Shown: positions 1 to 64,000 of the stretch, piece after piece | How the letters are laid out: each line of letters starts with the position of its first letter | How positions within the stretch are numbered: the stretch's first letter is position 1 | NCBI GenBank assembly: GCA_026125895.1 | Contig: JAHCKG010000021.1 | Coordinates: 1-64,000, forward strand | Direction of reading: 5' to 3' | Length of the DNA: 64,000 nucleotides | DNA from: Pseudolabrys sp. | Lineage (GTDB): Bacteria > Pseudomonadota > Alphaproteobacteria > Rhizobiales > Xanthobacteraceae | Notes under the pieces: generated by a model | Database searches by the model: none | What the model was told of the DNA's origin: nothing | The model's input: the letters and a program-made list of their open reading frames with translations, nothing else | Position numbers and translations under genes: made by a program

Positions 1-78
1 AACGCCCCCTCACCCGCCCGCCGTCGCTTCGCTTCGGCGGGCGACCTCTCCCCGTACACGGGGAGAGGTGAAAACAAA
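1..78. repeat. Palindromic repeat (CTCACCC...CTCTCCCC class) inside imuA
   Basis: Two hairpins lie back to back: a GCCCGCC/GGCGGGC stem around a CTTCG-containing loop, then CTCTCCCC/GGGGAGAG. The same order of motifs recurs at 37430-37475. It is translated in frame as part of ImuA, with no stop codon. Confidence 0.8.
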
Positions 79-690
79 AAGCACCTCGTCTGGATCGCCG
101 AGGACATGGCGCTGGCCGAAAGCGGCGCCCCGCATGGCGCCGGCCTCGATGCTTTCAGTGTGTCGCCGCAACGGCTGCTCACCGTCGCCGTCGCCCATCG
201 TCAGGATCTGATGTGGACGATGGAAGAGGCGCTGCGCTCCCGCGCCGTCGGCGCCGTGATCGGTGAATTGCGTCATGGCGCACTCGATTCCGTCGCCGTG
301 CGCCGGCTGTCGCTGGCGGCCGGCGACAGCGGCGCACTCGCTTTCCTGCTGCGCGCGCAGCCGGCGCACGACGCTTCCACCGCGGTGACGCGCTGGACGG
401 TGGGGACGGCACCTTCCGTCATTCCGGGGCGCCGCGAAGCGGCGAGCCCGGAATCCATAAGCCCGGCTGCGGCGTATGGATTCCGGGCCCGCGGACTGAC
501 GTCCGCGTCCCGGAATGACAGCGACCCCGGCGCGCCGCGCTTTGCCGCTCACCTCACTCGCAATCGCCGCGGCCCGGCCGCGTCCTGGATTCTGGAATGG
601 AGACCGACCGATGAGCGCTTCTTCTTCGCCGCGCATGCTGAGCCTGTGGCTGCCCCGCTTCGCCACCGATCGCATCAGAAGGTTGCGTGA
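1..690 (+). CDS. imuA: ImuA C-terminal part (SOS mutagenesis accessory protein), 5' end outside the window
   Basis: The reading frame is open from base 1 without a stop until the TGA at 688-690, so the gene begins upstream of the window. Residues from about position 85 onward (HLVWIAEDMALAES, LMWTMEEALRSRAV, VRRLSLAAGDSG, HLTRNRRGPAASWILEW) match the C-terminal half of ImuA, a RecA-like protein that works with ImuB and DnaE2 in error-prone translesion synthesis after SOS induction. Two palindromic repeats are read through in frame: one covering about 1-78 and one covering about 414-527. The latter encodes an Arg/Ser-rich insert containing ASPESI and ASRND. The gene overlaps imuB by 80 bp. Family identity is fairly sure; whether the repeat-laden protein is functional cannot be seen. 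Confidence 0.85.
   Translation, partial: NAPSPARRRFASAGDLSPYTGRGENKKHLVWIAEDMALAESGAPHGAGLDAFSVSPQRLLTVAVAHRQDLMWTMEEALRSRAVGAVIGELRHGALDSVAVRRLSLAAGDSGALAFLLRAQPAHDASTAVTRWTVGTAPSVIPGRREAASPESISPAAAYGFRARGLTSASRNDSDPGAPRFAAHLTRNRRGPAASWILEWRPTDERFFFAAHAEPVAAPLRHRSHQKVA
412..528. repeat. Palindromic repeat (CATTCCGGG...CCCGGAATG class) inside imuA
   Basis: Outer arms GTCATTCCGGG (419-429) and CCCGGAATGAC (510-520) are inverted copies. Inner arms CCCGGAATCCATA and TATGGATTCCGGG form a second nested stem. The same architecture is present in dnaE2 at 4530-4637. It adds about 38 codons to imuA without breaking the frame. Confidence 0.88.
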
Positions 691-2314
691 GTCTTCCTTA
701 TCCCTCCCCTTTAGGGGAGGGTCGGTGAGCGAAGCGAACCGGGGTGGGGTTACTCACTTTCGAACGTCGCTCCCCACCCGGCCGGCTTCGCCGGCCACCC
801 TCCCCCTGCGGGGGAGGGATGAAGAAGAGCTCCCCCTCGTCGTCGCCGGCAAGCGCGGCAATGCCGATGTGCTGATCGCAGTGGATGACACCGCCGAACG
901 GCTTGGCCTGCTGCCGGGTCTGGCGCTGGCGCAGGCGCGCGCCATGCATCCGGCGCTCGATGTCGTGCCGGAAGACGCGGCCGCCGATGCCGAACTGCTC
1001 GAGAACATCGCCGACTGGTGCCTGCGCTATACGCCGCTGATCGCCTGCGACGCGCCCGACGGATTGCTGCTCGATATTTCCGGCTGCGCGCATCTCTATG
1101 GCGGCGAGCGCCGGCTCGTCGCCGATCTCGGCCGCCGTCTCGCCGACGCCGGCTTTGCCTATCGCATCGCCATTGCCGGCACCATCGGCGCGGCCTTCGC
1201 GGCTGCGCGTGACGGCCGGCCCGATGCCTATGCCAATGGCGCGGAGCGCGACATCCTTTGCCCGCTGCCGCTCGGCGCCTTGCGCCTGCCGCCGCCGATG
1301 GTCGCTTCGCTCGGCCGCGTCGGCCTCAAATGCATCGGCGACATCATCGACCTGCCGCGCGCGCCGCTCGCCGCGCGCTTCGGCGCCGGATTGCTGCGCC
1401 AGCTCGACCGCGCGCTCGGCCGCGAGCACGAACCGCTGACGCCGCGTCTGCCGGTCGCGCCTTATGTCGCCGAAAAACGCTTTCACGATCCGATCGCGCG
1501 CGAGGAAGACGTGCTCGGCACCGTCGAGATGCTCGCCGTGCAATTGTCCGCCGCGCTGGAGCGGCGCGGCGACGGCGCCCGCCGCATCGAACTCACGCTG
1601 TTCCGCACCGACGGCGCGCTGCGCCGCATCGCCGCCGGCACGGCACGGCCGCTGCGCGACCCTTCCGACATGCGCGCGCTGTTTGCCGAGCGGCTGACTG
1701 CGCTCGCCGACGAGCTCGATCCCGGTTTCGGCTTCGACATGGCGCGGCTGTCGGTGCTGGTGGCCGAACCGGCGGTGCCCGAACAGATCGGCATCGGCGC
1801 CGCCGAGGATGCCGGTGAAATGGTGCGGCTGATCGACCGGCTGAGCGCTCGGCTCGGCGCGCAACGCGTGCGGCGTGCCGTGGCGCAGGACAGTCATATC
1901 CCCGAGGTGGCGTCGGTATCGCTGCCGGCGCAGATGACCGGCACCGACGACGGCTGGGCCGCGTTCGACCGCTACCGCGCCGAGGTCGAGCTGGCGCCGC
2001 GGCCGCTGCGGCTGCTGTCGCAGCCCGAGCCGATCGAGGTGGTGGCCGAAGTGCCGGACGGCCCGCCCTTGCGCTTCAAGTGGCGGCGCGCGCTGCACGA
2101 CGTCGCCGCCGCCGACGGCCCCGAGCGCATCGAAGGCGTGTGGTGGCACGAACAAGATGACGCGCGCGCGCGCGATTACTTCCGCGTCGAAGACAGAAGC
2201 GGCCATCGCTTCTGGCTGTTTCGCGCCGGGCTGTATCGCGACCTGACGCGCGCCGATGTCGCGCAGGGCGCCGCCGCCACGCCGGCCTGGTTCGTGCACG
2301 GGATGTTCGGGTGA
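611..2314 (+). CDS. imuB: ImuB, catalytically inactive Y-family polymerase-like translesion protein
   Basis: This is the DinB/Y-family-like partner that bridges DnaE2 to the beta clamp in the ImuA-ImuB-DnaE2 mutasome. From ATG 611 (MSASSSPRMLSLWLPRFATDR) the protein is 567 aa. Recognisable blocks are LSLWLPRFATDRIRR at the N-terminus, GLLPGLALAQARAMHP, LENIADWCLRYTPLIA, and DGLLLDISGCAHLYGGE around residues 150-165. A palindromic repeat read in frame inserts about 42 residues at residues 29-72, between the first strand and the GKRGNADVLIAVD segment. Removing it gives about 525 aa, the usual length. The start chosen restores the family N-terminus and overlaps the imuA end, as expected for coupled genes. 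Expected regulation is by LexA, but the promoter lies outside the window. Confidence 0.92.
   Translation: MSASSSPRMLSLWLPRFATDRIRRLRESSLSLPFRGGSVSEANRGGVTHFRTSLPTRPASPATLPLRGRDEEELPLVVAGKRGNADVLIAVDDTAERLGLLPGLALAQARAMHPALDVVPEDAAADAELLENIADWCLRYTPLIACDAPDGLLLDISGCAHLYGGERRLVADLGRRLADAGFAYRIAIAGTIGAAFAAARDGRPDAYANGAERDILCPLPLGALRLPPPMVASLGRVGLKCIGDIIDLPRAPLAARFGAGLLRQLDRALGREHEPLTPRLPVAPYVAEKRFHDPIAREEDVLGTVEMLAVQLSAALERRGDGARRIELTLFRTDGALRRIAAGTARPLRDPSDMRALFAERLTALADELDPGFGFDMARLSVLVAEPAVPEQIGIGAAEDAGEMVRLIDRLSARLGAQRVRRAVAQDSHIPEVASVSLPAQMTGTDDGWAAFDRYRAEVELAPRPLRLLSQPEPIEVVAEVPDGPPLRFKWRRALHDVAAADGPERIEGVWWHEQDDARARDYFRVEDRSGHRFWLFRAGLYRDLTRADVAQGAAATPAWFVHGMFG
697..832. repeat. Palindromic repeat (CCCTCCCC class) inside imuB
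   Basis: Arms CCCTCCCC/GGGGAGGG at 704-722 and CCCTCCCC/GGGGAGGG at 808-828 flank a region with CCGGCCGGCTTCGCCGGCC. It is in frame with imuB, stop-free, and related to the elements in dnaE2 (5506-5630) and uvrB (53396-53512). Confidence 0.85.
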
Positions 2315-2324
2315 GTTTGCTTTT

Positions 2325-2405
2325 ACCCTCTCCCCTTGTGGGAGAGGGTGGTCCGAGCCATGAGCGCGTTTACGCGCGTCATGGCGAGGACCGGGTGAGG
2401 GGGAA
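2325..2405. repeat. Left inverted copy of the palindromic repeat flanking the DUF559 gene
   Basis: A 27-bp outer arm at 2325-2351 (itself a CCTCTCCCC/GGGAGAGG hairpin) and a 15-bp inner arm CCGGGTGAGGGGGAA at 2391-2405 both recur, inverted and identical, at 2781-2807 and 2753-2767. Between them lies a CATGAGCGCGTTTACGCG module (2359-2376) also found at 57795-57812. The inner arm provides GAGGGGG directly upstream of the DUF559 ATG. Confidence 0.9.
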
Positions 2406-2810
2406 ATGCCCAAGTATCGAGTGAGTGAGTTCAAACGTGATCAGGCCAAGGCGTTGCGTCACGCATCGACCGATGCCGAAGCCAGGCTTTGGCGACTCCT
2501 CCGCTCAAGACAATTGAATCACGTCAAGTTTCGTCGCCAGGCGCCTTTCGGACCGTGGATTATCGACTTTGTTTCATTTGAAAGTCGATTGATTGTCGAA
2601 GCTGACGGCAGTCAGCATGCTGAAAGCGATCGCGACAGAAATCGCGACCTCGATTTGCAGAACCGAGGTTTTCGGATTCTGCGTTTCTGGAACAACGACA
2701 TTTTGTTCAACACGAATGGAGTGCTTGAGGCGATCCTGAGCGAGCTTGAAAATTCCCCCTCACCCGGCGCGCTGCGCGCGCCACCCTCTCCCACAAGGGG
2801 AGAGGGTTAG
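2406..2810 (+). CDS. DUF559 endonuclease-like protein, embedded between imuB and dnaE2
   Basis: A 134-aa protein of the DUF559 family, which has a Vsr/restriction-endonuclease-like fold. Visible family residues are FRRQAPFGPWIIDFVS (Asp around residue 58), LIVEADGSQHAES (Glu/Asp/His around residues 69-76), and GFRILRFWNNDIL. The body is clearly AT-richer than its neighbours and uses codons such as TTG, ATT and AAT that they avoid, which suggests transfer. The gene is flanked by inverted copies of one palindromic repeat. Its last 19 residues and stop are encoded by the right copy, and dnaE2 starts at the very next base. A nicking or repair nuclease role is only a family-based guess. Confidence 0.85.
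   Translation: MPKYRVSEFKRDQAKALRHASTDAEARLWRLLRSRQLNHVKFRRQAPFGPWIIDFVSFESRLIVEADGSQHAESDRDRNRDLDLQNRGFRILRFWNNDILFNTNGVLEAILSELENSPSPGALRAPPSPTRGEG
2753..2807. repeat. Right inverted copy of the palindromic repeat flanking the DUF559 gene
   Basis: Inverted relative to 2325-2405, with the 15-bp and 27-bp arms identical; the middle is GCGCGCTGCGCGCG instead of the CATGAGCGCG module. It encodes the C-terminal tail of the DUF559 protein, and its arm AGGGGAGAGGG sits 4-14 bases before the dnaE2 ATG. Confidence 0.9.
2797..2810 (+). promoter_or_regulatory. Repeat-derived ribosome-binding site for dnaE2
   Basis: AGGGGAGAGGG ends four bases before ATG 2811 and is the only Shine-Dalgarno-like sequence there. 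It belongs to the right palindromic repeat, so translation of dnaE2 here probably depends on the inserted element. The DUF559 gene has the same arrangement at 2397-2403. Confidence 0.6.
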
Positions 2811-6608
<3,798 letters not shown>

Positions 6609-6615
6609 GACGGCT

Positions 6616-7077
6616 TCAGAGCAGCTTGCGATAGACCAGGAAGCCGGATTTCTCCGCCACCTGATCGTACAGACGCATCGCCGTCGCGTTGGTCTCGTGG
6701 GTCTGCCAGTAGACGCGCGGCGAACCTTCGGCCTGCGCCGCGGCATAGACCGCCTCGATCAGCGCCCGGCCGACGCCGCGGCCGCGCGCCTCGTCGCGCG
6801 TGAACAGATCCTGCAGATAGCAGCTCGGCCCGATCGACGTCGTGCTGCGATGATAGAGATAATGCACGAGACCGAGCAGCACGCCGCCCTCCTCCGCCAC
6901 GATCGCATGCACCGGTTCGCCGGCATCGAAGAAACGCTGCCACGTCGTGCGCGTGATCTCGGGATCGAGCGCGGTCGCGCCGGCGCGGCCGTAGAAGGCA
7001 TTGTAGCCGTCCCAGAGCGGCAGCCATTGCTCGTAGTCGGCGCGGGCGATGGGGCGAACCGTCAATGGCGCAGGCAT
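6616..7077 (-). CDS. GNAT-family N-acetyltransferase
   Basis: A small acetyl-CoA-dependent acyltransferase of unknown substrate, 153 aa from the ATG at 7077 (MPAPLTVRPIARADYEQW); an ATG ten codons upstream is also open but lacks a ribosome-binding site. The acetyl-CoA loop is visible as LQDLFTRDEARGRGVGRALI (R/Q-x-x-G-x-G/A motif A), followed by the C-terminal motif B region TNATAMRLYDQVAEKSGFLVY, typical of GNAT proteins acting on small molecules. It converges on dnaE2 with seven bases between the stops and is not part of the mutagenesis operon. Confidence 0.85.
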   Translation of the reverse strand: MPAPLTVRPIARADYEQWLPLWDGYNAFYGRAGATALDPEITRTTWQRFFDAGEPVHAIVAEEGGVLLGLVHYLYHRSTTSIGPSCYLQDLFTRDEARGRGVGRALIEAVYAAAQAEGSPRVYWQTHETNATAMRLYDQVAEKSGFLVYRKLL

Positions 7078-7180
7078 GTCTTTCTCGCGGGCATGTCTCA
7101 CTCGCATCGTGATGGGTTGCCGGCGACGCTAGCACGCAGCCGCGCCGCCGGGGAAATCCGAATGCAAACGATATGCGAGG

Positions 7181-7807
7181 TCAGTTCAACGTGACGCCGG
7201 CGCGGGCGACATTGATGCGGTCGGCGCCGAGCGAACCGTCGAGCTTGCGCTTCACCACCGGCACCACGACATGGGCGCCGGCCTTCAGCTCGGCGCGCTC
7301 GCCCGGCACATAGTCGAGAATGACGACGTCCAGCGGCACCACGATGGTCTTTTCGCCGCCCTGATACTTCACCGTCAGCCGATGCCCATCGACGCTCGCC
7401 ACCGTGGTGTCGATGGTGGCGTTGGTCATCGTGCTGCCCGGCGCGCGGCTCCACGGCCGGAAGCCTTCGCCCAGCCCGCGCTGGCTCTCGGCAAACACCG
7501 TGATTTGCATGGCGCGCTGGCTGCCGTCCGCCTGCGGCATGGCGCCGACACCGATGAAGGCGCCCTGCTTGAGATCGGCGAGCGTGCCGGGCTTGACGGC
7601 ATAGACCGCGAGCTTCTTGTCGAGCGCGATCTCGAACAGCCCGCCGCCTTCATAGGGCCGTACCCAGATCGTGTCGCCGTCGGCCTTCTCGATGATGCCG
7701 GGAAGCCGCAACGGCGGCTCGATTTGCGCCAGAACCTGGCCGCAGCCGAGGATAGCCGCCAACAACGCCCCGAAAGCCGCGCCGATCGCACCGTGCCGAA
7801 GTTTCAT
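7181..7807 (-). CDS. Secreted protein of unknown function, DUF5666-like
   Basis: 208 aa from ATG 7807, chosen because GGAGAACAAGG precedes it; an earlier in-frame start at 7849 would spoil the signal peptide. The N-terminus is a signal peptide (FGALLAAILGCGQVLAQ) with a cysteine that could allow lipidation. The rest is beta-rich with two similar segments: IIEKADGDTIWVR ... LADLKQGAFIGVGAMPQADG and TVASVDGHRLTVKYQGGEKTIVV ... ELKAGAHVVVPVVKRKLDG. Such repeats are typical of DUF5666-like periplasmic proteins, whose role is unknown. Homologues are sometimes mislabelled metal ABC transporter permease; there are no transport helices here. Lies 53 bp downstream of aroE on the same strand. Confidence 0.65.
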   Translation of the reverse strand: MKLRHGAIGAAFGALLAAILGCGQVLAQIEPPLRLPGIIEKADGDTIWVRPYEGGGLFEIALDKKLAVYAVKPGTLADLKQGAFIGVGAMPQADGSQRAMQITVFAESQRGLGEGFRPWSRAPGSTMTNATIDTTVASVDGHRLTVKYQGGEKTIVVPLDVVILDYVPGERAELKAGAHVVVPVVKRKLDGSLGADRINVARAGVTLN

Positions 7808-7860
7808 GTCCTTGTTCTCCAGAGGCGCCCCTCCCGACACGAACACCACGGCGGCTCACA

Positions 7861-8805
7861 TCATCCCTGGCTTTTCGGCGAGCGTTGCGTTTTCGGGCCT
7901 TTGACTTTCGGCTTTTCCTTGGCCTTCAGCTTTGCCTTGGCGGCCTTGGCCTCGGCCGTGGCCTCCAGGCCCTCGGCAATGAGATCGTCCTCGATCAGCT
8001 TGCGCAGCTCCGGCGTTACCTCCGGCTTGACGCCGAACCAGAGCTCGAAGCCGCGCACCGCCTGATGCAGCAGCATGCCGAGCCCGTCGGCGGTGCGCAG
8101 GCCCTTGTCGCGCGCCGTGGCGAGCAGCCCGGTTTCCAGCGGCACATAGACGAGATCGGCGACCACCATCGACGGCTGGCAGCGCAGGTTGATCTCCATC
8201 TTCGGCAACCCGACCATGCCGAGCGAGGTGGTGTTGACGAGCAGCCCGGCGCCGCCCAGCAGGCCGGTCATCTCGCTCCATTGCGCGACCCGCACGCGCG
8301 AGCCGAACTGCTCACGCAGGGCCTCGGCGCGTTCCGGAGAACGGTTGACGACATGGATGTGCTGCACCTCGCGCTGCAGCAGCGCGAACACCACCGCGCG
8401 CGCGCCGCCGCCGGCGCCGAGCACCAGCGCACTTTCCAGCCCGCGATCCCAGCCCGGCGTCATCTGATCGAGATTGGCCAGGAAGCCCTCGACGTCGGTG
8501 TTCGTCGACCGCAGCTTGTCGCCGTCGAACCACAGCGTGTTGACGGCGCCGACCGCACGCGCCCGATCGTCGGCGATCGTCAATTCCATCGCCGCCTGCT
8601 TGTGCGGCACCGTGACGTTGCAGCCGACATAGCCGCGCTCGCGCAGATGGCCGATGAAGTCCGCGAGCTGATCGGGCGGAATCGCCTCCTTGCGATACTC
8701 CGCGTCGATATTGTACTTGCGCATCCAGAATTGATGAATGAGCGGCGAGCGCGAATGGCTCGCCGGCCAGCCGACCACGCAGGCGGCCTTGCGACTGTCG
8801 CTCAT
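7861..8805 (-). CDS. aroE: Shikimate dehydrogenase
   Basis: NADPH-dependent reduction of 3-dehydroshikimate to shikimate in aromatic amino-acid synthesis. From MSDSRKAACVVGWP (ATG 8805) the protein is 314 aa. The shikimate-binding SHSRSP (about residues 17-21), catalytic Lys in NVTVPHK (about residue 69), NTDVEGF with its conserved Asp, the nucleotide-binding GAGGGARAVV, and the C-terminal GLGMLLHQAVRGFELWFG are all present. After about residue 275 it carries an unusual Lys/Ala-rich tail of some 40 residues (AEAKAAKAKLKAKEKPKVK), absent from typical AroE (about 270-280 aa). An ATG seven codons upstream is possible. Divergent from the 2-hydroxyacid dehydrogenase gene. Confidence 0.93.
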   Translation of the reverse strand: MSDSRKAACVVGWPASHSRSPLIHQFWMRKYNIDAEYRKEAIPPDQLADFIGHLRERGYVGCNVTVPHKQAAMELTIADDRARAVGAVNTLWFDGDKLRSTNTDVEGFLANLDQMTPGWDRGLESALVLGAGGGARAVVFALLQREVQHIHVVNRSPERAEALREQFGSRVRVAQWSEMTGLLGGAGLLVNTTSLGMVGLPKMEINLRCQPSMVVADLVYVPLETGLLATARDKGLRTADGLGMLLHQAVRGFELWFGVKPEVTPELRKLIEDDLIAEGLEATAEAKAAKAKLKAKEKPKVKGPKTQRSPKSQG

Positions 8806-9007
8806 GCTCAATGCCGCCCACGCCAAACGAGGAACATACCAAAATCCTCAACAAAACGATCGAAAATCATGTCCGCCCGCCCCCGGCCGGCATGTTTCGC
8901 TTGCGTCCGGCGCTATGCTATAGGCGGTCGCGCCGCCGCATTTATTCTTTGCGTGGCCGTCCGTCAACGCCGTATCCTCGTCACCACCTTCCACATTGGT
9001 TTTCCCG

Positions 9008-9913
9008 ATGAAATCCATCTTCTTTGACTGCAACGACCAGCTCGGCCCGATCTGGGAACAGGTTTTGCGGCCCGACGACCCCGCGATCGACGTCAACATG
9101 ACGCCGTTCAAGCGCGAAGAGTTGCCGCTGGTCATCGCCGGCTACGACATTGTCATCGATGACCATTCCTACATGCCGACCGATCTGGTCGAGCGCTGCA
9201 AGCAGCTCAAGCATGTCGTCTTTCTCGGCACCGGCGCGGCGAGCTACATGAACGTCGCCGAGCTGAACGAGCGTGGCATCAAGGTGCACATCATCAAGGG
9301 TTACGGCGACACCGCGGTTGCCGAACACGCGATGGCGCTGTTGTTTGCCTGCGCCCGCGACATTGCCCGCATGGATCGCGAAGTGCGTGGCGGCGTCTGG
9401 GCGCCGAAGGAAGGCATGCAGCTCCTCGGCAAGACCCTGGGCCTGATCGGCCTCGGTGGCATCGGCGCCGAAATGGCGCGCATGGCCGCCGGCATCGGCA
9501 TGAACGTTATTGCGTACAACCGCACGCCCCGGCCCGAACTCGGCATCAAGCAGGTCGATATCGACACCCTGCTCAAGCAGTCGGACGTTGTGTCGATGCA
9601 TCTGACGCTCGGCGACGAAACGCGCGGCTTCCTGTCGGCCGAGCGCATCGCCATGATGAAGCACGGCGCGGTGCTGGTGAACACGGCGCGCGGCGCGCTG
9701 GTCGACGAACAGGCGCTGATCGATGCGCTCAAGAGCGGCATCATCCGCCACGCCGGTCTCGACGTCTTCCACAACGAGCCGCTCGACGCCAAGTCGCCGC
9801 TGGCGCAGTTGCCGAACGTGACGCTGACCTCGCACGCCGCATTCCGCACGCTGGAGGCATCGCAGACGCTGCTGCGCCGCGCGATCGATATCGTCAAGTC
9901 GATCAAGGGCTAG
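9008..9913 (+). CDS. D-isomer-specific 2-hydroxyacid dehydrogenase
   Basis: A 301-aa NAD(P)-dependent dehydrogenase of the phosphoglycerate/glycerate dehydrogenase superfamily. The nucleotide-binding fold is GKTLGLIGLGGIGAEMARM (about residues 140-158). Catalytic Arg is in LVNTARGALVDE, Glu in LDVFHNEPLD, and His in TLTSHAAFRT. Substrate cannot be read from sequence. ATG 9008 is the first ATG in frame and gives the usual N-terminus; a TTG four codons earlier is less likely. Divergent from aroE with about 200 bp between, and followed by a palindromic repeat. Confidence 0.88.
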   Translation: MKSIFFDCNDQLGPIWEQVLRPDDPAIDVNMTPFKREELPLVIAGYDIVIDDHSYMPTDLVERCKQLKHVVFLGTGAASYMNVAELNERGIKVHIIKGYGDTAVAEHAMALLFACARDIARMDREVRGGVWAPKEGMQLLGKTLGLIGLGGIGAEMARMAAGIGMNVIAYNRTPRPELGIKQVDIDTLLKQSDVVSMHLTLGDETRGFLSAERIAMMKHGAVLVNTARGALVDEQALIDALKSGIIRHAGLDVFHNEPLDAKSPLAQLPNVTLTSHAAFRTLEASQTLLRRAIDIVKSIKG

Positions 9914-9924
9914 CCGAACACTCC

Positions 9925-10032
9925 GCTCATTCCCGCGCATAGCCGTCCAAAGGACGGCGTTCTTCGAACGCCTATGGCGGGAATCCAGAAAGCGACAAGA
10001 CTGGACCCCCGCTTACGCGAGGGTGAGCGGAG
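9925..10032. repeat. Intergenic palindromic repeat between hydroxyacid dehydrogenase and LLM genes
   Basis: Outer arms CCGCTCATTCCCGC and GCGAGGGTGAGCGG are imperfect inverted copies, with GGCGGGAATCCAG and CTGGACCCCCGC inside. A 40-bp nested module at 9938-9977 (CATAGCC...CTATGG) resembles the CATGAG...CTATGG modules at 2359-2384 and 57795-57832. It lies between convergent genes and may double as a transcription stop. Confidence 0.75.
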
Positions 10033-10036
10033 AATG

Positions 10037-11125
10037 CTAGCTGCCGATCGCGGCGTTCACCTTCGGCAGCACCTTCTCCGCCAGCAGGATCATGGAGCGG
10101 CGGCCGAGCTCGCGGTCCGCCCAGTCCTTGCCGGCATAGAGCAGCGTGCCGAAATCGCCGACGTCGTCGCGGAACTTGAGCAGCTCGTCAGCGACCTTGT
10201 CCGGCGTGCCGTAGGTGATCAGCGCGTTGCAGACATTTTCCAGCGTCACCTCGTCGTCGGGCTGGTCGCGCCGGCTCTTGAACAGTTCGAGGCGGCCGCC
10301 GCGCCTCACCTTGGCGAGAAGCTGCTTGTAATAGTAAACGTAGGGCCCGTCCGGGTTCATGACGTAGTCGCGCGCCGTCTTCTCGTCGTCGGCGACGAAG
10401 ATCGAGCGCGCGACGCGCCAGTTGGCCGCTTCGACCTTGCGGCCGACGCGTTCGCAGCCTTCGACATATTTCGGCCAGTGGCTCTTGACCCATTGCGGCA
10501 TCAGGAAGTTGGCCGACACCGGATCCCAGCCGCGCGCCGCGGCCTCGGTGATGCCCTTGGAGAACGGCGCCGTCGCCATGACGACGATCGGCGGATGCGG
10601 GCGCTGCAGCGGCTTGGCGATGAAACCCTGGCCGATTTCCGGCACGAACTGGCGCTCGATGCTGATGTTCCAGTACTGACCCTTGAGATTATAGGGCGGC
10701 TCGCCGGCCCAGATGGCGAGCACCTGGTTGATCGCCTCGAGGAACATGGCGTTGCGGTCGGCGTCGAGATTGCCGAAGGCCTCGGCGTCCGACAGCAGCC
10801 CGCCCGGCGAGATGCCGAACAGCAGGCGGCCGTCGAGCATGTGGTCGAGCATCGCGAGCTGCGCTGCCGCGGTCGCCGGATGTGTGTTCGGCATGTTGAT
10901 GGTGCCGGTGCCGAGCTTCATGCGCTTGACGCTGTCGGCGAGACTGGCGAGGAAGACGACGCAGGAGGTGATGTTCTCGGCGCGGTCGGTGACGTGCTCG
11001 CCGCAATAGGCCTCGGTGAAGCCGAGCTCATCGGCGAGTATGAAAGCCTCACGGTCCTCGCGCAACGATTGCCGCCAGTCCTTGTCGAGCGGATGGATCG
11101 GCATCGTGAAAAAGCCGAGCTGCAT
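10037..11125 (-). CDS. LLM-class flavin-dependent oxidoreductase
   Basis: A luciferase-like monooxygenase family protein of 362 aa from ATG 11125 (MQLGFFTMPIHPLDKDW), preceded by GGGGGAA. Characteristic blocks are ADELGFTEAYCGEHVTD near residue 35, KLGTGTINMPNTHPA, LDHMLDGRLLFGISPGG, and GTPDKVADELLKFRDDVG near the C-terminus. Members use reduced FMN and O2 on small organic substrates; the substrate here is unknown. The open frame continues upstream but that region is antisense to the start of the neighbouring dehydrogenase gene. Divergent from the 3-hydroxyisobutyrate dehydrogenase-like gene with about 127 bp between starts. Confidence 0.9.
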   Translation of the reverse strand: MQLGFFTMPIHPLDKDWRQSLREDREAFILADELGFTEAYCGEHVTDRAENITSCVVFLASLADSVKRMKLGTGTINMPNTHPATAAAQLAMLDHMLDGRLLFGISPGGLLSDAEAFGNLDADRNAMFLEAINQVLAIWAGEPPYNLKGQYWNISIERQFVPEIGQGFIAKPLQRPHPPIVVMATAPFSKGITEAAARGWDPVSANFLMPQWVKSHWPKYVEGCERVGRKVEAANWRVARSIFVADDEKTARDYVMNPDGPYVYYYKQLLAKVRRGGRLELFKSRRDQPDDEVTLENVCNALITYGTPDKVADELLKFRDDVGDFGTLLYAGKDWADRELGRRSMILLAEKVLPKVNAAIGS

Positions 11126-11252
11126 GTTTCCCCCGGGTGACGTCTTCTTGGGTGCCGGGACGATAGGCGATCGGGGCGCGGCGCGAAAGCCGCCGCGTTG
11201 GCGCGACGGCCTCCGGTATGACAGGATGAGGCAGCAGCGGAGCGGATACGGC

Positions 11253-12245
11253 ATGGCAAAGAAGAAGGCGCGCAAGACAACAACGCGCAAGACCAGGACG
11301 CGCAAGACCGGCACGGCGAAGAAGGCGAGCAAGGGAACCGTCGGCATCGTCGGTCTCGGCATCATGGGCGGCGCCTTTGCCCGCCTCCTCAAGAAGGCCG
11401 GCTGGCGCGTCGTCGGCTACGACATCAGCGCCGCGCGGCGGCTCGCCGCCAAGGACCGCGGCATCGCCATCGTGCGCAACGCCACCGAGGTGGCAAAGCA
11501 GGCTGCCGTCGTGCTGACCAGCCTGCCCTCGCCCAGGGCGCTCGAGTCCGTCGTGCACGAACTCGTCACCGCCAAACTGCCGCCGATCACGCTCGTCGAA
11601 CTGAGCACCTTCGCGCTCGCCGACAAGCAGAAGGCCGAGCGCCGGCTGCGCAAGGCGAAACACATCATGCTCGACGTGCCGGTCAGCGGCACCGGCGCGC
11701 AGGCGGCGCGCGGCGACGCCGTGTTCTATGCCAGCGGCGACAGCAAGGCGATCAAGCGGGCGAGGCCGCTGCTCGCCGATGGCGGCCGCGCCGTTTTCGA
11801 TGTCGGCGCCTTCGGCAACGGCAGCAAGATGAAATACGTCGCCAATCTGATGGTCGCCATCCATAACGTCGCCAGCGCCGAAGCCATGGTGCTCGGCATG
11901 AAGGCCGGCCTGCCGCCGCAGGCGATCCTCGACCTCGTCTCCGCCGGCGCCGGCCAGTCGCGGATTCTCGAATTGCGCGGGCCGATGATGGTGAAGAACG
12001 ATTATGACAACGTCACCGCGACGATCGACATGTTCGACAAGGACATCAACCTGATCGCCGATTTTGTTCGGGCTACCCGCGTGCCGACGCCGCTGTTCGA
12101 CGCGGCGCGGCCGGTTTACGACAAGGCGCTAAAATCCGGCCTCGGCGCCAAGGATGCCGCCGCGGTCTGTGCCGTGCTGGAAAAGGCGGCGCGGCTCAAG
12201 CGCGACAAGGTCGCCGCGGTCAAGCCGCGCGGTGATCAGGCATAG
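11253..12245 (+). CDS. 3-hydroxyisobutyrate dehydrogenase-like NAD(P) oxidoreductase
   Basis: 330 aa from ATG 11253. The beta-hydroxyacid dehydrogenase signature is clear: GTVGIVGLGIMGGAFARLL (NAD(P) binding), the substrate loop DVPVSGTGAQAARGDAVFY, and catalytic Lys in FGNGSKMKYVANLM. The first 27 residues are an unusual Lys/Arg/Thr-rich extension (MAKKKARKTTTRKTRTRK), not part of the fold. Substrate unknown; divergence from the LLM oxidoreductase suggests a shared catabolic role, which is inference. The next gene on the opposite strand ends inside its last codons (10-bp overlap). Confidence 0.87.
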   Translation: MAKKKARKTTTRKTRTRKTGTAKKASKGTVGIVGLGIMGGAFARLLKKAGWRVVGYDISAARRLAAKDRGIAIVRNATEVAKQAAVVLTSLPSPRALESVVHELVTAKLPPITLVELSTFALADKQKAERRLRKAKHIMLDVPVSGTGAQAARGDAVFYASGDSKAIKRARPLLADGGRAVFDVGAFGNGSKMKYVANLMVAIHNVASAEAMVLGMKAGLPPQAILDLVSAGAGQSRILELRGPMMVKNDYDNVTATIDMFDKDINLIADFVRATRVPTPLFDAARPVYDKALKSGLGAKDAAAVCAVLEKAARLKRDKVAAVKPRGDQA

Positions 12246-13450
12246 AGAAAATCGAGCGTCGCCGTCTCGCGGATCACGGCGGCGTCGGTGGCGTGGCGTC
12301 CGGCGCTGGCCTGCTCGGCCTGCGTGCGCGTCGCCTGCAAATAGGCGCCGAGGTGGCGCGCCCACTCGATGATGCGGCGGTTCTCGGGGAGCCGCGCCGC
12401 CTCGAAGGCGGCGACGGCGGCGGCGACGTCGCTGTGCACCTCGAGCGCATCGGCCAGCGCCGCGGCGTCATCCGCCGCCTTCGACACGCCGGCGCCGACA
12501 TGCGGCCGCGCCACGAAAGCCGCATCGCCGATCAGCGCCACGCGGCCGAACGCCATGCGTGGCGAGACGAGATCGTAAATCGGCTGCAGCAACGGCTCGT
12601 CCATCAGCCCCACCAGCGCGCGAAACGGCGGCGCCAGCAGACGCTCGGCGGCGTCGTGCATCTCGGCAATCGCCTCGGCCCGGATCAGCGCCGGCGGGAT
12701 GGAGATGTCGTGGGTCCTGCCCTGCGCATCGGTGAGCAGCCACTTGAGTTTGCCGGCCTCGTCCGCCGGCCGGTACCAGATGACATTGGTGCGGCGATGG
12801 CCAGGGCGCAGATCGTTGTCCGGTCCGGCGACCGGATAGCTCAGGAATTGTTCGCCCGCCGGCAGGCCGAACGACATGATGTCGAAGATCGCCGCATGGG
12901 TGTCGCGTGGGATGCGGTCTTCCGCGATCAGCGCGCGCCACGCGACATAGCCGGCATAGAGCGGCATGACGTCGGGCGCGAGATGCTGGCGGACGGTGGA
13001 GCGGATGCCGTCGGCGCCGACAAGGACGTCGGCGTCGGCGGCGTCGCCGCCGGCAAACTGCGCGGTCACGCCGTCCGCCGTCTGCGTGAGGCCCTTGAGC
13101 GTGCGGCCGCGGTGGTAATGCGCATCGGGAAAGGCCCGGCGCAGCAGACGGAAGACGCGCTCCCACGCCGTCGCCACCTGGGCGCAGCCGATCGCGTTGG
13201 TGACCTCGCCGCGCACATTCAGAATCTGCCGCCGCGCAATGTGCACGCCGAGATCGTCGGTCTTCAGGCCGAGCCGGCTCAGCCGCGCGATCAGTTCGGG
13301 TTGCGCGACGATACCGGCGCCGCGGCCGGACAGTTCCTCGCGGGCTCGCTCGTAAATATCGACGCGCCAGCCGCTGCGCTGCAACAGCAGGCCGATCAGC
13401 AGTCCGCTCATCGAACCGCCGACGATGATGGCGCGGCGCTCCCTGCCCAC
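12236..13450 (-). CDS. FAD-dependent monooxygenase (PHBH/aromatic hydroxylase type)
   Basis: 404 aa from GTG 13450, chosen because GGAGG lies 10 bases upstream and the FAD fold (RAIIVGGSMSGLLIGLLLQRSG) begins immediately. It has the three class A monooxygenase signatures: the GxGxxG-like GGSMSG, the DG motif VLVGADGIRSTVRQ around residue 155, and the GD motif ALIGDAAFVARPHVGAGVSKA around residue 300. Members hydroxylate aromatic or heterocyclic compounds using NAD(P)H and O2. Diverges from a cupin gene across a 73-bp region holding a perfect inverted repeat, so the two are probably co-regulated. Confidence 0.88.
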   Translation of the reverse strand: MGRERRAIIVGGSMSGLLIGLLLQRSGWRVDIYERAREELSGRGAGIVAQPELIARLSRLGLKTDDLGVHIARRQILNVRGEVTNAIGCAQVATAWERVFRLLRRAFPDAHYHRGRTLKGLTQTADGVTAQFAGGDAADADVLVGADGIRSTVRQHLAPDVMPLYAGYVAWRALIAEDRIPRDTHAAIFDIMSFGLPAGEQFLSYPVAGPDNDLRPGHRRTNVIWYRPADEAGKLKWLLTDAQGRTHDISIPPALIRAEAIAEMHDAAERLLAPPFRALVGLMDEPLLQPIYDLVSPRMAFGRVALIGDAAFVARPHVGAGVSKAADDAAALADALEVHSDVAAAVAAFEAARLPENRRIIEWARHLGAYLQATRTQAEQASAGRHATDAAVIRETATLDFLYA

Positions 13451-13481
13451 CCGGTTGTCCTCCGTCTTCTTGTTCCGTGAC

Positions 13482-13505
13482 GTTTGCCCTATACTAGGGG
13501 CAAAC
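13482..13505. promoter_or_regulatory. Palindromic operator candidate between monooxygenase and cupin genes
   Basis: Perfect 8-bp arms GTTTGCCC (13482-13489) and GGGCAAAC (13498-13505) surround TATACTAG, whose TATACT resembles a -10 box for the cupin gene starting at 13524. A dimeric repressor binding here could control both divergent genes. No regulator gene is adjacent. Confidence 0.6.
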
Positions 13506-13523
13506 AGGCAGCGGAGGAATGCC

Positions 13524-13988
13524 ATGGCCCTCGGCAGTGCAACCCTGACGATGATCGACAAGGCGCCGGAGACCAAGACCACCTTGCAGTGGACGCCGGA
13601 CATCGCCGCCGAGTTCGACGACGAAGCCGCCTCGCCCAATCCATGCGTCGGCTCGACCTTGTTGTCGGAGAACGAGCGCACGCGCGTGTGGATCATTCGC
13701 CTTGCCCCCGGCGAGCGCTTCGGCTTCCACCGCCATGTGCTCGATTACTTCTGGACTGCGGTGAACGGCGGCCGCGGCCGTCAGCATGTCAGCGACGGCA
13801 CCACGGTGGAATACACCTACGCTCCCGGCGAGACGCGGCACGAGAGCTACGCCAAGGGCGCCTACAAGGTGCACGACCTGCAGAATATCGGCGACGCCGA
13901 GATGATCTTCATGACGGTCGAGTTCAAGGATTCGGCCAATGCGCCGTTGCCGCTGCCGGAGGGCATCCGCCCACAGGCCGCCGCCTGA
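13524..13988 (+). CDS. Cupin-domain protein
   Basis: 154 aa from ATG 13524 with GGAGG six bases before it. A single small beta-barrel cupin: ERFGFHRHVLDYFWTAVNGG gives motif 1 with its metal-binding histidines (about residues 72-90), and AKGAYKVHDLQNIGDAEMIFMTVEF gives motif 2. Such proteins are dioxygenases, isomerases or sugar binders; no substrate can be named. Probably functions with the divergent FAD monooxygenase. Confidence 0.8.
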   Translation: MALGSATLTMIDKAPETKTTLQWTPDIAAEFDDEAASPNPCVGSTLLSENERTRVWIIRLAPGERFGFHRHVLDYFWTAVNGGRGRQHVSDGTTVEYTYAPGETRHESYAKGAYKVHDLQNIGDAEMIFMTVEFKDSANAPLPLPEGIRPQAAA

Positions 13989-14337
13989 CGCGCGCACGGC
14001 GGCGTGGGCCGCGGGCCGCGGCGTCATACCGTCGCGTGTGGAAGGCTTTGCCTGCACGATCAACAGGCTAGCCAAGCCGCCAGCCTTCCTGCACACTGGG
14101 CTGCAAGGACGGACGCGGAGCCGCATCGGCTTTTCGCAATCCGGCTAAAAACAACGACCTGCGGCTTCGTGAGTGGCCGGCAAGGGATCAGCGTGGGGAG
14201 GTCAAATGGCGGCTTGCAGCAGCCTGTCGCGGCATGAACGGAACGACCGCGCCGCTGGCGCCGATGACAGCGCGTCTCGCGGCCGCTCCTGAGCCCGCCG
14301 CTGTGATGACCGATCCCTCCGGCCCGCCGACCCGCCC
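13989..14337. other. Intergenic region before the liv operon
   Basis: No convincing gene. It contains an inverted repeat GGAAGGCT (14040-14047) / AGCCTTCC (14082-14089) separated by 34 bases, which looks like a decayed palindromic element or terminator of the cupin gene. No clear sigma-70 promoter or strong ribosome-binding site for livH is visible just upstream of 14338. Confidence 0.5.
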
Positions 14338-15207
14338 ATGCAATTCGATCTCCTGATCAACGCCATCATCGCCGGCCTGATGCTCGGCGCCTTCTACGCC
14401 GCGGTCACCGCCGGTATTTCGATTTCGTTCGGCATGCTCGATATCGTCAATATCGCGCATCCGGGCTTCATCATTCTCGGCTCCTACATCGCCTATATCG
14501 TCAGCACGAATTTCGGCATCGATCCGATCGTCGTCGCCATCCTGGCGCTGCCGGTGTTCTACGCGCTCGGCACGGGGGTGTACGGAATCTACTTCCAGTC
14601 CTTCGAGAAACGCGGACAGGATGCGCTGCGCGGCCTCGCTTTCTTCTTCGGCCTGCTGTTCGTCACCGAGGTGACGCTGATCCTGGTGTTCGGCGTCGAC
14701 TACCGCACGGTGGACACGGTCTATGCCGGCGGCAGCCTCAAGCTCGGCATCATGGAATTTCCACTGCGCATGCTGGTGCCGGCGCTGGTGTCGATCGCCA
14801 TGTTCGCCGCGCTCCAGCTCTACATGTCGCGCACCTTCATCGGCCGCGCGGTGATGGCGGTGTCGCAGGACCCGCAGGCGCTCGAACTGATGGCGGTCGA
14901 TCCGACGCGCATCAAGCGCATCGCCTTCTCGCTGTCGATGGCGACCTGCGCCATGGCCGGCGCCTTCCTCATCGTCATCCAGCCGGTGCTGCCGTCCTCG
15001 GGCCGCGAATATATCGGCCGCGTCTTCGCCATCTGCGTGCTCGGCGGCCTCGGCAGTCTGCCCGGCACGCTGATCGCCGCGCTGCTGATCGGCGTCATCG
15101 AAAGTATCGCCACGACCTTCTACGGCCCGTCCTGGGCGCCGGCGGTGTCGTTCGGCCTGCTCCTGCTCACCCTGGCCGTGCGGCCCTCCGGATTGCTGGG
15201 TCGCTAA
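14338..15207 (+). CDS. livH: Branched-chain amino-acid-type ABC transporter permease (LivH family)
   Basis: Integral-membrane permease of a Liv/HAAT ABC importer, 289 aa with about eight hydrophobic helices. The LivH signature appears as AGISISFGMLDIVNIAHPGFIILGSY near residues 25-50 and the EAA-like coupling segment as RAVMAVSQDPQALELMAVDPTRIK. First gene of livHMGF; the stop TAA abuts the livM ATG directly. The real substrate may not be leucine or valine: nearby genes for a carbamoylase-like hydrolase and a cyclase suggest an amide or carbamoyl compound (inference). Start ATG 14338 lacks a good Shine-Dalgarno sequence, and no alternative in-frame start is close. Confidence 0.9.
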   Translation: MQFDLLINAIIAGLMLGAFYAAVTAGISISFGMLDIVNIAHPGFIILGSYIAYIVSTNFGIDPIVVAILALPVFYALGTGVYGIYFQSFEKRGQDALRGLAFFFGLLFVTEVTLILVFGVDYRTVDTVYAGGSLKLGIMEFPLRMLVPALVSIAMFAALQLYMSRTFIGRAVMAVSQDPQALELMAVDPTRIKRIAFSLSMATCAMAGAFLIVIQPVLPSSGREYIGRVFAICVLGGLGSLPGTLIAALLIGVIESIATTFYGPSWAPAVSFGLLLLTLAVRPSGLLGR

Positions 15208-16170
15208 ATGCACACGCCCAAGTTCACGCTCATCCTCGCTGCCGTCGCCGCGGTGCTGTTTATCGCCTTCCGCCTCGTCGGCAACGACTACCTGTTCTTC
15301 GCCGGCTACACGGTGCTGCAATATGTCGTCATCGCCACGGCCTGGAACATCCTCGGCGGCTATTGCGGCTATGTGAATTTCGGCAGCGCCGGCTTCTTTG
15401 CCGTCGGCGTCTACTCGACGGTGTTCTTCTACAATGTCGGCCAGCAGTTCGATTTCCAGTTGCCGATCCCGCTGCTGATGGTGATCGGCGGCGCCATGTC
15501 CGGGCTGCTCGGCCTCGGCATGGGCTATCTCACGTTGCGCCTGCGCGGCGTGTTCTTCGCGATCGCCACGCTGGCGCTGCTGGTGGTGATCGAAACATTC
15601 GTCGTCAACTGGTCGTTCGTCGGCGGCTCGCGCGGCGCCTACATTATCCCGCCGTCGGAAATCCCGATCCTCGGCGCTTTCATCCAGTACCTGTTCCTGC
15701 TGATGCTGATCCTCGTCGTGCTGTCGCTGGCCGCCGCGCGCACCATCGAGCGCTCCAGCCTCGGCATCGGCTTTGCCACCATCCGCGACGACGAACTGGC
15801 CGCCGAAGCCTCCGGCGTGCCGACCTTGCGGCTGAAGCTGATCGCCACCGTCGTGTCCGGCGCGCTGTTCGGCATGGCCGGCGCGCCGTTCCCCTACTAC
15901 ATTGGCTATGTCGAGCCGGGCTCGGCTTTCAACCTCGCTTACTCCGTGAACGCGATCGCCATGCCGATGATCGGCGGCACCATGACCTGGGTCGGCCCGA
16001 TGGTCGGCGCGCTGCTGCTCTCGACCTTGCAGCAGGTCATTACGGTGACGATCTCGTCGGCCGCCAATCTGCTCATCACCGGTTTGCTGCTCATCGGCTT
16101 CGTCATCCTCGCGCCCAAGGGCCTGGTCGGCCTGTGGCATAGCTTCACGGCCAGGGGGAAGCAGTCATGA
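15208..16170 (+). CDS. livM: Branched-chain amino-acid-type ABC transporter permease (LivM family)
   Basis: Second permease of the importer, 320 aa, about nine to ten hydrophobic segments. LivM family blocks: TAWNILGGYCGYVNFGSAGFFAVGVYS near the N-terminus, LTLRLRGVFFAIATLAL, and SSLGIGFATIRDDELAAEASGVP (coupling helix facing the ATPases). It starts at the base after the livH stop and overlaps the livG start by four bases, so translation is coupled. Confidence 0.92.
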   Translation: MHTPKFTLILAAVAAVLFIAFRLVGNDYLFFAGYTVLQYVVIATAWNILGGYCGYVNFGSAGFFAVGVYSTVFFYNVGQQFDFQLPIPLLMVIGGAMSGLLGLGMGYLTLRLRGVFFAIATLALLVVIETFVVNWSFVGGSRGAYIIPPSEIPILGAFIQYLFLLMLILVVLSLAAARTIERSSLGIGFATIRDDELAAEASGVPTLRLKLIATVVSGALFGMAGAPFPYYIGYVEPGSAFNLAYSVNAIAMPMIGGTMTWVGPMVGALLLSTLQQVITVTISSAANLLITGLLLIGFVILAPKGLVGLWHSFTARGKQS

Positions 16171-16946
16171 GCGAGATCATGGGCCAGCCCGGGACCGAGG
16201 ATGTGATCGGCGACGTGCCGCTGCTCGCGGTCCAGCAGCTCGGCAAGCGCTTCGGCGGCTTCGTCGCCCTCGACACCGTCGACCTCAAGGTGCCGAGGGG
16301 CCAACGCCTCGGCCTGATCGGGCCGAACGGCTCCGGCAAGTCCACGCTAGTCAACTGCATCAGCGGCACGCTGCAGAATGAGACCGGCAGCGTCAGCTTC
16401 GACGGCGAGCGGCTCGACGGCCTGCCGGCGCACCGGCGCGCGAGGCTCGGCCTCGCCCGCAGTTTTCAGTTGCCGCGGCCGTTCCGCACCATGACGGTGG
16501 CCGAGAATGTGCGCGTGCCGCTGATCTACACCGTCGGCGCCCGCGCCGGCGTGCACCTGACCTCGAGCGAACTCGAAGACCGCTGCATGGAAGTGCTGAG
16601 CCTCGTGTCGCTGCAGGACAAGGCCGCCAAGAATCCGTTCGATCTCACTCAGGTCGAGATGCGCAAGCTCGAGCTCGCCCGCGCTATGGCGGCCGAGCCG
16701 AAGCTGCTGATCGCCGACGAATCCATGGCGGGCCTGTCGCATTCCGAGGTCGAGGATATCGTCGCCCTGCTGATCCGCATGAACGAGCGCGGCGTCACCA
16801 TCATCATGATCGAGCACATCATGCGCGCGGTGATGGCGTTCTCGCAGCGCCTCGTCGTGTTGGTGTCCGGTCGCAAGATCGCCGACGGCGCGCCGGAGGA
16901 CGTGATCAAGGACAAGGACGTCGTGGGGGCCTACCTTGGCACATAA
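16167..16946 (+). CDS. livG: Liv-type ABC transporter ATPase with a degenerate signature motif (LivG family)
   Basis: 259 aa. Walker A is intact (GLIGPNGSGKSTL, about residues 50-62) and LARSFQLPRPFRTMTVAENV is the LivG Q-loop region. Where LivG proteins usually read L-S-Y-G-x-Q-R, this one has DLTQVEMRKLELARAM, so the signature Gly-Gln is missing. Walker B reads LLIADES instead of LLLDEP. The switch His is kept (IMIEHIM). With LivF it would form a heterodimer having one canonical and one altered ATP site. It overlaps livM by 4 bp and livF by 11 bp. Confidence 0.9.
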   Translation: MSEIMGQPGTEDVIGDVPLLAVQQLGKRFGGFVALDTVDLKVPRGQRLGLIGPNGSGKSTLVNCISGTLQNETGSVSFDGERLDGLPAHRRARLGLARSFQLPRPFRTMTVAENVRVPLIYTVGARAGVHLTSSELEDRCMEVLSLVSLQDKAAKNPFDLTQVEMRKLELARAMAAEPKLLIADESMAGLSHSEVEDIVALLIRMNERGVTIIMIEHIMRAVMAFSQRLVVLVSGRKIADGAPEDVIKDKDVVGAYLGT

Positions 16947-17676
16947 CGCCAACAGCATCGCCGTCGAGGGCATCGACGCCGGCTACGGCCTGGTGCGCGT
17001 GCTCGACGACGTGTCGCTTCACGTCGGCTCCGGCGAGACCGTGGCGCTGCTCGGCACCAACGGCAACGGCAAGAGCACCTTGATGAAGTGCATCATGGGC
17101 TGGGTGCGGCCGTCGAAGGGACGCATCGTCGCCGAGATCGACGGCGAGAAGCACGACCTGACCAAACTCACGACCACCGAGATCGTCGATCTCGGCATCG
17201 CGCTGGTGCCCGAAGGCCGCCGCCTGTTCCCGCGCCAGACCGTCGAGGAAAACCTGCTGCTCGGGGCCAGCCGGCCCAAGGCAAGGCCGCACATCAAGAC
17301 CAATCTCGATTTCTGCTTCGAGACCTTTCCGCGCCTTGCCGAGCGCCGCGGCCAGCTTGCCGGCTCGATGTCCGGCGGCGAGCAGCAGATGCTGGCGCTG
17401 GCGCGCGCGCTGATGATCAACCCGCGCATCCTGCTGGTGGACGAGCCGTCGGTCGGCCTGTCGCCGCTGCTGGTCGGCCGCACCATCGACGCCATCAAGA
17501 CGCTGAAGGAGCACTACAAACTCACGGTGCTGATGGCCGAGCAGAACTTCACGCAGGCGCTGCGCATTGCCGACCGCGGTTACGTCATCGTCCACGGCAA
17601 GATCGAGTTCGAGGGCAACTCGGCGGACGAGCTCAACAACAACGACCTCATCCGCCAGTTTTATCTGGGGATGTGA
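16936..17676 (+). CDS. livF: Liv-type ABC transporter ATPase (LivF family)
   Basis: 246 aa from a TTG start at 16936 that overlaps the livG end; the N-terminus IAVEGIDAGYGLVRVLDDVS follows directly. Canonical motifs: Walker A LLGTNGNGKSTLM, VPEGRRLFPRQTVEENLLLGA, signature GSMSGGEQQMLALARAL, Walker B ILLVDEPSVGLSP, and a switch region MAEQNF in which Gln occupies the His position, as in most LivF. Last gene of the operon; a terminator hairpin lies at 17877-17902. Confidence 0.92.
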   Translation: MAHNANSIAVEGIDAGYGLVRVLDDVSLHVGSGETVALLGTNGNGKSTLMKCIMGWVRPSKGRIVAEIDGEKHDLTKLTTTEIVDLGIALVPEGRRLFPRQTVEENLLLGASRPKARPHIKTNLDFCFETFPRLAERRGQLAGSMSGGEQQMLALARALMINPRILLVDEPSVGLSPLLVGRTIDAIKTLKEHYKLTVLMAEQNFTQALRIADRGYVIVHGKIEFEGNSADELNNNDLIRQFYLGM

Positions 17677-17679
17677 GTC

Positions 17680-17876
17680 TTGTTACCTTCCCCTGGAGGG
17701 GGGAGGTGAAGATGCGAATTTTTTCTCGATGAGGTCTCTTGCCCCGGACGCGGTGCAGCACGAAGTGCTGCTCCGCAGATCCGGGGCCGTTTCAAATTCA
17801 ATCATTCGGAAGGTCCCGGTTCTGCGGCGCACCGCGAAGACGCGCTGCGCCGCGCCCGGGACAAGTAAAGAAAAAA
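17680..17876. repeat. Intergenic palindromic repeat region downstream of livF
   Basis: Contains TTCCCCTGGAGGGGGGAGG remnants (17688-17706) followed by CCCCGGACGCGGTGCAGCACG / CTGCTCCGCAGATCCGGGGC and CCCGGTTCTGCGGCGCACCGCG...CGCCGCGCCCGGGAC, two imperfect hairpin units of another repeat class. No gene is supported in these bases. Confidence 0.65.
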
Positions 17877-17911
17877 CGCCGCGGAGATTGCTCTCCGCGG
17901 CGCTTTATTTT
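17875..17911. terminator. Bidirectional terminator between livF and the binding-protein gene
   Basis: Ten-bp perfect stem CGCCGCGGAG (17877-17886) / CTCCGCGGCG (17893-17902) with a 6-base loop. An A-run precedes it and TTTATTTTTAT follows, so it can stop transcription from both convergent genes. Confidence 0.88.
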
Positions 17912-17930
17912 TATCCGGCGATCGGGCGAC

Positions 17931-19214
17931 TTACTTCATCGCCTTCTCATACGGATAGACCAGCTTGCCGGTGGCGAGGCTCGGCGGATCGACCACCGTC
18001 TGGTAGCTCATGCCGCGCCAGGTCTCGAGGTTCGCCGCGTCGGTCACGCCGTGATACTGCACCTGCATCATGCGGCTGTCGGCCCATTCGCCCTTGGCGC
18101 CGAACTTGATCGGGCCAACCACGGTCTGCACCGTCGTCTTCTTCAGGAAGTCGGCAATCTTGGCGTCGTCGAGGCTCTTGGCGCCCTTGATGCCGGCTTC
18201 GAGCACCTGCATCTGCGCGTAGCCCCAGCCGCCGAGATAGTAGCCGAGCGGATCGACGCCGGCGGCGCCGGCCTTGGCCTGATAGTCCTTGAAGAAGGCT
18301 TCGGTGCCCTCATACATCTGCTTCTTGTCCGGCACCCAGGTCTCGTAGTTGACGATGCCGTTGAGCTTGCTCTTGAGCCGGTCCTTGAACGGCGTGGCCT
18401 GCAGGCCGACCATGGCGCCGCCCATCATCTTCGGCTTCAGGTCGACTTCGCCCGCGGCCAGGATAAGGCCGATCGAGTCGAGCGGATACGAGCAGATCAT
18501 CAGCAGGTCGGGATTTTCCGCCTTGATCGCGCGCACGATCGGGGCGAAGTCGGTCGTCTTCGGCGGCGGCGGATAGGCCTTGTCGTAGACGATCTTGAGG
18601 TTGAGCTTCTTGGCCGTGTTGCGCGCGCCTTCGCAGGCGTTCTGCGAGAACTCGGCGTCGGCGTAGGTCAGGGCGATGGTCTGGGGCTTGGGCGACTGTG
18701 CCATCGCCACGTTGAACCAGCCTTGCGTGAACGAGCCCTTGGTGTCCTGGCCCGTCGGAATGATCGAGAAATACTTGTCGTATTTGAACTTGTCGTTGAT
18801 ATCGAGGCCGAAGAGACTGATGAACGTCTTCTTCTTGCTCATGACGACCGGCATGGCCGGCGCGATCTGGTTCGAGGCATAGCCGGAGACCACGAGATCG
18901 ACCTTATCGACGTCGATCAGCTTGGTGTAGATGCCCGGCACTTCCGAGGCCTGGCTCTTGTCGTCGTAGTATTTCAGCTCGACCTTCTTGCCGAGCAGGC
19001 CGCCGGCCTTGTTGATGCGCTCCGCCCAGATCTCCTGACCGAGCAGCGCCTGCTTGCCGTTCGGCGCCAGCGGCCCGGTGAGCGACTGCGAGAAGCCGAT
19101 CTTGATGGTGTCTTGCGCGCTGGCCGGCGATGTGCCGAAGGCGGCGGCCGCCGCGAGCGTCAGGCTTACCCCCGCGAACAAGGCAAGCTTCCGCGATTTG
19201 AGGCTTTGCAGCAT
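17931..19214 (-). CDS. Periplasmic substrate-binding protein of the Liv/HAAT ABC transporter family
   Basis: 427 aa with a Sec signal peptide (LALFAGVSLTLAAAAAFGTSPASAQ) and a mature start DTIKIGFSQSLTGPLAPNGK, typical of type I periplasmic binding proteins of LivK/AmiC-like transporters. Conserved blocks are LKYYDDKSQASEVPGIYTKLI, VDLVVSGYASNQI, and GYYLGGWGYAQMQVLEAGI. It lies convergent to livHMGF, separated by a bidirectional terminator, so it is probably the receptor of that importer although transcribed separately. Ligand unknown. Confidence 0.9.
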   Translation of the reverse strand: MLQSLKSRKLALFAGVSLTLAAAAAFGTSPASAQDTIKIGFSQSLTGPLAPNGKQALLGQEIWAERINKAGGLLGKKVELKYYDDKSQASEVPGIYTKLIDVDKVDLVVSGYASNQIAPAMPVVMSKKKTFISLFGLDINDKFKYDKYFSIIPTGQDTKGSFTQGWFNVAMAQSPKPQTIALTYADAEFSQNACEGARNTAKKLNLKIVYDKAYPPPPKTTDFAPIVRAIKAENPDLLMICSYPLDSIGLILAAGEVDLKPKMMGGAMVGLQATPFKDRLKSKLNGIVNYETWVPDKKQMYEGTEAFFKDYQAKAGAAGVDPLGYYLGGWGYAQMQVLEAGIKGAKSLDDAKIADFLKKTTVQTVVGPIKFGAKGEWADSRMMQVQYHGVTDAANLETWRGMSYQTVVDPPSLATGKLVYPYEKAMK

Positions 19215-19439
19215 CCATATCCCTCCCGAGTGTTATCGTTTTATCCGGTTGCGATAATGCCAGCGACGGACGCGATGGTCCACAGCGTTCCGCCGGCGGC
19301 GGCACAAGTGCCGCATGACCGATGCGGTGGGCAGATGCCCGCGTTTCGATGTTGCAGCGCACGCCCAGAGGCGTGACAGTTGCCGCGGGGCGCCTCGTCC
19401 TCGATGATGGACGCCAGCAAAGTCCGGAGCCGTTTCGAC

Positions 19440-20213
19440 ATGCCGCGTCAGGTCATCGATATCTCAGTGCCGCTCGAAAACGACGTGGCGGCCGACCCGC
19501 CGGGCTACGGGCCGAAGATCGAGTACCTCGACCATCAGGCGACCGCGGCCGACATTCTCAAGTTCTTCCCCGGGCTGAAAAAGGAAGACCTGCCGGACGG
19601 CGAAGGCTGGGGCTTCGAATGGGTCAAGCTCTCGACCCACTGCACCACGCATCTCGACGCGCCCTATCATTTCGCCTCGACCATGAGCCACGGCCAACGC
19701 GCGCTCACGATCGACGAGGTGCCGCTCGACTGGTGCCTGCAGCCCGGCGTCAAGCTCGACTTCCGGCATTTTCCCGATGGCTACGTGGCGACTGCGGCCG
19801 ATGTCGAAGCCGAACTCAAGCGCATCGGCCACACGCTGTCGCCGCTCGAGATCGTGGTGGTGAATACCTCCGCGGGCGTCGCCTACGGCCAGCCGGACTA
19901 TGTGATGAAGGGCTGCGGCATGGGCCGCGAGGCGACGATGTACCTTTTGGAGCGCGGCGTTCGCGTCACCGGAACGGACGGCTGGAGCTGGGACGCGCCG
20001 TTCTTCTTCACCATGAAGAAATATGCCGAGACCGGCGACGCTTCACTGATCTGGGAAGGCCATCGCGCCGGACGCGAGATCGGCTATTGCCACATCGAGA
20101 AGCTGCACAATCTCGAGAGCTTGCCGGCGTCGGGCTTCACGGTGAGCTGCTTCCCGGTGAAGGTGCGTGGGGGCTCGGCCGGCTGGACCCGCGCGGTCGC
20201 GATCATCGACTAG
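19440..20213 (+). CDS. Cyclase-family metal hydrolase (kynurenine formamidase-like fold)
   Basis: 257 aa from ATG 19440 ([20 protein letters not shown]); the open frame extends to 19380 with other ATGs. The family metal-binding motif is present as [14 protein letters not shown] (H-x-x-x-H-x-D), with later conserved elements [20 protein letters not shown] and [10 protein letters not shown]. Members hydrolyse formamides, isatin or related cyclic amides. Followed 24 bp later by the carbamoylase-like gene on the same strand, so a two-step breakdown of an amide or carbamoyl substrate is suggested (inference). Confidence 0.8.
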
Positions 20214-20237
20214 AGCGCCGCAGCAAGCCGAGAGTCC

Positions 20238-21506
20238 ATGCCGATGAGCAAACCCGCCGCGACCAATCTCCGCATCGATCCCGAGCGCCTGTGGGACGAC
20301 CTCATGGACACCGCCAAAATCGGCGGTACCGCGAAAGGCGGCATCTGCCGCCTCACCCTCACCGATCTCGACCGCCAGGTGCGCGACTGGTTCAAGGCCG
20401 CCGCCGAGAGCCTCGGTTGCACCGTCACCGTCGACGACATGGGCGCGATGTTCGCCCGCCGCCCCGGCCAGCGTAACGACATCCCGCCGATCGCCATGGG
20501 CAGCCATCTCGACACCCAGCCGACCGGCGGCAAGTTCGACGGCACGCTCGGCGTCCTCGCCGCGCTCGAGGCGCTGCGCACCTTGCATCGCGCCGGCTAC
20601 GAGACCTTCGCGCCGATCGAGGTGGTGAACTGGACCAACGAGGAAGGCTCGCGCTTCACCCCGGCGATGATCGCGTCCGGCGTGTTCGGCGGCGCCTTCG
20701 ACCGCGACTGGGCCGTGGCGCGGCAGGACCGCGCCGGCGTCAGCTTCGGCGAGGCGCTCGACGGCATCGGCTATCGCGGGCCGCAGCGCTGCGGCGAGCA
20801 TCCGCTGTCGGCGTTCTTCGAGGTGCATATCGAGCAGGGCCCCAAGCTCGAGGCCGCGAACAAGGACATCGGCGTCGTCACCGGCGTGCAGGCCATCCGC
20901 TGGTACGAGGCGACCTTCATCGGCCAGGACAGTCACGCCGGCACCACGCCGATGCAGCGCCGCCATGACGCGCTGCTGGGCGCTTCCAAGCTGGTGCAGG
21001 CCGTCAACGCCGCCGCGCACCGTCACCCGGGCGCCGTCGGCACCGTCGGTCTGCTTGAGGTCAAGCCGGGTTCGCCCAATGTCATCCCCGGCGAGGTGTT
21101 CCTGACCATCGATCTGCGCGATCCGCGCGAGAGCGTGCTCGACCGGATGGCGGAGGAGATCGCCGCGGAAGCCGAGGCGATCGGCGCCGCGCACGGCCTG
21201 AAGGTCGCCGTGAAGAACATCCTCGCGCAGCCGGCTGTGCATTTCGACCCGCAATGCATCGCCTCGGTGCGCGCCGCCGCCGCGGCCGCCGGCTTCATGA
21301 CCGAGGATCTGATGTCGGGCGCCGGCCACGACTCCGTCTATGTCTCCCGCGTCGCGCCGACCACCATGATCTTCGTGCCGTGCAAGGACGGCATCAGCCA
21401 CAACGAGGCGGAATATTCGAGCAAGGAGCAATGCGCCGCCGGCGCACAGGTGCTGCTGCAGGCCGTGCTCGATTACGACCGCAAGCTGGCGGAGAAATTG
21501 GGCTAG
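20238..21506 (+). CDS. M20-family Zn-dependent hydrolase, N-carbamoyl-L-amino-acid hydrolase / allantoate amidohydrolase type
   Basis: 422 aa. The dinuclear metal-site residues are visible in order: His in MGSHLDTQPTGGKFDG (with its Asp), Glu pair in NWTNEEGSRF, His in EVHIEQGPKLE, and His in GISHNEAEYSS. The dimerisation lid (FIGQDSHAGTTPMQRRHDAL) is typical. Members remove the carbamoyl group from N-carbamoyl amino acids or act on allantoate and ureidoglycine; which substrate is used cannot be told. ATG 20238 or 20244 could be the start. Part of a transport-plus-hydrolysis neighbourhood with the liv genes. Confidence 0.87.
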   Translation: MPMSKPAATNLRIDPERLWDDLMDTAKIGGTAKGGICRLTLTDLDRQVRDWFKAAAESLGCTVTVDDMGAMFARRPGQRNDIPPIAMGSHLDTQPTGGKFDGTLGVLAALEALRTLHRAGYETFAPIEVVNWTNEEGSRFTPAMIASGVFGGAFDRDWAVARQDRAGVSFGEALDGIGYRGPQRCGEHPLSAFFEVHIEQGPKLEAANKDIGVVTGVQAIRWYEATFIGQDSHAGTTPMQRRHDALLGASKLVQAVNAAAHRHPGAVGTVGLLEVKPGSPNVIPGEVFLTIDLRDPRESVLDRMAEEIAAEAEAIGAAHGLKVAVKNILAQPAVHFDPQCIASVRAAAAAAGFMTEDLMSGAGHDSVYVSRVAPTTMIFVPCKDGISHNEAEYSSKEQCAAGAQVLLQAVLDYDRKLAEKLG

Positions 21507-21509
21507 GCG

Positions 21510-22112
21510 CTACAGCGCTTCCTTGCGGGCGTGCAGCGCCATGGCGATCAGCGCGATGCCGCCAAACACCATGTTGATGCCGACCAGCAGGCCGAGCGCC
21601 CAGACCGCCGTCGACGGCAGGCCCATCAGCAGCATGGCGGCGAGCACTAGATCGACGACGCCGCTCGCCAGCATCCAGCCCCACTGGCCGGACAATTCGC
21701 GGCGGTGGTCGAGCGCGAAGAAGATCGAGGCGATGCCCTCGATCATGAAGAAGGCGATCAGGATCAGCGTCAGCGACAGTGCCCCGGCGATCGGTTGAGC
21801 GAGCAGCCAGGCGCCGGCCAGGATCGCCAGCGCCGCCGACACCAGCGCCCACCAGAAGCCCGGCGCGTTGCGCATCCAGAAAGTCGTGATCAGGCCGATG
21901 ACGCCGCTGGCCAGAAACAGCCAGCCGAACAGGATGGTCACCGCCAACGTCGCCAGCGGCGGGATCAGGATGGCGATGGCGCCGAGCAGGAGCAGCGCGA
22001 TGCCCTCGGCGAGGTAAAGCTTCCAGTGTTCGTGGATCGCCTTGACCACCGCCCGTTGCATGGCGGCGACATCGCTGTTTTCGGCCTGCGGCTGCGGCAG
22101 ATCGGTCGGCAT
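21510..22112 (-). CDS. HdeD-like (DUF308) six-helix membrane protein
   Basis: 200 aa from ATG 22112 with AGGGAG upstream. About six hydrophobic segments in three pairs: YLAEGIALLLLGAIAILIPP, LAVTILFGWLFLASGVIGLI, FWWALVSAALAILAGAWLL, LSLTLILIAFFMIEGIASIF, GWMLASGVVDLVLAAMLLMG and ALGLLVGINMVFGGIALIAM. This is the HdeD pattern; E. coli HdeD is linked to acid resistance at high cell density, but alphaproteobacterial members are uncharacterised. Its stop lies three bases from that of the convergent hydrolase. Confidence 0.8.
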   Translation of the reverse strand: MPTDLPQPQAENSDVAAMQRAVVKAIHEHWKLYLAEGIALLLLGAIAILIPPLATLAVTILFGWLFLASGVIGLITTFWMRNAPGFWWALVSAALAILAGAWLLAQPIAGALSLTLILIAFFMIEGIASIFFALDHRRELSGQWGWMLASGVVDLVLAAMLLMGLPSTAVWALGLLVGINMVFGGIALIAMALHARKEAL

Positions 22113-22191
22113 GACAAAACTCCCTGGAAGGGTTCGGGTCCGGCTCCGGGCGGAACTTAGCGCAATACCGGGGCGGGCCGCTATATCGAGT

Positions 22192-22713
22192 CTACTTCTC
22201 CACCCAGTCCCCGCACTTCGCCACATCGCCCTGCCCGCCCCACGGCATGATCGGCACCGACGAGGTCGAGTTCTTCGGCGAACCCTCGATGATGCGATCG
22301 CTGTAGACCATGTAGACCAGCACGTTGCGCTTGGCGTCGCAGCCGCGAACGATCTGCATCTTCTTGAAGAACAGCGAGCGGCGCTGGCGGAAGACATCCT
22401 CGCCCTGCTCGAACTTGGCCTTGAACTTGATCGGCCCGATCTGCCGGCAGGCCAGCGAAATATCGGAGACCTCCTCGGCGACGCCGATCCAGCCCTTGAA
22501 GCCGCCGCGCTCCGGCACGGTGAAGTGACAGGCGACGCCCTCGACCTCCGGGTCGTCGAGACCGTAGGTGGCGAGCTTGTCGTTCGGCGTCAGCCACTTG
22601 AACACCGTCGATTTCTTGAAGATCAGGTCCGGCTGATCGGCGGCCTGGGCCACGCCGAACACGAAGAGCGCCGCCAGCGCCGCTATCACGAAACGAACCA
22701 CGGAATCCTCCAC
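22192..22713 (-). CDS. creA: CreA-family periplasmic protein
   Basis: 173 aa with a signal peptide (FVIAALAALFVFGVAQAA). The family body is recognisable: IFKKSTVFKWLTPNDKL, DDPEVEGVACHFT, VAEEVSDISLACRQIGPI, FFKKMQIVRGCDAKRNVLVYMVYSD. CreA proteins carry three or four conserved cysteines, seen here, and their biochemical role is unknown despite the name. Single gene on the - strand, divergent from the chemoreceptor gene. Confidence 0.85.
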   Translation of the reverse strand: MEDSVVRFVIAALAALFVFGVAQAADQPDLIFKKSTVFKWLTPNDKLATYGLDDPEVEGVACHFTVPERGGFKGWIGVAEEVSDISLACRQIGPIKFKAKFEQGEDVFRQRRSLFFKKMQIVRGCDAKRNVLVYMVYSDRIIEGSPKNSTSSVPIMPWGGQGDVAKCGDWVEK

Positions 22714-22828
22714 CGCCAGATACGAGCGACGTTTAGATAGGCGCTGGCGGTACCGTCCGGAAGGATCGGTAACCGGCTCTCTCGCCTATTTTTACATTCT
22801 GGATTGCAATCCGTGGATGGGTTCTTGC

Positions 22829-22843
22829 TTAACACGACCCTAA
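22829..22843 (+). promoter_or_regulatory. CtrA-like site upstream of the chemoreceptor gene
   Basis: TTAA-N7-CTAA, one mismatch from the alphaproteobacterial CtrA consensus TTAA-N7-TTAA, 76 bases before the proposed start. Chemotaxis genes are frequent CtrA targets in this class; function here is inference. Confidence 0.4.
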
Positions 22844-22918
22844 ATCGAGAACGCTAAAGTGACCGTGTCGGACGGCGCCGTGCCAGATCCGCTTCCCATC
22901 GCGGCAGAGAGACCAGCC

Positions 22919-24556
22919 ATGCGCCTCAACAAGCCAGTCATCGACACCGAGTTTGCTCTCATTGAAGGCAAGACGATCGTTTCGACGACGGACCTGCAAG
23001 GCAACATCACCTACGCCAATACGTATTTCATCGAAGCCAGCGGCTATTCGGAGGAGGAACTCCTCGGCGCGCCGCAGAACATCCTGCGCCATCCGGACAT
23101 GCCGGCGAGCGCCTTCAAGAATCTGTGGGCCACCATCCAAGCCGGTCTGCCGTGGCGCGGTCTGGTCAAAAACCGCCGCAAGAACGGTGAATATTATTGG
23201 GTGATGGCGAATGTGACCCCCGTAATCGAGAACGGCAAACCTGTCGGCTACATGTCGGTGCGCACCAAACCGACGCGCCAGCAGATCGACCTCGCCGCCC
23301 GGCTTTACGTTCGGGAGGCCGCCACGGCCGGCAGCGTCAAGCTGTGCCAGGGCCAGCCGGTGATGTCGTCATGGCGGGATCTCTCCTTCGTCCAGGGCTT
23401 CTCGATGGCGACACGTACGCGCGCCATCATGGCGACGCTCCTTGCCGCCATCGCCGCGGCCGGCCTCGCCGGAACCACGTCGGGCCAATCCGGATGGGCC
23501 GGCGCCGCCGGCGGCGCCGCCTGGATCCTGGCCGCATCGGTCTGGTTCTATCTGGAGCGCAACATCCTCAAACCGATCAACGCCGCGATCCATCTCACTC
23601 AATGCATGGCGGGAGGCGATCTGACCAGCCGGATCGAAACAAGCCAGACCGATGAGATCGGCCAGTTGCTGCGCGCTCTGGGGCAACTCAATACCAATCT
23701 GCATTCGATCGTGGGCGACATCCGCAACACCTTCAACGACATTCTGGCGGCGACCGGTCAGGTTGCAGGCGGCAATCGCGATCTGTCCGAGCGCACCGAC
23801 TCGCAGGCCGCCGCGCTGGAAGAGACCGCCGCCAGCATGGAGGAACTGAGCGCCGCGGTGAAACAGAACGCCGACAACTCGCACAACGGCGACCGGTTTG
23901 CTGCAAACGCCGTGCAAACCGCCGAAAAAGGCAACGCCATCGTCGGCAATGTCGTCTCGACGATCGCCGACATCAGCGATTCATCGAACAAGATCGTCGA
24001 TATCGTCGGCATCATCAACGGCATCGCCTATCAGACCAACCTCCTGGCGCTGAACGCCGCCGTCGAGGCTGCGCGCGCCGGCGAGGCCGGCCGCGGCTTC
24101 GCCGTGGTCGCGACCGAGGTGCGTAGTCTTGCACAACGCTCCGCCGCGGCCGCCACCGATATTCGTCAATTGATCGAAACCTCGGTCGCCAAGGTCAATC
24201 ACGGTACGGTGCTCGCCAACGACGCGGGCGCCGCGATGAAGGATATTCTGGCCGCCGTCAGTAAAATGACGGGCCTTATGGCCGATATCGCCAGCGCTTC
24301 ATCCGAACAGAGCACCGGCATCAGCCAGATCGCCGACGCCGTGACGGAAATGGACCAGGTGACGCAGCAGAACGCCGCCCAGGTCGAGGAAACCTCGGTC
24401 GCGACCGATCAGCTCGAACGGCGCAGCAACAAGCTCATGCAGGCTCTCGACGTCTTCAAGCTCAGCCACGCCGGCGCGCCGACGACGGCCTCCGGCACGC
24501 CGGTCTCGACGGCGCCGCGGCCGAAAACCGTCCGCGCCGCGCGCAAGGCGGCCTGA
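22919..24556 (+). CDS. PAS-containing methyl-accepting chemotaxis protein (Aer-like)
   Basis: 545 aa from ATG 22919 ([17 protein letters not shown]); a longer frame opens at 22859 but the Aer-like N-terminus starts at 22919. Residues 1-125 form a PAS domain ([38 protein letters not shown]) as in redox/energy sensors. There is no periplasmic sensor domain; a short hydrophobic stretch ([14 protein letters not shown] and [14 protein letters not shown], about residues 175-220) anchors it. A HAMP segment ([11 protein letters not shown]) and the signalling tip ([20 protein letters not shown]) follow. It probably senses internal energy or redox state. The terminator after it is at 24590-24620. Confidence 0.9.
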
Positions 24557-24589
24557 GAAGCGCAACGAGAAGAAACCACGCGGAAGCCT

Positions 24590-24620
24590 GCCCGCGCGTC
24601 CATCGACGCGCGGGCTTTTT
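24590..24620 (+). terminator. Intrinsic terminator of the chemoreceptor gene
   Basis: Perfect 11-bp stem GCCCGCGCGTC (24590-24600) / GACGCGCGGGC (24605-24615), 4-base loop, then TTTTT. Confidence 0.92.
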
Positions 24621-24622
24621 CC

Positions 24623-26683
24623 TTACATGCCGAGCAGCCGCGGCAGGAAGGTCGAGAGGCCTTCCCAGTAGGTGACGAGCACCAGGAAGCCGAGCATCGT
24701 CAGCAGCCAGGGCCAGACCGCGACCGTCAGTTCGGTGATGCCCATCTTGGCGATGCCCGACGCGACATAGAGGTTGAGGCCGACCGGCGGATGGCACATG
24801 CCGACCTCCATGTTCACCGTCATCAGGATGCCGAAATGCACCGGGTCGATGCCGAGCTTCACCGCGACCGGGAACAGGATCGGCGCCATGATCAGGATGA
24901 TCGACGACGGCTCCATCACATTGCCGGCCAGCAGCAGCAGCACGTTGACGATGAGCAGGAAGCCGATCCAGCCGAAGCCCTGCGCGATCATCCATTCGGC
25001 CAGCGCGTGCGGAATGTTCTCGTAGGTCATCAGGAACGAGAACAGCACCGCATTGGTGATGATGTAGAGGATCATCGCGCTGAGGTTGGCCGATGACAGC
25101 AGCACGCGCGGCACGTCGCGCAGCGTCAGATCCTTGTAGACAAACACCGCGATGATGAACGCATAGACCGCGCTCACCGCGGCCGCTTCGGTCGGCGTGA
25201 ACAGGCCGGTATAGATGCCGCCGATGACGATGACGATGAGAGCCAGACCCCAGAACGAGTCGCGGAACGCCTTCAGCCGCTCGCGAAACGACGCCTTCGG
25301 CATGCGCGGATAATCGTTGCGCCAGGCGCGGTACCAGGTCGTCAACCCGAGCAGGAAGGCGAGCACGAGGCCCGGCACGATGCCGGCGATGAACAGCTTG
25401 CCGACCGAGGAATTGGTCGACACGGCGAACAGCACCATCGGAATCGACGGCGGAATGAGAATCCCGAGCGAGCCGGAGGTGGTGACGACGCCGGCGCCGA
25501 AGCGCTTCGGGAAACCTTGCGCCGCCATGGCCGGCAGGATCACCGAGCCGATCGCCACCACGGTGGCCGGCGACGAACCGGAGATCGCGGCGAACAGCGC
25601 ACAGGCAACGACCGCGGCGAGCGCGAGGCCGCCGTACCAGTGGCCGACCATCGCCGTAGCGAAGGCGATCATGCGCCGCGCCACGCCGCCGTGAGTAAGG
25701 AAATTGCCGGCGAGGATGAAGAACGGGATCGCCATGATCTCGAAATTCTCGATGCCGGTGAACAGCTTCAGCGCCACCGATTCCGTGCGCACGTCGGTCA
25801 GCGTGAACATGAAGGTGAGCACGGTGAGACCGAGCGCGATCGAGACCGGCATACCGGTCAGCATCAGCGACAAGAGCAGCGCGAACACGATGATCACGCG
25901 CATGAACTGCGGCAACACGATCACATGCGCGGACTGCGCGAAGCAGATCGCCGCGATCAGGATCGGCAGCAGGATCAGGATGAGGCCGAGCGGCGAGATG
26001 CGCCCCTTCTCCGGCGTCGCGGCGGTCGGCACGGCATCGGCCGGGTGCAGGGCGTCGGCCGCGGCGGCGTCGGCATCGACGCCTTCGACGGCGCCGGCGT
26101 CATGATGCGGCAGTTCGCCGGTCCAGTAGAACCACCAGGCGACCTGGAGGAAGCGGAAGCACATCAGGCCGGAGCCGAGCGGGATCGCCAGATAGACGAA
26201 CCACATCGGCGCTTCGAGATCGTTCGACTGCTGCCCGGTGTGCCACATCTGGATGACGAAGGACAAACCGAAGGCGGCGACGATGGCGGTGAACAGCGCG
26301 CCGCACAAAAGCGCGAAGGTCACGACCCGCTGGCGCGAGTGCGGGGCCAGCATGTTGACCAGCACGTCGACGCCGACATGGATGCCGGTCCGCACGCCGT
26401 AAGCGGCGCCGAACTTGGCCATCCAGATGAACATGTAGATGCAGAGCTCCTGCGCCCAGGACACGTCCTGCGCCGCGAGGAACATGAAGATCGAGCGGAA
26501 CGGCGCCGCCAGTCCGGGCATGCCATGGGCGGTGAGCCACTTGGCGAAATCGATCGAGGCGCCGGAGCCGTAGCGGTGGATCACCGCGAAGAAAATGAGC
26601 ACGGTCGCCACCGCGATCAGCGTGGCGATGATCCACTCTTCGAGTCTATTGAGAATCCGCGACAGCACGGCATTTCCCCCCAA
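24623..26683 (-). CDS. TRAP transporter fused small-large permease (DctQ-DctM)
   Basis: 686 aa. Residues 1-190 are a DctQ-type four-helix subunit (WIIATLIAVATVLIFFAVIHRY, WAQELCIYMFIWMAKFGAAYGVR). A charged, Ala/Asp-rich linker follows (about 190-225, GVDADAAAADALHPADAVP), then a complete DctM subunit with about 12 helices (MLTGMPVSIALGLTVL, GNFLTHGGVARRMI, ISGSSPATVVAIGSVILPAM, LIPPSIPMVLFAVSTNSS, MEPSSIILIMAPILFPV). Such fusions are known among TRAP systems. It is preceded by dctP in the same orientation, with a hairpin between. Substrate is presumably an organic acid. Confidence 0.93.
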   Translation of the reverse strand: MGGNAVLSRILNRLEEWIIATLIAVATVLIFFAVIHRYGSGASIDFAKWLTAHGMPGLAAPFRSIFMFLAAQDVSWAQELCIYMFIWMAKFGAAYGVRTGIHVGVDVLVNMLAPHSRQRVVTFALLCGALFTAIVAAFGLSFVIQMWHTGQQSNDLEAPMWFVYLAIPLGSGLMCFRFLQVAWWFYWTGELPHHDAGAVEGVDADAAAADALHPADAVPTAATPEKGRISPLGLILILLPILIAAICFAQSAHVIVLPQFMRVIIVFALLLSLMLTGMPVSIALGLTVLTFMFTLTDVRTESVALKLFTGIENFEIMAIPFFILAGNFLTHGGVARRMIAFATAMVGHWYGGLALAAVVACALFAAISGSSPATVVAIGSVILPAMAAQGFPKRFGAGVVTTSGSLGILIPPSIPMVLFAVSTNSSVGKLFIAGIVPGLVLAFLLGLTTWYRAWRNDYPRMPKASFRERLKAFRDSFWGLALIVIVIGGIYTGLFTPTEAAAVSAVYAFIIAVFVYKDLTLRDVPRVLLSSANLSAMILYIITNAVLFSFLMTYENIPHALAEWMIAQGFGWIGFLLIVNVLLLLAGNVMEPSSIILIMAPILFPVAVKLGIDPVHFGILMTVNMEVGMCHPPVGLNLYVASGIAKMGITELTVAVWPWLLTMLGFLVLVTYWEGLSTFLPRLLGM

Positions 26684-26707
26684 AGTCTTTCACGTCCGTT
26701 GAAGCAA

Positions 26708-26740
26708 ATTCGGCCGGGAATATCGATTCCCGGCCGCTTT
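26708..26740 (-). terminator. Hairpin between dctP and dctQM
   Basis: Perfect 10-bp stem GGCCGGGAAT (26712-26721) / ATTCCCGGCC (26726-26735), 4-base loop, no U-run. Probably a partial terminator or 3'-end stabiliser allowing more binding protein than permease. Confidence 0.6.
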
Positions 26741-26761
26741 GCATTGTTCTGGAACGGACGA

Positions 26762-27766
26762 TCAGTTCATCTTGACGCCGAGTTCCTTCGACATGATGTC
26801 GAGCACTTCCTGGCCGACGCGGCCCTTCGCCCACTTGTAGGTCGGCGCCATCGCTTCGCGCCAGGCCTTCTTCTGGTCGTCGTTGAGGTAGTGCAGCTCG
26901 GCCTTGCCCTTGGCCTTGATCTGCTTGAGGGCGTCGACGTTCTCTTCATGCGCGATCGAGTTGGTGTAGTCGGTCGCCTCGTCCATCGCCTTCTCGAGTT
27001 GCGTGCGGATGTCGGCCGGCAGGCCGCCCCAGAACTTCGAGTTGACGATCACCGCGTATTGCAGATGCGCGTGGTTCGCCACGGTGATGTGCTTCTGCAC
27101 CTCATCGAACTTCTGCGTCAGATAGTTGGACGGCGTGTTCTCGCAGCCATCGACGACGCCGGTCTGCAGCGCCTGATAGACTTCCGAGAAGGCCATGATC
27201 TGCGGGATCGAGCCCATGAGGCGGAAGTACTGATCGGCAATCTTCGAACCGGAGATGCGGAATTTCTTGCCCTGGAAATCGGCCGGCATCAGCAGCGGCT
27301 CGTTCGACGAGACCATGTGGAAGCCGTTGTCCCAATAGGCGAGGCCCTTGATGCCCTTCGCCTCGAGCTTCGAGAACAGATACTTGCCGACCGCGCCCTT
27401 CATGGTCTTGGCGTATTCGGCGTCGTCCTTGAACAGCCAGGGCAGATCGAGCGCTTCGAATTCCTTGGCGCCGAGCGGCGCGAACTTGGCGGTCGAGGGC
27501 GCCAGCATCTGCACCGAGCCGAGCTGCAACGCTTCGATCTCTTCCTTGTCCTTGTACAACTGGGAGTTCGGATAGACTTCGACCTTGACCTTGCCGTTGG
27601 TGTACTTCTCGGCAAGTTCCTTGAACTTCAGTGCGCCTTTGCCCTTCGGCGTATCGTTGGCGACGACGTGGCTGAATTTGATGACGATGGGCGACTGGGC
27701 GGCAGCCACATTCGCAGTCAAGGCCAGTGCGGCAACCGCACCGATCAACGCGACAAACTTTTTCAT
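26762..27766 (-). CDS. dctP: TRAP transporter solute-binding protein (DctP family)
   Basis: 334 aa from ATG 27766 (signal peptide MKKFVALIGAVAALALTANVAAAQ); the frame extends further upstream but would bury the signal. Mature protein begins SPIVIKFSHVVANDTPKGKGA, with the DctP-family core FRISGSKIADQYFRLMGSIP and the carboxylate-binding Arg region, then EVYQALQTGVVDGCENTPSNY. These bind C4-dicarboxylates or related acids. It is the first gene of the dctP-dctQM operon. Confidence 0.92.
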   Translation of the reverse strand: MKKFVALIGAVAALALTANVAAAQSPIVIKFSHVVANDTPKGKGALKFKELAEKYTNGKVKVEVYPNSQLYKDKEEIEALQLGSVQMLAPSTAKFAPLGAKEFEALDLPWLFKDDAEYAKTMKGAVGKYLFSKLEAKGIKGLAYWDNGFHMVSSNEPLLMPADFQGKKFRISGSKIADQYFRLMGSIPQIMAFSEVYQALQTGVVDGCENTPSNYLTQKFDEVQKHITVANHAHLQYAVIVNSKFWGGLPADIRTQLEKAMDEATDYTNSIAHEENVDALKQIKAKGKAELHYLNDDQKKAWREAMAPTYKWAKGRVGQEVLDIMSKELGVKMN

Positions 27767-27926
27767 GAGCAATCCCAAGCGTTTCCTGAAGGGCTCTTTT
27801 GACCCGCCTGGAATGGCGGGCGCTTTCGGCCCATAGGTGTGAGGGCCGGGACATTTTGACACGCGTCACCCGGCCATCTTGATTTGTATAACGGTTTCGT
27901 CCTCGCGAAAAGCCCAGATTTCGGGC

Positions 27927-28913
27927 TCAGGCCCAGAGGCGCTCGCCTTCGAGGCCTTTGTAGAGGCCGGCGACGAATTCGCCGTAGCCGTTGAACAGCA
28001 AAGTCGGGCGCCGTTCACCGGTTCCAATCACCTCTTCGGTCGCCTGGCTCCAGCGCGGATGCGGGACCTCGGGATTGACGTTGGCCCAGAACCCGTACTC
28101 GGACGCCTGCAACTTTTCCCACATGCCCTTCGGCCGTTCCTCGACGAAGGAGAAGCGCACGATCGACTTGATCGACTTGAAGCCGTACTTCCATGGCACC
28201 GCCAGCCGCAACGGCGCGCCGTGCTGCTTGGCCATCGGATGGCCGTAGGCGCCGGTGGCGATGAAGGTGAGATCGTTGGTCGCCTCCGCCATCGTCAGAC
28301 CTTCGACATAGGGCCACGGATACCAGGGCTGGCGCTGGCCGGGCGCGACCTTCGGATTGAGGAAGGTTTCCATTCTGACGTACTTCGCCGAGCCCTGCGG
28401 ATTGGCGAAGGACACCAGCTTGGCCAGCGGAAAGCCGGTCCAGGCGATCGCCATGCCCCAGGCCTCGACGCAGCGATGGCGATAGGCGCGCTCCTCGAGC
28501 CCCATCTTCTTGATGAGATCGTCGGCGTCGATCTCCATCGGCTTCTCGACGAGGCCATCGATCTTCACCGTCCAAGGCCGGATCGGCAGCTTCTGCGCCT
28601 GCTCGGCGACATCCTTGGTCGAGTTGAACTCATAGAAATTGTTGTAGTTGGCGTTCACCTTCTCCGCGGTGATCGGACGATCGAGCGTGTATTTGTCGTT
28701 GTGCTTGGCCGGATACAAACCCGCATTGGGGTCGGGAAGATTGGCGGCGTCATCGACTCGCTGCGCCTGCGCCAGACCGGAGGCCAGCACCGGAGCGAGC
28801 GCCAGCGCCCCGGCGCCGCCGATGAGCAGCTTGCGGCGGCTGAACACCAGGTGTTCGGGCGTGATCTGGCTCTGCGGAATTTCCCAACCGCGGCGGCGGA
28901 TGATGTTCGTCAT
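27927..28913 (-). CDS. msrP: MsrP, periplasmic protein-methionine-sulfoxide reductase catalytic subunit
   Basis: 328 aa molybdopterin enzyme (formerly YedY) that repairs oxidised methionine in periplasmic proteins. A Tat-type signal (SRRKLLIGGAGALALAPVLASG, residues 25-46) is present. The molybdenum ligand is Cys148 in AYRHRCVEAWGM, and the family blocks PIRPWTVKIDGLVEKP, YPWPYVEGLTMAEA, and RLAVPWKYGFKSIKSI follow. Its usual membrane partner msrQ is not next to it and is not seen in the window. A strong promoter lies upstream. Confidence 0.95.
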   Translation of the reverse strand: MTNIIRRRGWEIPQSQITPEHLVFSRRKLLIGGAGALALAPVLASGLAQAQRVDDAANLPDPNAGLYPAKHNDKYTLDRPITAEKVNANYNNFYEFNSTKDVAEQAQKLPIRPWTVKIDGLVEKPMEIDADDLIKKMGLEERAYRHRCVEAWGMAIAWTGFPLAKLVSFANPQGSAKYVRMETFLNPKVAPGQRQPWYPWPYVEGLTMAEATNDLTFIATGAYGHPMAKQHGAPLRLAVPWKYGFKSIKSIVRFSFVEERPKGMWEKLQASEYGFWANVNPEVPHPRWSQATEEVIGTGERRPTLLFNGYGEFVAGLYKGLEGERLWA

Positions 28914-28939
28914 ATGACCCTCTCTCGGCCTCGTCCCTT

Positions 28940-28969
28940 ATTATACGAGGTAAGGCGCCGGGGGGATCA
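28940..28969 (-). promoter_or_regulatory. Sigma-70-type promoter for msrP
   Basis: Reading the - strand: TTGATC (28969-28964), an 18-base spacer, then a perfect -10 TATAAT (28945-28940), 27 bases before the ATG at 28913. GAGAGAGGG serves as the ribosome-binding region. Confidence 0.75.
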
Positions 28970-29024
28970 AACGCAAATCACGGATGCTTGTCCCCCCCCC
29001 GCGAAACGGAGAAGGGGAAGAAGG

Positions 29025-31100
29025 TCACTCGGCCGCCCGTTTGGCCGCCACCACCTGATCGGCCTGGCGGCCGGTCAGCTCGGCCATGTGGTCGAACTTG
29101 AAGCTGAACGAGCCGACGCCCGCGGTCGCCGACCGCACCTCGACGATGAGGTCGCCGATCTCGGCTTCGGCCATCTGCGCCCGCACCGTGTCCCAGCCGT
29201 CCCAGCCCTCGCGCGTGTCGAAGCCGAGGATGTGGCCGCGCCGCCCGGACAGGATGGCGTTGATGCGCGCCGTCGCATCATTGGGACAAACGATCTCGAC
29301 CAGATGGATCGGCTCGAGCAGCACCGGCTGGCACTGCGGCAAGCCCTCGACGATGGCGATGCGGCCGGCGGTGCGGAACGCCATGTCGGAGGAGTCGACG
29401 GTGTGATACGAGCCGTCGGTCAGCGACACTTCGATATCGACCACCGGGAAGCCGAGCGGCCCATGGGTGAGCGCGTCCTTGACGCCCTCCTCGACCGCCG
29501 GGATGTAATTGCGCGGCACGACGCCGCCGGTGATCATGTCGTTGAACTTGAAGCCGCCCTCGCGCGGCAGCGGCTTGATCTCCAGCACGACGTCGCCGAA
29601 CTGGCCGTGACCGCCGGATTGCTTCTTGTGCCGGCCGCGGATGGTGATCGATTTGCGGATGGTCTCGCGATAGCCGACTTTCGGCCGATGCATCAGCACC
29701 GGCACGCCATAGCGGTCGGCCAATCGTTCGGTGGCGACGCGCAAGTGCATCTCGCCCTGCCCCCACAACACCACTTCGTGGTTCTCGGTATTGTGGATCA
29801 CCGTCAGCGACGGGTCTTCTTCCGTCAGCTTGGTGAAAGCGACGCCGAGCTTGACGTCGTCCTTGCGCTCCTTGGCCTGCACCGCCATGGCCAGGATCGG
29901 CGCAAACGGCTTCACCGAGACCAACGCCTCGATCGCATGCTTGCCGGCCGACAAGGTATCGCCGGTCTTGGCGCCGTCGAGTTTGCCGAACGCCACGGTC
30001 TCGCCGGCTTTCGCCGCGCCGCGCTTGCTGAACGTCGCTCCCATCAGCGTGAAGACGCCGGAGACGCGGCCGGCGTCGCGTCGCGGCGCCAGGAAGTTGG
30101 CGCCGTCGGCGACCTCGCCATTGAGCAGGCGCGCCACCGACATCTTGCCGCCATGCGCGGTGTGGAAGGTCTTGAGCACGATGGCGACAGGATCGCCGTT
30201 CGGCTTCAGCCCGAGCCGCGCCGCCGTCTCCTTCACGCCGGGCGCTTCGTGACGCAGCGCCTTGAGAAGCCGCAGCACGCCGTTCGAGCGCGTCGCGGCG
30301 CCGAGCAGCACCGGACAAACCTCGCGCTCGCGCAGTTCCTTCGCCAGATCGTCGAATACGCGGTCGCGCGGCGGCTCCATATCGCCGAGCAGTTGCTCGA
30401 GCAATTCGTCGTCGTGATCGGCGAGCGTCTCCAGCATGGTGAAGCGCGCTTCCTTCTCGCGGTCCTTGTTCTCGCCGGCAAGCTCGATCACTTCCGACGC
30501 GGCGTATTCGCGATAGACATGCGCGCGCTCGAGCGCCAGATCGACGAAGCCGGACACGATGTCGCCGTTCCAGATCGGGATCTGCCGCAGCAGCAGCGGA
30601 ATGCGCGAGGCCGGCTGCAAGAGCTTGATGGTCTCGCGGACGCGCTTGTCGGCCTTGTCGATCTTGTTGAGAAAAAGGAAATGCGGAATGTTCTGGTCTT
30701 CCAGCTCGCGCAGGATGAGCTGAAGCTGCGGCACCTTCTTCTCGTCAGCCTCGCAGACGACGACGGCGGCATCGACCGCCGGCAGCACGCAGCGCATGTC
30801 GTGGATGAATTCGATCGAACCGGGACAGTCCACGAAGGTGTAGCTGTCGCCCATGAATTCGGTGGTGGCGAACGTCGCCTCGACGCTCATCTTGTGCTGG
30901 CGCGCTTCCTTCGAGGCGTCGCCGACGGTCGAACCCGCATCGACCGATCCCTGCCGCGCGATGGCGCCGGTGCGCGCCAGGATCGCGTCAAGCAGCGTGG
31001 TCTTGCCGCTCTGAAACGGGCCCACCAGCGCGATGGTGCGGGGGCCCCTGGAACTTATCAGCGGGGAACTCGTGCCTTTCTGTTGCGTAGCCTGTTGCAT
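29025..31100 (-). CDS. EF-G-like translational GTPase paralogue
   Basis: 691 aa from ATG 31100 (MQQATQQKGTSSPL), preceded by GGGAGG. G1 is GPFQSGKTTL in place of the AHIDAGKTT of true EF-G; G3 is DCPGSIEF and G4 is NKID. Later EF-G domains II-V follow, including ENHEVVLWGQGEMHL and the domain IV segment KKQSGGHGQFGDV. This is the divergent EF-G-like family found beside canonical FusA in many alphaproteobacteria; it is thought to act on ribosomes but its role is not settled. There are no str-operon genes around it, which also argues against being the housekeeping EF-G. Confidence 0.88.
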   Translation of the reverse strand: MQQATQQKGTSSPLISSRGPRTIALVGPFQSGKTTLLDAILARTGAIARQGSVDAGSTVGDASKEARQHKMSVEATFATTEFMGDSYTFVDCPGSIEFIHDMRCVLPAVDAAVVVCEADEKKVPQLQLILRELEDQNIPHFLFLNKIDKADKRVRETIKLLQPASRIPLLLRQIPIWNGDIVSGFVDLALERAHVYREYAASEVIELAGENKDREKEARFTMLETLADHDDELLEQLLGDMEPPRDRVFDDLAKELREREVCPVLLGAATRSNGVLRLLKALRHEAPGVKETAARLGLKPNGDPVAIVLKTFHTAHGGKMSVARLLNGEVADGANFLAPRRDAGRVSGVFTLMGATFSKRGAAKAGETVAFGKLDGAKTGDTLSAGKHAIEALVSVKPFAPILAMAVQAKERKDDVKLGVAFTKLTEEDPSLTVIHNTENHEVVLWGQGEMHLRVATERLADRYGVPVLMHRPKVGYRETIRKSITIRGRHKKQSGGHGQFGDVVLEIKPLPREGGFKFNDMITGGVVPRNYIPAVEEGVKDALTHGPLGFPVVDIEVSLTDGSYHTVDSSDMAFRTAGRIAIVEGLPQCQPVLLEPIHLVEIVCPNDATARINAILSGRRGHILGFDTREGWDGWDTVRAQMAEAEIGDLIVEVRSATAGVGSFSFKFDHMAELTGRQADQVVAAKRAAE

Positions 31101-31266
31101 GGCAACCTCCCTGGCCGGGAGCTGGACCAATGTTACCCGGCCCGTGCGCTGATCGTTTCAGGCCCAGGCGGCACTGGCAAGTCACGATTGTCCGTTTGCA
31201 TTGCAAAATCGTTGCAACAGGTTTTCGCTAAATTCAGCGCGCAGGATGCCCATGCGGTTACCGCAA

Positions 31267-31824
31267 TCAGCCGCGGCGGCCTATCAATACGCCGATGAGC
31301 GCGGCGGCCGCGATCACGCCGAACACCGTCTGGCGCGAGCCATTGCGCATGATGTCTTCGGCGGCATCGGCGGAACGGCGGCCGAGCAGTTCGGCCTGCC
31401 GCTGCACCTCGGTGCCCAGGTCGGCTGTCGCGCGTTCGCTCCGGCGAAGCGTGTCCTTCGCCTCCGCCTTGATCTGGGCAAGCGTAACGCCGGGGCGCGG
31501 GGCCGAGCTGCGCGCCCGGATCGCGACCACGACGAACATGAGGATCGCGATCAGCGCGGCGGCGCCGCCGGCAGCGGCGAAACCGGCCAGCGGCCCGTGA
31601 CGCATGGCGACCGCATAATATAGCGCGGCAAAGCCGATGATCACGGCAATCACCGCGAAGATCAGCCCCAGCAGGCCGAGCGCCGCCGTCACTGCGGCGC
31701 CGGCAGCCTGAGCCTTGGCCTGACCGATCGCCTCATCCTTATAGGCGCGCGCCAGCAGCATCAGCCGCTCGGGCTGGCCGTGCAGCGCGATATTGATGAG
31801 CGGGCGCAGTGCCTTCAGCATCAA
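31267..31824 (-). CDS. Holin-3_6-like small membrane protein
   Basis: 185 aa. It has hydrophobic helices at about 45-75 (GLLGLIFAVIAVIIGFAALYYAV) and 82-102 (AAAGGAAALIAILMFVVVAI), and at the C-terminus (TVFGVIAAAALIGVLIGRRG), with an amphipathic coiled region between (TLRRSERATADLGTEVQRQAELL). Resembles the phage-holin-superfamily III membrane proteins common in proteobacteria outside phages. Its ATG overlaps the stop of the DUF883-like gene (ATGA), so the two are translationally coupled. Confidence 0.75.
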   Translation of the reverse strand: MMLKALRPLINIALHGQPERLMLLARAYKDEAIGQAKAQAAGAAVTAALGLLGLIFAVIAVIIGFAALYYAVAMRHGPLAGFAAAGGAAALIAILMFVVVAIRARSSAPRPGVTLAQIKAEAKDTLRRSERATADLGTEVQRQAELLGRRSADAAEDIMRNGSRQTVFGVIAAAALIGVLIGRRG

Positions 31825-32222
31825 TTACGGCCCCGCGTCATCATGCCGATGATGATGCCCACGAACAGAGTGCCGAAGATGGTGCCGAGCGGCTTGGTGC
31901 GCGCCATGTCCTCGAGTTCGGCGGTCATGCCGCGGACCTGGTTCTGCGCCGTGGCGGCAGCATCGCTCGCCAACTGGCTCGCCTGGCCGGTCACGGTTTC
32001 GCCGACGTTTCTCGCCGTGCGATAGGCTTCCGAACCGGCATTCGAAACGAATTTGGTCAGCGTTTCCTGGATCGCGGCAATGTCGCCCTTCAGCTTGCTC
32101 AGATCGGCGGCCAGATCGTCGCGGGCATTGCCGGCCTCGGCGCCGATCCTGGATGCGCCCTGGCGCGCCTCGTCGCTGACATCGTTCCGCAGTTTGTTGG
32201 CCTGGGTGCCAAGATCGGTCAT
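31821..32222 (-). CDS. DUF883/ElaB-YqjD-like membrane-anchored protein
   Basis: 133 aa from ATG 32222 (MTDLGTQANKLRND). Long amphipathic helices rich in Ala, Asp and Lys (ARDDLAADLSKLKGDIAAIQETLTKF) end in one C-terminal membrane segment (LGTIFGTLFVGIIIGMM) followed by TRGRN, as in ElaB/YqjD proteins that bind ribosomes at the membrane in stationary phase in E. coli. An analogous role here is only a suggestion. Coupled to the holin-like gene. Confidence 0.78.
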   Translation of the reverse strand: MTDLGTQANKLRNDVSDEARQGASRIGAEAGNARDDLAADLSKLKGDIAAIQETLTKFVSNAGSEAYRTARNVGETVTGQASQLASDAAATAQNQVRGMTAELEDMARTKPLGTIFGTLFVGIIIGMMTRGRN

Positions 32223-32295
32223 CGCGCTCTCCGTGGGTTCAGTGGCTCCTGCCGCCAACGAGAGCGCAACCGCAAGGTTCCTGCCGTCACGGAAT

Positions 32296-32330
32296 TAAAA
32301 AGGCCGGCACACGTGACGTGTGCCGGCTTT
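32296..32330 (-). terminator. Terminator downstream of aspartate aminotransferase
   Basis: Stem GCCGGCACAC / GTGTGCCGGC (32303-32312 / 32318-32327); on the - strand it is followed by CCTTTTT. Confidence 0.88.
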
Positions 32331-32365
32331 ATCATTTGACGCAGCGCGCGCCGCGCGCGCGAAGT

Positions 32366-34060
<1,695 letters not shown>

Positions 34061-34720
34061 ATGGCGAGGAATCAGGCGGGACGTTTCGAGATGTACACGC
34101 TCTACTCGATGCAGAGCTCGGGCAACAGCTACAAGGTTCGCCTGGCGCTGTCGGTGCTGCAGGCGCCCTATACGCTGGTCGAAATCGACATTCTCCAGGG
34201 CGAGAGCCGCACGCCGGAATTCCTCGAAAAGAATCCGAACGGCCAGGTGCCTCTGCTCGAGGTCGCGCCGAACCGCTATCTCGCCGAATCGAATGCCATT
34301 CTCTGGTATGTCGCGCGCGGCACCGAGCTCGCGCCCGAAGATCCGATCGAACGCGCCGAAGCGCTGCAATGGATGTTCTTCGAGCAGCACAGCCTCGAGC
34401 CGAACATCGGCACGGCCTATTTCTGGCTGTCGCTGATCAAGGGCGGCCGCGACCTGCAAAGCCACGCGCTCGAAGACTGGATGGAAAACGGCAATCGCGC
34501 GCTGCGCGTGATGGAGGCGCACCTGACGAAGCACGACTATTTCGTCGCCGGCCGCTTCACCATCGCCGACATCGCGCTCTATGCCTATACGCACGTCGCG
34601 CATCTGTGCGACTTCGATCTGGCGCCGTACGCCGCCGTGCGCCGGTGGCTCGAACGCGTCGAGGCGCAGCCCGACTACGTGGCGATGAGCTGGCAGCCGG
34701 AAACGATCGCCGCCGAGTAG
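34061..34720 (+). CDS. Glutathione S-transferase family protein
   Basis: 219 aa from ATG 34061; ATG 34091 (MYTLYSMQSSGNSYKVRL) is an equally good domain start. The thioredoxin-fold half shows SSGNSYKVRLAL, the cis-Pro GQVPLLEV, and the glutathione gamma-Glu site ESNAILWYVA. The helical half shows the FTIADIALYAYTHVA N-capping box. Substrate unknown; such GSTs often detoxify electrophiles. A palindrome beside a -10 box upstream suggests inducible control. Confidence 0.88.
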   Translation: MARNQAGRFEMYTLYSMQSSGNSYKVRLALSVLQAPYTLVEIDILQGESRTPEFLEKNPNGQVPLLEVAPNRYLAESNAILWYVARGTELAPEDPIERAEALQWMFFEQHSLEPNIGTAYFWLSLIKGGRDLQSHALEDWMENGNRALRVMEAHLTKHDYFVAGRFTIADIALYAYTHVAHLCDFDLAPYAAVRRWLERVEAQPDYVAMSWQPETIAAE

Positions 34721-34868
34721 ATCGGCGGCGGTGACGCCGGCATATTCAAGCTGACAATCCGGGAATGTTTGGCGCGCTGGTCCTTGAACCGCGCGCCGAA
34801 AAAGCATCGGCCGCCCGAAAGCCTGAGGGGGAAGTGGCTTCCGGGCAGCAGATGGTTGACGCTATCGC

Positions 34869-35111
34869 TTACTGCGAGAGCGCGGCAGCAGTGGCGCGAT
34901 CGAACTCACGCTGTTCGGCCGCGGTGAAGCGGGTCTGCGTCTCCACCGGGGCGTAGGCATAAGCCTGGGCGCCACGCACCGTCTGCTGGACGACAGGCGC
35001 GCTGACGTCCTGGTGCAGGACTTCCGACGCATCGCTGGCGAAGGCCGAAGTGGCGAAGCCGGTCGCAAGCAACGCGGCGGCGAAAGCGATCTTGGTGTTC
35101 ATCTTGGTCAT
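34869..35111 (-). CDS. Small secreted protein of unknown function
   Basis: 80 aa from ATG 35111 (MTKMNTKIAFAAALLATGF), with AGGAG eight bases upstream. A signal peptide ends near ATSAFAS; the mature part (about 58 aa) has no cysteines and includes RFTAAEQREFDRATAAALSQ. Resembles short DUF4148-type or similar secreted proteins of proteobacteria, but I do not recognise a specific family. Confidence 0.65.
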   Translation of the reverse strand: MTKMNTKIAFAAALLATGFATSAFASDASEVLHQDVSAPVVQQTVRGAQAYAYAPVETQTRFTAAEQREFDRATAAALSQ

Positions 35112-35397
35112 TGCATTAACTCCTCTTGGCAAGACGAGTGTCATCTAGATGTCGCATCGCGTTCGGCAAGAGGCGCTCGATGAACGTCGCACGCGATGAC
35201 GATCACGCTCGCGTGCGAGCGACGTGAATGAGCGAAAGATGATTCGTATCGTGCGCATCGGGACGGCGAAACAAAACGCCCTATCCATCGCGCTTTTTGA
35301 CGACGGCCTGTTCTCTTCGATGCGCCACGACGATCAACGCGCGCATCGTTGCGACGCTGCAAAGCGCATTCGCGCCGATGATAAGAATGTCAGCCAT

Positions 35398-35420
35398 GCA
35401 ATGATCGACAGGATCATTGC
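35398..35420. other. Perfect 9-bp hairpin in the gene-poor region
   Basis: GCAATGATC (35398-35406) and GATCATTGC (35412-35420) around GACAG. It is not followed by a T-run, so it is not a typical terminator. Confidence 0.6.
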
Positions 35421-35690
35421 TGTTACCGACGCAGATCGATGTGCGTGTTAACGTCGCCGATACATCACGCAACGTCATGACAGCGATCGCATCTTCAAAT
35501 CGATGGCGCGATGCTTTCGTCTAAAGTCGAATGCCGTGCGCATCGTCGTCGGCGAGCGACTGGCTTGCCCCGGCCGCGAACTCGGCACGCGGCACGACCG
35601 ACCCGCGCCTTTGCGCCTGCGCTCCGCTAAGGTCCTAAGGCCTGCGCGTTGGCGCTTGGCCCACCGCCGGTCCGGGACGGAGCGCCGGTA

Positions 35691-35705
35691 TTAACCCGGC
35701 GTTAA
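35691..35705 (+). promoter_or_regulatory. Full CtrA-type box TTAA-N7-TTAA
   Basis: TTAA (35691-35694), seven bases, then TTAA (35702-35705) followed by CCAT, matching the cell-cycle regulator CtrA consensus in alphaproteobacteria. It sits about 125 bases before the small membrane protein gene at 35830. Confidence 0.6.
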
Positions 35706-35829
35706 CCATATCCGCCACGAAAGCGCCCCGGTTCCCGACCGGCTTCGCCACATTCGGGCCGAACCGAAGCCGGGTTCCAACGTTAGCCAGTGGATGCAGT
35801 GATTCTGACTCCGCTCCGGTGGTTTCGTG

Positions 35830-36129
35830 ATGCGCAACCTTGAACATTCTGCAGGTTTCCGCGGCCCGGCCAGCCTCCACGGCACCGGCGTCGAGTCGCG
35901 CCGTGTTGTCCTCGCCGAACTGACGGCCATCGCCGGCCTGTCGATTGCGACGTTGGTAGCGGTGACGGCGGTATCTGTCGGCATGGCCCGCGCCGCCGTT
36001 GGCGATGGCGTCATTGGCAATGATGGCGGCGTGTTCGCCATCGCCCTGGTGCTCGGCCTCGCCTTCATCGCCATCGGCGGCTTCGCCGTGCTGATGCCCG
36101 GCGGCGGGCGCCGCCATCCGCGGCACTAA
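35830..36129 (+). CDS. Small membrane protein, possible CtrA target
   Basis: 99 aa from ATG 35830; the GTG just before is in frame. Two hydrophobic helices (LTAIAGLSIATLVAVTAVSVGMA, about residues 31-53, and GVFAIALVLGLAFIAIGGFAVLM, about 67-89) and a short Arg/His-rich tail. No recognised domain. A complete CtrA box lies upstream, so cell-cycle regulation is likely if the gene is real. Confidence 0.6.
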   Translation: MRNLEHSAGFRGPASLHGTGVESRRVVLAELTAIAGLSIATLVAVTAVSVGMARAAVGDGVIGNDGGVFAIALVLGLAFIAIGGFAVLMPGGGRRHPRH

Positions 36130-36193
36130 TCCGCAGCCCTCTTTGGCGGCCTGACGCGTTAGGGTGCAACACCCCCGCTGTGAGGTCGCCCCC

Positions 36194-37330
36194 ATGTCCG
36201 TCACGTTGCGTCACCTCTGTATCGCCGCCGTTGTCTTCCTCGCGCCACCGGGCGCCGGCGCGCAGACTTTTTCGTCGTCCGCCGGTCCGCTGAAGGTCGA
36301 GACCGTGGCGCGCGGCCTCTCCCACCCCTGGGCCCTCGCTTTCCTGCCCGACGGGGGCATGCTCGTGACCGAGCGTCCGGGGCGTATTCGTATCGTTGCA
36401 AAAAACGGCGACGTGTCGAAGCCGGTCGAAAACGTGCCGCGCGTCTTCGCCCGCGGTCAGGGCGGCATGCTCGACATCATCCTCGATCGCGACTTCGCGA
36501 AAAATCGCGTCATCTATTTCTCCTACGCCGAGCCGGTTGATGGCGGCGGACGCACCGCGCTCGCCCGTGCCCTTCTCGGCAGCGGCGAAGCCCCTGCCCT
36601 GCGTGACGTCAAGGTCATCTTCCGTCAGGCGGGCCCGCTGTCGCGCAGCAATCACTTCGGCGGCCGCATCGTGCAGGCGCGCGATGGCAACCTGTTCGTC
36701 ACCACCGGCGAGCATTTCACCGACCGCGACCTCGCACAGACGCTCGACAATGATCTCGGCAAGGTCATCCGCATCACGCCGGACGGCGAGGCGCCGAAGG
36801 ACAATCCGTTCGTCGGCCGCGATGGCGCGCGCGCGATCGTGTGGTCCTATGGCCATCGCAACCCGCAAGGCCTCACCATCAACCCGGCCGACGGCGCGCT
36901 GTGGGAGCAGGAGCACGGCGCCCGCGGCGGCGACGAGATCAACATCATCCGCGCGGGCAAGAATTACGGCTGGCCGCTGGTGAGCTACGGCGTCAACTAT
37001 GACGGCAGCGCGGTCGGCACCGGCAAGCAGCAGGCGGACGGCATCGAAGATCCGGTGTGGCACTGGACGCCGTCGATCGCGCCGTCCGGCCTCGCCTTCT
37101 ACACCGGCGACCTGTTTCCGCAGTGGAAAGGCAGCCTGTTCAGCGGCGCCCTGCGCGGGCAATTGCTGTCACGCCTCGACATCAAGGACGGCAAGCCGGC
37201 GAAGGAAGAGCGGCTGTTGCAGGATCTTGGCGAGCGCATCCGCGACGTGCGCCAGGGGCCCGACGGCGCGCTCTATCTGCTCACCGACAGCGAGGCCGGG
37301 CGGATCCTGCGGGTGAGCCCGGGGAAGTAG
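36194..37330 (+). CDS. PQQ-dependent aldose sugar dehydrogenase (soluble Asd/YliI family)
   Basis: 378 aa from ATG 36194 (MSVTLRHLCIAAVVFLAPPGAGAQ, signal peptide). Six-bladed propeller of the glucose/sorbosone dehydrogenase family: LSHPWALAFLPDGGMLVTERPG, the His-bearing LSRSNHFGGRI, TGEHFTDRDLAQTLDNDLGKV, WSYGHRNPQGLTINPADG, EQEHGARGGDEINII, and KNYGWPLVSYG. Oxidises aldoses in the periplasm with PQQ. No PQQ-synthesis genes are in view. Confidence 0.9.
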   Translation: MSVTLRHLCIAAVVFLAPPGAGAQTFSSSAGPLKVETVARGLSHPWALAFLPDGGMLVTERPGRIRIVAKNGDVSKPVENVPRVFARGQGGMLDIILDRDFAKNRVIYFSYAEPVDGGGRTALARALLGSGEAPALRDVKVIFRQAGPLSRSNHFGGRIVQARDGNLFVTTGEHFTDRDLAQTLDNDLGKVIRITPDGEAPKDNPFVGRDGARAIVWSYGHRNPQGLTINPADGALWEQEHGARGGDEINIIRAGKNYGWPLVSYGVNYDGSAVGTGKQQADGIEDPVWHWTPSIAPSGLAFYTGDLFPQWKGSLFSGALRGQLLSRLDIKDGKPAKEERLLQDLGERIRDVRQGPDGALYLLTDSEAGRILRVSPGK

Positions 37331-37359
37331 TTCTGTGAATCCGGGCACCGCCCGGAATA

Positions 37360-37478
37360 AGGCGCGCTCCCTCTCCCCTGCGGGGAGAGGGCCGGGGTGA
37401 GGGGGCCAGTGAGCCGAAAGCTTGTAACCCCTCACCCGCCCGCCTGCGGCGGGCGACCTCTCCCTATGGGCGAGGTAA
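37360..37478. repeat. Intergenic palindromic repeat (two units)
   Basis: CCCTCTCCCCTGCGGGGAGAGGG plus CCGGGGTGAGGGGG (37370-37403), then in opposite order CCCCTCACCCGCCCGCCTGCGGCGGGCGACCTCTCCC (37428-37465). This is the same class as those at 1-78 and around the DUF559 gene, here between convergent genes. Confidence 0.8.
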
Positions 37479-37505
37479 AGAGAGCAAGCCTTGGATCGTG
37501 AGCCT

Positions 37506-37856
37506 TCAAAACTTGTGAAACACGAAAAACGCGCCGAGCGCGATGAAGGCGAAGCCGATGCCCTGGCTCCAGGTGAAGGCTTCCTTCAGATACAGAGTCG
37601 AGAAAGCGGCGAAGATCACCAGCGTAATGACTTCCTGGATGGTCTTGAGCTGCGCCGGATTGTAGACGCCGCTGCCGATGCGATTGGCCGGCACCGCGAG
37701 ACAGTATTCGATCAGCGCCAGCCCCCAGCTGATGGCGATGACCTGCAGGATCGGCACTTCCTTGAAGCGCAGGTGCCAGTACCAGGCCGTGGTCATGAAA
37801 ATGTTGGAGCCGATCAGCAGGCCGATCGGCATGAGGTAGGATGAAAGGGACGGCAT
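37506..37856 (-). CDS. DMT-superfamily DUF486 membrane protein
   Basis: 116 aa from ATG 37856 with four hydrophobic segments (LMPIGLLIGSNIFMTTAWYW, VPILQVIAISWGLALIEYCL, IQEVITLVIFAAFSTLYLKE, IGFAFIALGAFFVFHKF). The motifs ISWGLALIEYCLAVPANRIG and TIQEVITLVIFAAFS identify the DUF486 family of small transporter-like proteins. Function not known. Confidence 0.88.
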   Translation of the reverse strand: MPSLSSYLMPIGLLIGSNIFMTTAWYWHLRFKEVPILQVIAISWGLALIEYCLAVPANRIGSGVYNPAQLKTIQEVITLVIFAAFSTLYLKEAFTWSQGIGFAFIALGAFFVFHKF

Positions 37857-38060
37857 GAATGTCTCTGGTTGCGAGGGGTCGCCGGCGCAGGGCTTGGCAC
37901 GAAGAAGCAGGAAAGCGCAACGCCCGGACGGTGCTCCCGGTTGCCTTCCGGGGGAATAAATATGGCGTATTGAGCCGGCTCGCCGCGGCCCGTCCTTTCG
38001 GACGCGCCAAGGTTCGGCGGCCGTGTTAGGCTCGTCCAGCCGTCCAATGCAGGAAACGTC

Positions 38061-38816
38061 ATGCGCCGTCACCGCCTCCTGCTTGCCGCCGCCGGCCTCG
38101 TCCTGAGCGCCGCGCCGGCCACCGTTCAGGCGCAGCAGCAACCGCCGGTCGCCGCGGTCAAGCCTTACAAGCCGGTCATGGTGTCGCCGCCCGCCGAGAT
38201 GAAGGATGCCGACCTCGATGCCCTGCGCGACAAGATCGGCGAGGCGGTCAAGAAACGCGACCGCGCCGCGCTGGCGCCGCTCACCGTGGCACAGGGGTTC
38301 TTCTGGGACCGCGATAAGTCCGACGCCGGCAAGGGCAAGCCCGGCCTCGATGTGCTCGCCGCCGCGCTCGGCCTCACCAGCAAGGACGCCGTCGGCTGGG
38401 ACATCCTCGGCGCCTTCGCCGACGATCCGAGTGCCGCGCCGTCGCAAAGCCGCAAGAATGCGGCCTGCGCGCCGGCCGATCCGCGCTACGATGCCAAGGC
38501 TTTCGAGTCGCTGCTCAAGGAGACCCAGACCGACGTGTCGGAATGGGGCTACCCGATGTCCGCCGGCATCGAGGTGCACGCGACGGCGCAGGCGAGCGCG
38601 CCTGTTGTTGGCAAACTCGGGCTCACTTTCATACGCGTGATGCCCAAAGAAAGCGCTGGCAATCCCGCCTATGTCCGCGTGCTGATGCCAAACGGCAAGG
38701 CCGGCTTTGTCACCGTCGATTCGCTGGCACCCTTCGGCAACGACCAGCTCTGCTACGTCAAGCAAAACGGCGTCTGGAAGATCGGCGGCTATATCGGCGC
38801 CGGTGAGCCGCAGTAA
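38061..38816 (+). CDS. Secreted SH3-like domain protein
   Basis: 251 aa with a signal peptide (LLLAAAGLVLSAAPATVQA) and a Pro/Gln-rich linker. The C-terminal third (GIEVHATAQASAPVVGKLGLTF ... NGKAGFVTVDSLAPFG) looks like a bacterial SH3 (SH3_3) fold that binds cell-wall material; the N-terminal part has no recognisable domain. Its TAA overlaps the next ATG by one base (TAATG), so both are likely co-translated. Confidence 0.72.
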   Translation: MRRHRLLLAAAGLVLSAAPATVQAQQQPPVAAVKPYKPVMVSPPAEMKDADLDALRDKIGEAVKKRDRAALAPLTVAQGFFWDRDKSDAGKGKPGLDVLAAALGLTSKDAVGWDILGAFADDPSAAPSQSRKNAACAPADPRYDAKAFESLLKETQTDVSEWGYPMSAGIEVHATAQASAPVVGKLGLTFIRVMPKESAGNPAYVRVLMPNGKAGFVTVDSLAPFGNDQLCYVKQNGVWKIGGYIGAGEPQ

Positions 38817-39034
38817 TGGCGGGCTCCTCACCGCGCGCCCTCGTCTGCGCCGAATGCGGCGCCGCCTTCGCGTGCACCGGCAACGCCGAATGCTGGTGCG
38901 CGGCCGAGTCCTATCGCTTGCCGATGCCCGATGCCGCGAGCGGCGGCGATTGCCTGTGCCCGGCCTGCCTGCGGGCCAAGGCGGAGCAGTCCGCCCGGCC
39001 GACCGAAAAGGATCGTCATCGCACTGTCACATGA
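38816..39034 (+). CDS. Cysteine-rich CWC family protein
   Basis: 72 aa with a CxxC-x5-C...C-W-C pattern (LVCAECGAAFACTGNAECWC) and CLCPACLRAK, the Cys-rich CWC family of small putative zinc-binding proteins. Function unknown. Coupled to the SH3-like gene by a TAATG junction. Confidence 0.82.
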   Translation: MAGSSPRALVCAECGAAFACTGNAECWCAAESYRLPMPDAASGGDCLCPACLRAKAEQSARPTEKDRHRTVT

Positions 39035-39052
39035 CGCGCGTGAGGATGACTC

Positions 39053-40069
39053 ATGTCGTCCGCGCGCACGCATGCCATCGATCTCGCCACCGGCCACCCC
39101 GCGACCGGCATCGTCTGGGCCTTTCATTTCGCCGCCGATGGCACGGCCACCCGTATCGACAACGACAAGGTCGATGACGCGCTGCGTGAGCCGGCCGGCG
39201 GCTGGGTCTGGGTCCATCTGGCGCTGGCCGACACCCGCTGCCGCGGCTGGATCGCGCAATACGCACCGATTTCGGAGATGGCGCGCGAAGTGCTGGCAGG
39301 GCCGGAGAAGCATCTGCGGCTCGACGTTCTCGGCAACGAAGTGGTCGGCGTGGTGCCCGATCTGCAGCAGGGCTTTGTCGAGGCCGGCGATGAGTTGGTG
39401 CGCCTGCGCTTCGTCATGACCGAACGCATGATGATCACGGCGCGGCAGCAGCCGGTGCATTCGGTCGAGCATACCCGCCGCGCCATCGACAGCGGCAAGC
39501 GCTTCCCAACCGTGGTCTCGTTCCTCGACGCCATCATCGACCACTTCGCCGACGCCATCGCGCAGATGGGCGAACGCCTCGGCGGCGAACTCGATGTCAT
39601 CGAGGAAAACGTCATGCAGGACGAGCCGGCCGACGAACAGCGCCGCGTCGGCAAGGTGCGCCTGCAGGCGGCGCGGGTACACCGGCAACTGGCTCAGCTC
39701 AAGGCGATGTTCGCCCGCCTCGAACCACGGCTTGCCGCTCACAACAAGGCTGCCGCGGAATCGATCGGTGCGCTGGCGCACAAGCTCGAAGCCATCGATC
39801 ACGAGATCGGCTCGATCTACGAGCGCGCGCGCCTGCTGCTCGACGAGGCGGCGGCCAAGGTCAGCGCCATCACCAACAAACGGCTTTTTACGTTGTCGAT
39901 TCTGACCGCGTGCCTGCTGCCTCCGACTTTAGTTACAGGCTTCTTCGGCATGAATACCAAGGACATGCCGTTTCAATCCACCGACGGCGGCACCTGGCTG
40001 GCGCTGCTCGTCGCCGTTGCTGCGGGCGCGATAAGTTATTGGGCGTTGCGCAGAATTCGCGCTCTGTAA
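39053..40069 (+). CDS. zntB: ZntB/CorA-type divalent-metal transporter
   Basis: 338 aa. A long cytoplasmic domain with extended helices (residues 1-270) is followed by two C-terminal membrane helices (LFTLSILTACLLPPTLVTGFFG and WLALLVAVAAGAISYWAL). The CorA-family GMN motif between them reads FFGMNTKDMPF; in CorA the motif is usually followed by Phe, here by Thr as in ZntB-like proteins. Likely Zn2+ or other divalent-cation transport across the inner membrane. Confidence 0.85.
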   Translation: MSSARTHAIDLATGHPATGIVWAFHFAADGTATRIDNDKVDDALREPAGGWVWVHLALADTRCRGWIAQYAPISEMAREVLAGPEKHLRLDVLGNEVVGVVPDLQQGFVEAGDELVRLRFVMTERMMITARQQPVHSVEHTRRAIDSGKRFPTVVSFLDAIIDHFADAIAQMGERLGGELDVIEENVMQDEPADEQRRVGKVRLQAARVHRQLAQLKAMFARLEPRLAAHNKAAAESIGALAHKLEAIDHEIGSIYERARLLLDEAAAKVSAITNKRLFTLSILTACLLPPTLVTGFFGMNTKDMPFQSTDGGTWLALLVAVAAGAISYWALRRIRAL

Positions 40070-40188
40070 GTGCGCAAACGCCGGCCCGGCCAAGCGTTAT
40101 CCGTCTTTTGGCCTGTTTGACAAATTGACGCAGTCACCCTTAGGCTGCGGCAATAATAAGTCGTCATACATCATACAGGGAGGAGAAT

Positions 40189-41163
40189 ATGAACAGGCTA
40201 GCCGTCCTGGCCACGGCAGCGGTCTTCGCGACGACCGCCGCTCATGCCCAGCAGATCGTCACGAAGTATTCCGGTATTCAGCCCAACGATCACCCCGCGA
40301 GCTACACCGAAGAGTATTTCGCCGAGGAAGTCGGCCTTCTCACGAAGGGCGCGATCAAGATCGAAGTTTATCACAATACCCAGCTCGGCGACGCCGTCGC
40401 CAACGTGCAGAGCATCCGCAACGGCACCATCGGCTTCACCACCGTGTCGGCCTCGAACCTCAACCAGGTCGTGCCGGCGATGGACATGTATTCGCTGCCG
40501 TTCCTGTTCAAGAATGCCAACCACTTCTGGTGGTTCCTGGCCCAGCCGGAAGCCGCCGAACTGGCGAAGCCGCTGGAAGCCAAGGGCATCAAGGTGCTCG
40601 GCTACATCGATAGCGGCGCGCGCAACTTCTTCACCGACAAGGAAGTGAAGACTCCGGACGATCTCAAGGGCGCCAAGATCCGCGTCATGGCCTCGCCCGT
40701 CATGGTCAACACCATGAAGGCGCTGGGCGCAACCGGCGTGCCGGTGGCGTGGTCGGAGCTCTACACCGCTCTGCAGACCGGCGTCGTCGATGGCGCCGAG
40801 AACAATCACCCGTCCGTCGTCGCCAAGAAGTTCTACGAGGTGTCGAAGTACTACACCCTCGACGAGCACATGCGCATCCCCGACGTCATGATCATGTCGA
40901 TGAAGCTGTGGAACCAGCTCAAGCCGGATCAGCAGAAGGCCGTCGCCGAAGCCGGCGCCCGCGCCCAGGCCTATATGCGCGGCGCCTGGCACGTTTCGGA
41001 AGTGAAAGACCTTGCCGAGCTCAAGGGCAAGTTCAAGGGCATCAACACCGTCGACAAGGCGCCTTTCGTCAAGGCGGTCGGCCCGATGGTGCAGGAAGAA
41101 GCCAAGCGCCTTGGCGTCGAAAAGACCGTAGCCTTCGTCCTCGACAGCCAGAAAAACTTCTGA
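40189..41163 (+). CDS. dctP: TRAP transporter solute-binding protein (DctP family), second system
   Basis: 324 aa with signal peptide (MNRLAVLATAAVFATTAAHAQ) and GGAGGAG upstream. Conserved DctP features: IKIEVYHNTQLGDAVANVQSI, FRN-like ARNFFTDKEVKTPDDLKGAKI with the R that binds the carboxylate, WSELYTALQTGVVDGAENN, and LDEHMRIPDVMIMS. Ligand is probably an organic acid. A hairpin separates it from dctQ, as in the other TRAP locus. Confidence 0.92.
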   Translation: MNRLAVLATAAVFATTAAHAQQIVTKYSGIQPNDHPASYTEEYFAEEVGLLTKGAIKIEVYHNTQLGDAVANVQSIRNGTIGFTTVSASNLNQVVPAMDMYSLPFLFKNANHFWWFLAQPEAAELAKPLEAKGIKVLGYIDSGARNFFTDKEVKTPDDLKGAKIRVMASPVMVNTMKALGATGVPVAWSELYTALQTGVVDGAENNHPSVVAKKFYEVSKYYTLDEHMRIPDVMIMSMKLWNQLKPDQQKAVAEAGARAQAYMRGAWHVSEVKDLAELKGKFKGINTVDKAPFVKAVGPMVQEEAKRLGVEKTVAFVLDSQKNF

Positions 41164-41187
41164 CCGTCGCACAGCGGCCATCACCTC

Positions 41188-41213
41188 AAGGGCGGCGGAC
41201 AACCGCCGCCCTT
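41188..41213 (+). terminator. Hairpin between dctP and dctQ
   Basis: Perfect 11-bp stem AAGGGCGGCGG (41188-41198) / CCGCCGCCCTT (41203-41213), 4-base loop, then CTTGTTC. Likely attenuates downstream expression rather than ending it. Confidence 0.75.
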
Positions 41214-41230
41214 CTTGTTCGGGGGAATCC

Positions 41231-41773
41231 GTGGATACGTTCTATCACCTGTTCGATCGCCTCATCGCGCTCGTCGCCGCCCTGGTGCGTCTGGTTTGCA
41301 TCGTGCTGGCGACCGCACTCTTCGTCATCGTCATCGCGGCCATCGTCTTCCGCTACGGCTTCGGCCAGGCGGTGTCGTGGACCGAAGAGGTGCCACGCTA
41401 TCTCCTGATCTGGATCTCGTTCCTCGCCGCCGCGAGTTGCGTGCTGCGCCGCGAGCATGTCGGCTTCGACGTGCTGTTCAACGCGCTGCCGAAGGGCGCG
41501 CGCAAGGTGCTCGGCGCCGTTCTCAGCCTGCTTATCTTCGGTTTCGGCTGGGTGACGTTCCGCTACGGCATCACCTTCGTGCAGGACTTCGGCTCCGACC
41601 TGATGGAGACGATCCCCTACACCAACTACTGGTATTACCCGGCGATGCCGATCTCCGGCTTCCTGATCATGTTGTTCTCGGTCAAGGTGATGATCGACGA
41701 ACTGCGCAGCGGCGGCGGCGGCGCGCTCGCCGGTTCCTCGGTCGAGACCGTGGGCATGGAGCAACAGCCATGA
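41231..41773 (+). CDS. dctQ: TRAP transporter small permease (DctQ)
   Basis: 180 aa from GTG 41231 with GGGGGAA upstream. Four hydrophobic helices (LIALVAALVRLVCIVLATALFVIVIAAIVFRY first) and the DctQ motif VSWTEEVPRYLLIWISFLAAASC...REHVGFDVLFNAL, plus a C-terminal Gly-rich tail. It overlaps dctM by four bases. Confidence 0.92.
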   Translation: MDTFYHLFDRLIALVAALVRLVCIVLATALFVIVIAAIVFRYGFGQAVSWTEEVPRYLLIWISFLAAASCVLRREHVGFDVLFNALPKGARKVLGAVLSLLIFGFGWVTFRYGITFVQDFGSDLMETIPYTNYWYYPAMPISGFLIMLFSVKVMIDELRSGGGGALAGSSVETVGMEQQP

Positions 41774-43059
41774 CCCTCGTCATCCTCGGTCTCGCCTTCC
41801 TGGTCCTCGTCGTCGTCGGCCTGCCGATCTCGTTCGCGGTCGGCGTCGCCTCGGTCGTCGCCACTTTCCTGCTGTCCGGCGTGGACAACGCCACGATCGT
41901 GCAGCGCATGCTCACCGCCATCAACACCTTCCCGCTGCTGGCCGTGATCTTCTTCGTCTTCGCCGGCGTGCTGATGGCCAAGGGCGGCATCGCCCGCCGC
42001 CTAGTGCTGATGGCCGAAGTGCTGGTCGGCTGGCTGCCGGGCTCGCTGGCGCAGATCGTCTGCGTCGCCTCGATGTTCTTCGGCGGCGTCACCGGTTCGG
42101 CGGTCGCCGAGGTGTCGTCCATCGGCGCCATGATGATCCCGGCGATGGAGAAAGACGGCTATTCCCGCCGCTTCGCCACCGCCATCGTGCTGATGGCCGC
42201 GACCATGGGCCCGATCATCCCGCCTTCGATCGGCATGATCGTGTTCGCCCACGTCGCCGGCAACGTGTCGATCGCCGCCCTGTTCATGGCCGGCGTCATT
42301 CCCGGCATCCTGATCGGCGCCTCGCTGATGGTGGCGTCGTTCGTGCACGGCAAGCTGTATCACCAGAAGCAGCTGCCGGTGATCCCGACCCGCGAGAAGA
42401 TCAAGCGCGTCATCGACGGCGCGGCCGGCGTCTTCACCATGGTGATCATCCTCGGCGGCATCATCTCCGGCGTCTTCACCGCCACCGAAGCCGGCGCCGC
42501 CGCCTCGGTCTACGCGCTGATCCTCACAGTGTTCGTCTACAAGGAAATCAAGATCTCCGAGTTGCCCGAGATCATGTGGGAATGCTGCCTCACCAACGCG
42601 GTGGTCATGCTGCTGATCGCCACCTGCTCGGTGTTCTCGTGGATTCTCACCTACGAGAACCTGCCGACGCTGCTGGCCGACAACTTCTTCAACCTGCTCC
42701 AGTCGAAATGGGCGTTCCTGCTGGTGCTCAACGTGTTCTTGTTGGTGGTCGGCATGTTCATCGACATGACGCCGGCGCTGATCATGCTGGTGCCCATGCT
42801 GATGCCGCTGGCAGCCAAATTCGGTATCGACCTCGTCCATCTCGGCCTGATCATGGTCATCAACCTGTCCTTCGGCCTGACCACGCCGCCGGTCGGCACG
42901 GCATTGTTCGTCGCGCTGAAAGTCGGCAAGATATCGATGGACAAGCTGCTGCCGCCGTTGCTGCCGCTCTTGGCCTGCATGCTGGTGGTGCTGTTCTTCG
43001 TCACCTACGTGCCGGAATCCTACGCCTGGCTGCCGCGCGGCTTCGGCCTCATGAAATAG
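41770..43059 (+). CDS. dctM: TRAP transporter large permease (DctM)
   Basis: 429 aa from ATG 41770 within ATGA. About 12 helices with DctM blocks: VVVGLPISFAVGVASVV, LLAVIFFVFAGVLMAKGGIARRL, FFGGVTGSAVAEVSSIGAMMIPAM, GPIIPPSIGMIVFAHVAG, GVFTATEAGAAASVYALIL, VGMFIDMTPALIMLVPML. Transports the substrate using Na+ or H+ gradient with DctP/DctQ. This locus has separate DctQ and DctM, unlike the fused one at 24623-26683. Confidence 0.94.
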   Translation: MTLVILGLAFLVLVVVGLPISFAVGVASVVATFLLSGVDNATIVQRMLTAINTFPLLAVIFFVFAGVLMAKGGIARRLVLMAEVLVGWLPGSLAQIVCVASMFFGGVTGSAVAEVSSIGAMMIPAMEKDGYSRRFATAIVLMAATMGPIIPPSIGMIVFAHVAGNVSIAALFMAGVIPGILIGASLMVASFVHGKLYHQKQLPVIPTREKIKRVIDGAAGVFTMVIILGGIISGVFTATEAGAAASVYALILTVFVYKEIKISELPEIMWECCLTNAVVMLLIATCSVFSWILTYENLPTLLADNFFNLLQSKWAFLLVLNVFLLVVGMFIDMTPALIMLVPMLMPLAAKFGIDLVHLGLIMVINLSFGLTTPPVGTALFVALKVGKISMDKLLPPLLPLLACMLVVLFFVTYVPESYAWLPRGFGLMK

Positions 43060-43095
43060 GCGCATGATCATGCGCAAAGAAAGTAAGGATCAATA

Positions 43096-43398
43096 ATGTC
43101 AGTCACTGAAATCGCTCAGATCGAGGTCAAGCCCGGCATGGAAGCCGAGTTCGAGGCCGGCGTCGCCAAGGCCGCGCCGCTGTTCAAGCGGGCCAAGGGC
43201 TGCGGCGCGATGCGGCTCGAGCGCTCGGCCGAGAAGCCGCAGCGCTACCGGCTGTTCGTCAAATGGGCGACCTTGGAGAACCACACTGTCGATTTCCGCG
43301 GCTCGCCCGACTTCCAGGAATGGCGCAAGCTGGTCGGCCACTGCTTCGCTTCGCCGCCGGAGGTGGAGCACACCCAGGAAGTCGTGAAGGGGTTTTAA
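43096..43398 (+). CDS. Antibiotic-biosynthesis-monooxygenase (ABM) domain protein
   Basis: 100 aa single-domain ABM ferredoxin-like fold (TEIAQIEVKPGMEAEFEAGVAKA ... GCGAMRLERSAEKPQRYRLFVKWATLENHTV ... FQEWRKLVGHCF). It follows dctM by 36 bases with AAGTAAGGA upstream and is probably the last gene of the TRAP operon, perhaps processing the imported compound (inference). Confidence 0.82.
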   Translation: MSVTEIAQIEVKPGMEAEFEAGVAKAAPLFKRAKGCGAMRLERSAEKPQRYRLFVKWATLENHTVDFRGSPDFQEWRKLVGHCFASPPEVEHTQEVVKGF

Positions 43399-43406
43399 GC
43401 CCGCGT

Positions 43407-43438
43407 TTCGCCGCGGCGCGGGGAGACGCCGCGGCGAA
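43407..43438. terminator. Hairpin between convergent ABM and DUF4394 genes
   Basis: Perfect 12-bp stem TTCGCCGCGGCG (43407-43418) / CGCCGCGGCGAA (43427-43438), 8-base loop, no marked T-run. Confidence 0.72.
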
Positions 43439-43449
43439 GTTGCGCCGGG

Positions 43450-44226
43450 TTACATCGCCGGCATGATGGCGATGTCGCGCACGGTGCCGCTGGCGCCGGA
43501 GATTTTCGCCGCCTCGGTCGCCTTGCCGCTGTCGAGATCGACGCTGTAGAGCGTATCCTTCACCATCAGCCAGGCGTCGTTCTTGGCGCCGTCCGACCAG
43601 ATGTCGAAGGCGACGGTGTCGGCCTTGACGCCGAGCTTGCCGACCGCGTTGAGCACGCCGTCATTCGGCGGCGCCTGCTTGATCAGGCCGCCGATGGTGG
43701 CGTCGATGTTGTAAAGCGTCGTCGTCTTGGTGCCCTTCACCGAGTTGGTGTAGGCGCCGGCGACGATATTCGGCTTCTCGCCCTTGTGCATGTCGCTGTC
43801 GGCATATTTGTGGTTGCCGTCCTTGGTAACCTTGCCGTCGTCGACATTGGCGCGCAGGTTGGTGCCGTCGGCGCCCATGATGCGCAAACGATCGGCGACC
43901 GGGTTGAAGTCCACGGTCGCGACCGTGCCCTTGGCGAGCATGGTGTCGAGCGTCGATTTCTTGGTCGCTTTGCCGTCGGGAGCAATCGTGACCACGGTTC
44001 CATCGTCGACCACGCCGTACAGCATGCCGTCGGCCGGGCGGACGTCGATGCCGATGAGCGCGCCGGACAGGCCCGAGACCTTCATCGTCTTCGTCACTTT
44101 CTTCTGCGCCGTATCGACGATGGCGAGCGTGTCGTTGCCGATCAGCGCCGCGACCTGAGCGGCCTGCGCGGCCCCGCAGAATGCCGTCACGGCGACGCCG
44201 GCGAGCAAAATCGAGCGGAAATTCAT
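43450..44226 (-). CDS. DUF4394 secreted propeller-like protein
   Basis: 258 aa from ATG 44226 with signal peptide (SILLAGVAVTAFCGAAQAA). DUF4394 pattern of short repeats: VAALIGNDTLAIVDTAQKKV, IDVRPADGMLYGVVDDGTV, VDFNPVADRLRIMGADGTNLRANVDDGKV, and TTLYNIDATIGGLIKQAPPNDG. Role unknown. Divergent from an ECF sigma factor with 148 bp between, so probably a target of that sigma factor (inference). Confidence 0.88.
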   Translation of the reverse strand: MNFRSILLAGVAVTAFCGAAQAAQVAALIGNDTLAIVDTAQKKVTKTMKVSGLSGALIGIDVRPADGMLYGVVDDGTVVTIAPDGKATKKSTLDTMLAKGTVATVDFNPVADRLRIMGADGTNLRANVDDGKVTKDGNHKYADSDMHKGEKPNIVAGAYTNSVKGTKTTTLYNIDATIGGLIKQAPPNDGVLNAVGKLGVKADTVAFDIWSDGAKNDAWLMVKDTLYSVDLDSGKATEAAKISGASGTVRDIAIMPAM

Positions 44227-44294
44227 GGTGTAACTCCCTGTTGGCACCCGCCCGTCATGGGCGGCTACAGGAAGGACTCGGCGCCCGGCCGGTT

Positions 44295-44346
44295 TGGATG
44301 CAGCCTGCGGCAAAATGGCCGGAATATTCCGCCGCTGCTGCATCCA
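44295..44346. promoter_or_regulatory. Inverted repeat between DUF4394 and ECF sigma genes
   Basis: Perfect 10-bp arms TGGATGCAGC (44295-44304) and GCTGCATCCA (44337-44346) enclose the palindrome GGAATATTCC (44321-44330), which contains a GGAATA typical of ECF -35 elements in both orientations. Could be a shared divergent promoter/operator. Confidence 0.5.
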
Positions 44347-44374
44347 GCCGCGGCAGCCGCGGGGTATAGAGTCC

Positions 44375-44986
44375 ATGACGCCTTCCCTCGCAACCCGGGC
44401 TGACGGTCCCTTTATCGTGATGAAAACTGCGGCAGCCCCGGACATGCCGGACGACAACGTTGCCGGCGAACGGCAACTGGCCGCAGCGCTGGCGCGCTGC
44501 GCGGCCGGCGACAAGGCCGCGCTGCGGGTCATCTACGATGCCGAGGCCGCGCGTATGACCGGCGTCGCCTTTCGCATCCTGCGGCGGCGCGATCTCGCCG
44601 AGGAAGCGACGCAGGACGCATTCGTCCGCATCTGGCGCAACGCTCGGAGCTTCGATGCCTCGCGCGGCGCGGCGCGCGGCTGGATCTACGCCGTGCTGCG
44701 CAACCGCGCCCTCAGCATCCTGCGCGACGAAGGCCGCTTCGACAGCGCCGACGATGCGGGCCTCGCGGCGGCGGCCGAGGAGCCGGTGGTCGAACGGCTG
44801 CCGGAGAACAGCGCGCTGCGGCGCTGCCTCGAGGCGCTCGACGTCAAATATCGCAGCGCCATCGTCTATTCTTATGTGCACGGCCTCAGCCACGGCGAAC
44901 TCGCCGGCAAGCTGAACGTCCCGCTCGGCACGGCCAAAAGCTGGACGCGGCGTGGCATGCTGTCCCTGCAGGAGTGCATGGGATGA
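44375..44986 (+). CDS. ECF-type RNA polymerase sigma factor
   Basis: About 203 aa from ATG 44375; ATG 44420 is an alternative. Region 2 is visible as AGDKAALRVIYDAEAARMTGVAFRILRRRDLAEEATQDAFVRIWR. Region 4 is visible as LRRCLEALDVKYRSAIVYSYVHGLSHGELAGKLNVPLGTAKSWTRRG. No extra C-terminal domain. Overlaps the anti-sigma gene by four bases (ATGA), the standard arrangement for SigK/RskA-like pairs. Confidence 0.92.
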   Translation: MTPSLATRADGPFIVMKTAAAPDMPDDNVAGERQLAAALARCAAGDKAALRVIYDAEAARMTGVAFRILRRRDLAEEATQDAFVRIWRNARSFDASRGAARGWIYAVLRNRALSILRDEGRFDSADDAGLAAAAEEPVVERLPENSALRRCLEALDVKYRSAIVYSYVHGLSHGELAGKLNVPLGTAKSWTRRGMLSLQECMG

Positions 44987-45681
44987 CCTCGCACAACGAC
45001 GACTCACGTGCTCTCGCTGCCGACTTCGTCCTCGGCGTGCTCGACGCGGCCGATCGGGCCAAGGCCGAGGCACTGATGGCGAGCGACGCGAGCTTTGCCG
45101 CGGAGATCGAACGCTGGCGCGAGCGTCTTGCCGACCTCGACGCCAGCGCGACGCCGCTGCCGCCGGATCAGGCGGTCTGGTCGCGGATCGAGTCGGCGAT
45201 CGCCGCCCCGCCACCGGCTTCGCGCCCGGCCCGGCCGGCGCTCTGGCACAGCCTGCGCGCCTGGCGCGCCATCGGCCTCATCGCCTCGGCGGCTTCGCTG
45301 CTGTTCGCCGTCGCGTTCGGCGTGGCCTTGCGCGAAGCGCAGCGAACGCCGGCGCTTATCGCCGTGCTGGTCGACGGCAACCGTACTGGCGCAGTCGTCC
45401 AGGTGTTCAATGACGGCCGCGCGGTGCTGCTGCCGCTCACCGATATCGCCGTGCCGGCGGACCGGGCGTTGCAGGTGTGGACCTTGCCGAGCCGCGAGCG
45501 CGGGCCGGTCTCGGTCGGCCTGATGGACCAGGCGCGCACCTTGCCGCTGACGCTGAAGGACCTGCCGGCGCCGCGCAGCGATCAGTTGTTCGAGATCACG
45601 CTGGAGCCGAAGGGCGGCTCGCCGACCGGACGGCCGACAGGCCCCATCCTTTTCAAGGGGCTGGCATCGCGGGCGCTGTGA
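44983..45681 (+). CDS. RskA-like membrane anti-sigma factor
   Basis: 232 aa starting within the sigma gene's stop. The N-terminal anti-sigma domain (DDSRALAADFVLGVLDAADRAKAEALMAS) is cytoplasmic, with a single transmembrane helix at about residues 97-117 (AIGLIASAASLLFAVAFGVAL). The periplasmic RskA C-terminal domain (RTGAVVQVFNDGRAVLLPLTDIAVPADRALQVWTLPS ... LFEITLEPKGGSPTGRPTGPILFKG) follows. It holds the sigma factor at the membrane until an envelope signal is sensed. Confidence 0.92.
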   Translation: MTSHNDDSRALAADFVLGVLDAADRAKAEALMASDASFAAEIERWRERLADLDASATPLPPDQAVWSRIESAIAAPPPASRPARPALWHSLRAWRAIGLIASAASLLFAVAFGVALREAQRTPALIAVLVDGNRTGAVVQVFNDGRAVLLPLTDIAVPADRALQVWTLPSRERGPVSVGLMDQARTLPLTLKDLPAPRSDQLFEITLEPKGGSPTGRPTGPILFKGLASRAL

Positions 45682-45709
45682 CCCACAGCGTCCGTTCCAT
45701 GCGGAAAAT

Positions 45710-45964
45710 TTACGCCGCCTTGCCGCAGCCCTGCGGCTTGAACACGCGCTCCTGCTGCGGCGGGAATTTGCCGAGCTTGCCGGCCGGGCGCACCGGGCGG
45801 CGCTCGAGATTGCCGCCGCAGTTCGGGCAGACGCCGGAAAGCCGAGTCTCGACGCAATCGCGGCAGAACGTGCACTCGAAGGTGCAGATCATGGCGTCCG
45901 CCGCCTCCGGCGGCAGATCCTTGTCGCAGCATTCGCAGTTCGGGCGCAAAGAGAGCATCGGCAA
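45710..45964 (-). CDS. DUF1272 zinc-ribbon protein
   Basis: 84 aa. Cys-rich family signature LRPNCECCDKDLPPEAADAMICTFECTFCRDC...GVCPNCGGNL identifies DUF1272; four CxxC-type pairs could bind zinc. Function unknown. Convergent with the anti-sigma gene. Confidence 0.9.
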   Translation of the reverse strand: MPMLSLRPNCECCDKDLPPEAADAMICTFECTFCRDCVETRLSGVCPNCGGNLERRPVRPAGKLGKFPPQQERVFKPQGCGKAA

Positions 45965-46009
45965 TCCTCCCGTTATCTTTTTGTCCGGCGCAGCCGCAAC
46001 GCCGCGCCG

Positions 46010-46996
46010 TCACTTCAGCGGCGTTACCGTGATGATCTTCTTCTCGGTCTTGCTCATGACCTGGCCCATCAACCGGGCAGACGTGAACGAACGATCGTCG
46101 ATGTTGCGTGTCATGCCGCCTTCGACGCTGATGACCGATTCCGATTCAATCTCGAAGGCGATATCCTTCATCTGCTTGAGCACTTCCGGCGTCAGCACCT
46201 TGCTGTCGGCCGCCGCCGCCAGCTTCTCGGACAACGCCAGCGTCACGGCCTTCATGCTGGCCGGATCGAACTTGCGCTTGCGGATGTAGCGCGCCGTGCC
46301 GGCGGCACCGTCGAAGGATTCCAGCCGCGTCTCCAGCGTCGAATTGATGGCGCCGCCGAGCGGGGTTGAAATCGGCTCGTCCGCGCGCTTGATCGCGCCG
46401 GGCGCGATACCGGTGCCCTGCCCGGCCGCCAGGGTCGCGAGATCCTCCATATAGACCGGCGCCGCCTGCGGTCCTTCGACATTGAGCAGACCGCTCATCA
46501 TCTGCCGGATGAAATCGGCAAGCTTGGGGTTCTTGTCGAAGGCCTGCGCCATGTTGGCGATGACGGCCCGCATGCTCGTCTTGACCTCGTCGAGATTGTC
46601 GACCGCCACCGGCTTGCCGGCGGCATCGACGCGGCCGCGGATGACAATGTCCTTCATCGATGAGAACGCCATCTCGACGATCTGCCGCCCCGGTGCATTG
46701 CCGGTCATCTTGATGTCGCGCGTCACATAACTGACGCGGTAGCCGCCGGGCAGTTTTTCCTCGACGGTGAATTCGGTGCGGCTGACGATCTGCGCCACCA
46801 CGCGCTCGCCGCCGGGGCGGTTCTCCTCGCTGTCGGTTTTCGACAGCACCGACCAGGCGCTGCCGACCGGCGGATTGTAGGCCGGCTCCGTCCAGGTCTT
46901 GGCCGGGGTCTGCGCCAAAGCCGGCGCGGCCAGAGCTGCAAATGCAAAAAACACCATTGCGGCCAGCGCCGGCCGCATCGTTCCCGAACCGCTCAT
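46010..46996 (-). CDS. Secreted protein of unknown function
   Basis: 328 aa from ATG 46996, chosen for GAGGGG just upstream and a clear signal peptide (MVFFAFAALAAPALAQ). The mature protein lacks cysteines; it contains the blocks GYRVSYVTRDIKMTG, VEMAFSSMKDIVIRGRVDAAGKPV, and FTSARLMGQVMSKTEKKIITV. I do not recognise a family; the pattern resembles periplasmic lipid-binding or lipoprotein-like folds. Confidence 0.6.
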   Translation of the reverse strand: MSGSGTMRPALAAMVFFAFAALAAPALAQTPAKTWTEPAYNPPVGSAWSVLSKTDSEENRPGGERVVAQIVSRTEFTVEEKLPGGYRVSYVTRDIKMTGNAPGRQIVEMAFSSMKDIVIRGRVDAAGKPVAVDNLDEVKTSMRAVIANMAQAFDKNPKLADFIRQMMSGLLNVEGPQAAPVYMEDLATLAAGQGTGIAPGAIKRADEPISTPLGGAINSTLETRLESFDGAAGTARYIRKRKFDPASMKAVTLALSEKLAAAADSKVLTPEVLKQMKDIAFEIESESVISVEGGMTRNIDDRSFTSARLMGQVMSKTEKKIITVTPLK

Positions 46997-47111
46997 GACG
47001 CCCCTCGCAATATTCAATCTGAAATAAAAAGATGCCAACCCGCAGGCGGCCTCGCGACGGCAGCCCGATGTTTATACCACATCGATGGCCGGTGCGGCGA
47101 GCCGCCCGGTC

Positions 47112-47915
47112 TCAGGGTTCCGTCAGCGCCCGCATGGCCGCCGCTGTCGCATCGTCAGCCGGAAAGAACGACTCGATCGCCAGTTCGGACAAAGTCACAT
47201 CGACCGGCGTGCCAAGCACGGTGGTGGTGGAGAAGAACGACAGCAGGCCGTTCGGCGTCTGCAGTTGCAGCGGCACGACAAAGCCGCCGTAGCGGTCGGG
47301 CGCCGGCTTGGTACGGCTGACGCCCGCTGGATAGGCCTTGAGTTCCTCGAGCAGCGCGGCGAGCCGTTCGTCGCCGGTGACGCCGATCTGGTGACGCAGC
47401 CGCTCGAAGATATGCGTACGCCATTCGGGCAGATTGGCGATGCGCGGCGCCAGCCCCGCCGGATGCAGGCTGAGCCGCAACACGTTCACCGGCGCCTCGA
47501 TCAGATGCGCGGCGACGCCTTGCAGCAACGGCGCCAGCGCGCGATTGGCGCTGACCATGGTCCAGTGCCGGTCGATCGCCAGCGCCGGATAAGGTTCGTG
47601 GCCCTTGAGGATCAGCTCGATGGCCTCGCGCGCATGCTTCACCGCCGGATCGTTGAGCGGCCGCTGCGGAAACACCGGGGCAAAGCCCGCTGCCAGCAGC
47701 AGCGTGTTGCGCTCGCGCAGCGGCACGTCGAGGCGGTCGCACAGATTGAGCACCATGTCGCGAGACGGCTGCGCCTTGCCGGTTTCAAGAAAGCTCAGAT
47801 GCCGCGCTGAGATTTCGGCCTCGAGCGCGAGGTCGAGCTGTGTCATACGGCGACGCTGCCGCCATTCGCGGATATGGGTGCCGACGTCGCGGGGCTGGGT
47901 GTCGATATTTGTCAT
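47112..47915 (-). CDS. XRE-family regulator with MmyB-like ligand-binding domain
   Basis: 267 aa. Helix-turn-helix at residues 12-70 (HIREWRQRRRMTQLDLALEAEISARHLSFLETGKAQPSRDMVLNLCDRL), then an MmyB-type PAS-like domain (YPALAIDRHWTMVSANRAL, VNVLRLSLHPAGLAPRIANLPEWR) thought to bind a small, perhaps fatty, ligand. Divergent from the SnoaL-like gene (127 bp apart), so probably regulates it and itself. Confidence 0.9.
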   Translation of the reverse strand: MTNIDTQPRDVGTHIREWRQRRRMTQLDLALEAEISARHLSFLETGKAQPSRDMVLNLCDRLDVPLRERNTLLLAAGFAPVFPQRPLNDPAVKHAREAIELILKGHEPYPALAIDRHWTMVSANRALAPLLQGVAAHLIEAPVNVLRLSLHPAGLAPRIANLPEWRTHIFERLRHQIGVTGDERLAALLEELKAYPAGVSRTKPAPDRYGGFVVPLQLQTPNGLLSFFSTTTVLGTPVDVTLSELAIESFFPADDATAAAMRALTEP

Positions 47916-48042
47916 GGCGAAATCCTAGCGGGCGGGTTGCGGCGGTTCCATGACCTCCGAGGTAATCGACCCGCGGCCTCCGCTCCCGCACAAAAGCCGC
48001 ACACCCGGCGCGCCGCCGGGCCGCAACCAAGGAGACGACACC

Positions 48043-48429
48043 ATGAACGCCCCCGACACCGCCGCCGTCACCGACCTGGTCGATCGCTACATCGCGCTGT
48101 GGAACGAAACCGACGCCTCCCGGCGCCAGGCCCTGATCGCGCTGACCTTCGCGTCGGACGCGCGCTATCTTGACCCGGTGCTGGCCGGCGACGGCCACGA
48201 CGGCATCGACGCCATGGTCGGCGCCGTGCACGCCAAGTATCCCGGCTACAAGTTTTCCCGCACCAGCGAGGTGAACGCCCACCACGACCGCGCGCTGTTC
48301 AACTGGCAGCTCGGGCCGGACGACGGTCCGGTCTTCGTCAAGGGCATCGACGTCGCCGTGGTCACCGCGGACGGCCGGCTGAAGCAGATCGACGGCTTCT
48401 TCACCGAACTCAACGCGCCGCAGCAGTAA
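48043..48429 (+). CDS. SnoaL-like (NTF2-fold) protein
   Basis: 128 aa from ATG 48043 with GGAGACG upstream. One NTF2-like domain: VTDLVDRYIALWNETDASRRQALIALTFASDARYLDPVLAGDGHDGIDAMV, then FNWQLGPDDGPVFVKGIDVAVV. Members are isomerases, hydratases or polyketide cyclases; no function can be assigned. Confidence 0.82.
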   Translation: MNAPDTAAVTDLVDRYIALWNETDASRRQALIALTFASDARYLDPVLAGDGHDGIDAMVGAVHAKYPGYKFSRTSEVNAHHDRALFNWQLGPDDGPVFVKGIDVAVVTADGRLKQIDGFFTELNAPQQ

Positions 48430-48445
48430 AATAGGCGACGCCGCA

Positions 48446-48477
48446 CCGCCCGGCCCTCGCGGCCGGGCGGCGCATTT
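48446..48477 (+). terminator. Terminator of the SnoaL-like gene
   Basis: Perfect 10-bp stem CCGCCCGGCC (48446-48455) / GGCCGGGCGG (48461-48470), loop CTCGC, followed by CGCATTTT. Confidence 0.85.
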
Positions 48478-48606
48478 TCCGGTGCATCGCGCCGGCCGGC
48501 CGCCTTGGTGCGGACACGAAGCGCTACTATCTCCTCAGGATTCCCATAGTCAGCGGGCCCGCGTGCCGTTCCGGCGCGGCGGCCCTTTGCGCATTGAGCA
48601 CGGCCG

Positions 48607-50454
<1,848 letters not shown>

Positions 50455-50539
50455 GGGGCGCCTCGCCCCAGCAGCGCGCAATCCCGCACGCCGGCCACAA
50501 AACAGGCTATCATCGCCGCCGCCAAGGGGGGCCTTCGCG

Positions 50540-50746
50540 ATGATGACCGCTGTTTTCGCCACCATGTTTCTGGCGCTGCTGGCCTTGTGGCTCGGCCGCG
50601 GCGCCATCGCCGCCGGCATTCTTGTCGTCAGCCTGGCGCTGTCGGTCTGGTTGTTCCTGTTTGAAATCTACAATCCGGACTACGGCTTCCGCATGCCATG
50701 GCTACAGACCGAACGCACGGCGCCCGTCGCCACGCCGGAGGCCTGA
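50540..50746 (+). CDS. Small membrane protein upstream of dsbB, DUF5993-like
   Basis: 68 aa from ATG 50540, mostly two hydrophobic stretches (MTAVFATMFLALLALWLG and AAGILVVSLALSVWLFLFEIY) and a short tail. Ends three bases before the dsbB ATG. The length and position next to DsbB match the DUF5993 family, known only as small proteins linked to DsbB-like genes. Probably a partner in disulfide formation. Confidence 0.65.
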   Translation: MMTAVFATMFLALLALWLGRGAIAAGILVVSLALSVWLFLFEIYNPDYGFRMPWLQTERTAPVATPEA

Positions 50747-50749
50747 GCC

Positions 50750-51334
50750 ATGGACAGCGCCTCCTCGGCCCGCACGCTCGGCCTGTTCGGCCACCTCTAC
50801 CTGGTGGCGATGCTGACGACGATCGCCGGCATCCTGACCGCCGCCATGGTCATGCAATACGCCTTCGGCGAACTGCCCTGCCCGCTGTGCCTGCTGCAGC
50901 GCGTCGCGCTGTTCGGCGTCGCCTTCGCCGTCATCCTCGGCCTGCGCCACGGCGACAGCGCGCGCACCACCGGGCTCGGGCTGCTCATCTCGATCTTCCT
51001 GCTGGTCATCGCCGTGCGACAGACCTTGCTCGACATCTACCCGCGGCCCGGCCACGAATATATCGGCAGCGCTGTGCTCGGCCTGCACATGCCGGTGTGG
51101 TCGGTGCTGATCGCGCTGGCGCTGATCGCCGGCTACGCGCTCAAGCTCACCGTGTTCGGCGACAGCGAGCACCGGCCGGATCTGGCCGCCTATCCGGCGC
51201 TGAAGCGCGTCGCGACGGCGGCATCCGTGTACGTCGTCGTGCTGTGCGCCATCAATCTCGGCTCGGTGGTCGTGCAGTGCGGCCTCGAGCAGTGCCACAC
51301 CGACCGTTACTTGTTGCTGGAGAGGATGCGCTAG
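50750..51334 (+). CDS. dsbB: DsbB-family disulfide bond formation protein
   Basis: 194 aa inner-membrane quinone-linked oxidant of DsbA. The first cysteine pair CPLC (residues 44-47) is in the first periplasmic loop, as in E. coli DsbB. The usual second pair in the loop between helices 3 and 4 is absent; instead Cys177 and Cys182 lie in a C-terminal tail (VQCGLEQCHTD) after what appears to be a fifth helix (SVYVVVLCAINLGSVVV). If that helix is real, the tail is periplasmic too. It starts four bases after the DUF5993-like stop. Confidence 0.88.
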   Translation: MDSASSARTLGLFGHLYLVAMLTTIAGILTAAMVMQYAFGELPCPLCLLQRVALFGVAFAVILGLRHGDSARTTGLGLLISIFLLVIAVRQTLLDIYPRPGHEYIGSAVLGLHMPVWSVLIALALIAGYALKLTVFGDSEHRPDLAAYPALKRVATAASVYVVVLCAINLGSVVVQCGLEQCHTDRYLLLERMR

Positions 51335-51343
51335 GCGCGCGCC

Positions 51344-52840
51344 TTACCCCGCCTGCTGCCGGCGACGTTCGTATTCGGCCTGCGCGTAATGCTCGCGCTT
51401 GGCTTCCAGCATGGCGAGGTCGGCGCGCTTGACCACATTCTCCAGCCGCTCGCCCTGTTCGCTGGTGGCGATGCCCATCGACAGCGACAGCGGCAGGTCG
51501 GTGTAGAACTCGTTGTTGATGACGATGAGGTCGTTGATCACCTTCATCATCGCCTTGCCCTCGGCGATCTCGACGCCCGGCAAAATGACGGCGAATTCGT
51601 CGCCGCCGATGCGCGAGGCGCGCGCCGGCAGTTCGACGATGGAATTGAGCACCTCGCCGGCGCGGCGCAGCAGCTGGTCGCCGGCGGCGTGGCCGAGTTC
51701 GTCATTGGCGGCCTTCAGCCCGTTGAGGTCGGCCATGATGATGGTGACCGGCCACGGCCCCTTGCGCTCGAGGCGGTTGAGTTCATCGGCGAAGAACGAG
51801 CGGTTGCACAATTTGGTCAGCGCGTCGTGGCTGCCGAGATATTCGAGATAGGCCTCGGCCTTCTTGCGCGCCGTGATGTCCGTGAGCGCGATCTGCACCA
51901 GAGACCAGTCGTTCTCGCGGCCGGGGAACACCGAGAACTGCAGCAGCAGGTTCAGCTTGGTGCCGTCGAGCGTGTAGTTGATCACCTCGCGCTGCTGGAA
52001 CAGCTTGCCGTTCCACAGGTCGATGAGCTGCTCGCGGAAGTGCGGCCCCATCTCGTCGCGCATGATCGCCGGCAGATTGCGCAACAGCGCCTTCTTGTCG
52101 GGCGCGCCGAACAGGCTGAGCGTATGCTGGTTGACGTCGACGATGCGGATTTCGCTGATGCAGCGCTGCACGAACTCCTCGTGCACGTCGGTAAAGACGC
52201 GCAGGTCGGTGATGCCCTGCATCCGCACTTCGTCGATCAGGCGCTTGACGCCGGAGAAATCCTCGACCCACAGCGACACCGGCGAATGCGCGAACAGCCC
52301 GCGCGCGTATTTCTCGCTGCCGGCGAGCTGGCGGCGGGCGTCCTCGCGGTCGGTGACGTCCTCGGTCGACAGCAGCACGCGCGACCAGTCGGCCTCAAAG
52401 CCGGGCAGGATCGTCGCCTTGAGCTGGATGTCGAGCCGCTCGCCGTCGAGCGTATAGTTGACGGCGTTGCTGGCGAAAGAGCGCTCGCCGTTCCAGAGCT
52501 GGATCAGCTCTTCGATATGCGTCGTCAGCATGTCGTCGCGGAACACGCGGTCGAGATTGGCGGTGAGGTGCTCGACGTCGGTTGCGCCGAACAGGTCGAG
52601 GGTCTTGCGGTTGACGCGCAGCAGGCGGATGCGGCCGGCGCATTCCTTGACCCGCTCCGGATGGCCGGCGAGATGCTCGCGCAGCGAGGTGACGCCGGCG
52701 GCGCGCCAGCCGTCGAGCAGCGCCTTGACGCCGGAATAGTCCTCCAGCCACAGCGGCACCGGCGCGAGCTCGAAAATGCCGGCATCGGCGGCGATCACGG
52801 CGGCGGTGGAGGCGAGGCTGGAACCGGACATGTCAGTCAT
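51344..52840 (-). CDS. Diguanylate cyclase with tandem PAS domains
   Basis: 498 aa from ATG 52840. Two similar PAS-like modules come first: ELAPVPLWLEDYSGVKALLDGW (residues about 20-150) and HSPVSLWVEDFSGVKRLIDEV (about 170-310). The two share a W-x-E-D-x-S-G-V-K motif and clearly arose by duplication. A GGDEF domain follows (HDALTKLCNRSFFADELNRLER, RIGGDEFAVILPG) with all catalytic residues. The product-inhibition site R-x-x-D before GGDEF is absent (PARASRIGG). Likely makes c-di-GMP. Divergent from uvrB. Confidence 0.9.
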   Translation of the reverse strand: MTDMSGSSLASTAAVIAADAGIFELAPVPLWLEDYSGVKALLDGWRAAGVTSLREHLAGHPERVKECAGRIRLLRVNRKTLDLFGATDVEHLTANLDRVFRDDMLTTHIEELIQLWNGERSFASNAVNYTLDGERLDIQLKATILPGFEADWSRVLLSTEDVTDREDARRQLAGSEKYARGLFAHSPVSLWVEDFSGVKRLIDEVRMQGITDLRVFTDVHEEFVQRCISEIRIVDVNQHTLSLFGAPDKKALLRNLPAIMRDEMGPHFREQLIDLWNGKLFQQREVINYTLDGTKLNLLLQFSVFPGRENDWSLVQIALTDITARKKAEAYLEYLGSHDALTKLCNRSFFADELNRLERKGPWPVTIIMADLNGLKAANDELGHAAGDQLLRRAGEVLNSIVELPARASRIGGDEFAVILPGVEIAEGKAMMKVINDLIVINNEFYTDLPLSLSMGIATSEQGERLENVVKRADLAMLEAKREHYAQAEYERRRQQAG

Positions 52841-53049
52841 GAGTGATGGCGCGGACAATAAATGATTCTCGACCCGCTGGTATCGGGTGCCGTCTTTCCT
52901 GCCACACCGATCATGAGCAAATCCCTTACGCGCCACGTGATATCCGCCACGGCGAGGCGGTGCGCTGCTGACGGAAACTGTCAGTGGGTTCCGGCAGAGG
53001 CCGGCCTTGCTCCCTTTCTTCGGCCCCGGACTCGCCCCATATTCCGACC

Positions 53050-56046
<2,997 letters not shown>

Positions 56047-56049
56047 GCG

Positions 56050-56215
56050 CCCGATCGGCCTCATCCTGAGGAGCGCACGAAGTGCGCGTCTCGAAGGATC
56101 GAGGCCGCAGCGTAAGCGCACGCCATCGCCCGCTCATCCCCGCGAAAGCGGGGATCCAGCTAACTCACCAACATTCATCCTGGATTCCCGCTTGCGCGGG
56201 AACGAGCGGAGTGAA
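56050..56215. repeat. Intergenic palindromic repeats after uvrB (two classes)
   Basis: A CATCCTGAGG...CCTTCGAGG-type unit (56060-56105) followed by a CATCCCCGCGAAAGCGGGGATCCAG unit paired with CTGGATTCCCGCTTGCGCGGGAACGAGCGG (56128-56212). The second is the class also present in dnaE2 at 5868-5944. Confidence 0.78.
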
Positions 56216-56237
56216 TAGCGACCCGGCAGGGCTCGCC

Positions 56238-56642
56238 TCAGATCGACTCGCCCTCGCCTTCCATCACCGCATATTGCGTCATAGCGGTGACCTGCTGCCA
56301 GACATTGCCGTCGAAGCCGGCGAGGATATTGACGCGCACCACCTGAACGAGCTTGTTGGCCACGGGCTTGAGCTCCAGCGTCCGCTCCGGAGTAAAGGCG
56401 ATCGCCGCCAGGCCGCAAGCCTGCGGATCGTGCGCTTCCGCGTTCACCGCATCCATCGCCGCCTGGCCGCCGCGGCCCTGCGCGCGCAGTTCGACGAAGC
56501 GCGCCGCCTGCGCCGGACTGTTGCAGATCATGCCGACGCCGATCCTGGTGCCGCTGTCGACGGGCTGGGCCTGGGCAGTGCCGCCGGCCGCCACGACAGC
56601 GGCGACCGTGAGACCGCAAAACATTGCCGTTGAAACGCGCAT
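56238..56642 (-). CDS. Secreted protein of unknown function
   Basis: 134 aa from ATG 56642 with a signal peptide (MFCGLTVAAVVAAGGTAQA). Mature part has two cysteines (MICNSPAQAARF and PQACGLAAIAF) that may form a disulfide. No recognised family. Convergent with uvrB, separated by repeats, and divergent from the BLUF gene. Confidence 0.65.
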   Translation of the reverse strand: MRVSTAMFCGLTVAAVVAAGGTAQAQPVDSGTRIGVGMICNSPAQAARFVELRAQGRGGQAAMDAVNAEAHDPQACGLAAIAFTPERTLELKPVANKLVQVVRVNILAGFDGNVWQQVTAMTQYAVMEGEGESI

Positions 56643-56824
56643 GGGATTGTTCCGTCCGCTGATGTTCTGCTTGAAAACGCCGAGCCGCGGCCCCGGTTCA
56701 AGGCCGCACACGCGATTGTGAGGCCGCGGGCGCGGGCGATGTCCAGGCGGAAGGCCCGCGTCTTTGGTTCCCTTCACGCAGCGCGCTTATTGCGACATGA
56801 TCGCTGTCGTCAGGAGGCCCTTCC

Positions 56825-57277
56825 GTGCCGGTTTTCACGATCGCCTATCACAGCCGCAATCTCATCGAAGAGCAGACGCTGAACAGCGCGACCGAGATCC
56901 AGCGGTTGCTGGCGCAATCGCGGGCGCGCAATGCGCGGCTCGGCATCACCGGCGCGCTGCTGTTCAACGAAGGCCGCTTCGTGCAGGTCCTCGAGGGCGA
57001 CGAGGCGCCGGTGATGGAGGTGCTTGCGGACATCAGGCGCGACGCGCGCCACACCGATGTCGAGGTGCTGCCGCCGCGCATCGCGCCGGCGCGCAGCTTC
57101 TCCGAATGGTCGATGGCTTTCGTCGGCGCCTCGCCGCAGGCGAGAGGCTACTACCGCGATTTTTCGCTGCGCGAGCGGCTGGAATGGACCGCAACCACCA
57201 CCGATCTGCTCGCGGCACTCATCCTCGATCTGATCATGATCGACGGCGGAGTCGTGGCGCGGCCCGCCCGGCGCTAG
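56825..57277 (+). CDS. BLUF-domain blue-light sensor
   Basis: 150 aa from GTG 56825. The flavin photocycle residues are all present: Tyr8 (FTIAYHSRN), Asn36 (ARNARLGITGALLF), Gln54 (RFVQVLEG), plus the FSEWSMAF segment with Trp/Met. It has a short C-terminal helix and no output domain, so it must signal through a partner or by oligomerising. It has no adjacent regulator gene; next to it is a repeat-rich region. Confidence 0.9.
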   Translation: MPVFTIAYHSRNLIEEQTLNSATEIQRLLAQSRARNARLGITGALLFNEGRFVQVLEGDEAPVMEVLADIRRDARHTDVEVLPPRIAPARSFSEWSMAFVGASPQARGYYRDFSLRERLEWTATTTDLLAALILDLIMIDGGVVARPARR

Positions 57278-58039
57278 CGCGTTCTCCTCCGTTGGGGCGG
57301 AGCGCGATCGGTCCACCCCGACGTCCTTTCCGTTGTCCGCGCCAACGGGTCCGCGCAAAGCGCGGCCCGATCACAGGCTCCGGCGGGGGCCCACGTTCCT
57401 CGTCATCCCGCACTCTCTCGTCGTCCCCGCGAAGGCGGGGACCCATAGCCACCGTCCTCACGATGCGGCGCGGTCGGTGGTTATGGGTCCCGGGCCTCGC
57501 TGCGCTCGCCCGGGACGACAGTGCAAAATAATATTCCTAGGACTATTGACTTCGCCGCGGGGCTAGGCTTATCTTCCAGCCATCCCGCCCCATCGAGTTG
57601 CAACACCGTGCACAGACCTGCGGGGTCGTACGGACCCCGGCGTTCCGCGCGCCCTCGTTATCGGGGGAGCGTAGCCCGGATGGAGCGAAGCGAAATCCGG
57701 GGACTTCAGGAATGCGGCCTGCCCGGGGCCGATCAAAAAATGCGGCGATGAATCACGTCCAAGCCTCAACCCGTCATCCTGAGGTGCGAGCGCGCATGAG
57801 CGCGTTTACGCGTCGTCTTCGACGCGCTATGGCGCGAGCCTCGAAGGACGACGGGCAATGAATCACCAGCGAATTGCGGGCCGTTCATCCTTCGAGGGCC
57901 TTGCTGCGCAAGGCCACCTCAGGATGACGGGTCGAATAACTCTTCGGGAAAGAGCAAAGAAGAATGGGCCCGGCGCCGAGCGCCGAGCCCTTTCTTCGAC
58001 ACCTCACCCCTCCCCGTCAGGAAAAGGCGCAAACCGATG
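57278..58039. repeat. Repeat island downstream of the BLUF gene
   Basis: At least four repeat units: CGTCGTCCCCGCGAAGGCGGGGACCCA...TGGGTCCCGGGC...CCCGGGACGAC (57419-57520), a TAGCCCGGATGGAGCG/GAAATCCGGG unit (57672-57702), and a large inverted pair at 57767-57935. The latter has outer CGTCATCCTGAGG/CCTCAGGATGACG and inner CCTCGAAGGA/TCCTTCGAGG ends. A fragment CTCACCCCTCCCC lies at 58005-58017. No protein gene is supported. A promoter-like element and hairpins lie at 57546-57670. Confidence 0.75.
57546..57574 (+). promoter_or_regulatory. Sigma-70-like promoter inside the repeat island
   Basis: TTGACT (57546-57551), exactly 17 bases, then TTATCT (57569-57574). Transcription would begin around 57582 and run into hairpins CGGGGTC/GACCCCG (57621-57639) and CCCTCG/CGGGGG (about 57652-57669). 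No annotated gene follows, so a small RNA is possible. Confidence 0.4.
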
Positions 58040-58525
58040 TCAGATCTGCTTCAGCAGCGCGTCGCCGCTGGTCAGTTCGCACTTGCCGGGGCCTTCCTCG
58101 ATGTTGAGGGCCTTGACCGTGCCGTCCTCGACGAACATCGAATAGCGCTTGGAGCGCAGGCCGAGCACCGGCATGGCGCCGTCGAATTCCATGCCCACCG
58201 CCTTGGTGAATTCGGCGCTGCCATCAGCGAGGAAGTCGATCTTGCCGTCGCCGCCGCTCTTCTCCGCCCAGGCCTTCATGACGAAGGGATCGTTGACCGC
58301 CACGACGGCGACGCTGTCGACGCCCTTGGCTTTGAAATTGGCGAGGTTGTTGAGGAAGCTCGGCATGTGCAGGTTCGAGCAGGTCGGCGTGAAGGCGCCG
58401 GGCACGGCGAACAGCGCCACCTTCTTGCCCTTGAACACGTCGTCGGTGGTCTTCGGCTTCGGGCCTTCGCCGGTCATGACGCGGAACGTTGCCGATGGAA
58501 GCTTGTCGCCGACCTTGATAGCCAT
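58040..58525 (-). CDS. Peroxiredoxin (Prx5-like)
   Basis: 161 aa thiol peroxidase. Peroxidatic Cys49 sits in VPGAFTPTCSNLH, with the conserved Thr and Pro; a resolving-type Cys149 is in GPGKCELTSGD, as in atypical 2-Cys Prx5. Typical blocks SVAVVAVNDPFVMKAW and FVEDGTVKALNIEE. Reduces H2O2 and organic peroxides, probably with thioredoxin or glutaredoxin. Upstream of it (in its direction) is the DsbD-alpha-like gene's end and a hairpin. Confidence 0.93.
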   Translation of the reverse strand: MAIKVGDKLPSATFRVMTGEGPKPKTTDDVFKGKKVALFAVPGAFTPTCSNLHMPSFLNNLANFKAKGVDSVAVVAVNDPFVMKAWAEKSGGDGKIDFLADGSAEFTKAVGMEFDGAMPVLGLRSKRYSMFVEDGTVKALNIEEGPGKCELTSGDALLKQI

Positions 58526-58555
58526 GGGTTTCCTCTCGCTTGGCGGATTGTGTTA

Positions 58556-58580
58556 CCGGGCGGCAACCTAGGCCGCCCGG
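58556..58580 (-). terminator. Hairpin between DsbD-alpha-like and peroxiredoxin genes
   Basis: Stem CCGGGCGGC (58556-58564) / GCCGCCCGG (58572-58580), 7-base loop, no T-run; possible terminator of the upstream gene. Confidence 0.55.
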
Positions 58581-58585
58581 GCCCG

Positions 58586-59422
58586 TTAGTCGAGATGGGT
58601 TGTCACTTCCATGGCGCGGCCGCCTTCGACGATCGTGAAGGTCAGGTCGTACGAGCCCGTCGGGCTCGCCCCCGGCGGCAGGCCGTCGAAGTCGAAACTG
58701 AAGTGACGATGGCCGGCCGGTGCGCCGGGCGCCGGCTTCGGGACCGGCAAGGCCCATTCGGGGGTCGGCCCTTCGACGAAGATCTGCACCGGCCCGTTGT
58801 CGCGGGCCGTCAGATCGACGGCGACCATCGGCTTGGCGGCATCATTGACGCGCCGGGCGGTCAGGCCGATCTCGGCAGCGGTGGTCTTCTTCGGCACGCG
58901 GGCCTCGGCTTCGGTCAGCGCGGCGTCGGCGGTGGAAGGCCCCGTCCCAAGTGGCAGCTCGGCCTTGCCCTCGGCCGGCACGCACATTTTCTCGCACACC
59001 GCGTAGTCGATCTTGAGCCGGGCATTGACGGGCTTGGCCGGATCCTTCGGTACGATGATGACCGGGAAGATCACGCCGTCCTTGTAGCCGATCGAACTGC
59101 CGGTCTCGTCGGTGAAAAGATGCGGCGCCGGAAAGCTCACCGTCGCCGACTTCACATTGTCCGAGCCGGAAAAATCGAAGCGCGGCGGCACGCCGGAATC
59201 GCCGGGATAGCGCCAGTAGGTATGCCAGCCCGGCTGCAGCTTGATCTCGATGCCGGCGCGCAGCGGGGCACCGCTCTTGTTGGTGCCGCCGATCAACCGC
59301 ACGGCGGACTTGGAATCCTGGCTCCACGCCGACGCGTTCTCGGCGCGTGCTGGCGCAAACTGGAGACCGACGAAGAGCATCGCCGCGAAGCCGAGCGCGG
59401 CATGACAACGATCAAGTTTCAT
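58586..59422 (-). CDS. DsbD N-terminal-domain-like (DsbD-alpha) secreted protein
   Basis: 278 aa from ATG 59422 (MKLDRCHAALGFAAMLFVGLQFAPARAE, signal peptide). It contains the domain pattern SAVRLIGGTNKSG, GIEIKLQPGWHTYWRYPGDSG, and the conserved cysteine pair in YAVCEKMCVPAEG that resembles the thiol-disulfide exchange site of DsbD's alpha domain. The transmembrane and thioredoxin domains of full DsbD are absent. It may take electrons from a separate CcdA-type protein (inference). Confidence 0.85.
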   Translation of the reverse strand: MKLDRCHAALGFAAMLFVGLQFAPARAENASAWSQDSKSAVRLIGGTNKSGAPLRAGIEIKLQPGWHTYWRYPGDSGVPPRFDFSGSDNVKSATVSFPAPHLFTDETGSSIGYKDGVIFPVIIVPKDPAKPVNARLKIDYAVCEKMCVPAEGKAELPLGTGPSTADAALTEAEARVPKKTTAAEIGLTARRVNDAAKPMVAVDLTARDNGPVQIFVEGPTPEWALPVPKPAPGAPAGHRHFSFDFDGLPPGASPTGSYDLTFTIVEGGRAMEVTTHLD

Positions 59423-59616
59423 GTCGCTAGCCTGTATGGGAGAAGCCCGCACTGCGCCATTGAATTCATTGTGAGCACACCTGAACACGTTCTAGGCAAA
59501 TCCGCGGCCGCGGCGGCGTTTTTGCCACATTTTGCCGCCATACTTGCGCGTCATACGGTCGCTCTTCGTGCTGCCGTTTCGTTGGCAAAAGACGGCCGAT
59601 CGGATAGCATTAAACA

Positions 59617-60270
59617 ATGAACGTTTCGCGCACCGGCAAAGCTCCTCGCAAAGCCTCCCGCCGCTCCACGGCCTCGGCGGCGCCGTCGGCGCGCGGCTAC
59701 CTCGACGGCCAGATGCTGATCGCGATGCCGGCGATGAGCGACGAGCGCTTCGCCCGCGCGGTCATCTATGTGTGTGCGCATTCGAGCGAAGGCGCGATGG
59801 GCATCGTCGTCAATCAGCCTGCCGCCAACATCAAGTTTCCCGATCTGCTGGTGCAGCTCGAAGTCATTCCCGCCGCCGAGCGCATCCAGTTGCCGGTGGA
59901 AGCCGGCGAGGTGAAGGTGCTCAAGGGCGGGCCGGTCGAAACCGGCCGCGGCTTCGTGTTGCACTCGGCGGATTTCTTCATCGAGAATTCGACGCTGCCG
60001 ATCGACGAGGAGATCTGCCTCACCGCGACGCTCGACATCCTCAAGGCCATCGCCCATGGCGAAGGCCCGGAGAGCGCGATCCTCGCGCTCGGTTATGCCG
60101 GCTGGGCGCCAGGCCAGCTCGAGCAGGAGATTCAGCAGAACGGCTGGCTGCATTGCCCGGCCGATCCCGAGCTGATCTTCGGCAAGGACACCGGCACCAA
60201 ATACGACAAGGCGCTGCGCAAGATCGGCATCGATCTCAGCCATCTGTCGAACGAAGCCGGACACGCCTGA
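59617..60270 (+). CDS. YqgE/AlgH (UPF0301) family protein
   Basis: 217 aa. Begins with a Lys/Arg-rich segment, then the family core [54 protein letters not shown], and [19 protein letters not shown]. The family is widespread but of unknown function; the name AlgH comes from an alginate-regulation phenotype in Pseudomonas. Single gene on the + strand between opposing neighbours. Confidence 0.93.
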
Positions 60271-60279
60271 CTTCGACCG

Positions 60280-63222
60280 TTATTCCGAAGCGATCTTGAG
60301 CGTGCGCGCTCGAGCCGGTTTTTCGATCAGCAGATCGAGCGCTTCCTGCGACGTCATCGGCTCGCCGAAGGCAAAGCCCTGCGCGTATTCGCAGCCCATC
60401 TGGTAGAGTTCGACCGCATCGCTGTCGGTCTCGGCGCCCTCCGCGACAACTTCCATGCCGAGGTCGTGAGCCAGCGCGATGATCGAGCGCAGGATCACCG
60501 GCCGCGTGCCGCGGGAGGTGGTGCGCACGAAGGACTGGTCGATCTTGATCGTGTCAAACGGGAAGCGCTGCAGATAGGCCAGCGACGAATGCCCGGTGCC
60601 GAAATCGTCGAGCGACAGCCCGGCGCCGAGTTCCTTGATGCGGCTGAGCATCTGCGCGGCATGTTCGGGGTTCTCCATCACCAGGCTTTCGGTGATCTCG
60701 AGCTTGAGCGTGCCGCGCGTCAGCGGCGTGCGCGACAGCACGCCCCGCAGGTCCTGGATCAGGTCGTGGCGCAGCAATTGCCGCGATGACACGTTGACGC
60801 TGGCGAACACGGGCTCATGACCCTTCGGCAGTTCGGCCTGCCAGTGCGACAGTTGCTTGGCGGTGTGGTCGAGCACGAACAGGCCAAGATCGACGATGAG
60901 GCCGATTTCCTCGGCGATGGAGATGAACTCCGCCGGCGACAGACGGCCCATCTTCGGATGATCCCAGCGCGCCAGCGCCTCGAAGCCGGCAATGGCGCGA
61001 TCCTCGAGCCGGACGATCGGCTGGAACAGCACCTTGATTTCCTGGCGCTCGATGGCGCGGCGCAGTTCGGATTCCATCGTCAGGCGGTCGGTCTTGCGCG
61101 CACGCATTGCCGGCTTGAAGATTTCGATGCGGTCGCCGCCGATGCGCTTGGCGTAGTACATCGCCAGTTCGGCATCCTTGAGCAGTTCCTCGGTGCGATG
61201 CGGCGCGCCTTCGGCGAGCGCCAGGCCGATCGACGCCGTGAGGAAAATTTCGCGGTCGTTGAACACAATCGGCGCCCGCAGCGCACGGCGCAGCGTTTCG
61301 GCAAAGGCGACGATGCGCGCCGGCTCCTTCTCCGAGAGCAGGATGACGGAGAACTGATCGCCGGACAGCCGGGCCAGCGTGTCCTGCGGCTTGAGCAGAC
61401 GGCCGAGGCGGCGCGCGATGGTCAGCAGGATGGAATCGCCGACGGCGATGCCGACCGAGTCGTTGACCTGCTTGAAGCGATCGAGATCGATCACCATCAC
61501 CGAAGGACGGATATTGCTGTCCGAGCGGGCGAAGGCGAAGGCTGCTTCCATGCGATCGATGAACAATTCGCGGTTCGGCAGGCCGGTCAGGTTGTCATGC
61601 ACGGCGTCGAACAGCAGGCGCTCTTCGGCATTCTTGAAATCGGTGACGTCGGTCAAGGTGCCGACGACGCGCACGACTTCGCCGTCGGACCCGACCACGG
61701 GTCGCGCCTTCAGCGTGAACCACACGTAGTGCCCGTCGTTGGAGCGCAGCCGGAAATCCTGGGTCAGGCGGCCGCGGCGCTGCTCCAGCACGCTGTCCAG
61801 TGAGGCGCGGAAGCGGTCGCGGTCGAGCGAGTGCAGAATGTCGAGCCAATTCGCCGCCGGACCTTCGAGCGAGCCGCGCTTCAGGCCGAGCGCCTGCTCC
61901 GTCTCCGGGCTGGTGAAGATCTTGTCGGCGGAGACATCCCAGTCCCAGATCATGTCGCCGGCCCCAGTCAGCGCCAGCGCGCGACGCTCGACGTCGGAGA
62001 CGATGCCGTGGGTGATGCCACCCGCAAAAGCGTGCTGCATCACGGTGAAACCGATCAGCATGACGATCAGCACCAGGCCGCCGAGCAGCGCCGGGCCGAT
62101 GATATCGTTCTGCACCATGCCGGTCACGGCAAGCCCGGCCGAGAAGGTCCACACCACAAGCAGGATCCAGGTCGGGATCAGCAGCACCGCGCGGTCGAAA
62201 CCGTGGGTCGAGAGATAGATGACCAGTGCCAGGCCGAACACGGCGATGAGCGCCAGCGAAATGCGGGCGATGCCGGAGGCGATCGCCGGGTCGAACACTG
62301 CGACCGCGACCAGCGCGCCGAGCGCCGCCAGCCAGGCGATGGTGATGTGCGCGTAGCGCACGTGCCAACGCGAAAGATTGAGATAGGCGAACAGGAATAC
62401 GAGCAGCGTTGCCGACAGGATCGCCTCACCCGAGGCGCGCCAGACGCGCTCGGCGCCGGCGGACATGTCGAACACCTTGCCCCAGAATCCGAAATCGATG
62501 CCGATGTAGATCAGCACCGCCCAGCCGAGCGCCGCCGCGGCCGGAAACATCACCGAGCCCTTCACCACGAACAGAATGGTGAGGAACAGGGCCAGCAGAC
62601 CGGCGATGCCGATGACGATGCCCTGATAGAGCGTGAAGGAGTTGACCTTGTCCTTGTAGGCGTCGGGCTCCCACAGGTAGATCTGCGGCAACTTGTTGGT
62701 GCGCAGTTCGGCGACGAAAGTGATGACGGTGCCGGGATCGAGCGTGACGCGGAAGATGTCGGCCGCCGTGCTCTCCTGCCGCACCGGGCGGTCGCCGGAC
62801 GACGGTGTGATGCCGACGACGCGCGACAGGCCAAGGTCGGGCCAGATCAGCCCGGAGCCGACCATGCGGTAATGCGGCACGACGATAAGGCGGTCGATCT
62901 GCTCGTCGGAATTATTGGTGAGCGCGAACACCGCCCAGTTGTTGTTGGCCTCGCGGGCGCGGACCTCGATGCGGCGGACGATGCCGTCGGGACCCGGAGC
63001 GGTGGACACCTGGATACGGTCGCTCTCGGTGCGCTGGCGCTGGGTGGCGGCGGTAAGGTCGATCGCCGGGGTATCGAGGCGGACGTTGACGGCCTCCACG
63101 GCATGCGCAGTGACGCTCGCCACGAGCGTGGCGGCGAGCACGAGCGCTGAGAGCAATCCGTGCACGGTACGCTTCAAAACCGAGACCCGTCCCTTCCGGC
63201 TGGCCAATCCGCCAGCCCGCAC
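60280..63222 (-). CDS. Membrane GGDEF/EAL protein, probable c-di-GMP phosphodiesterase
   Basis: 980 aa from GTG 63222 (a TTG at 63177 is possible). A signal-like N-terminus and a periplasmic beta-rich domain (VNVRLDTPAIDLTAATQRQR to about residue 185) are followed by seven or eight transmembrane helices (about 190-400), then a PAS domain (about 430-540), GGDEF and EAL. The GGDEF motif reads SGDQF, so cyclase activity is doubtful. The EAL domain retains FEALARW, SVNVSSRQL, LKLEITESLV, LDDFGTGHSSL, KIDQSFV and EVVAEGAET, so it should hydrolyse c-di-GMP. The membrane array with 7TM-DISM-like layout suggests extracellular ligand sensing. Confidence 0.92.
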   Translation of the reverse strand: MRAGGLASRKGRVSVLKRTVHGLLSALVLAATLVASVTAHAVEAVNVRLDTPAIDLTAATQRQRTESDRIQVSTAPGPDGIVRRIEVRAREANNNWAVFALTNNSDEQIDRLIVVPHYRMVGSGLIWPDLGLSRVVGITPSSGDRPVRQESTAADIFRVTLDPGTVITFVAELRTNKLPQIYLWEPDAYKDKVNSFTLYQGIVIGIAGLLALFLTILFVVKGSVMFPAAAALGWAVLIYIGIDFGFWGKVFDMSAGAERVWRASGEAILSATLLVFLFAYLNLSRWHVRYAHITIAWLAALGALVAVAVFDPAIASGIARISLALIAVFGLALVIYLSTHGFDRAVLLIPTWILLVVWTFSAGLAVTGMVQNDIIGPALLGGLVLIVMLIGFTVMQHAFAGGITHGIVSDVERRALALTGAGDMIWDWDVSADKIFTSPETEQALGLKRGSLEGPAANWLDILHSLDRDRFRASLDSVLEQRRGRLTQDFRLRSNDGHYVWFTLKARPVVGSDGEVVRVVGTLTDVTDFKNAEERLLFDAVHDNLTGLPNRELFIDRMEAAFAFARSDSNIRPSVMVIDLDRFKQVNDSVGIAVGDSILLTIARRLGRLLKPQDTLARLSGDQFSVILLSEKEPARIVAFAETLRRALRAPIVFNDREIFLTASIGLALAEGAPHRTEELLKDAELAMYYAKRIGGDRIEIFKPAMRARKTDRLTMESELRRAIERQEIKVLFQPIVRLEDRAIAGFEALARWDHPKMGRLSPAEFISIAEEIGLIVDLGLFVLDHTAKQLSHWQAELPKGHEPVFASVNVSSRQLLRHDLIQDLRGVLSRTPLTRGTLKLEITESLVMENPEHAAQMLSRIKELGAGLSLDDFGTGHSSLAYLQRFPFDTIKIDQSFVRTTSRGTRPVILRSIIALAHDLGMEVVAEGAETDSDAVELYQMGCEYAQGFAFGEPMTSQEALDLLIEKPARARTLKIASE

Positions 63223-63374
63223 CCCACTATGATGAGTAGCGGGCTGCCGGGGTCGCGGGCAAGCATTTAGCGATTAACCATGATTGTGGCGGTGAATAGG
63301 CTTAACGCCAAAGCGACGGGAATTACGCAACTTAGACGAAGGTCGCTGCCGATTCAGGCGAATTTCCGCATGGA

Positions 63375-64000
63375 TCATGTTTCCAGCACGATCTTGCCGA
63401 TGTGCGAGCTCGATTCCATCAAGGCGTGCGCCGCGGCGGCCTCACGCAGTGGGAAGGTCTTGTAGATGATGGGCTTGATCGTGCCGGCCGCCAACAACGG
63501 CAGGACGCGGGTCTCGATGGCGTCGCGGATCGCGGCCTTGTCGGCGACGGCGCGGGCGCGCAGCGTCGAGCCGGTGTGATGCAACCGCTTGAGCATGAGA
63601 CGGCGGAAATCGACGGTCGCCTTGGGCGAGCCCTGGAACGCGATCTGCACGATGCGGCCCTCGACCGCGGCGGCCTCGTAATTCCGCTCGATGTAGGCGC
63701 CGCCGACCATATCGAGGATGAGTTCAACACCCCTCTTCTCGGTGAAAGCCTTCGCCTCGGCGACGAAGTCCTGGGTCTTGTAGTTGATGGCGAGATCGGC
63801 GCCGAGCTTGCGGCATGCCTCGCATTTGTCATCGGAACCGGCGGTGACGATGACGCGGGCGCCGAAATGCTTGGCGAGCTGGATCGCCGTGGTGCCGATG
63901 CCGGACGAACCGCCATGCACCAGCAGGGTCTCGCCCTCCTTCAGCGCGCCGCGCTCGAAAACATTGTGCCACACCGTGAAGAATGTTTCCGGCACGGCCG
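63375..64000 (-). CDS. NAD(P)H quinone oxidoreductase (PIG3/QOR-like), 5' end outside the window
   Basis: The frame is open to the window edge at 64000, so the N-terminal part is missing. The visible 208 residues hold the cofactor-binding fold of a medium-chain zinc-free reductase: PETFFTVWHNVFERGALKEGETLLVHGGSSGIGTTAIQLAK, VIVTAGSDDKCEACRKLGADLAINY, and a C-terminal SSHIGKIVLE typical of PIG3-type quinone oxidoreductases. Reduces quinones with NADPH. Confidence 0.9.
   Translation of the reverse strand, partial: AVPETFFTVWHNVFERGALKEGETLLVHGGSSGIGTTAIQLAKHFGARVIVTAGSDDKCEACRKLGADLAINYKTQDFVAEAKAFTEKRGVELILDMVGGAYIERNYEAAAVEGRIVQIAFQGSPKATVDFRRLMLKRLHHTGSTLRARAVADKAAIRDAIETRVLPLLAAGTIKPIIYKTFPLREAAAAHALMESSSHIGKIVLET

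Follow-up and report, generated by a model that had tools for sequence, protein, structure and literature searches.

Palindromic repeats of the BoxC/PIT/TM class have been known since the 1990s and are present in over 260 genomes, where they are abundant and mostly intergenic; Escherichia coli K-12 carries 23 of them and has five inverted pairs, which always join a type A to a type B motif (PMC4666352). That study reports no mobility gene in the gene contexts of the motif and calls the origin of the repeats unclear; the terms DUF559, ycjD and endonuclease are absent from its main text.

REP/RAYT systems, as outlined in PMC8266576 and PMC8049555, place a gene beside inverted copies of a palindrome, while gene-less inverted pairs (REPINs) are scattered elsewhere; enzyme and repeat co-evolve, the enzyme is mostly resident, and repeat number correlates with the gene. 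The DUF559 unit described here is alike in these respects. Enzyme and tag differ, RAYT being an HUH tyrosine nuclease and REPs bearing GTAG, whereas the present unit combines a DUF559 protein with a palindrome made of a CCCTCTCCC/GGGAGAGGG hairpin and a G-rich tail; we therefore regard it as REP/RAYT-like but not as a member of that group. The CGTC-tagged repeats of alphaproteobacteria (PMC3733652) resemble ours in being palindromic and without associated transposase genes, but form a different sequence class as presented there. In the open-licence literature, probed only weakly for ycjD, we found no paper linking DUF559 with such repeats; three that name both (PMC8861277, PMC7251935, PMC9454445) concern CRISPR or another DUF in the passages naming them. 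The repeats are already known; their link with DUF559 seems not to be.

Results

Anatomy of the unit at the imuB-dnaE2 junction

The repeat-nuclease unit occupies 483 bp (2325-2807) of the window, by which we mean the whole 64,000-nucleotide stretch of Pseudolabrys sp. DNA analysed. As the first-pass annotation of this DNA had placed it, the unit lies between an imuB-like ORF upstream (515-2314, forward strand, start codon uncertain), encoding a Y-family polymerase with IMS domains, and a dnaE2-like ORF downstream (2811-6608, forward strand), encoding a pol III alpha. Each arm combines an outer hairpin of 25 nt with a second, inner hairpin and a G-rich tail, and the arms are inverted, with hairpins outermost and tails pointing toward the gene. 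In the left arm (2325-2405, forward strand), hairpin 1 spans 2325-2349, the inner hairpin 2350-2392 and the tail, CCGGGTGAGGGGGAA, 2391-2405; the right arm (2753-2807, reverse strand) has the same hairpin 1 (2783-2807), a shorter inner hairpin and a tail at 2753-2767. The 27-bp and 15-bp mismatch-free arms that had been reported are both exact: the left outer stem (2325-2351) is a perfect inverted match to 2781-2807, and the left tail (2391-2405) to 2753-2767.

Compared with Table 1 of PMC4666352, the arms show the BoxC/PIT/TM arrangement, a stem of the BoxC/TM class forming a CCCTCTCCC..GGGAGAGGG hairpin followed by a GGGTGAGGG-type tail. The unit shares with the triplex motif TMECO of that study this same stem and tail, the inverted pairing of unlike type A/type B motifs and the intergenic setting. 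It differs in that the window's second loop is a long hairpin, and our computation concerned hairpin folding only and does not imply a triplex. As single-stranded DNA, each arm folded 4.8 to 7.8 sd below shuffles on either strand; neither arm, as read, bears a GTAG tag at the hairpin foot. A further repeat of the class lies at 37369-37437 (no strand assigned), with a hairpin at 37369-37391, a tail at 37395-37402 and an opposed tail at 37430-37437.

The enclosed gene (2406-2810, forward strand, 134 aa) is fitted tightly into this frame, and the earlier statement that the repeat ends abut its start codon and provide its stop region is borne out: the ATG directly follows the left arm and its tail, codons from about residue 117 onward lie inside the right arm, which encodes the C-terminal residues, and the TAG stop falls just past that arm. 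In the ORF core (2406-2750) GC content falls to 51.3%, compared with 65.5% across the window, and none of 1274 windows of 345 bp taken in 50-bp steps within the latter was as low. With 27, the gene has the top inverted flank score among 421 positions tested along the window.

A Vsr/homing-type nuclease under purifying selection

The DUF559 assignment proved secure, with the ORF matching PF04480 at E 6.5e-37 (126.2 bits, Pfam cut-off 20.6). Residues E25, D54, E65, D67, H71 and D77 were invariant in alignments of 26 and 24 sequences and are putative active-site residues, a role suggested by their conservation. The AlphaFold2 model was confident (pLDDT 86), and the predicted structure has a Vsr/homing-type fold, its nearest solved structures being 3hrl (endonuclease-like, from N. 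gonorrhoeae), the homing endonuclease I-Bth0305I and Vsr; since mitoribosomal proteins tied with Vsr in this comparison, only 3hrl and I-Bth0305I stand out. Enzymes of the I-Bth0305I/Vsr type either home to one particular gene or act in the repair of T:G mismatches. The DUF559 protein resembles them in its fold and in a conserved E, D, H, D pattern, which we take to be the one named EDxHD, and differs in being a single domain within a repeat pair; its gene copies sit at many unrelated sites rather than in one specific target gene. Nine close DUF559 pairs gave dN/dS values of 0.07-0.21, indicating purifying selection, with dS saturated in 3 of 12 pairs.

DUF559 genes are usually flanked by inverted repeats

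All five DUF559 genes found in the window's genome lie between inverted repeats, whose types differ among loci but match across each gene; two of the loci share a type. DUF559 was found in 138 of the 149 genomes of the window's family, from which we assembled 75 loci. Five are those above, 30 are the best-scoring loci of as many genomes, and 40 we picked ourselves, 20 of them chiefly in genomes where one repeat type is scarce or missing and the other 20 chiefly in multi-copy genomes. With an inverted flank score of at least 16 as the criterion, 70 of the 75 had matching inverted flanks (the exceptions being L035, L036, L038, L069 and L081), as against 1.9% of the 421 window positions. Phylum-wide, the best match in each of 29 further genomes reached the score at 13 loci, compared with 0 of 87 control windows. 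A multi-phylum protein scan of named genomes returned at least 558 relatives; of the best 80, which we examined, 64 loci reached the score (63 without copy L223, whose score is due to poly-C alone) versus 1 of 225 controls. This set includes alpha-, beta- and gammaproteobacteria, as well as single MAGs labelled Desulfobacterales, Methylomirabilota, FCPU426 and Chlamydiae. Pairing left and right flanks from different loci gave no useful control, as the repeats resemble one another and half of 1190 such pairs also reached 16.

The survey of DUF559 flanks in relatives that the first-pass annotation had proposed thus returned a strong association, set against 0-2% in controls, and not the lack of linkage beyond chance that it had named as counting against its view. 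At one locus, on pSymB of S. meliloti Ak57 (L171), a whole near-identical inverted repeat pair lies on each side of DUF559 in a nested arrangement, with an inverted score of 104.

Repeat pairs fall into two size classes

The reverse test begins from repeats of two classes rather than from DUF559. The first, defined by the general CCTCTCCC pattern, was sought in six genomes, and the 150 sites listed take in all of three genomes and part of a fourth; the window's own unit, whose left inner loop is longer than the pattern allows, is therefore not counted here. Among these sites were 38 convergent neighbour pairs within 4 kb, together with 11 divergent and 6 tandem neighbours. The tail-to-tail gaps of the convergent pairs were sharply divided, with 30 at 12-44 bp, 7 at 328-399 bp and one (L197) at 3018 bp, and all seven pairs at 328-399 bp (L004, L045, L192-L196) enclose DUF559, though in L192 the gene is frameshifted and the match partial. 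The second class, ACCCTCCCCTGGAGGGGGAGGGT, is present in 48 of 149 genomes; its 150 listed sites, part of a longer list, formed 37 convergent pairs, 2 divergent pairs and a tandem one. Hairpin-to-hairpin gaps were 85-161 bp in 31 convergent pairs and 432-500 bp in six, and all six of the latter hold DUF559 (four assigned through coordinates, two through Pfam).

Across the listed sites of both classes, 61 convergent pairs are too close for a gene and 13 stand about 330-500 bp apart; each of those 13 encloses DUF559, and only that family. The two features that go together in REP/RAYT systems, inverted repeats on both sides of a gene and gene-less inverted pairs at other places, are thus both present. 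The multi-copy form is mainly the gene-less repeat pair, as REPINs are beside a resident RAYT.

Repeat type follows the nuclease lineage

Among 70 loci of the family, protein identity correlated with repeat similarity (Mantel r 0.43, 0 of 5000 permutations). DUF559 copies within a genome shared repeats (0.37) no more than copies of like identity in different genomes (0.41), and copies from different genomes with at least 65% identity shared them at 0.77-0.83; repeat type is tracking the DUF559 lineage, not the host genome. Flanking genes were shared in 62 of the 105 cross-genome pairs with at least 62% identity and not in the other 43 (7 of these short-flanked); at 80% protein identity or more they were shared in all 11 pairs, indicating orthologous loci. 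The gene is thus inherited mostly at a fixed locus, and over longer times it has moved together with its repeat. Recent duplication within a genome is rare: of 44 same-genome pairs, one exceeded 60% identity.

Counting one repeat type across the 149 family genomes, we found median copy numbers of 0 in the 11 genomes without DUF559, 2 in the 28 with weak matches only and 13 in the 110 with strong matches. The Spearman coefficient was 0.52, and permutation within genera gave 0 of 5000. Exceptions were one genome without DUF559 that has 12 copies and eight with strong DUF559 matches that have none. As for other enzymes, RAYT (PF01797, the HUH/Y1 transposase) was absent from all 20 genomes of the genus searched, the window's own included, with a positive E. 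coli control, which rules it out as the driver of the repeats in this genus.

The junction in relatives and the search for insertion traces

Besides the window genome, the only relative read that has DUF559 between imuB and dnaE2 is a congener (G110). We read 38 further junctions by eye, 24 of 29 imuB ends in a first set (L107, L116, L119, L120 and L121 excluded) and 14 of 16 in a second (L176 and L184 excluded; L190 and L191 outside the set), and none held DUF559, which marks the gene as a lineage-restricted occupant of the junction. Other occupants among these were a gene-less inverted pair of similar type with a degenerate right arm in G448 (L180, upstream of dnaE2), a gene-less pair of another type in G030, one hairpin in G440 and a different repeat in G034 and G442. 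The clean empty allele that the first-pass annotation had hoped for did not turn up among the readable relatives: no junction was an exact empty site for the window copy, G034, G442 and others having other repeats or different spacers. The gene's confinement to one congener among readable relatives is at the same time the opposite of its presence at this place in all relatives with diverged flanks, which that annotation held to argue against mobility.

Across 107 flank pairs (k = 2 to 5, offsets 0-13), we saw no clearly preferred offset and a diffuse excess of short matches (for example, 430 versus 351 ± 22 at k = 3). This agrees with the earlier failure to find a direct target duplication, and a clear fixed-offset duplication of the kind expected of a DDE insertion sequence or MITE was not seen in these pairs. 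The outer boundary of the repeats shows a pyrimidine/T bias in the last ~7 nt and little beyond. A search with the S. meliloti pSymB locus returned no empty site, the 40 matches listed comprising one full match and otherwise mostly IS-side or partial ones, and the phage records searched gave no match.

Several other palindromes lie within coding sequence near the junction. Paired palindromes of ATTCCGGG type occur at 416-530 and 4528-4640, one in the ORF before imuB and one in dnaE2, apparently in frame and adding ~35 residues; these are presumably much like Rickettsia palindromic elements. More palindromic repeats, at 698-820, 5505-5620 and 5865-5945, are apparently in frame in the imuB and dnaE2 ORFs, suggesting that several repeat classes tolerate or target the mutasome operon.

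E. coli ycjD and its repeats

The E. coli homolog of DUF559 is ycjD (1,351,407-1,351,760), located between sapF and fabI, with repeats on its 3' side only; repeat no. 9 (1,351,204-1,351,239; PMC4666352, Table 1) is ~170 bp away. At least 80% of the ycjD query was present in 3364 of 5426 E. coli genomes and 333 had no match at all; in two strains without ycjD (L202, L203), the side of fabI taken by ycjD in K-12 carries a TetR regulator and RND efflux genes. Among 60 evenly drawn rows, further repeat places numbered 2-4 (median 3) in the 39 containing ycjD and 1-5 (median 1) in the 21 lacking it; we give little weight to this relation (p 5e-4) because it is confounded by phylogroup. The repeat pair between hrpB and mrcB is absent from three strains (L321-L323), but ~15 bp of sequence is also replaced, making insertion and deletion indistinguishable. 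At the same locus, E. coli 07_3337 (L324) has an internal deletion in the repeat pair that leaves one hairpin, fitting palindrome-driven deletion.

Discussion

The association of DUF559 with inverted repeats, its two-form anatomy and the co-diversification of repeat and nuclease are well supported. We interpret the repeat-nuclease unit as a REP/RAYT-like (REPtron-like) system built on an unrelated nuclease and put the probability of this reading, mechanism included, at about 0.65. Since gene and repeats usually co-occur in the relatives examined, DUF559 is a candidate for the long-missing repeat-spreading enzyme, and its mobilising the repeats would be the most economical reading of the comparisons. 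The analogy to REP/RAYT drawn in the first-pass annotation fits architecture, co-diversification and copy-number correlation, with the enzyme itself differing. Its description of a compact mobile unit suits the gene itself less well, given orthologous loci, purifying selection and rare duplicates.

Under the REP/RAYT-like reading, two convergent palindromes of the BoxC/PIT/TM class bracket a Vsr/homing-endonuclease-like DUF559 gene whose product would recognise repeats of its own type, the DUF559-bearing unit serving as the resident autonomous form and the short, scattered gene-less pairs as the non-autonomous form. The enzyme may bind the folded end (a hairpin, perhaps a triplex) of its cognate repeat in single-stranded or supercoiled DNA and nick at or beside it; a repeat copy could then be inserted elsewhere via strand transfer or break repair, without a fixed target duplication.

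Vertical inheritance and purifying selection of DUF559, its Vsr-like repair fold and the internal deletion in one E. coli strain could also point to a domesticated, structure-specific enzyme whose task would be to trim or resolve hairpin or triplex repeats, for example at stalled forks. Such an enzyme would need the repeats without multiplying them, and they would spread by replication or repair errors. We consider this unlikely, since it leaves unexplained the gene's place inside a repeat pair, the two sharply separate size classes and the like pairs at unrelated loci. Less probable still is that DUF559 is a selfish, homing-endonuclease-like gene repeatedly invading gene-less pairs that spread by other means, the repeats being its target and not its progeny: the fold is nearest, after 3hrl, to the catalytic domain of a homing endonuclease, and a gene-less pair does occupy the junction in G448, but genomes without DUF559 have few of the counted repeats, repeat type co-diversifies with the nuclease, and RAYT, the sole other enzyme tested, is missing from the 20 genomes of the genus searched. 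Coincidence at a hot spot, with repeats simply gathering in intergenic space where DUF559 genes happen to be, might be entertained in view of the abundance and largely intergenic position of the repeats (PMC4666352) and of the other repeats hosted by the imuB-dnaE2 junction. It is scarcely credible when control windows reach the flank score in 0 to 2% of cases and all 13 pairs of the 328-500 bp class enclose a single family, DUF559; the reverse test rules out chance of this kind.

Whether the REP/RAYT-like reading extends further is an even proposition: DUF559 may be the mobilising enzyme of BoxC/PIT/TM palindromes across phyla, constituting a second, independently evolved REPtron-like system in which a homing-endonuclease-type PD-(D/E)XK nuclease, in place of an HUH transposase, would copy hairpin or triplex repeats to new chromosomal sites. 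The link between BoxC/PIT/TM repeats and DUF559 gives the repeats and this widespread family each a testable role, and because E. coli K-12 has both ycjD and 23 such repeats (PMC4666352), the proposal is open to test in a laboratory strain.
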